Source: Bacillus sp. REN16 (GTDB lineage: Bacteria; Bacillota; Bacilli; Bacillales; Bacillaceae_L). Taken from it: a stretch of DNA of 64,000 nucleotides. This document shows, one piece after another, positions 1 to 64,000 of the stretch. The stretch is taken from NCBI RefSeq assembly GCF_020731355.1, contig NZ_JAJFZK010000009.1, positions 96,032 to 160,031 on the forward strand. Reading direction: 5' to 3'. The position numbers and the translations under genes are program-made. The notes under the pieces were generated by a model, which did not search any database, was not told where the DNA came from, and saw only the letters and a list, made by a program, of their open reading frames with translations. The first letter of the stretch is position 1. The number at the start of each line of letters is the position of its first letter.

Positions 1-123
1 GTAACGACATTATTTATTATAAAAACAGAGTTTCTTGTTGTCAAGAGCATCTGTAATTATATGTTTTGTGTCTGTCCGTTTTTCGCGGCGACTTTTATAA
101 TTTATCACACGAATGAACAAGAG
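1..123. other. Intergenic sequence at the window start
   Basis: AT-rich; no ORF, hairpin or RNA gene that I can support. The neighbouring gene on the left is outside the window. Confidence 0.5.
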
Positions 124-585
124 TCAATATTTTTTTACTTCTACTAATTTTCCCGCGCATTTACCACATACATACCGATCTGTATCAATCTTTCTTTTTC
201 TAACATAACCTAACCCACAGCTTTTACACGTATACAAATATTGTTTTGATGTTTTTCTTCTTTTAATGGATTCTAATGGTTTACAAAATCGTGGAGCGTC
301 TACTTCTTTCAAGAGATTCCGAAAGTCACGGTCTCGATGCTGGTAGCCCTTCCCTTCAATGTGCAAATGATAATGACAAAGTTCATGTTTGATGATGCCC
401 ACTAACTCATCAATTCCACGTTCCTGATAATATTTAGGGTTTAATTCGATATTGTGAGATTTCAGCAAGTACCTTCCACCGGTTGTTTGCAATCGATTAT
501 TGAAGGATGCTTGATGGAGAAATGGTTTTCCAAAGAACTTAAGGGAAACTTCCTCGACAATTTTTTGCAGCTCAAATTGTTCCAT
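124..585 (-). CDS. SprT-like zinc metalloprotease-fold protein (YdcK type)
   Basis: A 153-residue SprT-family protein. The zinc-binding HELCHYHLH motif lies mid-protein. A C-terminal zinc ribbon is visible as CKSC and CGKC pairs flanking a basic stretch. The family resembles the Spartan/SprT metalloprotease fold; the Bacillus member YdcK has no firmly assigned substrate. I place the start at the ATG ending at 585 because GGAAAGGAAG precedes it at good spacing; an in-frame ATG 18 bases upstream lacks a comparable site. The gene is divergent from cmpA, as in B. subtilis, which supports the orthology. The family call is firm; the cellular role is unknown. Confidence 0.88.
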
Positions 586-734
586 TTTTTTCTTCCTTTC
601 CATCCTTTTCGAACAGGACGTACTGTGTTTGCATAGACTATATATACTCAAACGTATAGTTTGGTAGCTTTATCATTATAGTATCATTTTTTTGATTTTC
701 CTGAGGATAAAAGTTGATAGAGGAGGTTTAGGTT

Positions 735-848
735 ATGCCTACTTGGCTTCAAAATCAAATGAAACGTGCCTATTATGAAAAAAATCGATACCAAATTAAA
801 TTATTGAATCAATGCTGGTATTTTTATAGAAAAAAACACTGCTCATAA
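735..848 (+). CDS. cmpA: CmpA, small sporulation cortex-assembly checkpoint protein
   Basis: A 37-residue ORF preceded by AGGAGG eight bases before the ATG. The C-terminal stretch YQIKLLNQCWYFYRKKHCS matches, from memory, the end of B. subtilis CmpA, and the position next to ydcK is the same. In B. subtilis CmpA acts in the mother cell in a quality-control pathway that directs mis-assembled coat protein SpoIVA to ClpXP, linking coat assembly to cortex formation. The last codons form one arm of a terminator hairpin shared with tex. The gene marks the host as a spore former. Confidence 0.9.
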   Translation: MPTWLQNQMKRAYYEKNRYQIKLLNQCWYFYRKKHCS

Positions 849-862
849 AAGCAGTGTTTTTA
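832..862. terminator. Bidirectional terminator between cmpA and tex
   Basis: Inverted repeat AAAAACACTGCT / AGCAGTGTTTTT with a short loop and an A/T tract on both sides. It can terminate cmpA (plus) and tex (minus). Its left arm is inside the cmpA coding end. Confidence 0.8.
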
Positions 863-867
863 CATTC

Positions 868-3045
868 TTAATTTTGTGGCGGCAGCATTGTTAATGCAAC
901 TCTGCCCTTTTTCACATCGACATCATCGATCCAGACGGTCACAACGTCGCCGACTGAAACAACGTCAAGTGGGTGTTTGACAAAGTTTTTACTCAGTTTA
1001 GAGATATGGACTAAGCCATCCTGCTTAACTCCGATATCAACAAATGCTCCGAAGTCTACAACGTTTCGGACAGTCCCTTCAAGTTCCATTCCTTTTGCAA
1101 GATCTTCAAGTTTAAGGATATCCTTTTTAAGGATTGGTTTTGCTAGTTCATCACGAGGGTCACGTTCTGGGCTGACTAAAGCTTCTGTAATATCGTGAAT
1201 GGTGATTTCACCAATCCCTAATTCAGCAGCTACCTCTTCTGGGACAATGGAAGACATAGCTTCTTTTAATCTTTCTGTTCCTAGATCACTACTTGTTAGA
1301 CTAAATTTTGCGAGTAGCTTTTTAACCTCTTTATAGTTTTCTGGGTGAATCCCTGTACGGTCCAATGGCTCGTCTCCATCAATGACACGGAGGAAACCGA
1401 TACACTGCTCGTATGTTTTTGCGCCTAGACGCGGGATGTCCTTCAATTCACTTCTATCCTGGAATTTCCCTTGCTCCTCACGTTTTTTTACAATATTATT
1501 AGCAACTGTCTTTGAAAGGCCAGCTACATATTGCAGCAAGGATGGGGATGCTGTATTCACATTCACACCAACCTTGTTCACGACTGTTTCAACGACAAAG
1601 GTAAGCTGTTCATTTAGCTTTTTCTGGGATACGTCATGCTGGTATTGACCAACCCCTACTGACTTCGGATCAATTTTCACAAGTTCAGCAAGAGGATCCT
1701 GGAGTCTTCTAGCAATCGAAACAGCACTTCTTTCTTCTACTTGGAAATCAGGGAATTCTTCACGTGCAATATCAGAAGCTGAGTATACACTTGCTCCCGC
1801 TTCATTGACAATAATATAGAAGATTTCTTGATTTACTTCTTTCAGAATATCTGCAACAAATTGCTCAGTCTCTCTTGAAGCCGTTCCATTACCGATTGCC
1901 ACCATTTCAACCTTATATTCTTGTAAAACGGATTTGATCTTCTTAACCGCTTCATCCTTTTTATTCACCGGTGGATGCGGGTAAATTACACCTATATTTA
2001 GGACCTTTCCTGTTTCGTCGACTACCGCAAGCTTACAACCAGTTCGGTAAGCCGGGTCCACTCCCAGAACAATTTTCCCTTTAAGTGGCGGCTGTAAAAG
2101 TAAATTCCGAAGATTTTCCGAAAAAATATGAATCGCTCTATCTTCCGCTTTCTCTGTCAGCTCTTTACGAATTTCCCTTTCAATTGAAGGCTGAATGAGT
2201 CGTTTATAACCATCTTCAATTGTTTCAATGATATAAGGGGTTACCGGCGAATTTTCTTTTTTGACAATTTTTCGATTTAAAAAGGTCAAAATTCGGTCTA
2301 GAGGCGGTTCAATTGACACTCGAAGGATCTCCTCTTTTTCCCCGCGGTTCATAGCCAGGACGCGGTGTGGAACGACCTTGTGAATCGGCTCCTTGTATTC
2401 ATAGTACATTTCGTAGACATTCTTTTCGTCTTTTTCTTCGTCTTTTACGGCTGTTTCAATTGTTCCTAGTTTGAAGGTTTCGTTACGAATCCATTGACGA
2501 AAAGCAGCATCATCTGAAATCCATTCGGCGATAATGTCCTTTGCACCAAGAATCGCATCTTCCGCACTCAGAACTTCCTTTTCCTCTGAAATGAATTGTA
2601 TTGCATATTGGCCAACATCCACATTCATCGGGAATGTATATAACCATTCCGCCAATGGCTCGAGCCCTTTTTCCTTTGCAACGGTCGCTTTTGTACGTCG
2701 CTTTTGTTTGTATGGTCTATATAGATCCTCGATTTGCTGAAGCTTGGATGACTTCATGATGTCTGCTTGAAGTTCATCAGTCAGCTTTCCTTGTTCGGAA
2801 ATGAGACGGATGACCTCTTCTTTACGCGACTCAAGGTTTTGCAAATAAGTCCATTTTTCCTGAACATCCTTTATTTGCACTTCGTCTAAAGACCCTGTCA
2901 TTTCCTTACGGTAACGCGCAATAAATGGGACCGTATTTCCTTCGTCTAAGAGGTTGATTACACTGTTCACTTGCTTAGTAGTTATTCCGATTTCTTTGGC
3001 GATGGTTTTCACCATCATGTCATTTGTTTGCAATGTCTGTGTCAA
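868..3045 (-). CDS. tex: Tex family RNA-binding transcription accessory protein
   Basis: 725 residues, the usual Tex length. Recognisable in order: the N-terminal helical Tex region, a YqgF/RNase H-like domain starting near residue 325 (ILGVDPAYRTGCKLAVVD in similar form), tandem helix-hairpin-helix segments around 490-560, and a C-terminal S1 RNA-binding domain (about 645-720). Tex binds nucleic acid and affects transcription and ribosome homeostasis; the biochemical details are family knowledge. The start is TTG at 3045 with TAGGAGG nine bases upstream. It corresponds to B. subtilis YdcI and keeps its place beside cmpA. Confidence 0.95.
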   Translation of the reverse strand: MTQTLQTNDMMVKTIAKEIGITTKQVNSVINLLDEGNTVPFIARYRKEMTGSLDEVQIKDVQEKWTYLQNLESRKEEVIRLISEQGKLTDELQADIMKSSKLQQIEDLYRPYKQKRRTKATVAKEKGLEPLAEWLYTFPMNVDVGQYAIQFISEEKEVLSAEDAILGAKDIIAEWISDDAAFRQWIRNETFKLGTIETAVKDEEKDEKNVYEMYYEYKEPIHKVVPHRVLAMNRGEKEEILRVSIEPPLDRILTFLNRKIVKKENSPVTPYIIETIEDGYKRLIQPSIEREIRKELTEKAEDRAIHIFSENLRNLLLQPPLKGKIVLGVDPAYRTGCKLAVVDETGKVLNIGVIYPHPPVNKKDEAVKKIKSVLQEYKVEMVAIGNGTASRETEQFVADILKEVNQEIFYIIVNEAGASVYSASDIAREEFPDFQVEERSAVSIARRLQDPLAELVKIDPKSVGVGQYQHDVSQKKLNEQLTFVVETVVNKVGVNVNTASPSLLQYVAGLSKTVANNIVKKREEQGKFQDRSELKDIPRLGAKTYEQCIGFLRVIDGDEPLDRTGIHPENYKEVKKLLAKFSLTSSDLGTERLKEAMSSIVPEEVAAELGIGEITIHDITEALVSPERDPRDELAKPILKKDILKLEDLAKGMELEGTVRNVVDFGAFVDIGVKQDGLVHISKLSKNFVKHPLDVVSVGDVVTVWIDDVDVKKGRVALTMLPPQN

Positions 3046-3099
3046 AACTGTTTCCTCCTACTTTCACTTCTAACCCTTATCTATTTTACCAAAATTACT

Positions 3100-3855
3100 T
3101 CATCCAAGTACGGCTTGTCGAAGCTTTTTAATCGCATTTCGCTGGATGCGGGAAACATGCATCTGTGAAACGCCGACGATTTTTCCAGTTTCTCGTTGGC
3201 TTTTCTCTTTTATATAAGTATAGTAAAGAATTCTTCTTTCAGATGTGGTCAGTACATGAAGGGCATTCTTTACATCTAGTTTTTTTAGCGCTTTTTCGTA
3301 GCCTTTTTCCTTTTTACCTACGGATTCCATGATCGTTCTTCCTTCTGAATCCGGATCTATCGGCATATCGATTGACTGTGTACGATAAGCTTGTCCAAGT
3401 TCCATTGCTTCTAAAACTTCCTTCACATCTACATGAAGATGATTTGCGATTTCATGTACCTCTGGCTTTCTTTGCAAAATGGTTGTAAGCTCTTCTTCAG
3501 CCTTCATGATCTTTGTTCCAAGCTCCTTAGCTCTTCTAGGTACATGTACACTCCACGTTTTATCACGTAAAAAATGTTTGATTTCACCAATGATAGTTGG
3601 AATTGCGAATGTATGAAAGCTCTTTCCAAGTGTTTCGTCAAATCTTCGAATCGCACCTAAAAGTCCGATTCTTCCAACTTGTACGATATCCTCGTGAAAT
3701 GCTCTCCCTCTAGAGTACTTCCAGGCAATTGACTGGATTATTTTTTCATACCTCTCAACGATTTCCCTTTCCGTTTGTTTTGAGCCAGTTTTTTGGAAGT
3801 TCTGTACCAGCCTTTCTACTTCCTCATGTTTCGGATTTGTAGATTGCTTTCTCAT
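3100..3855 (-). CDS. sigB: General stress sigma factor SigB-like
   Basis: A 251-residue sigma-70 group 3 factor. Region 2 carries FHEDIVQVGRIGLLGAI, followed by the hallmark FLRDKTWSVHVPRR segment; region 4 ends with a helix-turn-helix containing GVSQMHVSRIQR. These are SigB-type sequences. A GGTGG site lies five bases before the ATG. It sits downstream of ndoA, as sigB does in B. subtilis, but rsbR, rsbS, rsbT, rsbU, rsbV, rsbW and rsbX are all absent between ndoA and tex. The terminator after ndoA and a separate promoter suggest independent transcription. How the protein is held inactive cannot be told here. Confidence 0.87.
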   Translation of the reverse strand: MRKQSTNPKHEEVERLVQNFQKTGSKQTEREIVERYEKIIQSIAWKYSRGRAFHEDIVQVGRIGLLGAIRRFDETLGKSFHTFAIPTIIGEIKHFLRDKTWSVHVPRRAKELGTKIMKAEEELTTILQRKPEVHEIANHLHVDVKEVLEAMELGQAYRTQSIDMPIDPDSEGRTIMESVGKKEKGYEKALKKLDVKNALHVLTTSERRILYYTYIKEKSQRETGKIVGVSQMHVSRIQRNAIKKLRQAVLG

Positions 3856-3987
3856 TTTTCCACCGCTCTCTTTTTATTTTGTCACGAAAGGTTGTTCAGG
3901 ATAATAATCCCTTCTTATGTACTTCGATAGAAAAGCTTTGATCCCCTTCACATTCGGATATTTGTTACACAAGTAAAATGGTTTTGT

Positions 3988-4015
3988 AATATAACATACG
4001 TCTAAATGGTTACAA
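3988..4015 (-). promoter_or_regulatory. Probable SigA-type promoter of sigB
   Basis: On the minus strand TTGTAA is followed after 16 bases by TATATT, about 130 bases before the sigB start. The -35 box overlaps the U-tract of the ndoA terminator. No convincing SigB-type promoter (GTTT...GGGTAT) is seen, so autoregulation is not supported by sequence. Confidence 0.5.
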
Positions 4016-4046
4016 AATAAAAGAAGCTACCACGGGGTAACTTCTC
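4014..4046 (-). terminator. Terminator of the ndoAI-ndoA operon
   Basis: Minus-strand hairpin GAAGTTACC / GGTAGCTTC (one G-T pair) with a CCGT loop followed by TTTTATTTT. It separates ndoA from sigB transcription. Confidence 0.75.
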
Positions 4047-4073
4047 AAAGACGTATCAAATATAAATAATGAA

Positions 4074-4424
4074 TTAAAAATCGATGAGTCCTAAACTAAT
4101 TTGTAAGGCATCATCCACTCTGTCCATCATCTCTTCATCGAGATGTGTTATCTTATCGGTTAGACGCTGCTTATCGATTGTACGGATTTGTTCTAACAGG
4201 ATAACTGAATCGCGCTCAAATCCATAACGCTCCGCATCAATTTCAACATGTGTCGGAAGCTTTGCTTTTTGAATTTGGGCAGTTATAGCTGCGACAATGA
4301 CCGTGGGACTAAACCGATTCCCGATATCGTTTTGAATGACAAGAACAGGACGAACGCCTCCTTGCTCTGAGCCAACAACTGGGGAGAGGTCTGCAAAATA
4401 AACGTCGCCACGTTTTACAATCAA
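4074..4424 (-). CDS. ndoA: EndoA (MazF-type) mRNA endoribonuclease toxin
   Basis: 116 residues, the usual length of Bacillus EndoA. The MazF/PemK hallmark [18 protein letters not shown] and the RPVLVIQND segment are intact. EndoA cleaves mRNA and is neutralised by the antitoxin encoded immediately upstream; the family member in B. subtilis cuts at UACAU. The ATG is four bases after the antitoxin stop, with the site inside the upstream gene, consistent with translational coupling. No truncation is seen, so the toxin should be active. Confidence 0.95.
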
Positions 4425-4428
4425 ATGA

Positions 4429-4710
4429 TTACCCCCCGCTAACTAAGCGTTCTACGGTGTGGTCAGCCTCTGATTCAGCCAAAAAAGCCTCCGATGCAAT
4501 AGTAAGGTTAATTTTCGCCATTTCCATGTAACCGCGTCTCATTGATTCTGTAATCTGACGCTTCTTTCTTTCACGCAGATACATTTTTGTCGCCTGATAA
4601 ATAAGTTCATTTCGGTTACCGTTTTCTTGTTTCACTAGGCCATCCAACTCACTTATTAGGTTTTGTGGTAATCGTACTAGAATTTCTGTTGTTGCGCTGG
4701 ATTCAGACAC
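4429..4710 (-). CDS. ndoAI: EndoAI antitoxin, ribbon-helix-helix
   Basis: 93 residues from the GTG start, the same length as B. subtilis EndoAI. The N-terminal half reads as a ribbon-helix-helix DNA-binding domain; the C-terminal half contains [12 protein letters not shown] and ends [10 protein letters not shown]-like, which in the family wraps the toxin. GTG at 4710 is preferred because GGTGGAGG lies nine bases upstream; the in-frame ATG at 4716 would leave only three bases. It forms a two-gene operon with ndoA and sits downstream of alr, as in B. subtilis. Confidence 0.93.
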
Positions 4711-4937
4711 AAACATACACCTCCACCAACTTGCCACCATATTCTATTCCAATCTTAATAATACCATTATTGTGATTGGATGCAAAGCTTAATCCAATAA
4801 TTCTTACTTATTATCGGCATTTAGAAATGGTTTTTATGCACATGTTTTACAATGTTACCAAAATCTACATTCCATTACATGCATAAAAAAAAGAATGTAC
4901 CAAATTCGTACAACCAATGTACTAATTTACCTACTAA

Positions 4938-5066
4938 TCAAATACGCCTCGGCGTATTTGCGCCCAGATTTTTTCGAGCAAGCTCGAAAAACTTCCTTTG
5001 AAAATCTGTGGCATCCGCCGGAGGCTTTAACTTTATTCGGCAGGTGACTCTGCTGAATAAAGTTAA
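4938..5066 (+). repeat. Three-hairpin dispersed repeat, copy A
   Basis: First of five copies of one element. Hairpin 1 is CAAATACGCC / GGCGTATTTG with a two-base loop. Hairpin 2 has an outer stem GCCCAGATTTT / AAAATCTG-T-GGC and inner arms TTCGAGC / GCTCGAA. The constant block ATCCGCCGGAGGC follows. Hairpin 3 is TTAACTTTATTC / GAATAAAGTTAA plus extra pairs. The alr stop codon (5063-5065) lies in the outer arm of hairpin 3. I see no open reading frame belonging to the element and no clear target-site duplication. Confidence 0.88.
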
Positions 5067-6223
5067 TGTCTTAATAACGGATTTCTCACTTCAATTATTC
5101 TCTTATTTCTTAAAAAAATACGCGGAACGCGAAAACTTATTGTACAAGTGATCTCGTAATTGATTGTTTCAAGGGTCTTTGCAACGTCATCAACACTAAT
5201 GAATTTATCGTTTTGCCTTCCAATTAAAGTGACTTTATTTCCAACCGGAATTTTCTTTGGAAGTCGGACCATAAATTGGTCCATACAAATACGGCCAATG
5301 ATTTGACAGAGTTCACCCTCAACTAAGACATGAGTATTTTGTAATTTTCGTACCCACCCATCCGCATAACCGACCGGAACTGTTCCAACCCACATATCTT
5401 CATCAGCTGTAAAAGTTGCCCCATAGCTTACCTTTTCGCCTTTTGCAATTTGTTTCACATGGACGAGTTTGCTATGGAAAGAAAATGCTTGTTGAAGTCC
5501 GTATGGGAGCTGGTCTTCAATTTCTAGAGAAGGGGTCATCCCATACATTCCGATGCCAAGTCTTACTACATTAAATACTTTCTCTGGAAAACGGTAACCA
5601 GTTGCACTATTTCCGCAATGGATCATTTTCGGTTTGTTCGGTATCCACTCAAGCATTTGCGTGAATTTCTGATACTGCTGGACAAAATAGGAGGTATCCG
5701 TTTCATCCGCTGTTGCAAAATGAGTGAAAACTCCTTCAAGTTTAACTTGTGGATGTTGCTCAATTGTCTGAAGGACTGCTTGTATTTCATCTTTTTCTCT
5801 TACACCAAGACGTCCCATCCCTGTATCAAGCTTTAAGTGAAGGGATAGAGGGGCACTGCCATGATAGTTTTTAATTACCTCTTCTAGCCATTCTTGACTG
5901 TAGATGGTGAGCGATAGATCGTGTTCTGCTGCAATCATGACATCAGTTGGACGTGAGGCCCCAAGAACGAGTATTGGTGCATCAATTCCTCCATGACGCA
6001 AGGAAATACCTTCGTCGATAAAAGCAACAGCAAGATAGGTTGCACCCGCTTCAAGTGCTGTTTTTGCTACCTCAGCGTCCCCATGACCATATGCATTTGC
6101 CTTCACGACTGCCATAATATCTACTTGTTCTGGTAAAAAGCTTTTCATATTTTTTACGTTTTCAAAAATGCAATCCAAATCAACTTCAACCCACGTATCG
6201 CGATAAAAATGGGTAGAATCCAT
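5063..6223 (-). CDS. alr: Alanine racemase
   Basis: 386 residues, fold-type III PLP enzyme that converts L-alanine to D-alanine for peptidoglycan. The PLP-lysine motif AVVKANAYGHG is near residue 40, and the second catalytic region (YGATFTAD) is present near residue 265. The start is the ATG at 6223 with AAGAAGGTG seven bases upstream; an ORF extension further upstream is discarded. murF and ddl, the later D-Ala pathway steps, are encoded 10-12 kb away in the same window. The stop codon coincides with the edge of repeat copy A. Confidence 0.95.
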   Translation of the reverse strand: MDSTHFYRDTWVEVDLDCIFENVKNMKSFLPEQVDIMAVVKANAYGHGDAEVAKTALEAGATYLAVAFIDEGISLRHGGIDAPILVLGASRPTDVMIAAEHDLSLTIYSQEWLEEVIKNYHGSAPLSLHLKLDTGMGRLGVREKDEIQAVLQTIEQHPQVKLEGVFTHFATADETDTSYFVQQYQKFTQMLEWIPNKPKMIHCGNSATGYRFPEKVFNVVRLGIGMYGMTPSLEIEDQLPYGLQQAFSFHSKLVHVKQIAKGEKVSYGATFTADEDMWVGTVPVGYADGWVRKLQNTHVLVEGELCQIIGRICMDQFMVRLPKKIPVGNKVTLIGRQNDKFISVDDVAKTLETINYEITCTISFRVPRIFLRNKRIIEVRNPLLRH

Positions 6224-6260
6224 GAGTATACACCTTCTTAGATTAATTGCTACTATCAAT

Positions 6261-6396
6261 TCAAATGCGCCATAGCGTATTTGCGCCCAGATTTTTTCGA
6301 GCCAGAGCTCGAAAAATTACCTTTTAAAATCTGTGGCATCCGCCGGAGGCATTAATATAAAATAGTTGGGTTTAAACCCGACTATTTTATATTAAT
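6261..6396 (+). repeat. Three-hairpin dispersed repeat, copy B
   Basis: Same hairpins 1 and 2 as copy A. Hairpin 3 has a different sequence, ATTAATATAAAATAGT / ACTATTTTATATTAAT, closed around GGGTTTAAACCC, so the pairing is conserved while the bases are not. It lies 38 bases upstream of the alr start and downstream of the inhA terminator. Confidence 0.88.
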
Positions 6397-6503
6397 TCGA
6401 TTATTTATTTTCATTGTGTCCTTGTCAATGGAGTTTTTTTATTATACCCATCTTAACATATGACGGAAAAAAGAAAATATGTTGAAGAAAAATTGAATGT
6501 ACA

Positions 6504-6540
6504 ACAAAGACCCCTTTGGGTGGTCAAAGGGGTCTTACAA
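6504..6540 (-). terminator. Terminator of the InhA-type protease gene
   Basis: Hairpin AAGACCCCTTTG / CAAAGGGGTCTT with a six-base loop, followed on the minus strand by a T-rich run. Confidence 0.85.
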
Positions 6541-6545
6541 ATTGA

Positions 6546-8927
6546 TTATTTAAAAATCAATACCTTACCTACAGTTCCATCAGCACTTTGTCCAACAACC
6601 CGGAACTTTAGGCCGTATTTAGGAATATTACGTCCCGCATCCACATGTCCCGCATTTGTGTAATCTGTACTGTCATCAAATAATGGTGTGCGTTGTGTGA
6701 AATTATCTTTCATTGTAAATTGACCCGGGTAGTTTAAGAACATTTTCTCTGATTTATCTAAGCTAAATGCTGCATCATGGATTTGATAACGAGACGATGC
6801 AACAGCCTTATCGCTCCAGTACAGTGTATGCTGGTCAGCATCGACTACACCGAGGAATCCGTCTCCTGGGTGCATTCCAGTCCAGTTGTTGTCGTAGCTT
6901 TCATCGACATACCAGACCACTAAGCCTGGATCAAAGGACATTAAGCTTGCACCACGACGGATGTTCTTTAAGCCTTCATCGACACCATTATGAGATCTCC
7001 ACTCTAATAAATAGTAGTGGTTTGTTGTATATTTACCATCATGTTTTTCAAAACCGTCTAGTGTAAACAATGGGTCATCTTCAGCTCCATCAGAGAACAC
7101 TTCATTTCCGTCTGCTGTTACCTTTACATTATCTGCAAAGAAGCCATCTAGGTTTGTCGCCCAGTCTGTCATTGAACGGAATTGAAGTTGAATTTCCTGA
7201 CCCTTGTATGCACTTAAGTCAATCGTTTCATGAACCCAGCCATCACTCGAACCGGTGTATCCAGGCAGGTTTTCTTTAATTGCTGGATAGCCGTCTGGGT
7301 CAAGAGTATCTGATGTTCTGTCGCTTGAAAGTGATGTCCAAGTTTCACCACTATCAGTTGATACTTGAACCATTGCATAATCCCAATCCTGTTCGATATT
7401 ATACCATGCATCGAAGTCAAGAGATGCATTTGTCTTTCCTGTTAAATCAATTGTAGCAAACATTTTATGGTCTGCTTCATCACCTTTCCCACCATAGTAC
7501 TCATAAGAGCCTTCAGCAGGAGTATTTAATACATTTAGCTTATCGGGCAAATCAATACGTACCGCATCATTGTTTGTACCTTTTGTGACCGCCTCATCAA
7601 GAAGTACTTCAGTACCCTGTTTTGTAATATCATCGGAATGTAGAGTCGTTCCACTTAACCAGTTCCCACCATGCCATGCTTGAAGCTGTTCCTTAGCATA
7701 TGCACTCATTCCTGGTGGTTCTGTTCCTGGAATATCTCCAGCCCAGCTTCCACTTGCCATTACAGACCAGTAAGCAACAGCCTCACCGGAACCAGTATAC
7801 TGAGTATCATACTCATCCGGAAGACCTAAGTCATGACCAAATTCATGTGCAAACACACCTGCTGCTCCATCCTCAGGCTCAATTGTGTAATCGTAAGCAC
7901 CTAATAGTCCGCCAAAACGATCACTGTTAGACTTCCCACCTGGAACTGCGGTTAATTGACCGAGATTCCAACGGTGTGACCAAATCGCATCTCCACCAAG
8001 TGATCCACCACCTGCTTCTTCACCTACGCCTGCATGGATAACCATAAGATGGTCAATGATTCCATCCGGCTCATTGTATACACCATCTTCATCATAATCA
8101 TCTCGATCCCAAACATCGTATTCACTTAAGTCTACATTTGGATCTTGTCCAGCCTTTGTTAGTGCTTCATATACTAACTCGCGCGGACGAGCATCACTGC
8201 CATCTGGAGTAGGATAATTTCCTCCATAATAAGCAGCTGGATGGTCCGCCGTATACCAACCCGCTACAGTTCCATCAACTGTATAACTTCCACCTGATTG
8301 TTGTTCATAGTATTGTTTCATGGATACTAAATTTTCTCCGTTTGGCCCTTTATATCCGTTTTTACCAAAAATCATGTCTTGGAAATGATCATGGGTATAA
8401 TCTTCATACCACATATCCGTTTCTTCTTTTGTAATCGAGCTTTTTTCATAGTCAGGGAAGTCAATTGCGAGAACTAGAACCTTATCATGACGCACGTCGC
8501 CGTCATAGCCCTCTTCTTTGACTGGATCCACTGTATTTTTCTTAGCTTGTCCAAGCTTGTTCCCTTTTCCATTTTTTAAACCGTTGTCATTTACTTTATT
8601 TGCAGATTTTAGATTTGCATCAAGCCCTTTTGGCAGCTTGTCCTTTGTTTTGCCAGAGTTTGCTGCTTTTGCTTGCAGGTATTTTTTCAACACCTTATCA
8701 GCTTCTGCGGGGGAAGCATTTTTTGCGATTTTTCCGTTTTTCTTGAGCATTTCAATGAGTTTTTCGTCGTTTGCGATTCCTAAATCGACGGGTGAACCTT
8801 GTGAAGCTAGTTTTGAGGATACATCTGATGTGTTAGCGTTTGATGAAATGGCTGGACCTGCTAATAGTCCAACGCTTAATGATAAAGCAAGTGCTGTGGA
8901 ATAAATCTTTCGTTTCTTCAATTTCAT
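6546..8927 (-). CDS. Immune inhibitor A-type secreted metalloprotease (peptidase M6)
   Basis: 793 residues, close to the length of Bacillus InhA. An N-terminal signal peptide (basic KLKKRK, then a hydrophobic segment ending near AISSNA) is followed by a propeptide, the M6 catalytic domain with HEFGHDLGLPDE near residue 362, and a C-terminal region with MAM/concanavalin-like repeats. InhA enzymes are secreted zinc proteases that degrade host antimicrobial peptides and matrix proteins. ATG at 8927 lies close behind AGGAGG; a TTG two codons on is also possible. It lies between alr and ydcC, which are adjacent in B. subtilis, so it is probably an insertion. Confidence 0.92.
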   Translation of the reverse strand: MKLKKRKIYSTALALSLSVGLLAGPAISSNANTSDVSSKLASQGSPVDLGIANDEKLIEMLKKNGKIAKNASPAEADKVLKKYLQAKAANSGKTKDKLPKGLDANLKSANKVNDNGLKNGKGNKLGQAKKNTVDPVKEEGYDGDVRHDKVLVLAIDFPDYEKSSITKEETDMWYEDYTHDHFQDMIFGKNGYKGPNGENLVSMKQYYEQQSGGSYTVDGTVAGWYTADHPAAYYGGNYPTPDGSDARPRELVYEALTKAGQDPNVDLSEYDVWDRDDYDEDGVYNEPDGIIDHLMVIHAGVGEEAGGGSLGGDAIWSHRWNLGQLTAVPGGKSNSDRFGGLLGAYDYTIEPEDGAAGVFAHEFGHDLGLPDEYDTQYTGSGEAVAYWSVMASGSWAGDIPGTEPPGMSAYAKEQLQAWHGGNWLSGTTLHSDDITKQGTEVLLDEAVTKGTNNDAVRIDLPDKLNVLNTPAEGSYEYYGGKGDEADHKMFATIDLTGKTNASLDFDAWYNIEQDWDYAMVQVSTDSGETWTSLSSDRTSDTLDPDGYPAIKENLPGYTGSSDGWVHETIDLSAYKGQEIQLQFRSMTDWATNLDGFFADNVKVTADGNEVFSDGAEDDPLFTLDGFEKHDGKYTTNHYYLLEWRSHNGVDEGLKNIRRGASLMSFDPGLVVWYVDESYDNNWTGMHPGDGFLGVVDADQHTLYWSDKAVASSRYQIHDAAFSLDKSEKMFLNYPGQFTMKDNFTQRTPLFDDSTDYTNAGHVDAGRNIPKYGLKFRVVGQSADGTVGKVLIFK

Positions 8928-9172
8928 ACCCCTCCTAATCATTCTTCTTTTCACCGTGGTTTTTGTCTGATAATTCCCCTGTATTCCATCTCCTTTCAAC
9001 TTATTTAGACAAGCTGGCTTAAATAATGTACCAAAAAATTTCTCCAAAATTTGTTGAAATTCAATATCTAGAACATTTTTCGTTCGTTAAATTCTACTTT
9101 CTCACAACTACATCCGACAACATCCTTCGGTTTATGAAATAAATAGTTAAAGAATCTGTCGAGATTTTGAAC

Positions 9173-9203
9173 AAAAAAAAAGGCGCAAGCGCGCCTTTTT
9201 TTG
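9173..9203 (-). terminator. Terminator of the ydcC-like gene
   Basis: GC-rich hairpin GGCGC / GCGCC with an AAGC loop, flanked by runs of nine A and seven T, so it can act on both strands. On the minus strand it closes ydcC. Confidence 0.85.
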
Positions 9204-9248
9204 CGGAACATCCTGTAAGTCCGATCATTCTGACCTGTGTTCAAATAT

Positions 9249-10265
9249 TTATTTCACGGATTTCTCTTGTACTGTACGTGCCACAGATATTAATTCCTCT
9301 TGTGATAACTCATCAGAAGCAATCATGAACTCCGCACCATTGTACGTCCATGAAATCGCTTTGTCTGTTAGTGTTCCTACTGTGAATCCAAGGTCAACAG
9401 GTTCACCGCTTAGTGAAATTGTTGTAGCGACCTCTGCAACACGTGCTCTTTCTTGGATCATTGTAAAGGTCTTCTCCCCTCCAAATGTCATGATCACACG
9501 TGTTCCATTTTCAGTTTCGATTTTCTTTTCTTCTTGTAGTTCAACACCAGCAAGTGCATCCTCTGATGGATAAAGAACTTCAAGCGGCTGCTTATCAACC
9601 TCTCCCATAACTGGGATTTCATTTAATGTAGCAGAAGACATATTCTTGTCTACATCAAATGCGGATTTATCAAAGCTCGCATCAAATTCTACCTTTGTGA
9701 ATTCCACAAGCAACAATACTTTACGATCTGGGTCCATTACCTTTACAGATACAGGGGATAAGTCCTTCTTGCTGAAAGTGATTTCTTGCTTGGGTAGCAT
9801 ATTATTATTTTTGTAGTTTGTTTTTGTTTCAAAAATATATTGATTCTTTGTAGCAGTAAATTTCGCTTCTGGGTCTTCCTTCACATCATGCACTAAGGAT
9901 TCAAATAAATAGGCTTGGCTGCTATTTTCCGGCCAATCGCTTTGGAAACGGAAACTCTTATTAAGTGCAGGTGTTAAAACAAACACGCCCTCTTCGTTAC
10001 GTAAAATCATTTGGCTTTGATCTTTTTCTGCATTTTTTAGGTTAACACGATAGAAAGTTGGATCCTTATGCCAAATTTCCACTTCGTACACCTGTGGATC
10101 ATTACCAGTTTGAAGCGTCATCTTTGCATCTGCTTTATAGCCTGTCATTTTTTGCACCTTTGCATCTAGTGCGCTAACCACATCTTCCTGTGACTTTTCC
10201 CCACAAGCCGCGAGCACAAGGGCAATGAGCAGCCCTAATAACAACAAAAATACTTTCTTCTTCAT
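9249..10265 (-). CDS. YdcC-like lipoprotein, LolA-type fold
   Basis: 338 residues. The N-terminus is a lipoprotein signal peptide with lipobox LAAC (Cys about residue 21). The rest resembles the LolA/DUF4367-like outer-membrane lipoprotein carrier fold seen in YdcC of Bacillus, whose function is not established; in B. subtilis ydcC is expressed during sporulation. It lies directly downstream of acpS in the same order as in B. subtilis. It is predicted to be anchored on the outer face of the cytoplasmic membrane. Confidence 0.85.
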   Translation of the reverse strand: MKKKVFLLLLGLLIALVLAACGEKSQEDVVSALDAKVQKMTGYKADAKMTLQTGNDPQVYEVEIWHKDPTFYRVNLKNAEKDQSQMILRNEEGVFVLTPALNKSFRFQSDWPENSSQAYLFESLVHDVKEDPEAKFTATKNQYIFETKTNYKNNNMLPKQEITFSKKDLSPVSVKVMDPDRKVLLLVEFTKVEFDASFDKSAFDVDKNMSSATLNEIPVMGEVDKQPLEVLYPSEDALAGVELQEEKKIETENGTRVIMTFGGEKTFTMIQERARVAEVATTISLSGEPVDLGFTVGTLTDKAISWTYNGAEFMIASDELSQEELISVARTVQEKSVK

Positions 10266-10379
10266 TCCTTCTTCAACCCCTTTGCCTCTTATCGCCTATT
10301 GGTTGAAACAAAGTGATTGATACACCTTGTCTCACCTACCACAATAAAATATATGAGGCAAGGTTGAGTAATATGCAGA

Positions 10380-10739
10380 CTAGCTTGACAAGCTTTCAAG
10401 AATTACTTGTGCAACGGCATACTCTTTACTGTGAGTAATGGATAAATGAGCCTTATGGTTCAGGGGCTTGGTAAGGACTGGCTTCCCATTTTCATCTGAT
10501 AAAGCCTCAATATCTAAAAAGCTTAAATTCCCGCCAATCCCTGTCCCAACAGCCTTTGAGTATGCTTCCTTTACAGCGAATCGCCCCGCAAGAAACTCAA
10601 TTTGACGTGACTCTGATAAACGAAGAAATTTTTCTTTTTCTCGATTTGTTAAAATACGATCCACAAATTTTTTCTGTCTCTGTAAAACTTTATTAATTCG
10701 TTCAAGCTCTACAATATCTATACCTGTACCAATGATCAT
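10380..10739 (-). CDS. acpS: Holo-[acyl-carrier-protein] synthase
   Basis: 119 residues, typical AcpS length. The family motifs [12 protein letters not shown] at the N-terminus, [10 protein letters not shown] in the centre and [12 protein letters not shown] at the C-terminus are intact. AcpS transfers 4'-phosphopantetheine from CoA to acyl carrier protein. The start is the ATG at 10739, with GAAAGGA ten bases upstream; the longer ORF start has no better site. It is followed by ydcC. Repeat copy C begins about 85 bases upstream of the start. Confidence 0.95.
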
Positions 10740-10825
10740 TTCAAAAATCCTTTCTTCTATATACAATCTTTCAATCATAAGATGGTACAAACTCTTCTAA
10801 GAATATAGTACGATAAAAAGAACCA

Positions 10826-11011
10826 TCAAATATGACTTGGCGTATTTGCGCTCGATTTTTTTCGAGCAAGCTCGAAAAATTTCCTTTGAAAAATCGTGGC
10901 ATCCGCCGGAGGCTTTAACTTTATTCAGTCGGGGCTGACCACCTCACTGAATTATTACTCTTGTTGCATTTTTTCACTAATAATCAGGGATAAATTATGA
11001 ATAAAGTTAAA
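10826..11011 (+). repeat. Three-hairpin dispersed repeat, copy C (divergent)
   Basis: Hairpin 1 is decayed (CAAATATGAC / TGGCGTATTTG). In hairpin 2 the outer stem is CGATTTTT / AAAAATCG instead of CAGATTTT / AAAATCTG, changed on both sides. Hairpin 3 has the same outer arms as copies A and E (TTTAACTTTATTCA / TGAATAAAGTTAAA) but carries about 70 bases inside, including a second ATTCAGT / ACTGAAT pair. The element ends at the ribosome-binding site of the rhomboid gene. Confidence 0.85.
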
Positions 11012-11028
11012 AGGAGAATAAAATTAAT

Positions 11029-11748
11029 ATGTTTATACGGACTGAAAGTTTTCGTCAATTTTTACGATTATATCCTATTATATCAATTATTATTGCGATT
11101 CATATCTTTCTATGGCTATTGGTCTTTTTGTCGCTTCCATTCGGAACGACACTATTGCAGCAAATGATCGGGTTTAACTTTTTGATTTCCGAGGGGGAAT
11201 ATTGGAGGCTTATAACACCAATATTTGTACATAGTGGGTTTGGGCATATGCTGTTTAATTCATTCTCACTTGTCCTGTTTGGGCCTGCTTTAGAAAGCAT
11301 GTTGGGTAAAGTCAAGTTTGTCATTGCTTATCTGTTAACCGGGATTGCTGCAAATCTGGCAACCTTCTACATTGAGCCATTGGAATTTGCCCATGTCGGT
11401 TCATCTGGTGCAATTTTTGGATTGTTTGGGATTTACTTATATATGGTTGTGTTCCGTAAGGACTTAATCAGCCAAATGAACTCCCAACTAATTATCACTA
11501 TTCTAGTAATTGGTTTAGTCATGACTTTTATCAATTCAAATGTAAATATTATCGCCCATATCTTTGGTTTTCTAGCTGGGGCAATTGTTGCACCACTTTT
11601 TTTACCGAAAACCTCCAGCGGGTCACAAATCATCATGGCAGGTGATTCCTCCTATCGACCACGAATGAGGATTCCAAGACAGTTTCAATTAAAGCATATC
11701 TTTTGGCTGATTATTATTATTTTAGTGATTCTCGGAATTTTTCTTTAA
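11029..11748 (+). CDS. Rhomboid family intramembrane serine protease (YdcA type)
   Basis: 239 residues with about six or seven hydrophobic segments. The catalytic serine lies in HVGSSGAIFG (about residue 127) and the partner histidine in NSNVNIIAHIFGF (about residue 180). Also seen is the membrane-inserted WRLITPIFVHSGFGHMLFN segment. Rhomboids cut transmembrane helices of substrate proteins. AAAGGAG precedes the ATG by 12 bases and directly abuts repeat copy C, which therefore forms most of the 5' leader. It is one of the few plus-strand genes in this region. Confidence 0.93.
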   Translation: MFIRTESFRQFLRLYPIISIIIAIHIFLWLLVFLSLPFGTTLLQQMIGFNFLISEGEYWRLITPIFVHSGFGHMLFNSFSLVLFGPALESMLGKVKFVIAYLLTGIAANLATFYIEPLEFAHVGSSGAIFGLFGIYLYMVVFRKDLISQMNSQLIITILVIGLVMTFINSNVNIIAHIFGFLAGAIVAPLFLPKTSSGSQIIMAGDSSYRPRMRIPRQFQLKHIFWLIIIILVILGIFL

Positions 11749-11787
11749 CAACAATCAAGGAGCTAAAGTGATCTTTAGCTCCTCTTC

Positions 11788-13254
11788 TTATTCGACCGTA
11801 ATATCTTCTGTGATTTTCTTGCTGCGATTTGTATACCATTCCCAAATGATCCAGCAATCCGATTCATGTAAATCCTTAACTTCAAACCCCTTGCCTGCTA
11901 TGGTCGATTTAATAAAGGTTTTAACTGAACCAAGCTCTTTTTTCTTTTGTAAAAACGATTGTTTTTTGTCTAAGGATTGAATTCTTTTTTTATGATGAAG
12001 AACGGTTATTTTACTAAAAAAGCGAAACTGAAGGGTTAGCTGATTGTCTTCCATCTTCCAGCCTGCAACTTTATAGCGGCTATGACCAAATAATGCCCCA
12101 ATTGGCAGTAGGACTAGAGCAAGGTAACCCCATGAACTGAAAACATAGGACAGTGTAACAATGGCTGGAACGAATATTAGAAATGGCAGCATTCCCCTCA
12201 CCATATATCTCCACTTTGCCTTTGATGGTACGTAGTTTTCAACCTCTTGCATCTGATAATCCGGAACAAAATGCCCTAATAAATCATTAATCGCTGCTTT
12301 TTTAACTAAAGGAAAAAGCACTGTTGAAAAGTCTTCCCCCTTATCCAGCGAACCACCTGCACTTTCAATATAAACTGTTGCATACCCTAACGGCTGTCTG
12401 ATTAAATTTTCGCCAATGCGAATTGCCTGAATCCGTGTTAACGGAATGGTTGTCTGTTTTTTTTCAATTAAGCCCCTTGAAATAAATAGCTCATCATCAC
12501 GTTTTACAACTGTAAAATTGGCATAGCGTAATGTCATGATTAAAATACCAACAAACCACGCGATCAATAAAAACAAAGCGACTAATACGATAATATAGAA
12601 TAATATCGATAGACTGACATATTTTTCGATTGTATTATATAATTTTTCAAATGGTAAGTATTCTGCAAATTGACTCAGGAATGCCAGTACACCAGAGATG
12701 ACAATTCCGATTCCACCAGACGTGGAGGCGAGAACCAGCAGCTCCTTTGATGTAATTTGATAGGTAACCCTTGTATGCAGTGTTTCAGTTTCTTCTACCT
12801 GATGGTTTTTTGATCGTGATAATAATTCACGTAATTGATTAGCTTCCTCTTCTTTGATGGCAGTCAGCACAGCCTCCGCCTGCATACCCCCACCAGCTGT
12901 TTCTACCTGTAGCTTTACCAATCCAAAAATCCGTTGAATAATGCCCGCCGAAACATCGATCGTTTGAATGCGTTCAATTGGGATAAAGCGTTTTTTACGG
13001 ATAAACACACCATATTCGATACGCAACTCTCCATTTTCGATTCGGTATGTATAGCGATACCAATGTAAGATTCCGAATACTAACATTAACAGGATTACGG
13101 CCGCAGCACCTAAAAAATAATACTTCCCGAAGTCATCCCCAGGTCCTACAAAAAAAATAAAAATGAACGGAAGGAGCAGTTCCTTTAATTGCTTTAAGAA
13201 ACTTAAAAATCCCGCGACTGGATGCATTCGACGTTGTTCAAACATCATCTTCAT
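11788..13254 (-). CDS. PH-domain (bPH2) membrane protein, YdbT-like
   Basis: 488 residues with several transmembrane segments (around 15-60, 175-250 and 355-400) separating three bacterial PH-like (bPH2/DUF304) modules; each contains an R-IP--RIQ-type strand, e.g. RFIPIERIQTIDV and TIPLTRIQAIRI. Function is not established; in B. subtilis ydbS-ydbT are linked to resistance to a Bacillus antimicrobial (amylocyclicin). GTGG precedes the ATG. It overlaps the end of the ydbS-like gene by 17 bases, so the two are cotranscribed and probably form a complex. Confidence 0.85.
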   Translation of the reverse strand: MKMMFEQRRMHPVAGFLSFLKQLKELLLPFIFIFFVGPGDDFGKYYFLGAAAVILLMLVFGILHWYRYTYRIENGELRIEYGVFIRKKRFIPIERIQTIDVSAGIIQRIFGLVKLQVETAGGGMQAEAVLTAIKEEEANQLRELLSRSKNHQVEETETLHTRVTYQITSKELLVLASTSGGIGIVISGVLAFLSQFAEYLPFEKLYNTIEKYVSLSILFYIIVLVALFLLIAWFVGILIMTLRYANFTVVKRDDELFISRGLIEKKQTTIPLTRIQAIRIGENLIRQPLGYATVYIESAGGSLDKGEDFSTVLFPLVKKAAINDLLGHFVPDYQMQEVENYVPSKAKWRYMVRGMLPFLIFVPAIVTLSYVFSSWGYLALVLLPIGALFGHSRYKVAGWKMEDNQLTLQFRFFSKITVLHHKKRIQSLDKKQSFLQKKKELGSVKTFIKSTIAGKGFEVKDLHESDCWIIWEWYTNRSKKITEDITVE

Positions 13255-13717
13255 CCACCCTTGCTAATCTTGAAATGGAATCACGCAATTGGTCCGCTTC
13301 CTCCAAATCAAGAGCCGGTATTGAATGGACGGTTGCTGCTGTTGAAATGGTAACAGTCGCTAAATGATGTTTTCTTAGTAACGGGCCTTGCTGTGTATCA
13401 ACGTGTTGGACACGGTTCATTGGAATAACCGTTCTTTTAACAATTAAAACACCACGTTGCAGATCAATTTCATGCTCATGTACTTCATATCTCCAACGCT
13501 TCCATTTGAGCTTTGGCAAGATGATAATTGTTAAAATCGATTCGAATATAGATAAGACAAGAAGAATTGCAAAAATCCAATATGGCCAATCAAAAATGAT
13601 CGTAAGTACTAAAGCGGCAATGGTCATGACCCAGCCAATCAACGATGTGATAATTGCTGATGTTTTCCATACTGTTAAGGCACGTTCACTAATTCGATTT
13701 TGTGGAATGTCTCTCAT
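13238..13717 (-). CDS. PH-domain (bPH2) membrane protein, YdbS-like
   Basis: 159 residues. Two adjacent membrane helices (about 20-65) are followed by a single bPH2 domain containing TVIPMNRVQHVDTQQGPLL. It overlaps the downstream YdbT-like gene. ATG at 13717 is chosen because GGGGAAAGG is ten bases upstream; a TTG two codons earlier would be only four bases from that site. The pair corresponds to ydbS-ydbT of B. subtilis in the same order relative to cshA. Biochemical role unknown. Confidence 0.85.
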   Translation of the reverse strand: MRDIPQNRISERALTVWKTSAIITSLIGWVMTIAALVLTIIFDWPYWIFAILLVLSIFESILTIIILPKLKWKRWRYEVHEHEIDLQRGVLIVKRTVIPMNRVQHVDTQQGPLLRKHHLATVTISTAATVHSIPALDLEEADQLRDSISRLARVDEDDV

Positions 13718-13798
13718 ATCCAACCAACCTTTCCCCTGTTGGAATATTTTTCATATCAACCTTCTCAGTATAAATGATTTTTTCGAAATATTAAACAA

Positions 13799-13994
13799 TC
13801 AAATGCGCCTTGGCGTATTTGCGCCCAGATTTTTTAGGCCCACACGATGTGGGTCACAAAGACGTTGCCACAGGAGGTGGCGTTCTTAGTCTTTGATCTT
13901 ATTGCTCGAAAAGTTTCCATTGAAAATCTGTGGCATCCGCTGGAGGCTTTTTATTTTATTAGCTGGTATTTAAACCCGGCTAATAAAATAAAAA
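13799..13994 (+). repeat. Three-hairpin dispersed repeat, copy D (with ~75-bp internal arm)
   Basis: Hairpin 1 is CAAATGCGCC / GGCGTATTTG. In hairpin 2 the CGAGC tip is replaced by about 75 bases that themselves form two stems: CCCACA / TGTGGG, and CAAAGAC-GCCAC / GGTGGC-GTCTTTG. Hairpin 3 is TTTTTATTTTATTAGC / GCTAATAAAATAAAAA, again a different but complementary stem. It sits between cshA (3' side) and ydbS (5' side). Confidence 0.85.
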
Positions 13995-14024
13995 AGCAGT
14001 GCACAAACTCGCGCACTGCTTTTT
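13990..14024 (-). terminator. Terminator of cshA
   Basis: Hairpin AAAAAGCAGTGC / GCACTGCTTTTT with loop ACAAACTCGC, T-rich on both sides, immediately after the cshA stop. Confidence 0.85.
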
Positions 14025-14028
14025 ACTA

Positions 14029-15549
14029 CTATTCTTCGTTTTTACGGAAGTTGCCGCGTCGATTACCGCCACTTGATGAATAACGATTTCCGCCTGAACG
14101 TTCGCGTCCGCCTGATCTTTCACGCCCGCTGTTTCCACGTCCGCGATCACGGCTTCCACCTTTATAACGACCACGGTCACGTCCGCCACGGTTATTATTG
14201 TCTCGGTTGTCTCTCTTCACGCGAAGAGGTGCTTCTTCAGTTAGCTTAATCGGTGTTGCATCTGGCTCTTTCGTCATTAACTTAATTGCAGCCGCAACAA
14301 CAGAAACTGAATCATGCTCTTCTAAAAGCTCTTCAGCAATTCGTGTATAGTAAGATAAATTATTAGCTTCGATTGTAGACACGATTTTTTCCATCGTGAT
14401 TTTTTGTTGCCCTTCTAAAGCCTCATCTAATGTAGGTGGCTTCATTTTATCCATTTTACGTTTAGTAATATTCTCTACATTTTTGAGTTGACCAATTTCA
14501 CGAGGTGTTACGAAAGTCATCGCCATACCAGTTTTTCCAGCACGACCAGTACGTCCAATACGGTGGACATAGCTTTCAGGATCTTGCGGGATATCAAAGT
14601 TATAGACATGTGTAACACCGGAAATATCAAGACCACGTGCTGCAACATCGGTTGCTACTAACACTTCGATAGATCCTTCTTTAAATTTACGTAAGACAGA
14701 TATACGCTTTGCCTGAGTAAGATCACCATGAATTCCTTCTGCTGCATAGCCTCTTAAAGTCAACGCTTCAGAAAGCTCGTCAACACGACGTTTTGTACGT
14801 CCGAAGATAATCGCAAGTTCTGGTGATTGGATATCTAGTAAACGAGTTAATACATCAAACTTATTCTTCTCTTGTACCTCTAAGTAGTATTGTTGGATAT
14901 TTGGTACTGTCATTTCTTTTGCTTTTACTTTTACTACTTTAGGGTCTTTCATGAAACGCTCAGCAATGCGTTGGATAGGTCCTGGCATTGTTGCAGAGAA
15001 AAGCAATGTTTGGCGCTCTTCCGGCACTCCCTTTAGGATCGATTCAATATCCTCAATAAAGCCCATGTTTAACATTTCATCCGCTTCATCAAGTACCACT
15101 GTTTTTACATTTTGAAGCTTAAGTGTTTTTCGATTAATGTGGTCGATTACACGACCTGGTGTACCAACAATAATATGTGGGTATTTTTTTAGTGAACGTA
15201 TTTGGCGAGAAATGTCCTGTCCGCCATAGATCGGTAAAATACGGACGCGGTTAAAGTGACCGATTTTATGAAGTTCTTCCGATACTTGAATCGCAAGCTC
15301 ACGAGTTGGTGCAATGACAATTCCTTGGATGTTGTCGCTTTTTACATCGACATTTTCAATAAGCGGAATTCCAAATGCGGCTGTTTTACCTGTTCCTGTT
15401 TGGGCCTGACCAATTACATCATTCCCTTCGAGTGCTAATGGAATCGTTTGTGATTGAATGGGAGTTGCTTCTTCAAACCCCATTTTACTAATTGATTTCA
15501 TTAGATCCTGACTAATCCCTAGTTCGTTAAATGCTGCCAATTTTTTCAT
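14029..15549 (-). CDS. cshA: DEAD-box RNA helicase CshA
   Basis: 506 residues. All helicase motifs are visible: Q motif ([12 protein letters not shown]), [21 protein letters not shown], and [13 protein letters not shown]. The C-terminal tail after about residue 440 is rich in R, G, D and S, as in CshA. CshA unwinds RNA in ribosome assembly, cold adaptation and the RNA degradosome. ATG at 15549 has AAAGGAG almost touching it; a TTG nine bases later is better spaced, so the true start may be MKK or three residues later. A structured region lies upstream at 15760-15885. Confidence 0.95.
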
Positions 15550-15759
15550 ACTCCTTTTGTTAATCTTATTTGTACAATGACAAAATTGACTTTTAGACGG
15601 GAAATCTTGTATAGACACTGGGCTTTCGCCTCGAAAAAATACTTTTTTATGCTGGATACCAATGATTGCATCATGACCGCAAAACCTACACATGATGATT
15701 ATTTGACATAGGTAGGCATCTGCCTAGTATTTATAGTAGACCAGAATCGAATTCTGCTT

Positions 15760-15885
15760 AAAAAAAGGACATTTTCCGTGAAATAACGGAAGTAATGCCC
15801 TCAGGGTTCACGTCCAAAAGGTTAATAAAAGGGCGACCCAATGGGTTAGACGAGCTATGCCCTTTTTAACATTGTAGATGTAATC
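15760..15885 (-). ncRNA. Structured RNA or attenuator-like leader upstream of cshA
   Basis: On the minus strand TTGCAT is followed after 17 bases by TAAGAT, then two hairpins. The first is AAAGGGC / GCCCTTT enclosing CCC-ATT-GGG. The second pairs GGGCATT with AATGTCC and TTCCGT with ACGGAA and is followed by a run of seven T, a strong intrinsic terminator about 210 bases before the cshA start. GGACGTGAA just upstream could pair with TTTCACG inside the terminator, giving an alternative fold. It is either a ~120-nt independent RNA or a cshA attenuator. A plus-strand promoter-like pair (TTGACA-N16-TAGTAT at 15703-15730) and a weaker plus-strand hairpin make the strand uncertain. Confidence 0.5.
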
Positions 15886-16054
15886 TTACCACTACAATGT
15901 TAGAAATGCAATAAATCGCATTTTCCAATGATTAGTATATACATTCTGTTGATGTTTCATGTAAAAATATTTTTGAAATAATTGTAATCTTTTTGTAACA
16001 TTTTCTGTTTTGAAACGTACTAATAAGTAAGAAGTATTTTGAGGAGGTTTTAAA

Positions 16055-16159
16055 ATGGACAAGCTATTCAATGAAAAATCCAACTTTATGAAAGAATTAT
16101 TCGCTTACTCCTTAGGAATCTTACTTACGATGTTACTTATACTGCCTTTTATTAACTAG
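16055..16159 (+). CDS. Small single-span membrane protein, 34 residues
   Basis: ATG preceded by GAGGAGG at seven bases. The product starts with a charged 15-residue stretch (MDKLFNEKSNFMKEL) and then has one hydrophobic helix (about residues 17-33) ending PFIN. The ORF is followed at once by a bidirectional terminator shared with murF. I do not recognise a family. The near-perfect ribosome-binding site, compact terminator and membrane-helix composition argue for a real gene. It is antisense to nothing and lies between convergent and divergent neighbours, so it has its own promoter. Confidence 0.65.
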   Translation: MDKLFNEKSNFMKELFAYSLGILLTMLLILPFIN

Positions 16160-16197
16160 AAAAAGCTCGGCAAAATCGGCGCCGAGCTTTCTTATTT
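16160..16197. terminator. Bidirectional terminator between the small membrane ORF and murF
   Basis: Stem AAAGCTCGGC / GCCGAGCTTT flanked by an A-rich and a T-rich tract. It serves murF on the minus strand and the 34-residue ORF on the plus strand. Confidence 0.85.
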
Positions 16198-17565
16198 TTT
16201 AAAAGCAAAAATGACTTCTTCAAGTTTCATTCCTCTTGAACCTTTTACTAAAAGGATGTCCCCATCTGATAAAAGTTTTCGTAATGCTTCAATTAGCTGT
16301 TGTTTATCCTGATAGGAATCTACTCGCTCTTGTGGAAAATGTTCCATTGCACCGCTGGCAATATACTCGCCTAAGGCACCATAAGTGAATACATAGTCAA
16401 CCTTATCTGGCTGAATGAAGCGACCCACTTCCTCATGGTATTCATTTTCCTTGTCTCCAAGCTCCAGCATGTCACCTAACACGACGATCTTTTTGCCCGG
16501 GGTTTCTAAATCATGCACTAAGCTAATCGCAGCTTTCATGGATAACGGGCTTGCATTATAGGCATCATTAATTAATTTTATTCCGTTGATGCCCTCAATT
16601 AATTCCAGTCTCATATTTGTGATTTTAATTTGTTTTAAGCCACTTTCAATTTGGTCCCAAGAGAGTCCGAAATGGCGCGCCACAGCTATCGCAGCCATCG
16701 CATTATTCACATTATGCTTTCCAAGGACTGGCAGGTAAAATTTTTTCTTTTCCTGCTCGTTAATTGAAAAATAGGTACCCTCGTTTTTCTGTATGATGTT
16801 TAAAGGATAAAGATCGTTTTGCTTTGAGGCACCAAAGGTTATTGTTTGAATGTTCATTGATTGAACTCGCTTTGTTAGAAGAGGTTCATCCCCATGGTAA
16901 ATGAGTAATCCTTCGTTTGACAGGCCGTCCACGATTTCAAGCTTGGCCTTTGCGATTCCTTCGCGGGAGCCGAGGTCCATCATATGAGATTCACCAATAT
17001 TCGTAATCACTGCGACATCAGGCCCTGCTACTTTTGTTAGAAGTTCGATTTCACCGAAAGCACTCATCCCCATTTCAAGCACAGCGACCTTGGTATCTTC
17101 TTTTAGTCGTAAAATTGTTAAAGGTAAACCAATATGATTGTTTAAATTACCCTCTGTTTTTTGAACACTTGTTGTTGTTGATAACACCGCTGTTACCATG
17201 TCTTTTGTGGTTGTTTTTCCATTGCTCCCTGTAATGCCAACGACTTTTATGGATAGCTCATCACGGTAGCTTTTTGCAAGAGTTTGAAGAGCTTCTAAAG
17301 TGTCATTCACATAAATAACAGGAATTTGCTGTGGCGGATTTGGCTGATCACTCTCCCATAGCACTGCTGCTGCACCATTTTCGATCGCTGCATTCACAAA
17401 TTGATGGCCATTAAAGGTGTCACCGATGATCGGTATGTACAGATTTCCTGGTGAAATGGTTCTTGTATCAATGGATACACCTTCAATCACAACATTTTGG
17501 TGTTGTGGGTCGAGCTTTTCACCATTTGCCATCTGTTCGATTTGGGCTAAAGTCTTTTTTATCAC
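16192..17565 (-). CDS. murF: UDP-N-acetylmuramoyl-tripeptide--D-alanyl-D-alanine ligase
   Basis: 457 residues. The Mur ligase P-loop is GITGSNGKTTTKDM (about residue 110). The central domain carries the conserved NAYNASPLSMKAA and the C-terminal domain GDMLELG. MurF adds D-Ala-D-Ala to UDP-MurNAc-tripeptide in the cytoplasm, using the dipeptide made by Ddl, encoded directly upstream. The stop lies inside the terminator region. Length and motifs are standard. Confidence 0.96.
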   Translation of the reverse strand: MIKKTLAQIEQMANGEKLDPQHQNVVIEGVSIDTRTISPGNLYIPIIGDTFNGHQFVNAAIENGAAAVLWESDQPNPPQQIPVIYVNDTLEALQTLAKSYRDELSIKVVGITGSNGKTTTKDMVTAVLSTTTSVQKTEGNLNNHIGLPLTILRLKEDTKVAVLEMGMSAFGEIELLTKVAGPDVAVITNIGESHMMDLGSREGIAKAKLEIVDGLSNEGLLIYHGDEPLLTKRVQSMNIQTITFGASKQNDLYPLNIIQKNEGTYFSINEQEKKKFYLPVLGKHNVNNAMAAIAVARHFGLSWDQIESGLKQIKITNMRLELIEGINGIKLINDAYNASPLSMKAAISLVHDLETPGKKIVVLGDMLELGDKENEYHEEVGRFIQPDKVDYVFTYGALGEYIASGAMEHFPQERVDSYQDKQQLIEALRKLLSDGDILLVKGSRGMKLEEVIFAFKK

Positions 17566-17584
17566 AAGGTTCTCCCCTTTTCAT

Positions 17585-17625
17585 GAAGAAACACTATTCA
17601 GTTGGGAGAATAGTGTTTCTAGTTT
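17585..17625. other. Stem-loop between ddl and murF
   Basis: Perfect inverted repeat AGAAACACTATTC / GAATAGTGTTTCT with a short loop. The T-run is on the plus strand, antisense to the operon, so on the minus strand this is an intercistronic stem-loop rather than a standard terminator. It may tune ddl versus murF mRNA levels. Confidence 0.55.
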
Positions 17626-17626
17626 T

Positions 17627-18712
17627 TTAGATGGTGTATTTGATCGATTGTTTTTCCGTATGGCGTTCGATTGCAAGCTCAACTAATTTTTCAATTAGCT
17701 CTGGATAGCTTACACCAGCCTCCTGCCATAGTAACGGGAACATGCTAAAAGGTGTAAATCCAGGCATGGTATTGACCTCATTAATAACGACTTCTCCTTC
17801 TTTCGTTAAGAAGAAATCCGCTCTAACTAATCCCGAGCAATCAAGGGCTTTAAATGCTTTAACAGCTTCTGTCTTGACGTTTTCATATTGCTCCTCCGTA
17901 ATATCGGCAGGGATAATAAGAGCTGTATCGCCATCTTCATATTTTGCTTTATAGTCATAAAAGTCTTTCTTTGGTACGATTTCACCAACAACTGAGCAGC
18001 TTGGATTGTCATTACCAAGGACACCGATTTCGATTTCTCGACCAATGATTGCCTCTTCAATGATGACTTTTCGGTCAAAAATGAATGCTTCTTCAAATGC
18101 TTTTTCAAGACTTTCGCGATCTGTCGCTTTGCTAATTCCAACGCTAGAGCCAAGGTTTGCAGGTTTGACAAAGCAAGGATAGCCTAGCTCTTCTTCAACC
18201 TTATCATACGCTTCTTCCGGATTTTGTTTCCATTCGCTTCGAATATAGGAAACATATTTTGCTTGAAGCAGTCCTGCTTGGGCGAAGATGTTCTTCATGA
18301 TTACTTTATCCATACCTGCCGATGAAGCCAGGACACCATTACCCACATATGGGATGTTAACTAGTTCAAGCAATCCCTGAACCGTTCCGTCCTCTCCGTT
18401 TGGTCCATGTAATAATGGGAACACGACATCAATCGTATCCTGTTTTGCCGATTGCTGCGCAGGGAAAAGCTCCGAATTTAAAGATACAGGTGAAATCGGG
18501 GTTCCCGCTTCCTTCAGTACTAGTTTCTTTACGTCATCAACAGGGCCTGTTAATTGATTTCCCCGAATCCATTCGCCTTCTTCCGATATATAAATGGGAT
18601 GAATATCATATTTTGAGTGGTCTAATGCTTTTATTACAGCTAATGCAGTTTGCAAGGAAACCTTATGCTCCGCTGATTTCCCTCCGTATAGCAAGCCTAG
18701 TTTGACTTTCAT
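17627..18712 (-). CDS. ddl: D-alanine--D-alanine ligase
   Basis: 361 residues, ATP-grasp enzyme. The N-terminal [14 protein letters not shown] and [12 protein letters not shown] motifs bind substrate and phosphate. The central [14 protein letters not shown] loop and the C-terminal [13 protein letters not shown] motif bind ATP, magnesium and D-Ala. It makes D-Ala-D-Ala from the product of Alr for use by MurF. GGAGGAAG precedes the ATG. It is co-directional with murF, with an intercistronic stem-loop between them. Confidence 0.96.
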
Positions 18713-18943
18713 TAAGCTTCCTCCTAAAAAATCAATATACCCTAAATGTAGTTTTGAACATCTTCTTTATTTTAACATTAACGCTTTTATATTATATAAC
18801 AATTACATAACATTTCTATAATTTATTACATCCGTCTAAAAAAGTGTCTGTCTAGGCTTGCATCTAAAATTTTTGATTTATGAAATGGCTGTGGAACATG
18901 ATTTCGGGTTGATGTTTTATAATAAAAATGCGATGAATGAGGG

Positions 18944-19061
18944 AATTGCGCGATGATGGTCCATAATTGCGTTTTATTTTGGATAATTGCGCCTTCCCGA
19001 GGCAGAATTGCGCTTTATTTTCATTAATTGCGCGATAGCCAGCAATAATTGCGCGATACGG
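18944..19061. repeat. Phased AATTGCG(C) array, six units
   Basis: AATTGCG starts at 18944, 18965, 18985, 19006, 19026 and 19047, so spacings are 21, 20, 21, 20 and 21 bases, an average of 20.6, close to two turns of B-DNA. The bases between the cores differ, apart from partial repeats (GATGATGG, TTTTATTTT, GATAGCC), so only the core and the phase are conserved. It lies in the 411-base gap between ddl and the MpfA-like gene. An ORF on the minus strand through it is judged spurious. Confidence 0.85.
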
Positions 19062-19085
19062 ACTTTCCGTCACCAAATCCAAATC

Positions 19086-19118
19086 AAAAAGCCTTGACGA
19101 ATGACCGTCAAGGCTTTT
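19086..19118 (-). terminator. Terminator of the MpfA-like gene
   Basis: Stem AAAAGCCTTGACG / CGTCAAGGCTTTT with loop AATGAC; T-rich tail on the minus strand. Confidence 0.85.
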
Positions 19119-19124
19119 ACATGT

Positions 19125-20468
19125 TTATTCAAGGGCGCTGGCGCTCTGGCCAATGGCGATAATCTGTTCTTGTTTGATGATTTTTTTAATTTCAAGTGAT
19201 TTGATATGGTGACCGTCCATTTCGACGACGCGAAATTCATAATTCCCGTATGGAATTTTGTCGCCAGGGTGAATGTCAATTTGCTCTGTTAAAATCCAAC
19301 CGCTAATTGTATCCACATCTGTATCATCAATTTGTAATCCAAACAGGTCATTGACTTCACCAATTAAGACTTTCCCATCTAAGATGGTTGTGGTCTCATT
19401 AATTTTTTGGATTGCTGGTTTTTCATCGGTATCAAACTCATCGCGGATTTCTCCAACGATTTCTTCGATAATATCCTCAACCGTCACTAATCCGGAAGTC
19501 CCACCATATTCATCGATTAAAATCGCCATGTGAACGCGTTCTCTTTGCATTTTTGCCAATAATTCTTGAATTGGTATAGATTCGATGACATGGATAATCG
19601 GTCTTGTATAATCCTCGATTGTTTTTTCAGCTGAACCGGTACCTGTCACAACATCCGTGAGCAGTTCCTTTAAGTTAATCAATCCAATGATATGGTCTTT
19701 ATCCCCATCAACAACTGGGTAACGCGTATACTTCTCACTCGTCATAATCGTCAATATCTCTTGAACTGATTTTTCCTTATCAAGCGCGATGATTTCGGTA
19801 CGAGGGACCATGACTTCCTTTGCTACACGATCATCAAATTCAAAGATTTTATTTACATATTTATATTCAGACTGGTTAATTTCACCACTTTTATAGCTAT
19901 CAGATAAAATAAGTCGCAACTCTTCTTCTGTATGGGCAATATCATGTTCTGAAATTCTCTTATAGCCGAATAATCCTGTTAATAAACGAGCAGAACCATT
20001 TAACAACCAAATGAATGGGTACATCAATTTATAGAAAAGGATTAATGGTCTAGAGAAAAACAGGGTGATTCTTTCAGCCTTTTGAATTGCGATGGTTTTC
20101 GGCGCAAGCTCCCCGACGACTACATGTATAAAAGTAATGATCAGGAACGATAACGTAATAGATAAAACAGTTGAAAAAGAATCCGGTATATTTACCATAC
20201 CGAATAACGGATGGAGTAAAGCTTCAAATGTTGATTCTCCAAGAAAACCAAGTCCTAAAGCTGTTACCGTAATACCTAACTGACACGCGGATAGATATTC
20301 ATCCAGGTTTGAGATGACAGTCTTAGCAGCAAATGCGTTTTTGTTCCCTTCTTGTACGAGTTGGTCAATACGAGTACTTCTTATTTTAACAATCGCAAAT
20401 TCCGACGCCACGAAAAAGGCAGTTAACGCAATCAAAATTGCAACCAAGACTAAATTAAATATCTCCAA
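19125..20468 (-). CDS. CNNM/HlyC-CorC family membrane protein, MpfA (YhdP)-like
   Basis: 447 residues. An N-terminal DUF21 (CNNM) domain with three or four membrane helices (about 1-140) is followed by paired CBS domains (about 210-335, with AILIDEYGGTSGLVT) and a C-terminal CorC_HlyC domain (about 350-430). B. subtilis MpfA (YhdP) of this family is implicated in magnesium efflux. The start is TTG at 20468. A MerR-type gene lies directly upstream, as yhdQ does beside yhdP. An unusual hairpin sits between a perfect AGGAGG and the start. Confidence 0.87.
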   Translation of the reverse strand: MEIFNLVLVAILIALTAFFVASEFAIVKIRSTRIDQLVQEGNKNAFAAKTVISNLDEYLSACQLGITVTALGLGFLGESTFEALLHPLFGMVNIPDSFSTVLSITLSFLIITFIHVVVGELAPKTIAIQKAERITLFFSRPLILFYKLMYPFIWLLNGSARLLTGLFGYKRISEHDIAHTEEELRLILSDSYKSGEINQSEYKYVNKIFEFDDRVAKEVMVPRTEIIALDKEKSVQEILTIMTSEKYTRYPVVDGDKDHIIGLINLKELLTDVVTGTGSAEKTIEDYTRPIIHVIESIPIQELLAKMQRERVHMAILIDEYGGTSGLVTVEDIIEEIVGEIRDEFDTDEKPAIQKINETTTILDGKVLIGEVNDLFGLQIDDTDVDTISGWILTEQIDIHPGDKIPYGNYEFRVVEMDGHHIKSLEIKKIIKQEQIIAIGQSASALE

Positions 20469-20475
20469 ATAGTTT

Positions 20476-20512
20476 CCTTACACGCCATAGGCGAGTAAGG
20501 ATTACACCTCCT
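20476..20512 (-). promoter_or_regulatory. Hairpin between AGGAGG and the TTG start of the MpfA-like gene
   Basis: Minus strand: AGGAGG (20512-20507), six bases, then the stem CCTTAC-T-CGCC / GGCG-T-GTAAGG with a three-base loop, then AAACTAT and TTG. AGGAGG is 38 bases from TTG linearly but about 13 if the hairpin forms. The nearer AAGGAAA site is half buried in the stem. This could make translation structure dependent. Confidence 0.5.
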
Positions 20513-20622
20513 AGGTAGGTAAGTTTTTAATGTTATTTATACAAGGTATTTGTGACAATGATTTTTTATTCTTTTTGAATGAATTTTTATTCTACAAGTT
20601 TCATAACTTAATAGTCTTTGAT

Positions 20623-21041
20623 TCAGGTAAACAGAACCATAATTAATTTTGCAAGTGCGACACTTTGTGAGGACATTTTGTTCATCACAAAGTTCTGCTG
20701 TTCTTTTGAGAGAGACTCAATCATTGGCTTCATTTCCTTCAGCTCAGATTCCAAATATTCCATTCGCCTTGAAAGAGCCTGTGTGTATTTTAAGACTTTG
20801 TCTTGCTCTACACGATTTGATTGAAAAAGCTCCACCTTTTCCTTGATTTCAAGTAAAGGAATATTTAATTCCTTATACTGGGCAACGAGATGAAGGGTTT
20901 CTACTGCTTCATCATTATAGAATCGATAGTTCGAGTCTGATCGTTCAGGAGTTAAAATACCCAGCTGTGTGTAATAATCAATCGTCCGCTTTGATACATT
21001 TGCTTCTTTTGCTAATTCTCCAATACGGTATAACTTCCCAA
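20623..21041 (-). pseudogene. MerR family regulator with probable 1-base 5' frameshift
   Basis: The minus strand encodes a clear MerR protein: YRIGELAKEANVSKRT, then the winged helix ending SNYRFYNDEA, and a C-terminal coiled coil, about 139 residues. The reading frame has no ATG, GTG or TTG upstream of the domain; the first canonical start is GTG at 20835, after the DNA-binding domain. A TTG at 21041 has AGAGGTG six bases upstream but is one base out of frame: TTGGGAAGTTA would be in frame as TTGGGGAAGTTA. Either one G was lost (mutation or sequencing error in a homopolymer) or translation uses a rare start such as ATT. Confidence 0.75.
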
Positions 21042-21139
21042 CGACATCACCTCTTCTATCAGACTTCTATTCTTCTATTATATGTAAAATAAACCGTACA
21101 GTCAAACGTGACGGTTCACACAAGTACGGTTTGCTCGAT

Positions 21140-21544
21140 TTAACTTTTCTTTTGTCCCGGAGCAGCTTGGGTTTTCAGGCTATAAAGGCCGCCCTTTAAG
21201 TGGGATAGTTTCAAAACCTTATGCCTTCTTCGTAAGGCTTTTGCAGCCTGCTTGCTCCGTATTCCTGTTTGACAATATAAAATAATTTCCTTGTCTGTTG
21301 GAATTTCAACCTTTCTTCTTTTAATTTTCGATAAAGGTAGATTGATCGCCCCTTTAATATGGTTTGTTTGGTATTCAAAAGGATTACGCACATCAATAAG
21401 GGCAATCTCTTTTGGTTTTTTCATTTTTTCTTTAAAATCTGCTTCCGATAATTGTTCAAGGTTTTTTACTGGTCTAAATGAATCGTAAATTATAATCACA
21501 AAAATAATCCCTAATCCAATTTGCACCAATGTCATTGTATCCAT
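21140..21544 (-). CDS. Membrane-anchored rhodanese-like protein
   Basis: 134 residues. One N-terminal transmembrane helix (about 5-21) is followed by a rhodanese domain. The active-site loop is CQTGIRS, with the catalytic cysteine, and the CH2A-type IDVRNPFEY motif is present. Such proteins bind sulfane sulfur, but the substrate is not predictable. It is similar to YqhL-type Bacillus proteins. AAGGATG precedes the ATG. It is divergent from the VanZ gene. Confidence 0.88.
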   Translation of the reverse strand: MDTMTLVQIGLGIIFVIIIYDSFRPVKNLEQLSEADFKEKMKKPKEIALIDVRNPFEYQTNHIKGAINLPLSKIKRRKVEIPTDKEIILYCQTGIRSKQAAKALRRRHKVLKLSHLKGGLYSLKTQAAPGQKKS

Positions 21545-21684
21545 TTTTCAACATCCTTTTTCCTACGCTTCATTTCCTTATTATAATCGAAAACGGAGGA
21601 AACAAAAAATCCCGAGTGACATTACCTCCTTTTTGCGGTAGAGTAGACAAGAAAAATGTTTTAGTGATTGGAGAATCTACAAAA

Positions 21685-22128
21685 TTGGGGAAAGCTAAAC
21701 GGTTCCTAGCTGGTCTGGTGTTTATCACCTATACATTATTTCTTTTATATTGGATGTTTTTTGCATATTTTCGGACAAAGGGCGGGGAGTTTCGGTATAA
21801 CCTAACACCTTTCTCAACAATAAAAAATTACTTTACCTATTATGATCATTTTCCTTTTTATATCTGGATCATTAATATTGCAGGTAATATTGGTGTTTTT
21901 ATACCATTTGGGATTGTGCTTCCAATCCTTTTTCCAAAGCTCTCAAATTTCTTTTTGTTCTTTATTGCTTTTATCTTCGGAATTTTCTCCTTGGAATTCC
22001 TTCAGCTTATTAGTAAGCTTGGAAGCTTTGATGTGGATGATATTATTTTGAATACGGTTGGGGCTGTGATTGGTTATATCTTGTTGCAGATCATCAGGTT
22101 AAAAAATCGACGTAAAAAAAGGAGATGA
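21685..22128 (+). CDS. VanZ family membrane protein
   Basis: About 147 residues from the TTG at 21685 (GGAG eleven bases upstream). A longer ORF starts at 21529 but overlaps the divergent rhodanese promoter and lacks a site. Four or five membrane helices are present, with the VanZ hallmarks NLTPFSTI, NIAGNIGVFIPFG and SFDVDDIILNTVGAVIGY. VanZ proteins are linked to low-level teicoplanin resistance in the type case; most homologues have no tested role. The start is moderately certain only. Confidence 0.8.
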   Translation: MGKAKRFLAGLVFITYTLFLLYWMFFAYFRTKGGEFRYNLTPFSTIKNYFTYYDHFPFYIWIINIAGNIGVFIPFGIVLPILFPKLSNFFLFFIAFIFGIFSLEFLQLISKLGSFDVDDIILNTVGAVIGYILLQIIRLKNRRKKRR

Positions 22129-22168
22129 GGTTAAATACTTTGGCGTATTTGAAACCTCGTCTCCTTTT
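22114..22168. terminator. Long bidirectional terminator, VanZ gene / nag operon
   Basis: Stem AAAGGAGATGAGGTT / AACCTCGTCTCCTTT with one mismatch; inside is a second stem AAATAC / GTATTT. The inner part resembles hairpin 1 of the dispersed repeat (TTGGCGTATTTG), perhaps by chance. Confidence 0.85.
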
Positions 22169-23084
22169 AGCGATTAACTGATGCTGCCATCCGTACATAT
22201 GTATGGCGTTTTCCGCGAATTGCAATTGAATAGGTCATAATATTTTCAGGGATTGCGATGCCATGAAAGCCAGCATCTCCAATATGGTAAATATCCGCAC
22301 CTGCCATTTTACTTGTTAACGCAATTTGACGAATCGTTGCTTCATCGGCACCCTCTTGGCTTGTACCGATTGTTAGCATCACCATTGCTCCCTTTGAATG
22401 AACAAAACGGACATTCTTTTCTGTTGTTTCAAGAGTGATTCCCGGAACTGTGCCAGGTGCAGGCATTAAAATAACATCCGCCCCTGCATCAACAAAGCTT
22501 TCTAGTGCAGTATCTGATATGATTCCACTTCCGGATTCATTGGCAACTCCGGCACCATGCATTTTTCCAGCAATAATAAGGCCTTCACTTCCAAAAACTT
22601 CACGTGCCTTCTTAATCGCTACAACAATTTCATTATTGGTGACACCTGTTTTTGGATTTCCCGTTAAGCACACAAAATCAAACCCGAGTTTTTTCGCTTC
22701 ACTTAAGGATTCTTCTGTTGCCAGACGTCCTTTTGGAAGTTGACTTAATTTTTCAAGCTGCTGTGCATTTGGGTCCACAGGCTCTAAATTTAAGCCAATT
22801 GGTCTGCCTGTAAGCTCTTTAAGCTTTTCAACAATAGATTCTCCCTCTGCGGCTTGAAAGCCTTCTACAAAAGGAGAAAAAACATCAAAGTAATTGAATA
22901 TCAAGAGATCGGCACCAAATGCAGATGCCAATTCCGCATTTGTTACAGCAGGATAGACAGGCTGAAAGGAACCAATTACCTCTGATAAAATAATCCTTCC
23001 TTCAGAAGCCTTAATGGATTGTTTAAGATCTTGTCCGTTCATTTTTTTAAAATCTGAGGCCGTACAATCTAAAAGCCGTTTCAT
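22167..23084 (-). CDS. TIM-barrel protein of the nag operon (DUF7916-like)
   Basis: 305 residues, a (beta/alpha)8-type sequence. Conserved-looking pieces are IGLNLEPVDPN, FVCLTGNPKTGVTN, GKMHGAG, DVILMPAPGTVPG and HIGDAGFHGIA, the last resembling a phosphate-binding loop. I recognise it as the uncharacterised family placed in sugar PTS operons of Firmicutes; no enzyme activity is established. It follows nagR by 17 bases with GGAGG before its ATG and ends at the operon terminator, so it is the last gene of nagA-nagB-nagR. A role in amino-sugar phosphate metabolism is inferred from position only. Confidence 0.8.
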   Translation of the reverse strand: MKRLLDCTASDFKKMNGQDLKQSIKASEGRIILSEVIGSFQPVYPAVTNAELASAFGADLLIFNYFDVFSPFVEGFQAAEGESIVEKLKELTGRPIGLNLEPVDPNAQQLEKLSQLPKGRLATEESLSEAKKLGFDFVCLTGNPKTGVTNNEIVVAIKKAREVFGSEGLIIAGKMHGAGVANESGSGIISDTALESFVDAGADVILMPAPGTVPGITLETTEKNVRFVHSKGAMVMLTIGTSQEGADEATIRQIALTSKMAGADIYHIGDAGFHGIAIPENIMTYSIAIRGKRHTYVRMAASVNR

Positions 23085-23101
23085 GATGAGTCCTCCTCAT
23101 A

Positions 23102-23824
23102 TTATGATCGAACCATTTCTACCCGATATTTATACCGGTCAGCACGGTAATAGGATTTTACATATTCAAGTGGCTGCTGATCCTCAAGCTGTGAAACTTG
23201 TTGGATATAAAGGATTGGTGCGCCCGCTTTAATCCCCAAGATAGACGCCTCACGTTTATTGGCGGTTATAGCCTCCAACTCTTGTGTCCCGGATATGATA
23301 TTGAGTCCTATTTCCTCAACATATTTAAAAATGGACTGTTCTGCTGTTTCCCATGTCAGGTCAGGAACAAGATCTGCTGACATACAAAAAACTTCATAGG
23401 CAATCGGTTCCTGATCTGCAAGCCGCAACCGCTCAATTTGATACACTCTGGACTTTTCTTCCACGTTAAGGCGGGAAGCGATTAAAGAGTCTGCTTCTAT
23501 GACCTTAAAGCTAAGAACCTTTGTCTCGGGTTCCAGCCCTCTTGAACGCATGTCCTCGGAAAAGCCCGTTAATCTCTGAACATTCTTTTCAAATTTCTTC
23601 ACTGTCACAAAGGTTCCTTTGCCTCGAATCCTTTGTAAATAACCTTCATTCACAAGATTATTGATGGCTTGTCGCACGGTCATCCTGCTGATTTGGAATT
23701 TTTCTGCATACTCTCTTTCAGATGGAATCATGTCGCCAGGCTTTAACTCTTTGTTTTCAATTTTTTCCCGAATTTGCAGCTCAATTTGAAAGTAAATAGG
23801 TACTGGTGAACTCTTCTTTATCAC
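23102..23824 (-). CDS. nagR: GntR/HutC transcriptional repressor NagR
   Basis: 240 residues. The N-terminal winged helix (PIYFQIELQIREKIE, then SEREYAEKFQISRMTVRQA) is followed by a UTRA effector domain. In B. subtilis NagR (YvoA) represses nagA-nagB and nagP and is released by glucosamine-6-P or GlcNAc-6-P. GTG at 23824 is chosen, with GAGGGG eight bases upstream. The start lies inside nagB, overlapping it by 44 bases. Two matching operators lie upstream of nagA and nagP. Confidence 0.92.
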   Translation of the reverse strand: MIKKSSPVPIYFQIELQIREKIENKELKPGDMIPSEREYAEKFQISRMTVRQAINNLVNEGYLQRIRGKGTFVTVKKFEKNVQRLTGFSEDMRSRGLEPETKVLSFKVIEADSLIASRLNVEEKSRVYQIERLRLADQEPIAYEVFCMSADLVPDLTWETAEQSIFKYVEEIGLNIISGTQELEAITANKREASILGIKAGAPILYIQQVSQLEDQQPLEYVKSYYRADRYKYRVEMVRS

Positions 23825-24575
23825 GAGCAAAGCCCCTCTTTTTTTCATCATCCACTAATGAAAGTGCCTCTTCATCTGCAATAATCGTTACGTTTGGATG
23901 ATTCTTTAAAACAGTAGCTGGAACCGCTTCAGTGATATTCCCGTTAATCAGTTTTTCAACGGCTTCAGCCTTTGCTTTTCCGGATACAAGTAAAAGGATT
24001 TTTACACTTTTCATTATTGTAGAGATTCCCATTGTAACAGCATGTGTTGGTACTTCATCAATGCTATTGAAAAAGCGCATATTTGCTTGTCTTGTTGATT
24101 CTTCAAGTTTGACTGCACGTGTCACAGAATCGAAAGACGTACCAGGTTCGTTAAAGCCAATATGACCATTTACTCCGATTCCAAGTAATTGAAGATCGAC
24201 CCCACCTAAATCAGATATGATTTTTTCATACTTTTTACCTTCTTCTTCAAAATCCTTTGCCAACCCGTTTGGAACATGGGTATTGTCTTGATTAATATTA
24301 ATATGTGAAAACAGGTTCTCCATCATAAAATGGTAATAACTATTTGGATTTTCCTTTTCAATGCCTAAATATTCATCTAGGTTCACTGTCCGGATATTCT
24401 CATAAGATGTATTATTTTGCTTGTAATCTTTGACTAATTCCTCATATGTCCCAACCACAGTGCCGCCAGTCGCAAGACCCAATACCGAGTTTGGCTTTTC
24501 CTTTACTTGATGTGAAATCATGGCTGCTGCCAATCGGCTCATTTCTTCAAAATCTTTTACAGCTACTACTTTCAT
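23781..24575 (-). CDS. nagB: Glucosamine-6-phosphate deaminase
   Basis: 264 residues. Family motifs GLATGGTVVGTYEEL, NLDEYLGI and GVNGHIGFNEPG (catalytic loop) are intact. NagB converts glucosamine-6-P to fructose-6-P and ammonia. Its ATG follows the nagA stop with no gap; the site GGGAGGAA is within nagA. The protein is about 20 residues longer at the C-terminus than B. subtilis NagB, and this tail overlaps the nagR start. Confidence 0.95.
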   Translation of the reverse strand: MKVVAVKDFEEMSRLAAAMISHQVKEKPNSVLGLATGGTVVGTYEELVKDYKQNNTSYENIRTVNLDEYLGIEKENPNSYYHFMMENLFSHININQDNTHVPNGLAKDFEEEGKKYEKIISDLGGVDLQLLGIGVNGHIGFNEPGTSFDSVTRAVKLEESTRQANMRFFNSIDEVPTHAVTMGISTIMKSVKILLLVSGKAKAEAVEKLINGNITEAVPATVLKNHPNVTIIADEEALSLVDDEKKRGFARDKEEFTSTYLLSN

Positions 24576-25748
24576 CTATAATTCCTCCCTTTTTGAGTAA
24601 GCAAGTTCTCCACGACAAAATGTCATGATTACCTCTAATTGATTGTTCACTATCACAATATCTGCGTCTTTACCCGCTTTAATACTACCTTTTCGATCAA
24701 ACACATTGATTTGCTTTGCAGGGTTAACAGCTGTCATTTCAGTTATGTCCTGAAGAGAACAACCAGTGAATTCCATCATGTTTCGAACCGCATCATTTAA
24801 TTTTAAAATACTTCCAGCTAATGTTCCATCTTTTAATACAGCTCTTTCCTCATTCACGATTACCTCTTGACCACCTAAGTCATACATTCCTGCACCAAGG
24901 CATTTTGCACGCATTGCATCGGTTATAAGTATGGAACCCTTACTCCCTTTATTTTTATATGCAAACTTCACCATTTTAGGTGCAATATGAATTCCATCAA
25001 CAATCATTTCACATTTTACCTCATCATGTAAAAGGACAGCTCCCGCAACCCCTGGCTCCCGGTGGTGTAATCCGCGCATACCATTATACAGATGTGTCGC
25101 GTGGGTAACTCCTGCTTCTATTGCAGCTTCAACTTGTTCATATACGGCATCTGAATGGCCGATGGAGGCAACAACGCCTGTATCTTTTAAATGAGATGTT
25201 AATTCTAATCCTCCTGGTTCCTCTGGTGCTAATGTCACAAGGCAGATATTGTCACCTGATAAGGATTGCCATTTTTTAAATAGCTCCACATCTGGGTTAA
25301 TAATATTACCTGGATGTTGGGCACCCGCTCTTTTCGGGGATAAAAATGGACCTTCTAAATGGGTACCCAATATTTCCGCATGTCCCGGATGTTGCTCTGG
25401 AATGAAATCAGCAATATTACCGATTGCGTTCTCAATGTCCTCTATTGATTTCGTCATCGTTGTTGCGAGAAAGCTAGTGGTACCTTCCTTTGGTAACGTT
25501 TTGGTCATTGTCTCTAATGCGTCAGGCGTTGCGTCCATCACATCCGCACCGCTTGCTCCATGAATATGCAGATCAATCATTCCTGGCAGCAGTGAGTAAG
25601 ATTCATCAAAGGTGATGACTTCGTCCTGTTTACTTGCTTGGAAATCAGCCATTTGGCCAACCCTCTTTATTTTTTCTCCTTCGATTTCAATAAATCCTTT
25701 TTCTATGATTCCATCTTCAGAAAAAATGGTTAGGTTTGTTATAAACAT
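24576..25748 (-). CDS. nagA: N-acetylglucosamine-6-phosphate deacetylase
   Basis: 390 residues of the amidohydrolase fold. Metal and substrate sites visible are DLHIHGASG, THLEGPFLSPKRAGAQHP, SIGHSDAVYEQ, THLYNGMRGLHHREPG and ITDAMRAKCLGAG. NagA removes acetate from GlcNAc-6-P, giving the NagB substrate. First gene of nagA-nagB-nagR-TIM barrel. A NagR-type operator lies 53-67 bases upstream, overlapping a TAGACA / TATACT promoter. Confidence 0.95.
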   Translation of the reverse strand: MFITNLTIFSEDGIIEKGFIEIEGEKIKRVGQMADFQASKQDEVITFDESYSLLPGMIDLHIHGASGADVMDATPDALETMTKTLPKEGTTSFLATTMTKSIEDIENAIGNIADFIPEQHPGHAEILGTHLEGPFLSPKRAGAQHPGNIINPDVELFKKWQSLSGDNICLVTLAPEEPGGLELTSHLKDTGVVASIGHSDAVYEQVEAAIEAGVTHATHLYNGMRGLHHREPGVAGAVLLHDEVKCEMIVDGIHIAPKMVKFAYKNKGSKGSILITDAMRAKCLGAGMYDLGGQEVIVNEERAVLKDGTLAGSILKLNDAVRNMMEFTGCSLQDITEMTAVNPAKQINVFDRKGSIKAGKDADIVIVNNQLEVIMTFCRGELAYSKREEL

Positions 25749-25800
25749 GTCAAAGACTCCTTTTATGTAACTTCCTTTAAGTATATAGTTTAAAGGGACT

Positions 25801-25815
25801 AGTTGTCTATACCAC
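25801..25815 (-). promoter_or_regulatory. NagR operator (dre) upstream of nagA
   Basis: Minus strand TGGTATAGACAACT; contains the HutC-subfamily pattern GTNTANAC (plus-strand GTCTATAC). It overlaps the -35 region (TAGACA, 18 bases, TATACT), so binding would block initiation. The same 14-mer recurs upstream of the PTS gene. Confidence 0.82.
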
Positions 25816-25921
25816 CATATGGTTTATTAGTTTACTTTACTTTACCCTTCTTATTATAAAATTATTGTGTTTTCCTTGTAAAATAAAATAGGACCGCCCG
25901 TATGGACAGCCCTATTCATTC

Positions 25922-27367
25922 TTACTTTTCGTTACGAATTTTATGGACCTCGTCTGCAACAAACTGTACGTTTGTTCCTACAATAACTTGAATGCTATTT
26001 TTACCAACAATATTAATTCCCGGAACTCCAGTTGCTTTAATTTTTTGTTGATCGACTTTATCCATGTCTTTTACTTCTAAACGTAGACGAGTCACACAGT
26101 TATCAACTGATGTTACGTTCTCATCTCCACCTAAGCCCTCATAAATTTGAGCAGCCATTGACGCGAATCTAGATTTACCATCTGCTTGTGTAGTTTGTTC
26201 AACAACTTCCTCATCTTCCCGACCAGGTGTTTTAAGATTAAATTTCACGATTAAGAAACGGAATAAAACATAATAGATAACCCCTATTACAAGACCTTGT
26301 ACTAATAACATCCAAGGTTGATTTGCGATTGGATTTCGCAGACTTAGGAAAAAGTCAACAAACCCTGCACTAAACGCAAATCCTGCGGTCCAGTGAAATG
26401 TTGCAGCAACAAATAAAGAAATACCAGTTAGCGCTGCGTGAACAACATATAATGCTGGTGCTAAGAACATAAATGCAAATTCAAGTGGTTCTGTAACTCC
26501 AGTGAAAAATGCTGCAAATGCCGCTGCCATTAATAATGAAGCTGCTTGTTTCTTTCTTGTTGTTTTGGCTGTGTGATACATAGCAAGTGCTGCAGCTGGT
26601 AAACCAAACATCATAACTGGGAAGAAACCAGCTTGATATCTACCAGTAACACCCTTTTCACCTGCTCCGCTTAAGAAATTATTGATATCGTTAATACCTG
26701 CTACATCAAACCAGAATACGGAGTTTAAGGCATGGTGTAAGCCTGTTGGAATCAATAGCCTGTTAAAGAATCCATATAAACCAGCACCGACTGCTCCTAA
26801 GTCAAGGATACCTTTACCAAAGGCAACCAATGCAGAGTAGATCACCGGCCAAATAAATAATAGCAGTAGAGATCCAAATAACATGGCAATAGATGTCATA
26901 ATTGGAACAAGTCTTTTACCACTAAAGAAAGCTAATGCATCCGGTAATTGTACTTCACTGAAACGATTGTACATAATCGAAGCGATAATACCAGAGATAA
27001 TCCCGATAAATTGGTTTTCAATTTTTCCAAATGCAGCATTTACCTCAGTTGGGTCAATCCCTTGAAGCATTGCCACTGTGTTTGTTGCAAGTAATGTTGT
27101 AACTGTTAGATACCCAACTAAACCTGCTAATGCAGCTGAGCCATCCTTGTCTTTTGACATTCCTAAAGCGACACCGACCGCGAAGAGAATGGCCATATTA
27201 TCAATAATAGATCCACCCGCTTTAATTAGGAAAGCAGCGATTGGGCTTCCTCCACCCCATCCTTGTGGGTCAATCCAGTACCCAATACCCATCAGAATTG
27301 CTGCTGCGGGTAATACTGCAACCGGTAACATTAATGAACGACCAAGTTTTTGAAGATACTTCATCAT
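25922..27367 (-). CDS. nagP: N-acetylglucosamine-specific PTS enzyme IICB
   Basis: 481 residues. An EIIC membrane domain (about 1-380, about ten helices, with LIPTGLHHALN and GVTEPLEFAFMF motifs) is followed by an EIIB domain with the phosphorylated cysteine in SVDNCVTRLRLEV (about residue 419). No EIIA domain is attached, so it uses one from another protein. It imports and phosphorylates GlcNAc, feeding NagA and NagB. AAGGAGG precedes the double ATG. It is a separate transcription unit from nagAB but has an identical operator. Confidence 0.93.
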   Translation of the reverse strand: MMKYLQKLGRSLMLPVAVLPAAAILMGIGYWIDPQGWGGGSPIAAFLIKAGGSIIDNMAILFAVGVALGMSKDKDGSAALAGLVGYLTVTTLLATNTVAMLQGIDPTEVNAAFGKIENQFIGIISGIIASIMYNRFSEVQLPDALAFFSGKRLVPIMTSIAMLFGSLLLLFIWPVIYSALVAFGKGILDLGAVGAGLYGFFNRLLIPTGLHHALNSVFWFDVAGINDINNFLSGAGEKGVTGRYQAGFFPVMMFGLPAAALAMYHTAKTTRKKQAASLLMAAAFAAFFTGVTEPLEFAFMFLAPALYVVHAALTGISLFVAATFHWTAGFAFSAGFVDFFLSLRNPIANQPWMLLVQGLVIGVIYYVLFRFLIVKFNLKTPGREDEEVVEQTTQADGKSRFASMAAQIYEGLGGDENVTSVDNCVTRLRLEVKDMDKVDQQKIKATGVPGINIVGKNSIQVIVGTNVQFVADEVHKIRNEK

Positions 27368-27531
27368 GATGATAATTCCTCCTTCTGCTTTTGTATTTTC
27401 CTTCTATTCTTTGGTCCCCTAACTTTCAGAAATAAAACATTTATGATAACAATATAGGCAACGCTTACAGGTTAGTGTAACCAAAAGAAAGGAAGAATAA
27501 TTACCGTACTCATTTTAACACCAAGGGGTTT

Positions 27532-27545
27532 AGTTGTCTATACCA
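27532..27545 (-). promoter_or_regulatory. NagR operator (dre) upstream of nagP
   Basis: AGTTGTCTATACCA on the plus strand, identical over 14 bases to the nagA site. About 165 bases before the nagP start. A degenerate cre-like sequence (27457-27470) lies between operator and gene. Confidence 0.8.
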
Positions 27546-27667
27546 CTCTAAAGGAACCTTTTACAAAAAATCATCATTTTTATCTACTACAATATTACTA
27601 AAGGCGTATAGATGAAGGGTTTCCAATATATTACACTTAGAATAAACCATTGATTAGGAGGTATTCC

Positions 27668-27817
27668 ATGAAACAAGGTGATATGGTTGTCTATAAGAAC
27701 GATTTGTATGAAGTTTTGTACGTGTATGAAAACGGAATGTATGAGATCAAACAAATGGAATTCCTATTCAAGGTCGAGCTTGTAAACGAGTGTGATCTCA
27801 TTCGGGCTGCTTGTTAA
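27668..27817 (+). CDS. Small hypothetical protein, 49 residues
   Basis: ATG with AGGAGG seven bases upstream. The product begins MKQGDMVVYKNDLYEVLYVYENG, a pattern of short beta strands like an SH3/KOW-type barrel, and ends with a cysteine. I recognise no named family. The perfect site and the terminator just downstream (27855-27890) support a real gene. It is divergent from nagP. Confidence 0.65.
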   Translation: MKQGDMVVYKNDLYEVLYVYENGMYEIKQMEFLFKVELVNECDLIRAAC

Positions 27818-27854
27818 AAACCGTGATTCCTCCTTCCCTAAATAGATGTTTTTT

Positions 27855-27890
27855 AAAAAATCCATTGTTTTTTAACAATGGATTTTTCTT
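27855..27890. terminator. Bidirectional terminator, 49-residue ORF / cyclase gene
   Basis: Stem AAAATCCATTGTT / AACAATGGATTTT with a T loop, flanked by A and T runs. Confidence 0.85.
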
Positions 27891-27897
27891 TGTTCTT

Positions 27898-28518
27898 CTA
27901 TATTTTTTTTAAAACTGCACGAACAGGACTACCATCTGCTCCTTCAATCGGAAGTGGGAGTGCAATTAATTCATAATCACCTGGTTCCACATCATCTAAG
28001 ACAATCCCTTCAAGAATATATATGCCATTCTTATGTAATTGATGATGGGCTTGTAAATCTTTACTATCCAACTGATCGACAGATGGTGTGTCAACACCAA
28101 TTAATTGAATTCCATTTTCGGCTAAAAATGAGGCAGCCTCTGGATTTAAGCTTGTAATGGCGCTTGGAAACTGTTTTCGATTAAGCCATGAATTTGTGCG
28201 GATTAACAATCGTTTCACACCAGATAATTCAAATCCTGCTAAGTCCTCAATTCCAATTTCCTTTTTACCGGATATTTCTATCACTTTTGCCTTTCCCACA
28301 TAAAGGTCAAGCTCTAGTTCCTGCACCTTTTTTCCTTCATTGTCAAAGTGGTAAGGCGCATCAATATGCGTGCCAATATGGGTACTTGTCGTAATTTTTC
28401 CTACATTTACTGTTGAATCATTATCAATTGACCAAGATAATTCGAAATGAAATGGTGTGTCGTTCGGCCATTCTTGTGTTTTTTCGCTTAAAGGCTGTGA
28501 AATATCAATGATTTTCAT
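27898..28518 (-). CDS. Cyclase/arylformamidase family hydrolase (KynB-like)
   Basis: 206 residues. The metal-binding STHIGTHIDAPYHF motif (HxGTHxDxPxH) identifies the cyclase superfamily. KynB members hydrolyse N-formylkynurenine; others act on different formamides or lactones, and no kyn genes are nearby, so the substrate is open. ATG at 28518 (GAGG eight bases upstream) is chosen over GTG nine bases earlier. Stand-alone gene between a terminator and a divergent CAP-domain gene. Confidence 0.85.
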   Translation of the reverse strand: MKIIDISQPLSEKTQEWPNDTPFHFELSWSIDNDSTVNVGKITTSTHIGTHIDAPYHFDNEGKKVQELELDLYVGKAKVIEISGKKEIGIEDLAGFELSGVKRLLIRTNSWLNRKQFPSAITSLNPEAASFLAENGIQLIGVDTPSVDQLDSKDLQAHHQLHKNGIYILEGIVLDDVEPGDYELIALPLPIEGADGSPVRAVLKKI

Positions 28519-28689
28519 TTCCTTCACCTCAAATGTTTAGGGATTTTTTTCCTTCTTTTATTTTACTTGATATCGATGCTGCCGTTAAGCCCCTCAAGCA
28601 AGAGACTCTCTTTTATTACCACCAATACTTTATTTATCGGGGTAGCAAAATATAAGAGTAAATCGAATTATGCAAAGGAGGAATTTAGA

Positions 28690-29526
28690 TTGCAAAGATT
28701 TACAAAAACAGGGATAGCGATTATTGGGTCTGCGATGCTTTTACTTTCTGCATGCAATTCAAACAATGCAGCAGACGATAATAACCATTCAGCAAACGTA
28801 GAAAGTGTAAATTACGGCTATATAATGAAACAAGACCGCCCTTATCGCACGACAATGTCCAGCGATAAATATCCACATACAACGAGTGTTCAGCATGCAC
28901 AAGGTGAACAGAAGTATTATCGTTTCATCAACAAAAAAATTGTTGTGGGTACTCCAAATGGCAATGGTACAAATGTAGTTCCAAATGGAAACTTTCATTG
29001 GGCAGGCGGACCAAATAATGCGGCACCAGCGCCAAACAACAATATTGCTCCGGAACCAAATTATCCAACAGGCCAAACACAACCTGTTGAACAAAATCGT
29101 CAGCCTGCAACACAACAGCCAGCTCCAACTCCAGCACCTACCGCTGGAATTAGTAATTTCGAAAAACAGGTAATCGACTTAACAAATGCACAGCGTTCGA
29201 AAAATGGCTTACCTGCACTTAAAGCTGATACTGGGCTAGGTAAAGTGGCAAAGACAAAAGCAAATGATATGCAGCAAAAAAATTATTTCTCCCATACGAG
29301 CCCTACTTACGGATCTCCTTTTGATATGATGAGGGATTTTGGGGTATCGTTCAAGACAGCCGGTGAGAATATTGCCAAAGGACAAGCTTCACCAGAAGCT
29401 GTGGTAAACGCTTGGATGAACAGTGAAGGACATCGCAAAAACATCCTGAATCCAAACTTCACCCATATCGGAGTTGGCCACCAAGCAAGTGGTAACTACT
29501 GGTCACAAATGTTTATTGGCAAATAA
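28690..29526 (+). CDS. CAP/SCP-domain lipoprotein (YkwD-like)
   Basis: 278 residues. The start is TTG at 28690 with AAAGGAGG eight bases upstream. A lipoprotein signal ends in LLSAC (Cys about residue 20). A low-complexity linker rich in N, P, A and Q (about 100-155) precedes the C-terminal CAP domain (about 160-277), with NYFSHTSPTYG, GENIAKG and GHRKNILNPNFTHIGVG. The role of bacterial CAP proteins is mostly unknown. In spore formers homologues are often made during sporulation or at the cell surface. Confidence 0.88.
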   Translation: MQRFTKTGIAIIGSAMLLLSACNSNNAADDNNHSANVESVNYGYIMKQDRPYRTTMSSDKYPHTTSVQHAQGEQKYYRFINKKIVVGTPNGNGTNVVPNGNFHWAGGPNNAAPAPNNNIAPEPNYPTGQTQPVEQNRQPATQQPAPTPAPTAGISNFEKQVIDLTNAQRSKNGLPALKADTGLGKVAKTKANDMQQKNYFSHTSPTYGSPFDMMRDFGVSFKTAGENIAKGQASPEAVVNAWMNSEGHRKNILNPNFTHIGVGHQASGNYWSQMFIGK

Positions 29527-29566
29527 AAAAATGGGGCAGACATTCTACGTGTCGCCCCTTTTTTCT
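29525..29566. terminator. Bidirectional terminator, CAP lipoprotein / tyrosyl-tRNA synthetase
   Basis: Stem GGGGCAGACA / TGTCGCCCC (one mismatch) between A and T runs. Confidence 0.85.
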
Positions 29567-29568
29567 GA

Positions 29569-30813
29569 TTACTTTTTAATTTTAACAAATTTACGTTTTC
29601 CAACCTGAACGATCATATCATCTGTAATTTCCACTTCCAAATGAATATCCTCAATTTTTTCGCCATTCAATTTGACCCCGCCATTTTGGATCATTTTTCG
29701 TGCTTCCCCTTTGGATTTTTGGAGCTCCAATTGAACAAGTAAATCAATGATGGAAATGGAGTTTTCTCCTGACCATGTCACTTCTGGGAGATCTTCCGGA
29801 ATGACACCTTTTTGGAAGACGGTTTTAAAATGTTCTTCAGCCTGGCCGGCCGCTTCTTTACCATGGTACATTCTCACAATTGTTCTTCCAAGAAGCATTT
29901 TGGCGTCACGCGGGTGAAGTGTCCCATTTTCGATATTTGCTTTAATCTCATTCTTTTCTTCAAGAGATAAGTCTGTGACAAGATCAAAGTATTTTGCCAT
30001 CATTTCATCTTGGATAGACATTGTTTTTCCGTACATATCATTTGGCGCTTCATCAACACCAATGTAGTTCCCCTTTGACTTAGACATCTTTTCGATGCCA
30101 TCAAGTCCTTCTAAAAGTGGAAGAAGAATGACAACCTGCTTTTCTTTGCCAAAATGCTCCTGTAAATGTCTTCCCATTAATACGTTGAAATGCTGGTCAT
30201 TACCGCCTAATTCGATATCACTTTCCAGCGCTACAGAGTCATAGCCCTGCATAAGCGGGTAGAAAAACTCATGAAGTGAAATCGGCTTCCCTGTAGCTAA
30301 ACGCTCTGAGAAATCATTTCGTTCAAGTAAACGAGCAACAGTGATACTTGCCGCTAAGTTGATAATGTCTTCGAAGTTTAAGGCAGATAGCCATTTAGAG
30401 TTGTAGTGTAGCTCTACTTTCTCCATATCTAACACTTTTCCAAACTGTTCGAAGTATGTTGTCGCATTATGCTTTACTTCTTCATCTGTCAGTTGCTTTC
30501 GAGCAACGGATTTACCGGTTGGGTCTCCTATTTTACCTGTAAAATCACCGATAAGAAGCTGGATGACATGTCCATTTTCTTGGAATTGTTTTAACTTGTT
30601 TAAAACCACAGTGTGGCCTAAGTGAACATCTGGCGCGGACGGATCAAGTCCTAGTTTTACTTTTAATGGTTGGTTTGTAACAATGGATTTGGCAATCTTT
30701 TGTTTTAGTTCATGTGCAGGAACAATTTCCTGAACACCATTTGCATAGATGTCAAACTGTCTTTCTAGTTCTCGTTTTTGTTCATCTGTTAACTGTTCGA
30801 TAAAGTTCTCCAT
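29569..30813 (-). CDS. tyrZ: Tyrosyl-tRNA synthetase (TyrZ-like)
   Basis: 414 residues, class I synthetase. The HIGH-type motif is HLGHT (about residue 65), the KMSKS loop is intact (about residue 245), and a C-terminal S4-type RNA-binding domain covers about 345-412. Length and sequence resemble the TyrZ form of Bacillus more than TyrS; whether the genome also has TyrS cannot be seen here. AGGAGG precedes the ATG. Upstream is a complete T-box with Tyr specifier TAC. Confidence 0.92.
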
Positions 30814-30894
30814 TTGGTTTTCCTCCTGGTCATTATATATTTAAAGTGTCATTTCTTTTACGGAGCTTCCTTATTCCCCCCCAAAAAAACATAA

Positions 30895-31135
30895 AAAACC
30901 ACGCCCCTAAAAAAGGGACGTGGTTGCACGCGGTACCACCCTTGATTGAAGATATGTATCTTCCGCTTCATTCGAATAACGGCTCGTCCGTTCTTTGTTA
31001 ATTGCCAATTGGGCGTTCACAAAGAAAGCTCAAGGAGGTAATTCACATTTATCTTTGTTCCGGTTTTCACCAACCACCGGCTCTCTGCTTCAGGGAGATA
31101 AACTGCTACTTATTCCTATCATCACTTAACTATTT
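30895..31135 (-). promoter_or_regulatory. Tyrosine T-box leader of tyrZ
   Basis: The minus strand has the T-box sequence AAGGGTGGTACCGCG, then the terminator CCACGTCCC / GGGGCGTGG with a T run. Stem I includes GAGAGCCGGTGG and the AG-bulge side; the specifier loop reads AATTACCTCCTTGAG, giving TAC (Tyr). TGGT in the bulge matches a tRNA ending ACCA. Uncharged tRNA-Tyr should turn tyrZ on. Confidence 0.92.
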
Positions 31136-31250
31136 AATATATACAGGTTATTCTAACGGATAGTTCGATAATTAACAAGCAAAAATCCACTTCCTATTTC
31201 TTCACAGAAAACAGAAGTGGACTTTATGCACTTATAAGTGTTCTTAGAAT

Positions 31251-32102
31251 TTAAGCGATGACAAGTCTTATTTTATTGTCAGACGGATCCTTTGTAACTA
31301 CGACCCCATCCTCTTCTTCTACATATGCGCCGATTTGCTTTAAGTTTTCGACGGTTGATTGTAACGCATTTTCGTTTGGCAGTACTAGTGTAAATTGCTT
31401 TATTCCTGCACTTTTTTCAGATGGTGCAGGTGCCCCTACGCCATTCCATGTGTTAAGTCCAATATGGTGATGGTATCCGCCAGTTGATATGAACAATGCC
31501 ATTCCGCCATAGCGGGTTACAACATCAAAACCAAGTCCTTTTGTATAATACTCCTCAGTCTTAGCTAGCTCAGATACATGCATGTGAATATGTCCCATTA
31601 CTGTTCCTTCTGGCAGTCCGGTCCATTTTTCACCATTCGCTGCCGCAAGTACACCTTGGCCATCAAGTGGTTCTGTCACCATTTTCACTTCACCGTTTGC
31701 CCATTCCCACTCTGTGTCGGGGCGGTCTGCGTAAATTTCAATTCCATTTCCATCTGGATCATCTAAATACAGAGCTTCACTCACGGCGTGGTCAGATGCG
31801 CCAATCGGTACATTATTCTGAACCAAATGATAAAGTACTTTACCCAGATCTGCTCGTGTTGGTAAAAGCAAAGCAAAATGATAAAGGCCGGTTTTGCGTG
31901 GCTCTTTAGGTGTAATGTATTCTGGCTGTTCAATTGATAATAATGGTGTTTTTCCATCCGAAGTTAGAAGCGCCTTTTTTTCAGACTGCTCTAATACTTT
32001 AAATCCAATGGTGTTTTGATAAAATGTTAAAGAACGCTGTAAATCAGTTACCTTCAATTCTACAAGACCTACAAATGTATATGGCGGGCGTTGAAATTTC
32101 AT
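31251..32102 (-). CDS. catE: Catechol-2,3-dioxygenase-like VOC protein (CatE-like)
   Basis: 283 residues with two vicinal-oxygen-chelate halves. The first has GLYHFALLLP and ALYLDDPDGNGIEIYADRP; the second has HIHMHVSEL and GGYHHHIGLN, with metal-ligand His and Glu. These match B. subtilis CatE, which opens catechol rings and is induced by quinones. AGGAGG lies nine bases before ATG 32102. It is divergent from a YodB/CatR-type repressor gene, as expected for a catechol response; the DoxX partner catD is not adjacent. Confidence 0.87.
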   Translation of the reverse strand: MKFQRPPYTFVGLVELKVTDLQRSLTFYQNTIGFKVLEQSEKKALLTSDGKTPLLSIEQPEYITPKEPRKTGLYHFALLLPTRADLGKVLYHLVQNNVPIGASDHAVSEALYLDDPDGNGIEIYADRPDTEWEWANGEVKMVTEPLDGQGVLAAANGEKWTGLPEGTVMGHIHMHVSELAKTEEYYTKGLGFDVVTRYGGMALFISTGGYHHHIGLNTWNGVGAPAPSEKSAGIKQFTLVLPNENALQSTVENLKQIGAYVEEEDGVVVTKDPSDNKIRLVIA

Positions 32103-32130
32103 ATTCGTGTGCCTCCTAATGTTCATTCAC

Positions 32131-32147
32131 TTACTTTATGTAAGTAA
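32131..32147. promoter_or_regulatory. Candidate CatR/YodB-type operator between catE and its regulator
   Basis: Inverted repeat TTACTT-TATGT-AAGTAA in the divergent promoter region, 29 bases from the catE start. It is the only strong dyad there. Confidence 0.55.
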
Positions 32148-32231
32148 TTATATTTTTGTAATTATATTATGTCAAGTATGTTTATTATTTCTTACAATTT
32201 GCTATAATATATTAAGAGGGGTGAAAGAGTT

Positions 32232-32558
32232 ATGAATACGCATATAATTTGTCCTAAATTCGAAAAAGCTATGAATTTGATAGGTCAACGATGGACAGGA
32301 CTTGTCATTTACCAACTTCTTTCCGGCCCGCAACGGTTTTGCACGCTTGAATCTTCAATTGGAATCAGCGGAAGAGTTCTTTCGGAAAGGCTTAAGGACT
32401 TAGAGAATCAAGGGATTATAATACGAAATGTATACCCGGAAACCCCAGTACGTATTGAATATTCTTTAACCGAAAAAGGGGTGGCCCTAAAACCTTTAAT
32501 GGATGAAATCCAAAAATGGTCGCAGGACTGGGTTGAAATTAATAAAACAGCTGAGTAA
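32232..32558 (+). CDS. HxlR family redox-sensing repressor (CatR/YodB-like)
   Basis: 108 residues, a winged-helix HxlR protein (GQRWTGLVIYQLLSGPQRF; ISGRVLSERLKDLE). Cysteine 7 in the N-terminal ICPKFEKA is the position used by YodB and CatR to sense quinones and diamide; a second cysteine is in RFCTLE. By family knowledge, modification of Cys7 releases the operator. GAGGGGTGAAAG precedes the ATG. Divergent from catE, which it probably represses together with itself. Confidence 0.87.
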   Translation: MNTHIICPKFEKAMNLIGQRWTGLVIYQLLSGPQRFCTLESSIGISGRVLSERLKDLENQGIIIRNVYPETPVRIEYSLTEKGVALKPLMDEIQKWSQDWVEINKTAE

Positions 32559-32594
32559 AGCAGATTGTGTACATTGCAATCTGCTTCTTTATTT
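32558..32594 (+). terminator. Terminator of the HxlR gene
   Basis: Stem AAGCAGATTG / CAATCTGCTT followed by CTTTATTT. Confidence 0.75.
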
Positions 32595-32698
32595 GTACGC
32601 CTCAGGTCTTATTTGGAAATATATCGGTGGTGCGTTACATCATTCCCTTTCTTCTTTTATGATAAGGATAGAATAAATGATAAAGGCAGGTAAAAAAA

Positions 32699-33550
32699 GT
32701 GAAGAAAATATTCATTATATTTTTCATTCTAATTGGGGTTTATCTTGTGATGACAAATCTGTACCGTATTCCTGGGCTTCCATTTGGGAATTCTGGAGAC
32801 TCGGTCAAGGTTACGGACAAAATTGATGAGATTGAAATCGATATATCATCGATTAGCACAACTGTCATCCCTGAAAACCGGGAGAACGTGAAGGCCGAAT
32901 TAAAAGGAAAAGGCGAAGTGCTCGTTTCCAAAAGCGGGGATACTATAGAGGTCACCTATGAACGTGGATTTTTCAATTTTGGTTGGATCCCTTTCTTAGA
33001 TCAGTCAAAGCTAACTGTGTATATCCCTGAAGATTACGACCAAGATCTATCACTTAGAGTCGGTTCCGGCCACTTGGAATTTGATGGTGCTCCAATGGAG
33101 CTAAACAATCTTTCGGCGGATGTTCATTCTGGTAATATGAGATTGCAAAACCTTTCCTCTGAAACATTTACACATCATGTCGCTTCAGGGAACTCTAGAA
33201 TTGAGGGGCTTACCACAAATAGTGGAGAAATCGATGTTCAATCCGGTAATGTGACAGTGGATGATTATACAGGGAAACTTGAGGCAGAAATCCACTCTGG
33301 ACGATTAAAAGCAGCGATTTCAGATCTGACAGATTCCATTGATGCTAGTGTTAGTTCCGGACTGCTGGATATTGATCTCCCAAATGATGCAGACTTTACC
33401 TTAACAGGTGAATCAAATAGCGGCTACATTTCCAATGATTTCACATTGGATGACTCAAAAAAAGATAAAGGGTCTATTGTAGGAAAACACGGTGCCGGAA
33501 CACATAAGATAAATATTGAAGTAAATAGCGGAAAAGCAAGTATCCGATAA
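32699..33550 (+). CDS. DUF4097 beta-repeat cell-envelope protein
   Basis: 283 residues from a GTG start. One N-terminal transmembrane helix (about 2-20) is followed by a beta-solenoid with recurring SGN / SGxL turns (VHSGNMRLQN, VASGNSRIEG, VQSGNVTVDD, IHSGRLKAAI, VSSGLLDIDL), typical of DUF4097. Some relatives (LiaG type) sit in envelope-stress operons. No partner genes are adjacent, so its role is unassigned. It ends at a GC-rich terminator. Confidence 0.85.
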   Translation: MKKIFIIFFILIGVYLVMTNLYRIPGLPFGNSGDSVKVTDKIDEIEIDISSISTTVIPENRENVKAELKGKGEVLVSKSGDTIEVTYERGFFNFGWIPFLDQSKLTVYIPEDYDQDLSLRVGSGHLEFDGAPMELNNLSADVHSGNMRLQNLSSETFTHHVASGNSRIEGLTTNSGEIDVQSGNVTVDDYTGKLEAEIHSGRLKAAISDLTDSIDASVSSGLLDIDLPNDADFTLTGESNSGYISNDFTLDDSKKDKGSIVGKHGAGTHKINIEVNSGKASIR

Positions 33551-33555
33551 GGTAA

Positions 33556-33586
33556 AAGCGCCCATTGCTACGGGCGCCTTTTTTAA
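33556..33586 (+). terminator. Terminator of the DUF4097 gene
   Basis: Stem AAAAGCGCCC / GGGCGCCTTTT with loop ATTGCTAC and a T run. Confidence 0.85.
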
Positions 33587-33657
33587 AATAATTACTGACA
33601 AAATTTTCAATCTATTTTATTATTAAAATAATAAATGAATACCTAGGAGGTCTAATC

Positions 33658-34407
33658 ATGAGTATTGCGCTTATTTCCGATATACACGGAAATATGACAG
33701 CACTTGAAGCTGTACTTGAACATATCAAAGATCGTGGAATCAAGACGATTTTTTGTCTTGGAGACCTTGTAGGAAAAGGGCCAAACTCATCTTCGGCAGT
33801 TGACCGGATTCAAGAGGTGTGTGAGGTTGTGCTTTTGGGGAATTGGGATGATTTTATTCAAAATGAGCATCCTGATGAAGGGATTAAATGGCATCAAAAA
33901 CAACTTGGTGAAGAACGGCTTTCATACTTAGGGACACTTCCCTTTCATTATGATTTTTATATGAGCGGGAAATACATTCGGCTATACCATGCCTCTGCAA
34001 AAAGCGTCCACCACCGTGTTGTCCCAATGATTCATTCCGATGATGAAAAAAGGGCCATGTTTGATCTATCCGAATGGATTACTCCGTTAGAGGAGAGAAC
34101 ACCAGATATTATCGGGTTTGGCGATATTCACGCTGCCTTGATTGAACCCATGGATACGGAACAAACCCTTTTAAATGTTGGAAGTGTTGGAAACCCTCTT
34201 GATACAACACAAGCCACATTTGCGATTTTACATGGGAAGTATCAATCAAAAGAAATCGGACCACTTTCAATCGAAATTGTTCGTCTTCCATATGATGTTG
34301 AAAAGGAATTAAAAATTGCAGCGGAAACAGGATTGCCATCATTTGATATGTATGCAGCGGAGCTTCGCGAAGCCGTTTACCGTGGATCACCGAAAAGGGA
34401 AAAATAA
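33658..34407 (+). CDS. Calcineurin-like metallophosphoesterase
   Basis: 249 residues. Metal-binding motifs are ISDIHGN (DxH), GDLVGKGP (GDxxxxGP), GNWD (in place of GNHD) and GFGDIHAA near the C-terminal third. The substitution of H by W in the GNH(E/D) motif removes the usual active-site histidine, as seen in the YfcE/DUF-type subfamily with broad or unknown substrates. AGGAGG precedes the ATG. Followed by a small protein gene. Confidence 0.85.
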   Translation: MSIALISDIHGNMTALEAVLEHIKDRGIKTIFCLGDLVGKGPNSSSAVDRIQEVCEVVLLGNWDDFIQNEHPDEGIKWHQKQLGEERLSYLGTLPFHYDFYMSGKYIRLYHASAKSVHHRVVPMIHSDDEKRAMFDLSEWITPLEERTPDIIGFGDIHAALIEPMDTEQTLLNVGSVGNPLDTTQATFAILHGKYQSKEIGPLSIEIVRLPYDVEKELKIAAETGLPSFDMYAAELREAVYRGSPKREK

Positions 34408-34558
34408 CTAGTTCGTGAAACTTGCATCAGTGAAAAGAATCAAGGTAAAATAATAAAACAAACGAAATTTACACGTATAACTATCATAAATATAGGATAT
34501 AATGTTTTTAATTTTTTCAACCTCTATATAAATATAAAACCCTGAGAGGAGAATTACC

Positions 34559-34729
34559 ATGACTGCCAATAACGAATCCAAAAAAGAGATCACGGTTAAT
34601 TCAACTGTCCAGTTAAAAGGGATAGTGAAAGCAATATTTAATGATTCCATTCATGTGCAAATCGGAGGAAAAATCATTACACTTCCCGCTTCAAATCTTT
34701 TAAAGCAAAACAAAACTCCATTGACCTAA
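34559..34729 (+). CDS. Small hypothetical protein, 56 residues
   Basis: ATG with GAGAGGAG eight bases upstream. After a charged N-terminus, the sequence STVQLKGIVKAIFNDSIHVQIGG looks like a small beta barrel (OB or KOW-like), as in short DUF2187-type Bacillus proteins, though I cannot assign a family. It ends just before a bidirectional terminator. Composition and initiation signals favour a real gene. Confidence 0.68.
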   Translation: MTANNESKKEITVNSTVQLKGIVKAIFNDSIHVQIGGKIITLPASNLLKQNKTPLT

Positions 34730-34735
34730 TAACAG

Positions 34736-34771
34736 GAAAAGGAATACCACGTTAATTGGTATTCCTTTTTT
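34736..34771. terminator. Bidirectional terminator, 56-residue ORF / ECF operon
   Basis: Stem AAAAGGAATACCA / TGGTATTCCTTTT with loop CGTTAAT, T runs on both sides. Confidence 0.88.
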
Positions 34772-34774
34772 GTA

Positions 34775-35605
34775 TCATAGAAAAGGGTTATAAAATCGAT
34801 TACCATCATGGAATGTCACAATCATGGAGATTATTAATATGGCAATAAATAAAACTACTGTTACATAATCGGCCATTTGGAAAGCGCGTAAACTATACCA
34901 TGTACGCTTCTTGTATTTTCCGAATCCACGCAGTTCCATCGCATTACTGATTGTTTCTATTTTGTCCAGACTCGATAGGATTAAAGGGATGATAATGGAA
35001 GCCACATTTTTTATTCGCTTATGGAACCTCTCATTTTTAGACATATCAATCCCTCTTGCTTGCTGAGATTGTGCGATGTTCCAAAAATCCCTTTGGATCT
35101 CCGGAATATAGCGTAATGCTAATGCAACCGCATATGATATTCGATAACTAATACCAATGCGATTTAAGGATGCAGCAAACTCACTTGGATGGGTCGTGAC
35201 GATAAATAATAATGCTGCCGGAATAACCGTAAAATACTTAAGTGTAATATTAAACTGGTAAAACAGCTGCTCAAGTGTAATATTATATCTTCCAACAAAC
35301 TCAACTAACACATGGCTCGTCCCATATATTTTCACACCCTCTTGAGGTGAAAAAGCATAGATCGCAAGGTTATTAATCAACAAGAAGAATAAGATGAACA
35401 GAAGTACAAACGATATCTCTTTGAGCTGAATTTTAGAAACCAGGAAAATAATGATGCTGAACCCAAATAAAAAAAGGAGAATACGTGTATCATATGTCAA
35501 CATCGCAGCAGACGACCACAGAATAAAGCAAATAAGCTTTGTTGCACCAGTCAGTTGATGAACCGGTGACTTTCGTTCAATATAGGATAGCATCTCTACT
35601 GCCAT
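34775..35605 (-). CDS. ecfT: ECF transporter transmembrane component EcfT
   Basis: 276 residues with about five or six membrane helices. The cytoplasmic coupling signature SQQARGIDM and the downstream ALELRGFGKYKKRTW-like segment (here AMELRGFGKYKKRTW) are the Ala-Arg-Gly motifs that contact the ATPases. EcfT links the ATPase pair to the substrate-binding S component. It overlaps the ATPase gene by ten bases and is the last gene of the four-gene operon under the Met T-box. Confidence 0.92.
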   Translation of the reverse strand: MAVEMLSYIERKSPVHQLTGATKLICFILWSSAAMLTYDTRILLFLFGFSIIIFLVSKIQLKEISFVLLFILFFLLINNLAIYAFSPQEGVKIYGTSHVLVEFVGRYNITLEQLFYQFNITLKYFTVIPAALLFIVTTHPSEFAASLNRIGISYRISYAVALALRYIPEIQRDFWNIAQSQQARGIDMSKNERFHKRIKNVASIIIPLILSSLDKIETISNAMELRGFGKYKKRTWYSLRAFQMADYVTVVLFIAILIISMIVTFHDGNRFYNPFL

Positions 35606-37311
35606 GTCCTGCGTACCTCCTTATCGTACACAATAAATCGTTCAACAAATTCAAGTGGTTCCTCTATACCCGCTCGTTTTGCCAAATCGAATAAGGACGT
35701 TTTCTTTAAGTTTGCTTGTTTAATAATTTCGGAGTCTGTTAGTACACTTGCAGCAGATTGGTCAGCAATCTTCTCTCCATTCGCTATCACAATTGCACGT
35801 GGCGTATACTCTAGCATAAGGTGCATATCATGTGTAATCATAATAACAGTGATCCCCTGCATGTTTAACTCGATGAGAAATTCCATAATTTCTGTGTAAT
35901 GACGAAGGTCTTGCCCGGCAGTTGGCTCATCCAGAATAATAATTTCCGGCTCTAATACTAGAATAGATGCTATGGTCACACGTTTCTTTTGTCCAAAACT
36001 TAAAGCAGAAATCGGCCATTTTCTAAATGGATAGAGACCACAAACCTTAAGTGTGTTTTCCACCCGCTTTTTAATCTCATCCTCAGGTACACCACGGATC
36101 ATAAGACCAAGTGCAACTTCGTCATAAATTAAATGCTTTGAGATCATATGGTTTGGATTTTGCATAACCATCCCAATCCGTAAAGATCGGTCCTTGATTG
36201 TATCATTTGTTATATCCTGACCAGCAAAAAGGATATTCCCAGAGCTCGGCTTTTCAAATCCGCAAATGAGCTTTGAAAGGGTGGATTTCCCAGCACCATT
36301 TTTTCCAACGATACTTACCATCTCACCCTTTTCAATCGTAAAAGATACATTTCGAATCGTTTCTCTTCCTTGATGATAGCTAAATGAAAGATGGTCTAGT
36401 TCTAAAATAGGTGAAGTCGTCTCTCTCTTTTCCGGTTTTTCTGCTTTTTCAAACCACTCTTTTAATCGAGCTTTACATGCGTCCACATTAAAAGAAGAAA
36501 GATGTGCCGGCTTCATGTCCTCTGTTATCTCAAAGCCAGCATACTTTACTGCTTTGACATACAACGGTTCACGAATATGTCTTTCCTCTAAAATTGGTCT
36601 AGACAACAGCTCATCCGGCTTCATATCACCAACAATTCTTCCTTCGTCCACAACAATAATTCGATCTACATGCCGATATAGAACATCCTCTAATCGATGT
36701 TCTATAATAACTACTGTTGTGTTCGTTTCTTTTTGAATCCGATCGATTAGGTCAATGGCATGCTGTCCTGTCGCGGGGTCAAGATTTGCTAATAGTTCGT
36801 CAAAAAGGAGTATATCTACTTTATCAACCATAACCCCTGCTAAAGAGACCCTTTGCTTTTGTCCACCAGATAACTGGTGGAGGGAGGAATGTAAATAATC
36901 CTCCAAATCCACCATTTTCGATACTTCCCCAACTGTCTCAAACATACTCTTCTGTGGCAAGCAATCATTTTCTAAAGCAAAGGCAATATCTTCCCCAACA
37001 GACAGACCAATGAACTGTCCATCCGGGTCCTGTAAAACAGTGCCGACCATTTTAGATATTGTGAAAATATCCAAATCCTTTGCTTCTTTCCCCATAATCC
37101 TAAGGCTTCCTTGAATATTTCCCTTATAAGAAAAGGGAACAAGCCCGTTCATACAATTGCCGATTGTACTTTTCCCTGACCCTGACGGCCCTACAATTAA
37201 TACCTTTTCGCCTTCAAATATTTTAAGATTAATCTCCCGAAGAGTAGGCTCTGCTTGGCTACGATATGTAAAGCTATAATTTATAAATTCGATAACAGGT
37301 TTTTTCATCAT
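35596..37311 (-). CDS. Fused double ATPase of an ECF transporter (EcfA-EcfA')
   Basis: 571 residues with two complete ABC cassettes in one chain. Cassette 1 has VGPSGSGKST, LSGGQKQR and LLFDELLANLDP. Cassette 2 (from about residue 305) has VGKNGAGKST, LSFGQKKR and IILDEPTAGQD. In canonical ECF systems these are separate EcfA1 and EcfA2; the fused form is typical of dedicated transporters linked to their own S component. The Walker B glutamate is present in both halves, so both should hydrolyse ATP. Confidence 0.93.
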   Translation of the reverse strand: MMKKPVIEFINYSFTYRSQAEPTLREINLKIFEGEKVLIVGPSGSGKSTIGNCMNGLVPFSYKGNIQGSLRIMGKEAKDLDIFTISKMVGTVLQDPDGQFIGLSVGEDIAFALENDCLPQKSMFETVGEVSKMVDLEDYLHSSLHQLSGGQKQRVSLAGVMVDKVDILLFDELLANLDPATGQHAIDLIDRIQKETNTTVVIIEHRLEDVLYRHVDRIIVVDEGRIVGDMKPDELLSRPILEERHIREPLYVKAVKYAGFEITEDMKPAHLSSFNVDACKARLKEWFEKAEKPEKRETTSPILELDHLSFSYHQGRETIRNVSFTIEKGEMVSIVGKNGAGKSTLSKLICGFEKPSSGNILFAGQDITNDTIKDRSLRIGMVMQNPNHMISKHLIYDEVALGLMIRGVPEDEIKKRVENTLKVCGLYPFRKWPISALSFGQKKRVTIASILVLEPEIIILDEPTAGQDLRHYTEIMEFLIELNMQGITVIMITHDMHLMLEYTPRAIVIANGEKIADQSAASVLTDSEIIKQANLKKTSLFDLAKRAGIEEPLEFVERFIVYDKEVRRTWQ

Positions 37312-37349
37312 GCTACTCTCCTAAACAAACCATAAACTACTTTTCTATT

Positions 37350-37901
37350 TTACAAATCCTTCGTTAAACTTCCGCTTTGACTTCTTGTTTTTGCATAAGC
37401 CACGATTAAAATTGTACCAATGATTCCGACCGTGACCATGTTTGCAATCCCTGCCCCAATTCCTTGGACATACACTTTATTTGCCGGTTCAGCATAAATC
37501 CATACATCCAATGTTGGCGCAACAACAAACCAGCCAATGGCTTGAGCAATTACTTGAACAATATTAAATGTTACAATTTTCTTTGCATTAATAATGCCTG
37601 ATTCAATATCAATCTTGTTTTTAGCAAGCCCAAATAAAAATCCAACAAGCATCGAAACAATAACCCAGCTCCACCAAATAGAACCATACGAAATAGCATC
37701 ATTTAAGGCATGGCCAATCAATCCAATCAATGCCCCTGCGATGGGACCAAACACTAAGGCCATTAAAGCCAAAAATGCGTATGATGTTTGAACGGTCGTA
37801 TTTGGTATTGGTGTTGGAATTGCTGCAAACTTTGCTAAAATCACAAAAACAGCAGCCCCAATTCCGATTGCAACAATGGTTTTAATCGATAAACTTTTCA
37901 T
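37350..37901 (-). CDS. ECF substrate-binding S component, UPF0397 family
   Basis: 183 residues, about five or six membrane helices, no signal peptide. [19 protein letters not shown] and [13 protein letters not shown]-type segments (here [13 protein letters not shown]) mark the UPF0397/ECF S family. Substrate not established for the family. ATG at 37901 has AGGGGG ten bases upstream. It lies between a SAM hydrolase and the ECF ATPase, all under one Met T-box, so a methionine- or SAM-related ligand is a reasonable inference. Confidence 0.9.
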
Positions 37902-37940
37902 AAATCTCATACCCCCTAATTTTTTGGTTTGAAACAAATG

Positions 37941-38798
37941 TTAATTATAAATGATTTTTGGAACTTTGCGAATATTAATTTTCCAATTAGATCCTGTTTC
38001 AATGTGATAAGCTTTAGCGAAAGATCCTTGGTTGATGGCTACCCCCATTTTATCAAGGGAATTAATAAACAATAATGGTTCTCCTAAATGACTGTCTGCA
38101 AAAGAACGTCCGTATGTCATAATATTTTTATACACCTGACGTGTATCGTTTTCAATCGTTACTTCGAAATGATCCCCATGCTCTACTTCAAGTTGTTTAA
38201 AAGTCTCACGTTCAATATTCGTCCAGAGGTTACCAAAACGAATATCAAGTATATCGATTGTACCTAAAACACTATCCTTTCCAACCGTTGCCTCTGACAG
38301 CTGTAACGCGACAAGTGAATCAACCGGAACACTCGGACCAACCTCGTCATATGAAATGACACCAGCTGCAAGTCTTGCTGCCGTGTAGACATATACATCT
38401 CGACCATGGAATGTATAAGATTCCCCTGAAAAAGGTAAGCGATTTGTGCTTTCATCAATGATTCGTACCTCTTTAATCCCAATTTTGTTCTGAATATGTG
38501 TAAGTGTGCCATTATCTGGTGTCACAATATATTGGTTATTTTCTGTCTTCACTACAATACTGCGACGATCTGAACCGACACCTGGGTCAACAACAGATAC
38601 AAAAACAGTGCCTTCTGGCCAATAGGAAATTGTTTGATACAGTCGATATGAGCCTTCCCAAATATTATATTGCGGAATGTCATGAGTTAGGTCAAAAATT
38701 CGAAGTGTTGGATCCACTGAAACTGCGACACCATACATTGCGCTCACTGCCCCGTCACTTAAGCCAAAATCTGTTTGCAAAACTAGATGATTTGTCAC
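37941..38798 (-). CDS. S-adenosyl-L-methionine hydrolase, adenosine-forming (DUF62)
   Basis: 285 residues. The family motifs LQTDFGLSDG, VSVVDPGVGSDRRS, VTPDNGTL and RFGNLWTNI are present. DUF62 enzymes hydrolyse SAM to adenosine and L-methionine; related fluorinases use the same fold. The start is GTG at 38798, with GGAGG eight bases upstream; the longer ORF start runs into the T-box terminator. First gene of an operon with a complete ECF importer, directly behind a Met T-box. Confidence 0.9.
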   Translation of the reverse strand: MTNHLVLQTDFGLSDGAVSAMYGVAVSVDPTLRIFDLTHDIPQYNIWEGSYRLYQTISYWPEGTVFVSVVDPGVGSDRRSIVVKTENNQYIVTPDNGTLTHIQNKIGIKEVRIIDESTNRLPFSGESYTFHGRDVYVYTAARLAAGVISYDEVGPSVPVDSLVALQLSEATVGKDSVLGTIDILDIRFGNLWTNIERETFKQLEVEHGDHFEVTIENDTRQVYKNIMTYGRSFADSHLGEPLLFINSLDKMGVAINQGSFAKAYHIETGSNWKINIRKVPKIIYN

Positions 38799-38847
38799 AA
38801 TAAATTCCTCCATTTTTTGGGATAAACCCTTTTTTGAAAATAAAAAA

Positions 38848-39150
38848 ACCACGTCATTATCTATTACGATAAGGACGTGGTTTATCTCACGTGGTACCAC
38901 CTTAATTCACTGTTTGCTCACACAAACAGTCTTTGCAAGTACGCAGGTCTATTTAAGCCCGTATACTGTGGTATTGATAACGAGTACCAAATCTCGCCGG
39001 AACCTACTCATAACCAATGTTACTTTCAGCACGAAACTCAGAGGCCATTGTTCAGATTTGTATTTTCGCTTCTTTTCAGCTACCGAAGCTCTCTGTGTAA
39101 AATAGCTAAATCCTACTTTTTCTCTTCATCGTCTTTAGTTAAGGTTGTAT
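38848..39150 (-). promoter_or_regulatory. Methionine T-box leader
   Basis: The minus strand carries AAGGTGGTACCACG (T-box) and the terminator AAACCACGTC / GACGTGGTTT with a T run. In stem I the specifier loop reads GAACAATGGCCTCTGAG, giving ATG. The GGTGGTACC bulge pairs with a tRNA ending ACCA, as tRNA-Met does. Low Met-tRNA charging should switch on the SAM hydrolase/ECF operon. The assignment of ATG over a neighbouring triplet is by position in the loop. Confidence 0.85.
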
Positions 39151-39218
39151 TCTAATGTTGAAAGTAATTATATCTGAACTTTTTTTTAAAAGCAAGGAAA
39201 AGTTTTTAGAATATTTCC

Positions 39219-41129
39219 TTATATCATTGACTTCTTTAAATTCCGTAAATAACGTTGGCGAATTAACACAAAGTAAATCACTTGTGCAATTAAAAACACG
39301 ATTAAGACTTGAATCACTTCTGTGGCAATGGACACCTGGAAGAAGCTTTGCAGGGCCATAAAGGCAAAACCACTATGGACGAAAGCAACAATAATTGGCA
39401 CAAAGAACAGCAACGCGAGCTGTCGTGTCACGATTTGACTAAGCTCCCCGTCGGTTAATCCCACCTTTTGAATCGTTAAATATTGTCTTGCATCATATTC
39501 TAAATCCGCATATAACCTAAAGTATAAGAAACTTCCTGCTGCTAAAAAGAATACTGCACCGATAAGTAAGGCAACGAAGAACATCATTTGATACATACTT
39601 ACCGTCTTCTCATGGATTGTTCCTCTTACAACGATTGCAAATGGGTCTTCTTCTGTCGCAAATGCAAAACCTTCTTCTGCAAGATTTCCTATTAATCCGT
39701 TTGTCTTTCCAATTTCATCCGTATAAAAACCTGTATAAATTTCCACTCTTTCCGGCTTTAGCTTTTCATATAATTCATCACTGACAATAATCCCCGTGTC
39801 CTGAACCAGTTGAAATGGGAAAACCACATGCTCTGATAACTCCATTGGCTTAACCTCAATTCCATCCTGCTCGAGCACGTACCTATCCTCACTTAAATTT
39901 TCAATAGTCGATTGTCTTAAGCTCAGAGTTTCATTCCCCACAAGTGATTTTTCTTTAAAATCATAACCTGCTGACTCCGAAATTGCTTGATAATTAGAAA
40001 AAGAAATCACCTCAAGCTGCTCTGCAGGATAGGGATATTTAGATATAGCTTTAGCTACCTTTACTACCTTAATTGGCACCTCATTTGAAGTATAGGTCAA
40101 ACCTCTTTCTTTAAGCTCATTCTTGATTTGACCAAGGTTTTGCTTGTGAACGGGATCTTCATTTTTCGCAAGATAACTAACCTCTGCGGGATATTCCATT
40201 TGTGTTTGTTCAGTAAATACTTTTGTCGAAGCAAGGGTCCCCACCGCACAGAACGCAACTGTCGAAACAATGGTAACCATGAAGAACATTCTAGCATTGT
40301 CCTTAATCCGATAAGCAAGATTTGATACAGTTAGCAAATTGGTTTTCTTCCAGAAAAAGATACGATTCTTTATTAAAAGCTTTACAAAAAATACGGAAAG
40401 CTGAGTATAAAAGAAATACGTACCAACGATTGTCATTGCGATAACTGGGAGCATTAGGAAAATTAATGTATATGGTGTAGCAGTTGCCGCTAAACAATAG
40501 CTTACAATCAGTAGGATCGCAGACAATATGGACAAAAGAATAGATACCTTCGGTTCTTTTTTCGGCTTTTGCCCTGCTTGAAATAAATCAATTAATTTAT
40601 TTGATCTTACCAGGAAGGTTGTAAATAGTGAGATTATGAAAAACAATACCAAAAATGCACAGATTGTTAACGCTAATGCCTTTCCGGAAAAATAGAATGG
40701 AAGCTGCTCAATCCCGATCATGTTGGCACCAACCATTAAAAAGAGCTTTCCAGTAATGAGGCCAAGCCCAATTCCAACGATGATCGCACCAATGCCAATT
40801 AACATATTTTCTAAAAAGACCATTACGTTTAATTGATGTCTGGTCATTCCGTGCATCATTAAGATTCCAAACTCTTTTTTACGCGTTTTTAAGAAGGTGC
40901 TCACAGAATATAACACAAATAAAAACGAAAACACATACATGATAAATTCGGCAGCAATCATCATTTGAACTGCAAGCCCAGCAGTTACACCCTCTTTAAT
41001 ATCAGGGTGGAAAATAAATAGTGCATAGACAAAGAAAATCAAAACGGAAAAAGCACTACTAAAAAAATACGCTGCATAGGTTCGTTTATTCCGAACAACA
41101 TTTTTAAAGACGAACTGTGGAAAGGTCAA
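39219..41129 (-). CDS. BceB-type ABC permease
   Basis: 636 residues, ten predicted membrane helices, with a large extracellular domain (about 310-500) between helices 7 and 8 and an FtsX-type domain; this is the BceB/YxdM/YvcS architecture. Such permeases free lipid II cycle intermediates from peptide antibiotics and also signal to the paired kinase. TTG start with AGGAGGGG, overlapping the ATPase gene by 26 bases. Which antibiotic is sensed cannot be told. Confidence 0.9.
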   Translation of the reverse strand: MTFPQFVFKNVVRNKRTYAAYFFSSAFSVLIFFVYALFIFHPDIKEGVTAGLAVQMMIAAEFIMYVFSFLFVLYSVSTFLKTRKKEFGILMMHGMTRHQLNVMVFLENMLIGIGAIIVGIGLGLITGKLFLMVGANMIGIEQLPFYFSGKALALTICAFLVLFFIISLFTTFLVRSNKLIDLFQAGQKPKKEPKVSILLSILSAILLIVSYCLAATATPYTLIFLMLPVIAMTIVGTYFFYTQLSVFFVKLLIKNRIFFWKKTNLLTVSNLAYRIKDNARMFFMVTIVSTVAFCAVGTLASTKVFTEQTQMEYPAEVSYLAKNEDPVHKQNLGQIKNELKERGLTYTSNEVPIKVVKVAKAISKYPYPAEQLEVISFSNYQAISESAGYDFKEKSLVGNETLSLRQSTIENLSEDRYVLEQDGIEVKPMELSEHVVFPFQLVQDTGIIVSDELYEKLKPERVEIYTGFYTDEIGKTNGLIGNLAEEGFAFATEEDPFAIVVRGTIHEKTVSMYQMMFFVALLIGAVFFLAAGSFLYFRLYADLEYDARQYLTIQKVGLTDGELSQIVTRQLALLFFVPIIVAFVHSGFAFMALQSFFQVSIATEVIQVLIVFLIAQVIYFVLIRQRYLRNLKKSMI

Positions 41130-41874
41130 GGCTGTCCCCTCCTAACAATGCAAGCATATCAATAATTCGCTGGAAAAACGCCTGACGGTTATCACCACGG
41201 TAAATTTCGTTATATAGTCTGCCATCCTTGATAAAAATCACGCGATGACAATAGCTAGCGGCGACAGCATCATGTGTCACCATTAGAACCGTAGCCTTAT
41301 CCTCCTGATTAATTCTCGAAAAAGTTTCCATGACATCCTTTGATGATTTTGAATCCAGATTTCCAGTCGGCTCATCGGCAAGTACAAGTGATGGACCATG
41401 AATGATGGCTCTTGCGATTGCTGCACGCTGCATTTGACCACCTGAGATCTCGTAGGTTCTCTTTTTTAAAATTTGGTCAATCCCAAGCTTTTTTGCAACC
41501 TCCAATAGCTTCCGATCCATATCTTTTACACTTGCACCATCAAGCGTAAGGGGCAATACAATATTTTCCTCGACCGTTAACGTATCAAGCAAATTAAAGT
41601 TTTGGAACACAAACCCTAGTTCATGACGTCGAAACAATGATGTTTGTTTTCGATTTAAGGTATGGGGATTTTTTTGATTGATAAAAATTTCTCCAGAAGT
41701 AGGCTTATCAATCGTTGCAACTAAGTTTAATAGGGTTGTTTTCCCGCTCCCCGATGGACCCATGATCCCAACAAATTCCCCTTTTTCAACAGAGAAGTTA
41801 ATCGTCTCTAACGCTTTATGTGAAACCTTTCCACCGTATACTTTTTCTATCATCTTTACATCTAATACTGGCAT
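41104..41874 (-). CDS. BceA-type ABC ATPase
   Basis: 256 residues. Walker A GPSGSGKTT, the Q loop in FVFQNFNLL, signature SGGQMQR and Walker B LVLADEPTGNLD are intact. ATG at 41874 is chosen (GGGAG eight bases upstream). Pairs with the downstream permease. Separated from the kinase gene by about 100 bases that contain a Bce-type operator, so the transporter pair has its own inducible promoter. Confidence 0.92.
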   Translation of the reverse strand: MPVLDVKMIEKVYGGKVSHKALETINFSVEKGEFVGIMGPSGSGKTTLLNLVATIDKPTSGEIFINQKNPHTLNRKQTSLFRRHELGFVFQNFNLLDTLTVEENIVLPLTLDGASVKDMDRKLLEVAKKLGIDQILKKRTYEISGGQMQRAAIARAIIHGPSLVLADEPTGNLDSKSSKDVMETFSRINQEDKATVLMVTHDAVAASYCHRVIFIKDGRLYNEIYRGDNRQAFFQRIIDMLALLGGDSLDLSTVRL

Positions 41875-41956
41875 TCTCTTCACTCCCTGAATGGAACTTA
41901 TAGCTTTATTCTAACCATGTCCATCACCTCAAACCATTTGATAGACTTACAATTCG

Positions 41957-41972
41957 CTTACAGTTTTGTAAG
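41957..41972 (-). promoter_or_regulatory. Bce-type response-regulator box upstream of the ABC genes
   Basis: Perfect palindrome CTTACA-AAAC-TGTAAG (minus strand), the TnACA-N4-TGTAA pattern known for BceR-like regulators. It lies about 80 bases before the ATPase start, just after the kinase stop. Confidence 0.82.
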
Positions 41973-41973
41973 G

Positions 41974-42945
41974 TTAGAAGAGAATACGTACAGTAGTGCC
42001 TTCGTTATGTACGGAATCCATTTCAATCTGGTGGCCAAGCTTTTCACATATTTGCTTCGAAAGATAGAGCCCCATTCCAGTTGATTCTTGAAAGCTGCGA
42101 CCATTTTCTCCAGTAAAATACGGATCAAATACGCGTGGTAAATCACTAGATGGAATGCCAACACCTTCGTCCCGAATTTCTAGTACTTTATGAACCCCAT
42201 GTGTATAGCTTTTAAAATATAGCTTCGCATTTTCCTTTGTTGTATAACGAATGGCATTTGTAATGATTTGCGTAATGACAAATGACAGCCATTTTTCATC
42301 AGATGAAATCATCATTTCCTTGTCTACTTCAATCACCGGAAATACCCGATTACGAATGAATAAGCGTTTTTGGCTTGAAGTAACGGAACGAACTACATTT
42401 TCTAAAGGTAAGGTTTCGACGAAAAAGTCCCGCTCAAAGGTGTCTAATCGAGATGTATAAAGGACCATCTCTAATCCTTTCCGAAGCCGGTCCACCTCAT
42501 CACCAATCGCTGCAAAACGAGGGTCATCCCCTTCCTGAACCAGCAAATGAATCACAGAGACTGGCGTCTTCATTTGGTGCACCCATTGATTGATAAATTG
42601 AATATGATTGTCTAGTCTTTTTTTATAGGTATGTAAGTCTGTACGATAAAGACGAAATTGACTATCCAATAGCTGATTTAGTTCTTCTGACAACAGTGAC
42701 GCTTGAGGAAGGGGAGCAAACTCATCAAGTGACGTGAATGGTTCTTCTAAGCGTTTGTAGAAACTTCGATTGGAATAAAATCGATATACTAAATACCCAA
42801 TCAACAATACGGTGCTTAGCATTGCTGCATAAAGGCTTACCATTAGATTTCGATAGCCATCCAACCAATAAACGATAAAAATGAGTACTAATTGTGCGAA
42901 ATATAAAAAAAGGAGAGGAATGTGATCTCGTAAAAAAAGCTTCAT
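41974..42945 (-). CDS. Intramembrane-sensing histidine kinase (BceS-like)
   Basis: 323 residues. Two N-terminal helices (about 10-27 and 34-55) are separated by only a few residues, so there is no extracellular sensor; such kinases sense through the BceAB permease. The phosphorylated histidine is in HQMKTPVSVIHLL, followed by N, G1 (DEGVGIP) and G2 (STGMGLYLSK) boxes. Overlaps the response regulator by four bases (ATGA). Confidence 0.93.
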   Translation of the reverse strand: MKLFLRDHIPLLFLYFAQLVLIFIVYWLDGYRNLMVSLYAAMLSTVLLIGYLVYRFYSNRSFYKRLEEPFTSLDEFAPLPQASLLSEELNQLLDSQFRLYRTDLHTYKKRLDNHIQFINQWVHQMKTPVSVIHLLVQEGDDPRFAAIGDEVDRLRKGLEMVLYTSRLDTFERDFFVETLPLENVVRSVTSSQKRLFIRNRVFPVIEVDKEMMISSDEKWLSFVITQIITNAIRYTTKENAKLYFKSYTHGVHKVLEIRDEGVGIPSSDLPRVFDPYFTGENGRSFQESTGMGLYLSKQICEKLGHQIEMDSVHNEGTTVRILF

Positions 42946-43643
42946 TCTCCTTTCCCCCAGGTTTGTAATAATCGGTACCCCTGCCCTCTAACCGTTTGGA
43001 TTGCACGATCAATATGTAAGGCAGCAAGCTTTTTCCGGACCCTTGTGATATATACATTTAGAGTATTGTCATCGACAAATGCTTGGTCATCCCAAATCTT
43101 TTCTAACAAACTATCTCTGCTAACGACTCGTTCCAGCTTTTTCATTAGTTCATCTAAAATAATTGCCTCCGTATGGCTTAGTTCGACCTGATTTTCAGCT
43201 AAAGAAAGAGTCAATCGTTCGACATCAAGGGTTAATTCACCGATTGTGACTGTACGGTCGCTCCCGGGACTCGCATATGAACCATATGCCCTTCGCAGCT
43301 GGCTGTTGATTTTTGCAGTCACGATTTCATAATCAAAAGGCTTTGTAATATAATCATCGGCTCCATTTTCAAGCGCCATTACTTGATCCATTTTCCCATC
43401 GCGTGCCGAAATAAATAAAACCGGACAGGTTGATTTGCTGCGAATCTGGCGACACCAATAATACCCATCAAAACTTGGTAAATTCACGTCTAATAAAACG
43501 AGATGTGGTGCGAATTCATTAAACTCCGCCAAGACTGAGTCGAATTTTTCAACCGACCTCGTTTCAAACCCAAAGCGTCGCAAATGATCTTCAAGTAACC
43601 GCACCAGCTGCCGATCATCCTCAACAATGAAAATTTTAAACAT
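42942..43643 (-). CDS. OmpR-type response regulator (BceR-like)
   Basis: 233 residues. Receiver domain with phospho-acceptor aspartate in LVLLDVNLPSFDG, conserved lysine in TKPFDYEI, then a winged-helix output domain (RVSRDSLLEKIWDDQAFVDD). BceR-type. Expected to bind the two CTTACA-N4-TGTAA boxes found upstream of the ABC genes and of the bcrC-like gene. It follows the bcrC-like gene and its terminator. Confidence 0.93.
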   Translation of the reverse strand: MFKIFIVEDDRQLVRLLEDHLRRFGFETRSVEKFDSVLAEFNEFAPHLVLLDVNLPSFDGYYWCRQIRSKSTCPVLFISARDGKMDQVMALENGADDYITKPFDYEIVTAKINSQLRRAYGSYASPGSDRTVTIGELTLDVERLTLSLAENQVELSHTEAIILDELMKKLERVVSRDSLLEKIWDDQAFVDDNTLNVYITRVRKKLAALHIDRAIQTVRGQGYRLLQTWGKGE

Positions 43644-43703
43644 CCGATTTCTCCTCCAAGCCTTTTTTAAAATTGTATCGAATTAGGAAATTAAAGGAAA
43701 GCG

Positions 43704-43731
43704 AAAAAAATTGGCCCCTATGGAACCAATT
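43704..43731 (-). terminator. Terminator of the bcrC-like gene
   Basis: Minus strand AATTGG / CCAATT around an 11-base loop, followed by a run of T. Confidence 0.7.
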
Positions 43732-43735
43732 CTCT

Positions 43736-44290
43736 TTAGACGTCTCTTTCTGTGGTTGTCGGTAATTCAATTTGCTTTTTGCGATTTAGGAATTTTATTT
43801 TTGACACAATCACATACATAAGAAACGCGGACAGCATGGCAAGTATTGCACCTACCAAAACATCTCCAGGATAATGCACACCCACCCAAATACGGGAAAG
43901 GCCAACTAAACATGCAAGTGCCATCCAAAGATATCGGCCTGGCTTCTTAAATAAGAAAAGGGAAAAACAAATGGCAAAGAAGATCATCGTGTGATCACTG
44001 GGAAAAGAATTATCGACTGCCTTTTCAATCAATTGATTTACATTTGGCAGTTCCGCAAATGGCTGGTTATTGGAATGGAACATTCCTGCTACTCTTCCAA
44101 GCAGTATGGCTATACCTACTGAAAGCAAGGAGCTGATCACCATGACTCGGTCTTTAAAGAAATAGATAAGCACCACAAGGATAAGGACATACAAAGTGTA
44201 ATTTGCGATTAAAATCATTGGAACATCCAAGAAGGGTAATTCCTTACCTAACCCATTAATTCGATAAAAAATATCCGTATTTACATCCAA
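43736..44290 (-). CDS. Undecaprenyl-diphosphatase, PAP2 type (BcrC-like)
   Basis: 184 residues with about five membrane helices. PAP2 motifs: DNSFPSDHT and SRIWVGVHYPGDV (catalytic His). The BcrC family removes a phosphate from undecaprenyl pyrophosphate and protects against bacitracin. The gene lies immediately upstream of a Bce module and has a Bce-type box about 80-95 bases before its start, so coregulation is likely. K(R)-type first PAP2 motif is not obvious, as in other BcrC proteins with a diverged N-terminal half. Confidence 0.87.
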   Translation of the reverse strand: MDVNTDIFYRINGLGKELPFLDVPMILIANYTLYVLILVVLIYFFKDRVMVISSLLSVGIAILLGRVAGMFHSNNQPFAELPNVNQLIEKAVDNSFPSDHTMIFFAICFSLFLFKKPGRYLWMALACLVGLSRIWVGVHYPGDVLVGAILAMLSAFLMYVIVSKIKFLNRKKQIELPTTTERDV

Positions 44291-44342
44291 AATAACTCCC
44301 CCTTTAAAAAAACATACCTAGACTATACATTTATTTTAAACA

Positions 44343-44393
44343 TAAAAAAATCGATGCAGCTTACTGAACATTACAATTTTGTAAGCCACACCG
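44343..44393 (-). terminator. Terminator of cls, containing a Bce box in its loop
   Basis: Fourteen-pair stem TCGGTGTGGCTTAC / GTAAGCTGCATCGA (with G-T pairs), 16-base loop, then seven T. The CTTACA-AAAT-TGTAAT box partly overlaps stem and loop. Confidence 0.75.
44370..44385 (-). promoter_or_regulatory. Bce-type response-regulator box upstream of the bcrC-like gene
   Basis: CTTACA-AAAT-TGTAAT on the minus strand; two differences from the 16-base box upstream of the ABC genes. A TATAGT -10 without a recognisable -35 lies downstream, as in activator-dependent promoters. Confidence 0.72.
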
Positions 44394-44405
44394 ACTATTT
44401 ATCAA

Positions 44406-45860
44406 CTATAAAATGGGGGACAAAAGCCTTGAGATGGATTCTTTGAATTTAATATAAGCTCCTCTTTTTCCATATTCCGCATATGTTAGCAGTTTCGACA
44501 GCTTAATATCGTCTTTGAAAATGGCTGTTAGCTCCTTTGAAATGTTCTCATCATATAAAAAGGCATTTACCTCAAAATTGAGTCGGAAGCTCCTTACGTC
44601 GATATTTGCTGTACCGACGGAAGATATCTCCTCATCGACCACAAGTGTCTTTGAATGGATAAAACCATTACTGTAAATATAGACATTTGCCCCAACAGGA
44701 AGCAATTCCCCAATATGCGAAAGGGTTGCCCAATAAACAAAAGGATGATCCGGCTTATCCGGGATCATAATATTCACTTCCACCCCTGAAAGGCATGCCA
44801 CGCGTAACGCATCCAATAGGCTTTTATCAGGAATAAAATACGGTGTCTGCATATAAATTGATTTTTTAGCTGAATAGATCATTTTAATATAAGCATTTTT
44901 AATCTGCTCAAAATCTGTATCTGGACCACTTGTCACAATTTGAACCCCAACATTGCCAAGTCTGACATTTTCAATTGGAAAAAGTTCAGGATCATACATA
45001 ATATCAAAATCACGAGATGCTTGATTCCAGTCTAAAATAAAACGGACCTGCATCGTGTCAACAGCCGTTCCCCTTATGCGCAAATGGGTATCCCGCCAAT
45101 ATCCAAACCTGGAATTTAGGCCTAGATACTCATCCCCTACATTGAAGCCGCCGACATAGCCAACTTTTCCATCAATAATGACCAATTTCCGATGGTTTCT
45201 AAAATTCATCCGCAGATTAATAAACCTTAATCTTGAAGGAAAAAATACCTCGACAAGGCCACCTGCTTCACGAAATTCTTTGAAAAACCGTTTCGTTAAC
45301 GTTCTAGAACCTAACTCGTCATACAGAACGCGGACAGTAATGCCTTCTTTTACCTTCTTTGTTAAATGAGCTATTAATTTTCGGCCAAGGTTATCATTTT
45401 TAATAATATAATATTGCAAATGAATGGATTCTTTTGCAGCCTCAATATCTTCGAATAAACGTCGATATTTCTCTTGCCCATCTGTAAAAACCTCTACTGC
45501 ATTATTTTTCGTAAACAACGCATTCGCATTGACAAGGTTCATATAAATGAGGTCTTGATTATCCTGTGTAATTCGATTGTTAAATAGGAACTTTTGTGTG
45601 CGCAACAGCTCTTTTTGCCTCTCAAGCACCTCTTCAATTCCGCTCTTTTTTAAGTCATCCCACTGAAACAGATGGTCACGTGTTAAATTACGGCCAAGGA
45701 GCAAATACAAAATAAAGCCAGCTACTGGAATGAAAAAAAGGACTAATAACCATGCCCAAGTTGAACTCGCATCTCTTCTTTCACGAAAGATGACGACAAC
45801 GGCAAATACAATGTTCAAGACCAAAACCAACCCTAATAATAATGATGATATATTTACCAT
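44406..45860 (-). CDS. cls: Cardiolipin synthase (phospholipase D type)
   Basis: 484 residues. Two N-terminal membrane helices, then two HKD motifs: HRKLVIIDGKVGYVGG near residue 223 and HSKTLVVDEEISSVGT near residue 401. Cls joins two phosphatidylglycerol molecules into cardiolipin. ATG at 45860 has GAGAGAGGG four to five bases upstream. Ends in a strong terminator. Bacillus genomes often carry several cls genes, so which paralogue this is stays open. Confidence 0.94.
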   Translation of the reverse strand: MVNISSLLLGLVLVLNIVFAVVVIFRERRDASSTWAWLLVLFFIPVAGFILYLLLGRNLTRDHLFQWDDLKKSGIEEVLERQKELLRTQKFLFNNRITQDNQDLIYMNLVNANALFTKNNAVEVFTDGQEKYRRLFEDIEAAKESIHLQYYIIKNDNLGRKLIAHLTKKVKEGITVRVLYDELGSRTLTKRFFKEFREAGGLVEVFFPSRLRFINLRMNFRNHRKLVIIDGKVGYVGGFNVGDEYLGLNSRFGYWRDTHLRIRGTAVDTMQVRFILDWNQASRDFDIMYDPELFPIENVRLGNVGVQIVTSGPDTDFEQIKNAYIKMIYSAKKSIYMQTPYFIPDKSLLDALRVACLSGVEVNIMIPDKPDHPFVYWATLSHIGELLPVGANVYIYSNGFIHSKTLVVDEEISSVGTANIDVRSFRLNFEVNAFLYDENISKELTAIFKDDIKLSKLLTYAEYGKRGAYIKFKESISRLLSPIL

Positions 45861-46029
45861 ATTTCCCTCTCTCACCCGATTCATTCTACATTACAATATA
45901 CTATATTTCAGAATGTTTATAAAACAAATCGCTATTTTCACGCCTTGGCTTACTAATAGGGGTTCTATTTCTATTCTATACATGTTATTTTGATACTATG
46001 GTTTTTAGAAAGCAAAAATGAATAAGACC

Positions 46030-46064
46030 AAGAAACCTGGCCGTTTTTTAATGGCCAGGTTCCT
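46030..46064 (-). terminator. Terminator of the MBL-fold gene
   Basis: Stem AACCTGGCC / GGCCAGGTT with loop ATTAAAAAAC, T-rich tail. Confidence 0.8.
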
Positions 46065-46067
46065 TAC

Positions 46068-46925
46068 CTAATGAATATTTTTATCTACGTACCGTCCGTA
46101 GTCCGGAATCGCAATTTGATCAAACTCTCTCACTAATCTATCTAAGGATTCTTCCAATAACTCACCTGTCATTGGCAAACCATGTCCTGTAATCGCTACG
46201 CTTGGCTTAAGCGTCGCCAATGTTTCAACGGACTTTTTTGCGGATTGCCAATCTGTTGTTAAGTATCTTGGCGGACCACTAATTTCCTGTTCTTGCGTAA
46301 TCACCTTATACAGATACTCTTGCTTAACAGTCACAAATGCATCCCCAGCAATAAGGGAACGATCGTTTTCACGGAAAAAGGAAACATGTCCTGGCGCATG
46401 TCCTGGGGTATGTAACCACCGGAATTCCGGCAAGTGTGGAACGGTTCCGTCTGCAGGCAGCTTTTCCACATGGCTTCCTAACTGAATGGGCTCATTTGGA
46501 AAAAGCGGGGACATCTTCGCAACCATTCCCCCTTCTACGGTTGAATCTGGTTCAGGATAGCTTTGTTGACCTGTTAAATATGGCATTTCCAGTTCATGTG
46601 CATATACAGGAACATCCCAATGCTCAACCAATTCAAGGATTGCACCCACGTGGTCAAAATGACCGTGTGTTAACAGAATTGCCTTCGGGCGGCTTTCCGT
46701 ACCAAAGCGTTCCTCACAAACTGCTATTATTTCTTTAGCAGATCCCGGCATACCCGCGTCTACCATGACAAAATCGGATGTACCTGGCTCACCAATTAAG
46801 ACAAAATTCACAATCTGGATGGTATGACAATATAGATCTGGCAGCACCTGCATCCCCATCCCACTAGCAATAGAAGTCGCAGGAATAAATTTATAATCAC
46901 TTCCATACTGCATGTCTTTCTCCAT
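46068..46925 (-). CDS. MBL-fold metallohydrolase
   Basis: 285 residues. The metal site HGHFDHVG and later ligands in HTPGHAPGHVSFF, AGDAFV and ITGHGLPM show an intact metallo-beta-lactamase fold, of the glyoxalase II/hydrolase type. Substrate unknown. ATG at 46925 has AGGAGG six bases upstream. Isolated gene between terminators. Confidence 0.88.
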   Translation of the reverse strand: MEKDMQYGSDYKFIPATSIASGMGMQVLPDLYCHTIQIVNFVLIGEPGTSDFVMVDAGMPGSAKEIIAVCEERFGTESRPKAILLTHGHFDHVGAILELVEHWDVPVYAHELEMPYLTGQQSYPEPDSTVEGGMVAKMSPLFPNEPIQLGSHVEKLPADGTVPHLPEFRWLHTPGHAPGHVSFFRENDRSLIAGDAFVTVKQEYLYKVITQEQEISGPPRYLTTDWQSAKKSVETLATLKPSVAITGHGLPMTGELLEESLDRLVREFDQIAIPDYGRYVDKNIH

Positions 46926-47145
46926 AAAAATCCTCCTAACATAAAACACTTAGGATTAGTGTTTCACAGGATCTGTATTTTATTTATTGAGAAGGACCAT
47001 ATGTTATTCACCGAGGTTTGACACCCACTGTTATAATTTATTTTTTGGATTACTCCCATTTCTCCATTCGCTTGTTGTAATTTATTTTGACGATCTCTTT
47101 CATGTATGTACGATTATTTATTTAAAAAGTTTCAATTCAAATAAA
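46926..47145. other. Upstream region of the MBL-fold gene
   Basis: 220 bases, AT-rich, with the AGGAGG site of the MBL gene. No repeat, no ORF with a ribosome-binding site. Confidence 0.5.
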
Positions 47146-47172
47146 ACGAACCGGCGTACCGGTTCGTTCATT
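47146..47172. terminator. Terminator of the 162-residue membrane protein gene
   Basis: GC-rich stem CGAACCGG / CCGGTTCG with a CGTA loop. Confidence 0.7.
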
Positions 47173-47659
47173 ACTGTTTTTTAATTCGTTTTGGATAATG
47201 AAAAATCATCCGTAAAATCGTGTAAAATAACAAACTAAATACGATTGTATTCACGATCCAATGGGTGCCAATTAATAAGTTAGCAACCGCAAAAATTAGA
47301 ATCGGTTTTGTTAACGCAAAAGCACACATTTTCCACAAAAATTGAAATTTCAACTGGCGGCGTGTAAGCTTGCTGACCCCTACTCCTAATCCTGCTAACA
47401 CAGAAATCCCAGCAATCCCTAAAAACAGCATCAAAAACGGATAAAACAAGAGAACTTGAATGACATAAATATTTTGAGGGATCTCACTTTCCTTATAAGA
47501 GTCATCCAATAGTAAATCGATTTCAATCGGAAGTGCGATGATAAACAATAATAAAAGGAGGAAAAGAATCGTATTTCTCATTTCCAGCTTATTGAGCCGT
47601 TTCATCGCTGCCTTATTTGGTAATCGCAAACTATCCATAAATGTTGACATGAGTTTCAC
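47171..47659 (-). CDS. Hypothetical membrane protein
   Basis: 162 residues, four predicted helices (about 30-48, 66-85, 85-105 and 115-150). The first 30 residues are amphipathic (SLRLPNKAAMKRLNKLEMRN), somewhat like DUF1189 proteins, but this is a weak resemblance. The start is uncertain (GTG at 47659 or ATG at 47650); neither has a good ribosome-binding site. Gene ends in a terminator. Confidence 0.65.
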   Translation of the reverse strand: MKLMSTFMDSLRLPNKAAMKRLNKLEMRNTILFLLLLLFIIALPIEIDLLLDDSYKESEIPQNIYVIQVLLFYPFLMLFLGIAGISVLAGLGVGVSKLTRRQLKFQFLWKMCAFALTKPILIFAVANLLIGTHWIVNTIVFSLLFYTILRMIFHYPKRIKKQ

Positions 47660-47734
47660 GTAAAGCCACTCGTTTCGTTTAAAAAATTCGTAATTTAAAG
47701 ATACCTTCCATAATAGGAAAGGTATCCGTCAATC

Positions 47735-48220
47735 TTACTTATAAAATTCGTCAGGAATATTGCCGAATTTACGGTTGTGATAAAGGAGTGGCGGCTTGCT
47801 GTCATTTGTAATTTCAACCACTTCACCAATTAAAATTGTATGGTCACCCGCTTCAACCGTCTTAAATGTTTTACAGTGTAAAACCCCTGAAGCTCCCTTG
47901 AGGATTGGAAGATTATTATCAGACATCTCCCATTCGCAGTTCGCAAATCGATCTATCCCCTTGCTTGCAAACAGGGCACAAATATCCCCTTGATCACCAG
48001 CTAGTACATGAACTGCAAATTTATCTGTTTTTGTAAAATTATCGTAAGTGGATACTCTTTTGTCAATGGACCATAAAATCAATAACGGATCCAACGATAC
48101 AGAGGCAAATGAATTTACTGTCAGTCCAAGCGGAACCCCGTTTTCATCAGTTGTTGTAACAACCGTTACACCCGTTGGATAATTCCCCATGACGTCTTTA
48201 AAAGTCTGTACTTTATCCAA
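47735..48220 (-). CDS. Flavin reductase-like, FMN-binding split-barrel protein
   Basis: 161 residues. Segments NYPTGVTVVTTTDENG, LTVNSFASVSLDPLL and FAVHVLAGDQ mark the flavin reductase (HpaC-type) family, which supplies reduced flavin to monooxygenases or has other redox roles. The start is TTG at 48220 with GAAAGGTG. No monooxygenase gene is adjacent, so the partner is unknown. Confidence 0.87.
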   Translation of the reverse strand: MDKVQTFKDVMGNYPTGVTVVTTTDENGVPLGLTVNSFASVSLDPLLILWSIDKRVSTYDNFTKTDKFAVHVLAGDQGDICALFASKGIDRFANCEWEMSDNNLPILKGASGVLHCKTFKTVEAGDHTILIGEVVEITNDSKPPLLYHNRKFGNIPDEFYK

Positions 48221-48352
48221 TGTTCACACACCTTTCTACACGATGACACACTTAATTACTATTTAAAAATAATCTTATTTTTTTGACTTACCAAAATCGT
48301 TAGTATAACTATATCATGATTACATCGACAATTCTATTTCAAAGCATTGAGA

Positions 48353-49198
48353 TTAGCACCTATATATATTGTTCTGGCGGATCCATTTCGTTGCGACCCA
48401 TTTTTCACCCTCAGATACAGGTATACTTGAATGAAGGGACATTCGATCTACCCCACCTTCGCTGTTTCCATACTGAAAATACACTGCAGAACCTTTCTTC
48501 GGAACAATCGAAACGCCCGCCTTCGGAAAAAAAGTTTCTCCCCCGGCATGTACATCATTTAAGTAAATGAGGAACGTACCTACACGCTGACCACCTTTTT
48601 CCGGGTTTACCTTACTTGGCGGAAAATAATCAAAATGGCTTTTATATTCCTCGCCAATCCCATAATTCAATACCTGAAGCCCTTCTCCATTTTCAACAGG
48701 AAATTCGGTTAATTCTGCAATTCTTTCTTCTACTTTTTTAATAAACTCATTTTCTCGTAAATAAAAAGACATTCCTTTACTCGTTCTTCCGGTAGCTGCC
48801 TTTTCTTCACCCGTCTTTGGATCAATAACAGTAGAAGGCTTGAGACGGCTTCTTGACAACTCAATCAACCGGTCACATTCCTCAACGCTTAAGAAATTAT
48901 CTAAATGTATAATAAATGGTTTCTCTACCTTTGACAGGACCCTTATTTCTCGGTCACTAGTACGTAAAACACTTCCCTTTTTCGCGATTTCTGGCTGTTC
49001 ATATTCATATGGAGCTTGTACACTTTGTGTGTCTATCGGTTTATTTCCTACTATTCGAAACAGAGTTGTATAAGAAAGTCTAGGGTCATAACCTTTACGA
49101 ATCATTGCATCTACAATCGTTTCAGGGTTCACGCCGCTGTTAAGGGTTTTAATAATCCAATCCATCAGTGCACCTGGAATTTGCTTCACTTTCTCCAT
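48353..49198 (-). CDS. 2OG-Fe(II) oxygenase, prolyl-4-hydroxylase-like
   Basis: 281 residues. The C-terminal two-thirds is a P4H domain: HFDYFPP (HxD, about residue 188), SLHSSIPV (distal His, about 254) and a lysine in GEKWVATKW that binds 2-oxoglutarate. The LIYLNDVHAGGETFFP strand is typical. Bacillus anthracis has a related P4H acting on collagen-like and EF-Tu substrates. About 60 extra N-terminal residues form a separate helical segment. No collagen-like gene is in the window. Confidence 0.87.
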   Translation of the reverse strand: MEKVKQIPGALMDWIIKTLNSGVNPETIVDAMIRKGYDPRLSYTTLFRIVGNKPIDTQSVQAPYEYEQPEIAKKGSVLRTSDREIRVLSKVEKPFIIHLDNFLSVEECDRLIELSRSRLKPSTVIDPKTGEEKAATGRTSKGMSFYLRENEFIKKVEERIAELTEFPVENGEGLQVLNYGIGEEYKSHFDYFPPSKVNPEKGGQRVGTFLIYLNDVHAGGETFFPKAGVSIVPKKGSAVYFQYGNSEGGVDRMSLHSSIPVSEGEKWVATKWIRQNNIYRC

Positions 49199-49334
49199 TT
49201 CTTTCTCCCCTTTAAAAGCCCTTGAATTTATATTTAGAAATCCCTTACATTTTATTTTAATATATTCAGTTAAAATCTGGTAGTAATTCCTTTTCCTCCA
49301 AAGTTAGTACTTTCGGGATTGCCACCTTTTGGAC

Positions 49335-49368
49335 AAAAAAATAAAAGTAACCACAGGTGCAGTTACTT
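49335..49368 (-). terminator. Terminator of the ferredoxin gene
   Basis: Stem AAGTAAC / GTTACTT with a ten-base loop, followed by TTATTTTTTT on the minus strand. Confidence 0.7.
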
Positions 49369-49401
49369 AATTAGATTAGTATTTTTTATGTATGTTTTGG
49401 T

Positions 49402-49638
49402 TTATACTCCGAAAAATTCTCGCGCTAAGTCAGCAAATCCAATTTCATCATCAGGTACTTCATCCTCATGATAAATCGCGTCAACCGGGCAAACAGATAC
49501 ACATGCCCCACAGTCAATACAAATGTCGGGATTGATATAATACTGATCATCACCAGGTTCGATACAGTCGACAGGACACACCTCTACACACTCTGCTGCT
49601 TTCTCCGCTCCACAAGGAGACGTGATTACATATGCCAC
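49402..49638 (-). CDS. Ferredoxin, seven-iron or 2[4Fe-4S] type
   Basis: 78 residues. Two cysteine clusters: CGAEKAAECVEVCPVDC (first cluster, with a spacing that suits a [3Fe-4S] or 7Fe ferredoxin) and CIDCGACVSVCPVDAI. A small electron carrier of the Bacillus 7Fe ferredoxin type. GTG start with AAGGAGG upstream. Stand-alone gene. Confidence 0.92.
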   Translation of the reverse strand: MAYVITSPCGAEKAAECVEVCPVDCIEPGDDQYYINPDICIDCGACVSVCPVDAIYHEDEVPDDEIGFADLAREFFGV

Positions 49639-49791
49639 CTAATCCCTCCTTTTTGAAGATCTCCTAGTAGACTAGAAGTCTTCCGCATTTATTACACCCT
49701 ATGTTGCTTGGCAGAGAAGTATTCCGGAATATAAGGAATTCGTTTGAGGGGGATGGAGCTGGAATTGGTGTTTTACTTTATGGGGGAAGTG

Positions 49792-50150
49792 ATGAAGAAC
49801 TGAACTGGGCCGGAGCTCTCACGGAATGTCTTTCATCGACCTTATGAAGGACCGAATGGGGCCGGAGCACTCGCGGAATGTCCTTCATCTGCCTGATGAA
49901 GGACCGAATGGGGCCGGGGCACTTCCGGAATGTCCTTCATCGACCTTATGAAGGACCGAACGCGGCCGGGGCACTTCCGGAATGTCCTTCATCGACCTTA
50001 TGAAGGACCGAACGCGGCCGGAGCACTCGCGGAATGTCCTTCATCGACCTTATGAAGGACCGAACGCGGCCGGGGCACTCGCGGAATGTCCTTCATCGAC
50101 CTTATGAAGGACCGAATGGGGCCGGAGCACTTCCGGAATGTCCTTCATCC
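49792..50150. repeat. Seven-unit 52-bp tandem repeat with hairpin units
   Basis: ATGAAG starts at 49792, 49844, 49896, 49948, 50000, 50052 and 50104, exactly 52 bases apart. Each unit is bounded by ATGAAGGAC and GTCCTTCAT, so each forms a hairpin. Internal variants (AATGGGG / AACGCGG; GGAGC / GGGGC; CTCGCGG / CTTCCGG) are shuffled between units. GC-rich compared with its surroundings. No ORF spans it and no unique spacers occur, so it is not a CRISPR. It fills the 580-base gap between ferredoxin and the TipA-like gene. Confidence 0.92.
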
Positions 50151-50176
50151 AACCTTCTTCTTTTTCCTCCTCCATA

Positions 50177-50212
50177 AAAAAAGAGCAAGACCCATTAGAT
50201 AAGATCTCGCCC
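50177..50212 (-). terminator. Terminator of the TipA-like MerR gene
   Basis: Stem GCGAGA / TCTTGC (one G-T) around a long loop, followed by TCTTTTTTT on the minus strand. Confidence 0.6.
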
Positions 50213-50219
50213 CATAATT

Positions 50220-50987
50220 CTATTCACTCTTTTGCCCCGTATAAACATGAATCGCGTCTCTTAAGAATTCTGCGGTTCCAGGCTGCTCTTTGTCGTAGTA
50301 CGCCGTGAACCTCTCGTCATCAACATACATTTGAGCTAAACCTGCGTGTGCTTCTTTTGAGTAGCTTGGCCAGAAAAACATGAGCCACTTCTTATGCGTC
50401 TCAGCTGCTTTTTGCCCCAATTCGCCAGCTGGGTCTCCAGTCAGCATCGCATCCCTTAAGGTTTCCATCAATTCTTCACTAAGACGTGTCACCGCTTCAT
50501 GGTCTTCTTTAGACAAGTTCATAAATTTCTGATTTGATTGCTTAACCGTTTCCTCACCATATTTTTCACGGATTTCTTTTCCGTACTTCTTCTCGTTTTC
50601 ATCGAGGGCTTTCTTTTTAAAGCCTTCAAATTTTTCTTGATCGGACATGGTTATTCTCCCTTCTTTTTGCGCAATGGTTTTTTCGACATTGGCAATTAAT
50701 TGATCGATTTGCTTTCGTTTATCAAGGAGCTGCTCCCGATGTTCTTCCAATGCTTTAGATTCATCAAAGGCAGGATTCGTCATGATTTGTTTAATATCAG
50801 TTAGATTGACTCCGAGCTCACGGTAAAAGAGGATTTGCTGAAGGCGGTTGACCTCGTCCTGGCCATAGATTCGGTACCCTGATGAATTAATTCTTGCCGG
50901 CTTAAGAATCTCAATTTCATCGTAATACCGCAATGTTCTGGTGCTTACGCCCGCTAGTTTCGCTAATTTTTGTACCGTGTATTCCAC
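50220..50987 (-). CDS. MerR family activator with TipAS ligand domain (Mta/TipA-like)
   Basis: 255 residues. The N-terminal MerR helix-turn-helix (VQKLAKLAGVSTRTLRYYDE) is followed by a long coiled coil (about 75-120) and a C-terminal TipAS domain (about 135-255) that binds amphipathic drugs in relatives. GTG at 50987 is chosen because AGGGGGTGATAGG precedes it. The promoter has a 19-bp spacer carrying a palindrome, typical of MerR autoregulation. Confidence 0.9.
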   Translation of the reverse strand: MEYTVQKLAKLAGVSTRTLRYYDEIEILKPARINSSGYRIYGQDEVNRLQQILFYRELGVNLTDIKQIMTNPAFDESKALEEHREQLLDKRKQIDQLIANVEKTIAQKEGRITMSDQEKFEGFKKKALDENEKKYGKEIREKYGEETVKQSNQKFMNLSKEDHEAVTRLSEELMETLRDAMLTGDPAGELGQKAAETHKKWLMFFWPSYSKEAHAGLAQMYVDDERFTAYYDKEQPGTAEFLRDAIHVYTGQKSE

Positions 50988-51009
50988 CCTATCACCCCCT
51001 GATATGTTC

Positions 51010-51040
51010 ACTTTACACCTTGACGTAACGTCAAGGTCAA
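51010..51040 (-). promoter_or_regulatory. MerR-type promoter with 19-bp spacer
   Basis: Minus strand TTGACC, 19 bases, TAAAGT. The spacer contains the palindrome CCTTGACGT-T-ACGTCAAGG. MerR activators need such an over-long spacer and twist it. Transcription would start about 16 bases before the GTG, supporting that start. Confidence 0.82.
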
Positions 51041-51067
51041 CACATCTTTTAAAAAATATTTTTATTA

Positions 51068-51102
51068 AAAAAACCCTACAAGATATGTAAACCTTGTAGG
51101 GC
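51068..51102 (-). terminator. Terminator of the RND gene
   Basis: Stem CCCTACAAG / CTTGTAGGG, followed by seven T on the minus strand. Confidence 0.85.
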
Positions 51103-51110
51103 GTAATTGA

Positions 51111-54100
51111 TTAGTTTTCTTGAATGTTTTTACGGTCTTTCTTAAACATTTTAGATAAAATTTCATAGACAATTGGAACGACTAGAAGTGTTAATAGTGT
51201 CGAACTTGCCAGACCACCGATAACGGTAATACCTAGTCCTTTGGAAATTAATCCGCCACCGCCTGCACCTAAAACTAATGGAACTAACGCACCCATTGTA
51301 GCAATTGCCGTCATTAGGATTGGACGTAAACGGGTAGATCCTGCTTCAAGAACAGCTTCACGCATTGTCATACCATCACGTTCCATATGAATGATCCGGT
51401 CAACCAGGACAATTGCATTCGTTACTACGATACCAATTAACATCAAGAGACCCATCATAACCGAAACGGAAATGGTTTCGCCTGCAATCAATAATCCGAC
51501 AAACGAACCAATTATCGCAAATGGAAGGGAGAACAGAATTGCAAATGGCGCAACCCCTTCACCGAAGGTTACAACAAGGATGAAGTACACAATTGCAATC
51601 GCTGCAAGCATCGCAAGACCAAGCTGAGTAAATGTTTCAACCATGTCTGCTTGAACACCTGCAACATCAAGTGTTACTCCTTTTGGTAAGTCAAGCTTTT
51701 CAACTTCTTTCCCAACTTTAGATGTGACCTTTGAAATATCATCGCCAAGAATGTTTCCTGAAACGGAAGCATAGTACTCGCCCTTACTGCGGGAAAGTGT
51801 ATTTAAGGTAGTACCTTCTGTCACTGTTACTAAATCAGATAGTGGCATTGTTGTACCCATTGCTGTTGGTATCTGAGTTGCAAGAAGCTCATCAATTGAT
51901 TTAGGTTCAGCTACCTCTTCCTGCTGAACAATAACCTCTAGATTATTTCCGTCTTTTTCAACTGTTGTTAAGACGTCTTTTGAACGATTAGGATTTAACA
52001 TCATTACAATCTGACCAGTTGTTAGTCCGTATTGTAATAAATCATCCTGTTCCACATTGAAGGTGTACTCAACGTACGCATCTTCTGTACTAGAAGAAAC
52101 ATCCTCCAAGCCGTCTGCATCCTTCATGACATCTTCAACCATATTTACTGCATCATTAAGCTTATCTAAATCTTCTCCATACAATGTATAGCTTACTTCA
52201 CTTGTACTCATCGACATTGATGAGAAGTTCTGGCTCTTCCACTCACCGGATTGACCAATATTGAACACATACTCCTCAACTTCTTCGCGAGCTTCAGGGA
52301 AATCCTTCATGTCTGGGTCAAAGATGAGGTACATCAATGCACCGTCACCGCCGCCACCCATCATCGCAGCCATCGGATCTCCACTCTCTGTTACGGATAC
52401 TTGAAGGATATCAATATCTTCACGCTTTAATAGCTCTTCTTCAACTGCCGCTACATTTTCAAGTGTTTCATCCTTTAACTCACCAGTACCTGGTGTGTAG
52501 GTTAAGTACATAACCTTTTCTTCTTCACTCCCCATAAAACTAAAACCGATAAGTGGTGTTAATGCTAAACTGCCAACTAATAGTAAAATTGAAAGCACAG
52601 ACACGATAATTTTATGGTTCAGAGACCAATTTAAAATACCTTTGTACCAGTTTGCAAGCTTACCTGCTTCTTTATGTTTTGCTTCTGTTTTTTCAACATA
52701 AAGCTGCTTTTTAAATAGCGTATGTGATAACGCTGGTACAATTGTGATTGCAACCAGTAATGAAGCTCCTAACGCAAACGTCATTGTTAACGCGAATGGC
52801 ATGAACAATTCTCCAACCATTCCGCCTACAAAAATAAGTGGTGCAAAAACAGCGACCGTAACTAATGTAGATGAAAGAATTGGTTTAAACATTTCAATCG
52901 TTGCTTCACGAATTAACGCACGACCATTTAATTTTTCTTCTTTTAAATGCAGTCTTCGATATATATTTTCTACAACAACGATAGAGTCATCAATTACCCG
53001 TCCAATTGCTACGGTAACGGCTCCTAGTGTCATTAAGTTTAATGTGATATCCATCCATTTCAGCAACAACAATGCCATAAAAATGGAGACTGGAATTGAG
53101 ACAATCGAAATAATCGTTGATTTAAAGTTACGCAGGAAAAGCAAAATAATTAATACCGCAATCAAGCCACCAAAAAGGGCCTTTTCCACCATTGTTGACA
53201 CTGATTCTTCAATCGGCTTACCTTGGTCTAGCGATACATCAATGACAAGACCCTCAACTCGATCCTGTTCATCTTTAATTAAGTCTTTTACTTCGTTTAC
53301 AACATCTACTGTGTTTGCTTGCTGCTCTTTTACAATTTGTATAGCAATGGCGTCTTTACCGTTCGTACGTGAAACAGATTGAACGCGACCAACTTCTTTA
53401 ATTGTTGCAATATCACCAAGCTCCACGAACGGTACTGGATTATTTTCAGAAGGTGTAACCGGAATTACCATTTCCTTTAATTCAGCAGCTGTCATGAATT
53501 TCCCATCAACCGAAACAGCTTGTTCGCCTTCTTCAAACTCAAATAGTCCCAATGATACAGCCATATCACTGGCTTGAATCATTTGCTTAACCGTATCTTC
53601 TGTAAGATCAAGTTCAGCCATTTTGTCTTTATTATAGGTAAGTTCAACTTCCTCAATATGCTGACCTGTGATTGATGCAGAACCAACCCCATCAAGTTTT
53701 TCAATTTTCGGAAGTAAAACATCTTCAACTGTTGATGTTAAATCTACAATATCTTCAGTTGTGCTACTAACACTAAGTGCTACGACCGGCATCATATTCA
53801 TGCTAATCGCCGTAATCATAGGCTCTTGTGCATTTTCTGGTAAAGAAACTGCATCTAACGCGGACTGCAAGGCCCGCTTAGCTTCGTCCATATCCTCACC
53901 ATAGTTATATTCAACTTGAATATTGGCCATGTTCGAATAAGAATTCGAATAGACCGATTTAACCCCTTCAAGTCCTTCAACTGCTTTTTCAATCGGCATC
54001 GAGACATCTTCCATTACCTGTTCAGGAGTTGCTCCAGGATACACATCCATGACCATAAGGAAAGGAATGGATATATCCGGAATTGTTTCTGTCTTCATTT

Positions 54101-54194
54101 GTGTACCTGAATAAATTCCAGATACCGTTATAATAATTGTTAATAACCAAACCGCGAGTTTGTTTTTTAGTACAAAATTGGCTATACCTCTCAC
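51111..54194 (-). CDS. swrC: RND family efflux transporter (SwrC/YerP-like)
   Basis: 1027 residues. Twelve membrane helices and two large periplasmic-type loops. N-terminus ANFVLKNKLAVWLLTIII, YPGATPEQVMEDVSMPIE, and the helix 4-type DDSIVVVENIYRR proton-relay region identify the Gram-positive AcrB/SwrC group. In B. subtilis SwrC exports surfactin and supports swarming. GTG start. Divergent from a TetR regulator with a dyad operator between them. Confidence 0.92.
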   Translation of the reverse strand: MRGIANFVLKNKLAVWLLTIIITVSGIYSGTQMKTETIPDISIPFLMVMDVYPGATPEQVMEDVSMPIEKAVEGLEGVKSVYSNSYSNMANIQVEYNYGEDMDEAKRALQSALDAVSLPENAQEPMITAISMNMMPVVALSVSSTTEDIVDLTSTVEDVLLPKIEKLDGVGSASITGQHIEEVELTYNKDKMAELDLTEDTVKQMIQASDMAVSLGLFEFEEGEQAVSVDGKFMTAAELKEMVIPVTPSENNPVPFVELGDIATIKEVGRVQSVSRTNGKDAIAIQIVKEQQANTVDVVNEVKDLIKDEQDRVEGLVIDVSLDQGKPIEESVSTMVEKALFGGLIAVLIILLFLRNFKSTIISIVSIPVSIFMALLLLKWMDITLNLMTLGAVTVAIGRVIDDSIVVVENIYRRLHLKEEKLNGRALIREATIEMFKPILSSTLVTVAVFAPLIFVGGMVGELFMPFALTMTFALGASLLVAITIVPALSHTLFKKQLYVEKTEAKHKEAGKLANWYKGILNWSLNHKIIVSVLSILLLVGSLALTPLIGFSFMGSEEEKVMYLTYTPGTGELKDETLENVAAVEEELLKREDIDILQVSVTESGDPMAAMMGGGGDGALMYLIFDPDMKDFPEAREEVEEYVFNIGQSGEWKSQNFSSMSMSTSEVSYTLYGEDLDKLNDAVNMVEDVMKDADGLEDVSSSTEDAYVEYTFNVEQDDLLQYGLTTGQIVMMLNPNRSKDVLTTVEKDGNNLEVIVQQEEVAEPKSIDELLATQIPTAMGTTMPLSDLVTVTEGTTLNTLSRSKGEYYASVSGNILGDDISKVTSKVGKEVEKLDLPKGVTLDVAGVQADMVETFTQLGLAMLAAIAIVYFILVVTFGEGVAPFAILFSLPFAIIGSFVGLLIAGETISVSVMMGLLMLIGIVVTNAIVLVDRIIHMERDGMTMREAVLEAGSTRLRPILMTAIATMGALVPLVLGAGGGGLISKGLGITVIGGLASSTLLTLLVVPIVYEILSKMFKKDRKNIQEN

Positions 54195-54241
54195 ACTTAC
54201 ACCTACCCTAGATTGACTTATTTAACCCATTTATTTATAAT

Positions 54242-54259
54242 AATGACCATTCAGTCATT
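54242..54259. promoter_or_regulatory. TetR-type operator between the RND pump and its regulator
   Basis: Inverted repeat AATGAC-CATTCA-GTCATT in the 98-base divergent region; typical TetR-family dyad with a six-base spacer. It would control both genes. Confidence 0.75.
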
Positions 54260-54292
54260 TGTCAATGAAAGACTATGGGAGAGAAACACGAA

Positions 54293-55150
54293 ATGGTGAA
54301 AAAACAACTAATCATGGAAAAGGCGCTAGAGCTTTTCGCAAAGCAAGGATTCGAAGCAACTTCCGTTCAGCAAATAACCGATCAATGTGGGATTTCAAAG
54401 GGAGCTTTCTACCTTTCTTTTAAATCAAAGGATGAATTAATCATCGCCTTAATTGACCAATTTATTGAACAAATTTTCACTGATATTGACCAAGTAGTCA
54501 GAAGTAAAAATAGTAAGAAAAATCTTCTATATGAATATTACTATGTAAGTTTTCAATCATTTAAACAACATACAGACTTTGCTAATATCCTGATGAAAGA
54601 GTACACCCAGTCCCTTAACGAAAAGCTTATCCTTAAAATGCACTATTTCGACAAACTTATTAATTCCGATATTCTCTTGTTGATTGACCGCATTTATGGA
54701 GAAAAAGTAAAACATACAAAATACGACTTACTCTATTGCATAAAAGGTTTCACAAGGATGTATTCGGAGCTCTTTTTATTTCAGGGTATACCGTTTGATT
54801 TGGATATGAACCTCCTCTGCAGATCCCTTGTGGAAAAGACCAACCTATTGGCTCAGGGGATGACCCTTTCTTTTCTAAATCAAGAGCATATGGATTTTTC
54901 CGGGTTTCAATTGCAAAGTGAAGTAACAAAGGAACAAATCGTATCGTTGATTGAGGAAAAAGTAAAAGAAATGGATGACTCCATTGTGAAAGAGTCATTA
55001 CTTCTTTTACAAGAACAGACTCTTGACCAAACGTACAGCCTTGCTATTATCAAAGGACTCCTCGAAAATATACGAAACCATCCCCACTGTAAGTGGATTG
55101 CTTATCTGCTGGGGAGATATTTTGATCAAAAAAACACGGCAGAACATTAA
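54293..55150 (+). CDS. TetR family regulator of the RND pump
   Basis: 285 residues, longer than most TetR proteins. N-terminal helix-turn-helix (ALELFAKQGFEATSVQQITDQCGISKG in pieces) followed by an extended ligand domain. ATG at 54293 has GGGAGAG nine bases upstream; an ATG six codons earlier touches the site. Divergent from swrC, so it probably represses the pump and itself. Confidence 0.9.
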   Translation: MVKKQLIMEKALELFAKQGFEATSVQQITDQCGISKGAFYLSFKSKDELIIALIDQFIEQIFTDIDQVVRSKNSKKNLLYEYYYVSFQSFKQHTDFANILMKEYTQSLNEKLILKMHYFDKLINSDILLLIDRIYGEKVKHTKYDLLYCIKGFTRMYSELFLFQGIPFDLDMNLLCRSLVEKTNLLAQGMTLSFLNQEHMDFSGFQLQSEVTKEQIVSLIEEKVKEMDDSIVKESLLLLQEQTLDQTYSLAIIKGLLENIRNHPHCKWIAYLLGRYFDQKNTAEH

Positions 55151-55165
55151 GTTTCCGCCGTGTTT
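55132..55165. terminator. Bidirectional terminator, TetR gene / proA
   Basis: Stem AAACACGGC / GCCGTGTTT around the TetR stop codon. Confidence 0.8.
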
Positions 55166-55170
55166 CGTTG

Positions 55171-56433
55171 TTATCGTATTTGCCCATTTCCGGTCATTAA
55201 GAATTTTACTGTTGTTAAGGCTGGTAACCCCATTGGTCCGCGGGCATGAAGTTTTTGGGTTGAAATGCCGATTTCTGCGCCAAACCCAAGGGCCCCACCA
55301 TCTGTAAATCTTGTAGAAGCATTATGGTATAGAGATGATGCATCAACAAGTTTCATAAACACATCCGCCGTTTCTTGGTTCTCAGTAATGATAGCTTCCG
55401 AGTGTTTTGTCCCGTAGTGGTCAATATGGTCGATTGCCTCGTGCACATCATCCACAATCTTCATTGCAATGTGTAAGCTTAAGTATTCATTCGCCCAATC
55501 CTCTTCACCTGACGGGATTGCATTCGGGATAGCCGAAAGTGCCACTTCATCCCCATGCACCGTGATAGAATGTTTCTGCAATGTCTCCACAAGTTCATCC
55601 TTATGCTTTTGCAGCCAATCCTTATGGATAAGGACTGTTTCTGCAGCATTACAAACAGCTGGACGATCAGTTTTTGCATTCACAAGGATTGGTAATGCCT
55701 TTTCGACATCTGCTTCAGAATCAATATACACATGGCAATTTCCAACCCCTGTTTCAAGTACAGGAACTGTTGCATGTTGAACAACCGTTTGAATCAAAGA
55801 AGCCCCGCCGCGAGGAATAAGTACATCAATGTATTCTTTCATCGTAAACAATTGCTGGGTTGCTTTTCTATCTGTGCTTGCGATAAACTGAACTGCTTCT
55901 TTTGGTATTTTCGTATGTTCAAGCGCATGTTGAATGACGTCAACAATCGCTTTATTAGTGTGTATGGCAGATGACCCGCCTTTTAAAATAATTGCATTCC
56001 CTGATTTCAATGCAAGCCCCGTTGCATCAACGGTCACATTCGGGCGCGCTTCATAAATCATCCCGATGACACCCAATGGAACAGTTACCTTTTTCACCTG
56101 TAAGTCATTTTCCAGTGTCCAATCTGAAATCACTTGATCTGTAGGATCCTCTAGACCAGCAACCTGGCGAAGACCCTCTGCAAACTCAATGATACGTTCT
56201 TTCGTTAATGTTAATCGGTCCATAAATGCAGGCGTGTATCCAGCTTCTATCCCATTTTGCAAGTCTACTTTATTTGCCTCTATAATGGACTCATAGCCTG
56301 CTTCTAAATGTTCAGCCAATATATATAAAGCCCTGTTTTTATCCTCTGTTGGTAAAATACTAATCTTTTTTGAAGCCTTTTTTGCTGCACGTGCTTGTGA
56401 TTTAATGTCGAGATTTTCTTGTACTAAAGTCAC
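55171..56433 (-). CDS. proA: Gamma-glutamyl phosphate reductase
   Basis: 420 residues, aldehyde dehydrogenase fold. Catalytic cysteine in AVCNAAETVLIH (about residue 263); nucleotide region GVIGMIYEARPNVTVDA. Reduces gamma-glutamyl phosphate made by ProB to glutamate semialdehyde. The start is GTG at 56433 with GGAGG six bases upstream, 13 bases after the proB stop. Second gene of proB-proA; no T-box is seen upstream of proB. Confidence 0.96.
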   Translation of the reverse strand: MTLVQENLDIKSQARAAKKASKKISILPTEDKNRALYILAEHLEAGYESIIEANKVDLQNGIEAGYTPAFMDRLTLTKERIIEFAEGLRQVAGLEDPTDQVISDWTLENDLQVKKVTVPLGVIGMIYEARPNVTVDATGLALKSGNAIILKGGSSAIHTNKAIVDVIQHALEHTKIPKEAVQFIASTDRKATQQLFTMKEYIDVLIPRGGASLIQTVVQHATVPVLETGVGNCHVYIDSEADVEKALPILVNAKTDRPAVCNAAETVLIHKDWLQKHKDELVETLQKHSITVHGDEVALSAIPNAIPSGEEDWANEYLSLHIAMKIVDDVHEAIDHIDHYGTKHSEAIITENQETADVFMKLVDASSLYHNASTRFTDGGALGFGAEIGISTQKLHARGPMGLPALTTVKFLMTGNGQIR

Positions 56434-56446
56434 GAAATTCCTCCCT

Positions 56447-57568
56447 CTATACCCCAACTGATATCGGAGCATCAATATGACAAACAAAATCGCCCATTTC
56501 CATGATCACTGTGGAATCAATTGATTGATCCTTATCAGCCTTTAATAATCGCTGCAAATCTACCGAAGAAACCTTCACAACACCGCGCGCTATTTCCTCC
56601 TCATCTGTATCCATTACACGGACAACAGAACCTTTTTCAAATCTGCCATCGATTTGATAAATTTCCTTTAGCCGTAAGCTTTCTCTTTTTTTCACCATTC
56701 GATCTACCGCATCGGGATTTAAGATAATTTCACCTTTTGAACCTGAGTGAAATGCAATCCATTTTTTCTTTTGGTTAAGTGCGGTTACGGACTTTTTGCA
56801 ATTAAAGTAAGTACCGACCGCTTTTTCTCCCACGGCATCCACAATGATATTTTCAGCATTTGCATTCCCTAAAAAAGTGGAGATGCCTGATGCCATCGCA
56901 ATTTTCACGGCCTCAATTTTTGACTTCATACCACCCGTGCCAACCGAACTTCCAGACCCGCCTGCAGCGCTCTCGATTTCATCGGTAATTTCAGTGACGC
57001 GCTCAATTAGCTTTGCGTCCCCATGGGTTGTTGGGTTTTTATCATATAGTCCATCTATATCAGATAAAATGACCAGCTGGTCGGCATCCACTAATCCAGC
57101 AACCTTAGCCGCCAATGTGTCATTATCACCAAAGTTCAAACGCTCCGTCGAAAGCGTGTCATTTTCATTGACGATTGGAATAATCCCTCGTTCTAATAAA
57201 ACATTTAAGGTGTTGCGAACATTTTGGTAACGTGTTTGATCTAAAAAGTCGCTTCTTAAAATCAAAATTTGTGATGCCACATACCCATGCGATAAAAACA
57301 GGTGGGAATAGGACTCGATTAATAATCCCTGGCCAATTGAGGCTGCTGCTTGTTTTTCCGGCAAGGAATCTGGACGTTTAAGACAGCCTAATTTTCGATA
57401 ACCAGCAGCAACCGCACCTGATGAAACAAGGACAACCTCATGCCCTGCATCCTTCAGATGTGCTATCTCTGTCGCTAGTTTTTCTAGCTTAATCTTACTA
57501 ATTTCCCCATGGCGGCTTGTTAATGAACTACTTCCGATTTTAATGACGATTCTCTTTTCTATGGACAT
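56447..57568 (-). CDS. proB: Glutamate 5-kinase
   Basis: 373 residues: amino acid kinase domain (VIKIGSSSLTSR; SSGAVAAGYRKLG; NENDTLS; SDIDGLYDKNP; GTGGMKSKIEA) and a C-terminal PUA domain (about 275-365). First step of proline synthesis, usually feedback inhibited by proline. Followed by proA. The proI gene is 90 bases upstream in the same direction, so the three can form one unit. Confidence 0.96.
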   Translation of the reverse strand: MSIEKRIVIKIGSSSLTSRHGEISKIKLEKLATEIAHLKDAGHEVVLVSSGAVAAGYRKLGCLKRPDSLPEKQAAASIGQGLLIESYSHLFLSHGYVASQILILRSDFLDQTRYQNVRNTLNVLLERGIIPIVNENDTLSTERLNFGDNDTLAAKVAGLVDADQLVILSDIDGLYDKNPTTHGDAKLIERVTEITDEIESAAGGSGSSVGTGGMKSKIEAVKIAMASGISTFLGNANAENIIVDAVGEKAVGTYFNCKKSVTALNQKKKWIAFHSGSKGEIILNPDAVDRMVKKRESLRLKEIYQIDGRFEKGSVVRVMDTDEEEIARGVVKVSSVDLQRLLKADKDQSIDSTVIMEMGDFVCHIDAPISVGV

Positions 57569-57657
57569 CCGATCAATCCTTATCTTTTTTGTTTTTGATC
57601 GCCGGACGATAAATGTTAATTTATTAGGCTTATCGCCGGTAAAAAAATGTATTTATG

Positions 57658-58512
57658 CTAGACAGCCTGCACTTTTTTGGTTGAAGTGCCCTCAAGCTGT
57701 GAGCTTATCTCCTGTGAACGCTTTGCCGCGTGTTTAACAGCTTGAGAAATTGCCTTACCGCCACCGTTTTTATCTAATGCCGCTAGACCAGCAGCTGTTG
57801 TTCCATTTGGTGAAGTTACATTTTCCCGTAATGTTGCAGGTGTCTCCCCTTGTTGCTGAATCATTTTGGCTGCGCCGACAATCGTTTGCGCTATTATGTC
57901 TCTCGATAGCTCTTCCGGGAGGCCACCCTTTTTCACGGTTGCTTCCATATGCTCCATCAAATAATAAATGTAGGCGGGTCCACTGCCGGCTACTCCAGTA
58001 AAGATATCCATTTGGTCTTCCGAAATCTTGTAAACTTCTCCAATGGATTCCAGTAACTCTTTGGCTTGTAACATATTTTCATTCGTGGTATAAGAACCGG
58101 CTGATATGGCCGTTGCAGATTCTCCAATCATGCTGGATGTATTCGGCATTACCCGAATCACCTGTTGCCCCGCTGGCAAATGCTGCTCCATATAGGTTGT
58201 GGTAATACCCGCTAACACGGATAACACGAGTTGGTTCGGTTGAAGTGAATCTTTGATGGACTGTAATGCAGCTGCTGCATCTTTAGGTTTCATTGCGAGG
58301 ACGATGATATCAATATTTTTCAGACTTAGATCCTGGCTTGCTAAACCATTAATCTGATACTCTAAGACTAACTGTTGTAGTCTTTCAGTGTTCGTTCTGT
58401 TGGTTACAAAAATTTGATTAGACGGTACCTTTCCAGCTGCAACAATTCCTGAAATCATTGCTTCTGCCATAGATCCTGCCCCTATAAAAGCAATTGTTTT
58501 TTCATGTAACAT
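57658..58512 (-). CDS. proI: Pyrroline-5-carboxylate reductase
   Basis: 284 residues. N-terminal Rossmann motif FIGAGSMAEAMISG, VLAMKPKD, and C-terminal signature TVIGAAKM-like with SPNGTTAAGL (P5CR motif). Completes proline synthesis with ProB and ProA. B. subtilis has ProI, ProH and ProG; the position next to proBA suggests ProI (anabolic). AAGGGAG precedes the ATG. Confidence 0.94.
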   Translation of the reverse strand: MLHEKTIAFIGAGSMAEAMISGIVAAGKVPSNQIFVTNRTNTERLQQLVLEYQINGLASQDLSLKNIDIIVLAMKPKDAAAALQSIKDSLQPNQLVLSVLAGITTTYMEQHLPAGQQVIRVMPNTSSMIGESATAISAGSYTTNENMLQAKELLESIGEVYKISEDQMDIFTGVAGSGPAYIYYLMEHMEATVKKGGLPEELSRDIIAQTIVGAAKMIQQQGETPATLRENVTSPNGTTAAGLAALDKNGGGKAISQAVKHAAKRSQEISSQLEGTSTKKVQAV

Positions 58513-58621
58513 CTAATGTCTCCCTTGCGGTTAATTTAAAACATAGTCCTTATCGTAACATCTTTAAAATCATTATCAAGGACTTCACGGAAAGTCATGT
58601 GCATATGTTTCAATTAGTTAG

Positions 58622-58635
58622 TGTAAACGCTACCA
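58622..58635. promoter_or_regulatory. Candidate CcpA binding site (cre)
   Basis: TGTAAACGCTACCA matches the consensus TGWAANCGNTNWCA at 13 of 14 positions. It lies 110 bases 5' of proI and 138 bases 5' of the MOSC gene; which it controls is unclear. A TTGAAG-N17-GATAGT pair at 58696-58724 could be the MOSC promoter, placing the site well upstream. Confidence 0.5.
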
Positions 58636-58772
58636 AAGGAAGCTAATCACACCAAACCACTCGATACCCCCTCTTAACGTGGCTCAGGATAATATTTGAA
58701 GATTGAGCGGGTCAGAAGGATAGTTCCTGCGTATTACTTCGTGGTAAACTAAAACGAAAGGAGATGGGAAGA

Positions 58773-59483
58773 ATGGATAAACAACCTTACATAGATCAAT
58801 TATTTATCGGCAAGCCCATAACAGCGGGTGACCCGAATGCGAAAACACTCATGGAAAAAGAATGGACAAGCGGAATTTTTAAAGAACCTATTCAAACACC
58901 ACTTTGGCTTGGCAAGGAGAACCTAGATGGAGACGGGCAAGCTGATTTAAAAAATCATGGCGGACCAGAAAAAGCAGTACTTGCCTATGCAGCAACCCAT
59001 TATGAAAAATGGCAAAATGAATTGAATAATGACCAGATTCAAGCAGGAGCAATGGGGGAAAATTTCTCTGTGGTGGGGCTGGATGAAAACAATGTGTGCA
59101 TTGGAGATATATATGAGGTTGGCGAAGCCTTGGTTCAAGTATCTCAACCTCGTCAGCCGTGCTGGAAGCCTGCTCGACGTTACAAAATACTAGATTTCGC
59201 GCTACAGATTCAAAAGAGCGGCCGAACCGGATGGTACTTCCGTGTTGTCAAAGAAGGCATGGTAAAAGAACATGATTCAATTAAATTGGTTGAACGCCCA
59301 TATCCTGAATGGACAATTGCCCGCTGCAATGAGATCATGCATGAACAGAAAGATGATTTGGAATCAGCTGCAAAACTAGCCGCATGTGAATACCTTGCAT
59401 CTAATTGGAAAGAAACATTAACCAAGCGGCTTAAGGGAGAATCAAAATCCATTGATAGCCGTGTCTATGGACCGAATAAATAA
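58773..59483 (+). CDS. MOSC-domain protein, YiiM-like
   Basis: 236 residues. MOSC core with NHGGPEKAVLAYA, GENFSVVGL and the cysteine in SQPRQPCWKPARR (sulfur or molybdenum cofactor site), followed by a 3-alpha C-terminal domain as in YiiM, which detoxifies N-hydroxylated bases such as 6-hydroxylaminopurine using molybdenum cofactor. ATG at 58773 has AAAGGAG nine bases upstream; an ATG nine bases earlier overlaps that site. Confidence 0.88.
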   Translation: MDKQPYIDQLFIGKPITAGDPNAKTLMEKEWTSGIFKEPIQTPLWLGKENLDGDGQADLKNHGGPEKAVLAYAATHYEKWQNELNNDQIQAGAMGENFSVVGLDENNVCIGDIYEVGEALVQVSQPRQPCWKPARRYKILDFALQIQKSGRTGWYFRVVKEGMVKEHDSIKLVERPYPEWTIARCNEIMHEQKDDLESAAKLAACEYLASNWKETLTKRLKGESKSIDSRVYGPNK

Positions 59484-59544
59484 GAGATGTTGGACAGGTT
59501 CGAGACCGCTGATACAGAATCTGTATCCATCATAAGAAATAATA

Positions 59545-59589
59545 AAATGTCTAAATCCCGTATTTATTAGAAACGGAACTTAGGCATTT
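59545..59589 (-). terminator. Terminator of the type-VII-like module
   Basis: Minus strand AATGCCTAA-CCGT / ACGG-TTAGACATT with a few mismatches, T-rich end. Confidence 0.6.
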
Positions 59590-59592
59590 GTT

Positions 59593-60387
59593 TTATTTTA
59601 TAAAATTTAATCTTCCAATTATCATCTCTTTAAGTTGTCCTTCAATTTCCCCTAATGAAGTCGATTTGATTTGTACTAGTTCCACATCATCAACCGTTTC
59701 GGGAGCTGTTAGCCATACTCCGTTATCACCTTGAATAAAACGCAGATCTTCATAATCCCATTTTTGTTCGCGATCATCCCATGTCATAATTTCAACTTGC
59801 CCCGCTTTTTGAAACGTTTTAATACTAGTAATGAACTCCTCTAGCTGTTTTTCTTCAGAATTCAAATTAGTCTTTACATAACTATCAAAATCCAATTTTT
59901 CCTTCAGAGCTAAAATGTCTTCAAAGACATTCCTTGGTATGGATGAGTTCACCGAACTCACCTTTGCAGATGAGATGGAAAATCGATTGATTATCTCTAC
60001 TAGAGCCTCTTTAGGAGTTCCAACTAATTCAATTTTAAATAAATCATGATTTGAGTCCATCGATTTCTTAACTACTAGTTTAGGTGTAAAGTAGTAATGG
60101 GAACCCACTTGTTGATTTCCTTCGATAAGACTAAACCAGCAACATATTGACTCTGGTCTCATAGCATTTATTAAAATTGCGTGTTTCCGCTCTATTTGAT
60201 ATGTTTCTCTTTCAAAAAGTATCTCTCTTTCAAGTAGACCCTCTTTTACTTTTAGCCAATCTTCCTGTATTTCACTTTCGGTAAAGCCCTCATAAGGGTC
60301 TTTCAAACCAATAATAACCTCTATTTTTAATAACTCACTTAAGAAATATAATTCCTTCGATGAGAGGCAGACCTCTAAAGAATCCAT
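59593..60387 (-). CDS. Hypothetical protein, EspG-like by pattern
   Basis: 264 residues, no signal peptide or membrane helix, mixed alpha/beta. The N-terminal layout (short strand, then a GFTESEIQEDWLKVKEGLLEREI helix pattern) resembles the EspG chaperones of type VII systems, but I base this only on pattern and context. Third gene of the operon after a long helical-N-terminus protein and a lipoprotein. It could be a chaperone or an immunity protein for the first gene. Not recognised otherwise. Confidence 0.6.
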   Translation of the reverse strand: MDSLEVCLSSKELYFLSELLKIEVIIGLKDPYEGFTESEIQEDWLKVKEGLLEREILFERETYQIERKHAILINAMRPESICCWFSLIEGNQQVGSHYYFTPKLVVKKSMDSNHDLFKIELVGTPKEALVEIINRFSISSAKVSSVNSSIPRNVFEDILALKEKLDFDSYVKTNLNSEEKQLEEFITSIKTFQKAGQVEIMTWDDREQKWDYEDLRFIQGDNGVWLTAPETVDDVELVQIKSTSLGEIEGQLKEMIIGRLNFIK

Positions 60388-60411
60388 GTTTCACCTCATT
60401 AGACAACTTTT

Positions 60412-60981
60412 TTATCTCGTGACATTATAAGTCCGAAATCTTGTCGTAAAATCATATGTTAAATCCTTGGTAATCTTTTCACCGTTTACCTCCACAGTTA
60501 CATTAATTAGAACGGAAATTACACTATTTTCCGTTAATTTCATATCATAATTGTTAGTCTCCTCAATGAGCAGATCGTCACTTGAGTGGAAGGATGGACG
60601 GTTCTTATCATCGGAAAATTCTAAAGGAAGGTTTATTTCCTTATTAATCTCTTTAAAAATTACATCATTTTCTCCAATAACCTTTATATGATTTAAGACT
60701 ACCGGATTTGAATTATCTTCTTTCCTATACGCACCAAGGTATAAGGTATATCTAGAATATTCCGTGCTAGATTCACCAAACGTGGATTGAACCATATATG
60801 GCTTAATGAAGACCCCGCCAACAATATAGGAATCATATGCAGAATCCTTAAAAACTTCATCAGTCATTTTCAATTTTTCCGTTTTGGCATGGTATAAATC
60901 GATAATCGTTGCTGTTTCACATCCTATAAGACTACTTACAAGAACTCCAATGCCTACTATTTTTAGTAACCTCTTTAGCAT
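60412..60981 (-). CDS. Hypothetical lipoprotein of the type-VII-like module
   Basis: 189 residues. Signal peptide with lipobox SLIGC (Cys about residue 21). The mature part is predicted beta-rich, with the strand TFGESSTEYSRYTLYLGAY. ATG at 60981 has GAGG eight bases upstream. It is 15 bases downstream of the effector-like gene and 24 bases before the EspG-like gene, so they are cotranscribed. It could be membrane-anchored immunity or a secretion accessory. Family not recognised. Confidence 0.7.
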   Translation of the reverse strand: MLKRLLKIVGIGVLVSSLIGCETATIIDLYHAKTEKLKMTDEVFKDSAYDSYIVGGVFIKPYMVQSTFGESSTEYSRYTLYLGAYRKEDNSNPVVLNHIKVIGENDVIFKEINKEINLPLEFSDDKNRPSFHSSDDLLIEETNNYDMKLTENSVISVLINVTVEVNGEKITKDLTYDFTTRFRTYNVTR

Positions 60982-60996
60982 TCCATACACCTCAAT

Positions 60997-62070
60997 TTAG
61001 TCTTGAAATCTCTGCTGATCTCTCTCATTCTTTTGTCCAACCATGTAGTACGGAATTACATCTGTAACAACATGGCCTAATCCAGCTTTCCCGTATTCGA
61101 CCCAGTCAAGTATGTCTTGCTTACTATTTGGGAAACCTTTTGGTGCTATGGTTGGATTAATATAATTATATGTTCCCTTATAACGTGCATCGGTAACAGG
61201 TTCAAGTGTATCACCGTCAAATACAGCCTCCCTGCCATCAGGATGGATAAATTTCCTTTCTGGTTTTCCATTATTATCGTCATGAAAGATTGACATGCTT
61301 TCAGGGAGTTCAATCCAGCCTAAGCCAGGATCCTTTGCTTCCTGATATGTTGGATGTGGCCCATTCATTTGATCCCTCTGCTCATAATGAAAGTATTCGT
61401 AATCCTTCCTGAATGCCCTACCTGTGCTTGTCATATCGAGGCCTTCTCTGACGCCCGTTTCCAATAAATGATTAAAAACATCCTTTTTATTCTCATTTAC
61501 AAATTCGAATGCGTCCACCATTTGTTTACGTTTTTTATCGATTTGGCTTATTGCATATTTCCAACCAGATTCTATGGCATCTATTTTTTTATTTGCTTCA
61601 TTCCCAATATAATTCATGGTATCACGACCAAGCCCAAGTACATTTTTCAAATTTTCAGCAGCTGAACTTGCAGCCTTATCCATATAGACCATCTTTGCGG
61701 AATCAATGGTACCCTTATTATTTCTAAAAGGATCATATCCTTTTATGAAACCCAAGGATAAAGCTGTTTTGGAATGAACCGATTCTAACGAACGGTATTT
61801 GCTTTCTATTGTTCTTTCTGCGTTTCGATACTGTTGGACCGAATTCTGGATAAATCTCTCAAGCTCTTTTATTTTTATTTCTATTTCATTTAAAGAGCTA
61901 ACGGCCTGATTCAAGCTTGCTCCAATCCCTCTTCGGCTTTGAATTCTATAATCAACACCTGATTTCAATCCCCTTACAGTACCTCTAATAGTAGATACCG
62001 TATTCGAACATCTATGTAATGAAGGTATAGAAAGCTGGACCGTTGATACATTTATTTTAATTATTTCCAA
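60997..62070 (-). CDS. Putative type VII secretion effector (LXG/WXG-like N-terminus)
   Basis: 357 residues, no signal peptide. The first ~110 residues form a long helical hairpin (ASLNQAVSSLNEIEIKIKEL; NAERTIESKYRSLESVHSK), like LXG/WXG100 secretion domains. Helical middle (about 130-210), then a C-terminal module (about 240-350) with IHPDGREAVFDGDTLEPVTD and GYNYINP-like NYINPTIAPKGF, which I have seen at the end of polymorphic Bacillus proteins but whose activity I cannot name. TTG at 62070 with AAGGGG upstream. No secretion machinery is in the window. Confidence 0.68.
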   Translation of the reverse strand: MEIIKINVSTVQLSIPSLHRCSNTVSTIRGTVRGLKSGVDYRIQSRRGIGASLNQAVSSLNEIEIKIKELERFIQNSVQQYRNAERTIESKYRSLESVHSKTALSLGFIKGYDPFRNNKGTIDSAKMVYMDKAASSAAENLKNVLGLGRDTMNYIGNEANKKIDAIESGWKYAISQIDKKRKQMVDAFEFVNENKKDVFNHLLETGVREGLDMTSTGRAFRKDYEYFHYEQRDQMNGPHPTYQEAKDPGLGWIELPESMSIFHDDNNGKPERKFIHPDGREAVFDGDTLEPVTDARYKGTYNYINPTIAPKGFPNSKQDILDWVEYGKAGLGHVVTDVIPYYMVGQKNERDQQRFQD

Positions 62071-62221
62071 TATCAAATACCCCTTAACTTTTTAATAGAT
62101 AAGTAATTTCAAACCATAAATCCAATTCTAAATTTTACCAGTTAAGAGCATTTCTTGATAGTTACGAAAGTACTATTTGAGACAACTGAAAAGTTCTTTT
62201 TACCTACTTCTCAAATAAGAC

Positions 62222-62258
62222 AAAAACACCCTTCATTTCCTTCATGAAGGGTGTTTTC
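62222..62258 (-). terminator. Terminator of the CoA transferase gene
   Basis: Stem AAAACACCCTTCAT / ATGAAGGGTGTTTT with a short loop and T tail. Confidence 0.85.
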
Positions 62259-63425
62259 TTATCGGATCCCGGCCCGTGACCGTTCTTCCAGTTCATTGAT
62301 AATTTCTTCATTATGCTGACCAAGTAACGGTGCAGGCTTCCCCAACTGGCCAGGTGTTTCGGAGAATTTTGCTGGGAAACCCAATGTTTGAGTTTTCCCG
62401 GCAATCGGATGCTCTATCTCCAGAACCATCTCTCTCGCTCTTATATGCGGGTCCTGCATTGTCTGATCGTAAGTATAGACGGGGCCTGATGGGATCCCCT
62501 GTTTTTCCAATAGATCAAGCCAATATTCCGAGGTATTTTGGACTAAGATTACCTCGATTTCTTTTTCAAGTTCATCCACATGTTCCTTCCGTAGGCTATT
62601 AGACGCATAGCGCGGATTCTCTAACCATTCTGGTTTAGCGACAACATGTAAGCAAAATTGCTCCCAGAGTTTCTGATTTGCAGCTCCTATTAAAATGAAC
62701 CCATTCTTCGTTTGAAATCCTTGATATGGTGCAGCTGCACGGTGGGAAGTTCCATTTCTTTCAGGAATACTCCCATTCCCAAAATAAGCTGCTGCTTCCC
62801 AAACCGTCCATGCTAGCCCTGAATCAACCAACGAAACATCAATATATTGTCCTTCACCACTTTTTAGTCGATGAATATAAGCCATCAAAATCGATTGAAT
62901 CGCTGTTTGGGCTGCTGCTATATCATGTATCGCAATTCCTACTTTAACAGGCTTACCTTTCTTTTCACCCGTCATGGCCATAATTCCGGAAAGTCCTTGT
63001 GCCATTATATCCAAGCCGCCTTTTTTGGAATAAGGACCAGTTTGACCATAGCCGGAAATTGAAACATAAATAAGCTGTGGATTGATTTGTTTTAATGTCT
63101 CATAATCGATCCCTAGTTTTTTGGTAACCCCAGGACGATAGTTTTCCACAAACACGTCTGCCGTTTCCGCTAGCCTATAAAGAATTTCACGTTCGTCATC
63201 CTCTTTCAGATTCAAACGCATTCCTCTTTTATTTCGATTCACCATCATATACATATAACTTTCTTCATCGATAAAAGGACCCATTGCACGAGTATCGTCG
63301 CCATTTGGGTACTTCTCAACCTTAATCACATCTGCACCCATATCACCGAGCACCATTGTACAGTAGGGACCTGCTAAAATTTGTGAAAGGTCTAGAATCT
63401 TCATTCCTTCTAACGCTTTTTTCAT
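62259..63425 (-). CDS. CaiB/BaiF family (class III) CoA transferase
   Basis: 388 residues. The N-terminal MKILDLSQILAGPYCTMVLGDMGADVIKVE and the catalytic aspartate in GLDIMAQGLSG identify class III CoA transferases (formyl-CoA or succinyl-CoA types). The acyl substrate cannot be told. ATG at 63425 has GGGGAGG eight bases upstream; a longer ORF upstream is only a translation of repeat copy E. Downstream of an alpha-hydroxyacid oxidase gene, but separated by the repeat. Confidence 0.9.
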   Translation of the reverse strand: MKKALEGMKILDLSQILAGPYCTMVLGDMGADVIKVEKYPNGDDTRAMGPFIDEESYMYMMVNRNKRGMRLNLKEDDEREILYRLAETADVFVENYRPGVTKKLGIDYETLKQINPQLIYVSISGYGQTGPYSKKGGLDIMAQGLSGIMAMTGEKKGKPVKVGIAIHDIAAAQTAIQSILMAYIHRLKSGEGQYIDVSLVDSGLAWTVWEAAAYFGNGSIPERNGTSHRAAAPYQGFQTKNGFILIGAANQKLWEQFCLHVVAKPEWLENPRYASNSLRKEHVDELEKEIEVILVQNTSEYWLDLLEKQGIPSGPVYTYDQTMQDPHIRAREMVLEIEHPIAGKTQTLGFPAKFSETPGQLGKPAPLLGQHNEEIINELEERSRAGIR

Positions 63426-63451
63426 TGTGGCAACCTCCCCATTATATAGTA

Positions 63452-63576
63452 TCAAATGCGCCTTAGCGTATTTGCGCCCAGATTTTTTCGAGCGTGCTCG
63501 AAAAGTTTCCTCTGAAAATCTGTGGCATCCGCCGGAGGCGTTAACTTTATTCAGTCTTATGCTGAATAAAGTTAAC
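63452..63576 (+). repeat. Three-hairpin dispersed repeat, copy E
   Basis: The shortest, cleanest copy. Hairpin 1 CAAATGCGC / GCGTATTTG; hairpin 2 GCCCAGATTTT-TTCGAGC / GCTCGAA-AAAATCTG-T-GGC; hairpin 3 GTTAACTTTATTCAG / CTGAATAAAGTTAAC with a seven-base loop. The last codons and stop of the upstream oxidase gene (63547-63576) lie inside hairpin 3. Confidence 0.9.
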
Positions 63577-64000
63577 AAGTCGGATTCCGGAAAGTTCCCC
63601 TACATTTGTGGCACCAGCTAATGCAATCGAAACCTTTGTGTCTTGAATGAAATTTCCAATTACCTTTTCTACACCTGACTGTCCTGAGACTGCAAGGCCA
63701 TATACAAATGGTCTACCAATAAAGACCGCATCCGCTCCTAAAGCAAGTGCCTTCACAATATCAGAACCACGGCGGATTCCACTATCAAATAAGACGGGAA
63801 CCTCACCTTTTACCTCTTCTACAATCAATGGCAATGCATCAATGGCTGAGATCACGCCATCAAGCTGTCTGCCTCCATGATTAGAAACAATAACACCATC
63901 AATTCCATTATCCACTGCTAATCTAGCGTCTTCCGGACTTAATATTCCTTTTAAAAGGATTGGCAATGAGGTTCTTTCCTTTAACTCCGCCACATGATTC
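63547..64000 (-). CDS. FMN-dependent alpha-hydroxyacid oxidase, C-terminal part
   Basis: Partial: the frame is open to the window end and continues beyond it. About 151 residues seen. SNHGGRQLDG contains the catalytic His and the substrate-binding Arg. LFDSGIRRGSDIVKALALGADAVFIGRPFVYGLA (in two pieces) is the FMN phosphate loop. Such enzymes oxidise lactate or glycolate-type acids. The C-terminal VNFIQHKTE is encoded by repeat copy E, so the native terminus was probably replaced or extended by the element. Confidence 0.9.
   Translation of the reverse strand, partial: NHVAELKERTSLPILLKGILSPEDARLAVDNGIDGVIVSNHGGRQLDGVISAIDALPLIVEEVKGEVPVLFDSGIRRGSDIVKALALGADAVFIGRPFVYGLAVSGQSGVEKVIGNFIQDTKVSIALAGATNVGELSGIRLVNFIQHKTE

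Follow-up and report, generated by a model that had tools for sequence, protein, structure and literature searches.

A gene-less dispersed element of Bacillus sp. REN16 with a covarying 3' hairpin that may be partly built from its landing site

Introduction

A window of 64,000 nucleotides of the Bacillus sp. REN16 genome, the whole stretch of DNA analysed here, holds five copies of an intergenic element with three hairpins, the third of which changes its sequence between copies and stays paired. A first-pass annotation, made from the sequence alone, read the changing stem as the mark of selection or of a replication mechanism acting on the folded form, and named a mobile palindromic unit and a structured RNA as candidates. 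Covariation is usually taken as proof of a functional RNA. The question raised by this locus is whether the covarying stem speaks for an RNA or arises from the way in which a DNA element inserts and is copied.

Results

Five copies in the window

The five copies listed in Table 1 were found at the positions and in the orientation first described, by direct check of the sequence and by model R1, which recovered all of them (4936-5066, 6259-6395, 10824-10958 with the arm ending at 11011, 13797-13993 and 63450-63575), a recovery that is not independent as three of the five were in the R1 training set. In all five, hairpin 3 pairs to its own complement. Four copies are antisense to a co-directional pair of flanking genes, and copy 3 sits between divergent ones. 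Three features had gone unmentioned. Hairpin 2 has two tiers, a GCCC(A)GATTTT/AAAATC(T)GTGGC helix on the outside and a CGAGC/GCTCG hairpin within; the loop of hairpin 3 in copy 3 is 70 nt long; and in copy 4 the Bacillaceae-1 RNA of Rfam (RF01690, 72.2 bits) takes the place of one side of hairpin 2. For the three simple copies, none of 200 dinucleotide shuffles folds as well on either strand, as RNA or as DNA.

Table 1. Copies of the element in the window and their parts
Feature	Position	Strand	Parts and remarks
Copy 1	4936..5066	+	hairpin 1 4939-4960; inner hairpin 2 4970-4991; core GTGGCATCCGCCGGAGGC 5008-5025; hairpin 3 to 5066
Copy 2	6259..6396	+	core 6333-6350; hairpin 3 6351-6396, arms non-standard
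Copy 3	10824..11011	+	core 10896-10913; long-loop hairpin 3, arms 10914-10927 and 10998-11011
Copy 4	13797..13994	+	core 13930-13947; hairpin 3 13948-13994
Bacillaceae-1 (RF01690) module in hairpin 2 of copy 4	13839..13905	-	strand is the one that Rfam models
Copy 5	63450..63576	+	core 63522-63539; hairpin 3 63540-63576

A crude scan of 4900-6450 gave no promoter-like site on the + strand and a single one on the minus strand. At 4850-6500, which holds two simple copies, no other Rfam family came near its gathering score, and copy 1 had no blastn match among plasmids and phages at E 1e-3. The window also carries two T-box leaders on the minus strand (30911-31131 and 38868-39138).

A family throughout the genus

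The family is not confined to the window. Allowing two mismatches at most, the pattern GTGGCATCCGCYGGAGGC occurs 89 times in the 4.64 Mb genome and its reversed control not once, and hairpin 1 (up to seven mismatches) lies upstream in 85 of the 89 matches. These 85 comprise 38 copies with a simple hairpin 2 and a hairpin 3 loop of at most 30 nt, 17 with a longer loop and 30 with the Bacillaceae-1 module. Of the copies without hairpin 1, L042 lies at a contig end and three of the 89 (L009, L025 and L083) are shortened at the 5' side with the 3' part retained; 5' fragments lacking the 3' part also exist (L299, L302). Hairpin 3 is weak or lost (score below 9) in six of the 89 (L004, L012, L026, L033, L058 and L077), the low score of L026 being that of the first copy there, where the script mis-set the arm. 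Of 246 copies, 163 have a hairpin 3 stem that adjoins the core without a gap and 227 one that starts no more than one base from it; one standard arm, TTTAAC, prevails.

Searches with R1 found the family throughout the genus, with 27-97 matches per genome in all nine genomes (E 1e-3), and patchily in the order, with matches in at least 13 of 299 genomes and at least 6 of 116 genera (E 1e-6), lower bounds because this search used stricter filters. Among the matches listed, the exact core occurs in Siminovitchia, Fredinandcohnia, Bacillus timonensis, B. norwichensis, Lysinibacillus, Psychrobacillus, Ureibacillus and Sporosarcina, and the nearest named relatives of the window are contigs of Fredinandcohnia onubensis and Bacillus sp. 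HNG (about 82-88% over the longest alignments). R1 matches in fetched loci numbered 97 in 80 loci and 56 in 49. Hairpin 1 sites of this genome without a nearby core (seven new stretches and L251) gave no gene-carrying version of the element; some are remnants, others complete or divergent copies, and others run into the end of a contig. Viral contigs held no exact 18-mer of the core; of four 17-mer matches there, one had a model match at E 0.2 and the rest none up to E 1, and all were rejected. Exact 18-mers in the high-GC MAG contigs L149, L165, L167, L195 and L221 had no model match below E 0.1 and were taken as chance. A literature search, mostly outside subscription journals, and a search for the sequence string found no description of the family.

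Several loci showed local rearrangement or doubtful origin. At L297, L300 and L209 hairpin 2 has been deleted between short repeats, joining hairpin 1 to hairpin 3. Copies cluster within a few hundred bases in Siminovitchia terrae (L126, L224), and two L224 copies have identical flanks, a local duplication. A contig titled Arthrobacter (L201, NZ_JADHDX010000003.1) carries three copies at a contig GC of 0.43; a mislabelled record or contamination could account for this.

One relative is distant. An 8-kb MAG contig from an uncultured Lachnospiraceae (L139, CACZJF010000003.1, GC 0.53) has at 3243-3431 a match to R1 of 65.4 bits, with the same layout, main stems rewritten in GC-rich sequence, a long-loop hairpin 3 and a core that is identical as a product of search selection, this single copy having been found through the exact core. 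By eye, TTCAAACTTCGTCGCG pairs with CGCGACGAAGTTTTGAA in its hairpin 3 with one bulge, and hairpins 1 and 2 form in the minimum-energy fold of its first 146 nt, from which the right arm is absent. It lies between smpB (Pfam) and the tmRNA gene, sense to both, and had no match among phages and only three matches of about 27 bases among plasmids (E 0.2-0.6).

The stem is kept while its bases change

Covariation was counted on 36 of the 38 simple short-loop copies of this genome (L005 and L041 were omitted as irregular), with a structure derived from the same sequences. Of its 42 pairs, 24 are doubly changed, including all 12 counted in hairpin 3. Compared on five measures, none of 500 shuffles reached the observed value on a single one, and sliding the arms yields 9-13 doubly changed pairs. 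With 95.5% of hairpin 3 cells paired, pairing is not lost as often as bases change, and the statement that the stem is kept while its bases change is upheld under both controls. Among named relatives (80 matches in 62 of 106 named loci), 25 of 42 pairs change on both sides, against none of 500 shuffles, in an alignment that was fitted to the model and hence biased, the omitted loci being mostly Fredinandcohnia, Bacillus sp. HNG, B. timonensis and MAG contigs. In this set pairing reaches 70 and 84% of cells in the two helices of hairpin 3 and 90-99% in the other four helices; three columns do not pair in most of these sequences, at least partly because long-loop arms misfit the model.

Scored symmetrically, stems read on the + strand hold more G-U than A-C pairs: 26 to 7 in 79 of 86 copies of this genome and 93 to 20 in 103 of 112 named copies. 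The ratio in hairpin 1 is 24 to 0, and at the G-U pair of this hairpin G-U is the commonest type. This excess is the opposite of what would be expected if folding of the minus strand were favoured.

Insertion sites

Synteny with up to eight sister genomes was followed at four places. Of 12 copies of this genome examined, 11 could be set against an empty orthologous site, with a gap of no more than 12 nt, in one or more sister genomes; for the twelfth (L246:9044) the sister genomes show nothing but orthologues, remnants or longer gaps. The site of copy 1 is empty in seven sister genomes, and its insertion changed the end of an alanine racemase gene (Pfam), which reads His-Tyr-stop in six of them, His-stop in the seventh, and here His-stop with the stop made at the junction. 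Together with the patchy distribution, these empty sites support the suggestion of a mobile palindromic unit.

Over all loci, 31 copies had candidate empty sites (103 pairs), and 21 passed the gap and anchor filters, representing about 17 sites because the copy 2 site, L070/L278 and L113/L214 enter repeatedly. The net gap against the empty site in these 21 is 2-8 nt (median 5), and comparison of filled with empty loci, which the first-pass annotation had put forward as a check, indicates insertion without target duplication. The first eight bases of the element match the empty site at the control level only and thus give no sign of duplication or of target bases at the 5' end. Within the 5' flank, agreement with the empty site drops at its last three bases (0.52-0.71) compared with those before them.

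The 3' side behaves otherwise. At positions -1 to -4 of the right arm the match to the empty site is 0.86, 0.67, 0.71 and 0.62, against 0.51, 0.46, 0.40 and 0.41 in random pairing. Over the last four bases of the 21 copies 60 of 84 match (shuffled mean 39.0, maximum 52 in 5000), and over the last eight 98 of 168 (mean 66.9, maximum 87). As the outer right-arm bases match the site as it was before insertion above chance, the left arm of the element is complementary to the target. The longest matches are in non-standard arms: copy 2 (eight of the last nine bases, in a sister genome's empty site), L113/L214 (8/8, one site) and L262 (7/7). Standard arms match less, with one to three of the last six bases in many copies and one or two of six in L021, L046, L070 and L077; at L278:2194, whose flanks agree at 95% with its empty site, the outer arm is unmatched. 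By eye, the right-arm end of copy 4, ATAAAAA, resembles the A-run of its empty sites, at a locus that failed the anchor filter and stands outside the 21-copy count. The empty-site bases vary, with no fixed target tetranucleotide. To judge from these junctions, the base of hairpin 3 often joins element to target, with exceptions, and the hairpin is made in part from neighbouring landing-site DNA, which helps to explain how its sequence changes and yet remains paired.

Change in place at orthologous sites

Among 25 orthologous or duplicate filled pairs, 19 were used; two same-locus duplicates, two pairs from near-identical species and two against the pattern (L012/L292, one hairpin lost; L070/L278, one outer arm unpaired) were omitted. 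In the 19 pairs, which are not independent (the copy 2 site enters three times), 163 positions are unchanged and 30 show a double Watson-Crick change; single changes keep the pair in 7 cases and break it in 12, and 4 positions are of other kinds. Arm indels may inflate the number of doubles, as register shifts can mimic double changes. Only 6 of the 30 doubles could have passed through G-U; the other 24 require an intermediate mismatch. Where both members form 10 or more of the 12 pairs (17 comparisons), the arms are as similar as the flanks (identity 0.81 each) and less similar than hairpin 1 (0.86) and the core region (0.90).

Template switching can create and mend stems and hairpins (PMC8794818), and the joint arm changes fit such switching at least as well as selection on an RNA. 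Loci L100 and L225 (flanks 94 and 93% identical) carry one element that differs between them at three scattered bases and in hairpin 2, which is simple in one and Bacillaceae-1-bearing in the other; the new arm CGAGC complements the standing GCTCG. One template switch would convert the Bacillaceae-1-bearing form to the simple one, the direction that we infer.

Orientation and replication

For 86 copies of this genome neighbouring ORFs were called mechanically: 61 copies lie between two opposite-strand genes, 3 between same-strand, 14 between divergent and 4 between convergent genes, 2 have a single neighbour and 2 fall in a predicted ORF. The distance to the other-strand start codon of the 5' neighbour has a median of 24 nt and is most commonly 16 (8 of 75); CTCC or CCTC occurs within 40 nt upstream in 42 of the 86, against 8 for the complement (46 against 20 of 160 at other loci). 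An other-strand stop codon falls most often at -5 from the 3' end (15 cases, this genome and named copies pooled).

Measured on the element strand, 77 of 86 copies of this genome and 97 of 112 named copies show negative GC skew, including 15 of 18 and 30 of 37 of those with neighbours pointing oppositely; by this skew the minus strand is the lagging-strand template in about nine of ten copies. In genome G005, with an inferred origin at about 3.6 Mb and terminus at about 1.1 Mb, 20 of 24 copies oppose replication by local skew and 19 of 24 are antisense to nearby genes; gene direction and replication direction are partly confounded in these orientation counts.

Transposase genes

The genome has six Y1 loci, only one of which, a broken tnpA, adjoins a copy. 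In this remnant (L086:11-2083, C23) the Y1 tnpA is interrupted by two stops, and a frame of 465 aa matches OrfB_IS605 below the cut-off (20.2 bits against 30.5). The other five (L084, L085, L087, L088 and L089) gave no R1 match at E 1e-4.

Discussion

The work defines a mobile family of about 90 copies in this genome, gene-less and with no enzyme tied to it. We propose, at a probability of roughly 45%, that it is a mobile DNA element of about 120-250 bp that inserts in the manner of the single-strand IS200/IS605 elements and has its guide-target stem homogenized afterwards. It inserts without duplicating its target, and a few bases of the site end up at the outer right arm of hairpin 3, a hairpin that is thus closed by the left arm of the element, just after GGAGGC, pairing with target DNA. 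By analogy with IS200/IS605, the reaction would be single-stranded and hairpin-guided, and presumably driven by an enzyme acting in trans. Template switching inside the hairpin as it is replicated could then remove guide-target mismatches in either direction, and might also rewrite the inner stem and turn a Bacillaceae-1-bearing hairpin 2 into a simple one. Covariation would be, at least in part, a by-product of insertion and palindrome correction. Against this proposal we count that no transposase is tied to the family, that G-U pairs are in excess on the + strand, that targets vary and many standard arms match them at few bases, that the junctions come from only some 17 sites, that register shifts in arms with indels can mimic double changes and that the last three 5'-flank bases match less well.

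One rival is a structured RNA, transcribed from the + strand and kept in shape by ordinary compensatory mutation, with dispersal a separate matter. The excess of G-U over A-C speaks for it, as does hairpin 1, where G-U is the commonest type at one pair; the fold is kept in the GC-rich Lachnospiraceae relative, and Rfam treats the Bacillaceae-1 module as an sRNA. We nevertheless consider this account rather unlikely: copies are antisense to their neighbours, the crude scan gave no + strand promoter-like site at 4900-6450, most orthologous double changes are unreachable via G-U, arms diverge as fast as flanks and part of the arm is target DNA. Of the two processes originally offered for the folded form, the replication-type one is better supported, because of this target DNA in the arm and those double changes; what speaks for selection of a + strand fold is the G-U excess and the layout kept in the GC-rich relative. 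An RNA could also move itself, the + strand transcript being copied into a nick, with the target 3' end as primer and short homology to the 3' end of the RNA. A stable + strand fold, short homology at the 3' junction and the three copies cut at the 5' side with the 3' part kept are consistent with this, but most copies are full length at the 5' end and 5' fragments without a 3' part exist, and we think it highly improbable.

Correction after insertion could also act by itself, an unguided transposase choosing AT-rich sites and template switching during replication (PMC8794818) perfecting the 3' hairpin. The same junction and orthologue data fit this explanation, and the unmatched outer arm of L278:2194 is as expected of an uncorrected copy. 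It is nonetheless unlikely in our judgement, in that there is no target duplication, and the stem start at or next to the core and the prevalence of TTTAAC suggest a guide.

A guided, IS200/IS605-like insertion with later homogenization also admits a bolder version, which we regard as quite doubtful: a self-retargeting mobile element whose target-choosing arm would be rewritten from each landing site, in a family fixed only in its GTGGCATCCGCCGGAGGC core and spanning Bacilli and Clostridia. Were this true, every copy would be a readable record of its own target and its descendants would gain new target preferences. The stem covaries strongly even though it is partly target DNA, and orthologous changes point to multibase events; the element is a natural test case for separating selection from template switching.

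Read along the minus strand, the sequence runs from a target of TTTAA type through a linker and a putative guide GTTAAA to the imperfect hairpin GCCTCCGGCGGATGCC. In IS200/IS605 a guide beside a hairpin pairs with the target flanking the end, with a lagging-strand orientation (PMC6006769), and the target choice of IS608 is reprogrammable through such guide bases (PMC5934647). The element shares with them the subterminal hairpins, a layout with a putative guide beside a hairpin, the lagging-strand orientation and insertion without target duplication. It differs in lacking a linked transposase bearing the same ends, in a variable target and guide (theirs are fixed, with a tetranucleotide target), in a guide-target stem of 12-20 bp with an internal inverted repeat, and in that the strand taken to be active is not the one that shows the G-U pairs. 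Given the missing transposase and this G-U excess, we describe it as perhaps working like an IS200/IS605 element, not as being one. With the REPs and REPINs of RAYT genes it has in common many intergenic palindromic copies, GTGG at the core and Y1 genes in the genome. In REPs, however, no more than 2 nt separate GT[AG]G from a fully paired stem of at least 7 bp, and copies flank the RAYT gene, whereas the core GTGG here is paired inside hairpin 2, the next hairpin is short with 3 consensus pairs, and five other Y1 genes have no adjoining copy. Bcr1 of the Bacillus cereus group is likewise an intergenic structured repeat, of about 150 bp, with mobile features and TTTAT motifs (PMC6542083, PMC2267715, PMC3733652), but is described as specific to that group.

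The Bacillaceae-1 RNA, whose defining paper is PMC2864571, is listed in Rfam as an sRNA. It forms hairpin 2 of 31 copies in this genome and is only a module of the element: of 66 genomic hits to RF01690 at E 1e-3, 64 of them over the cut-off, 31 are inside the element and 35 elsewhere. Within the element only the hairpin 2 module exceeds the gathering score, and no simple copy comes near it. Among 30 hits fetched, nine lie outside the element, some by eye in apparent other dispersed repeats (L344, L346, L349 and L353; L343 and L350; L327 and L335), and the modules of L325, L327 and L335 are 90-93% identical to their best in-element match. The placement of these hits points to an Rfam sRNA family that occurs as a module in several dispersed repeats. 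The module was also considered as a REP-like partner of a RAYT gene and rejected, as only one of 30 Y1-homologue loci has it at the gathering score: the best hit, L088:1920-1986, lies 51 nt upstream of a Y1 gene and is missing from the 29 other homologue loci, among which L356 is an 88% identical orthologue. A different dispersed repeat of about 125 bp was seen at L246:10482-10609, L246:17108-17234 and L252:8501-8624, with many matches in sister genomes, some on both strands.
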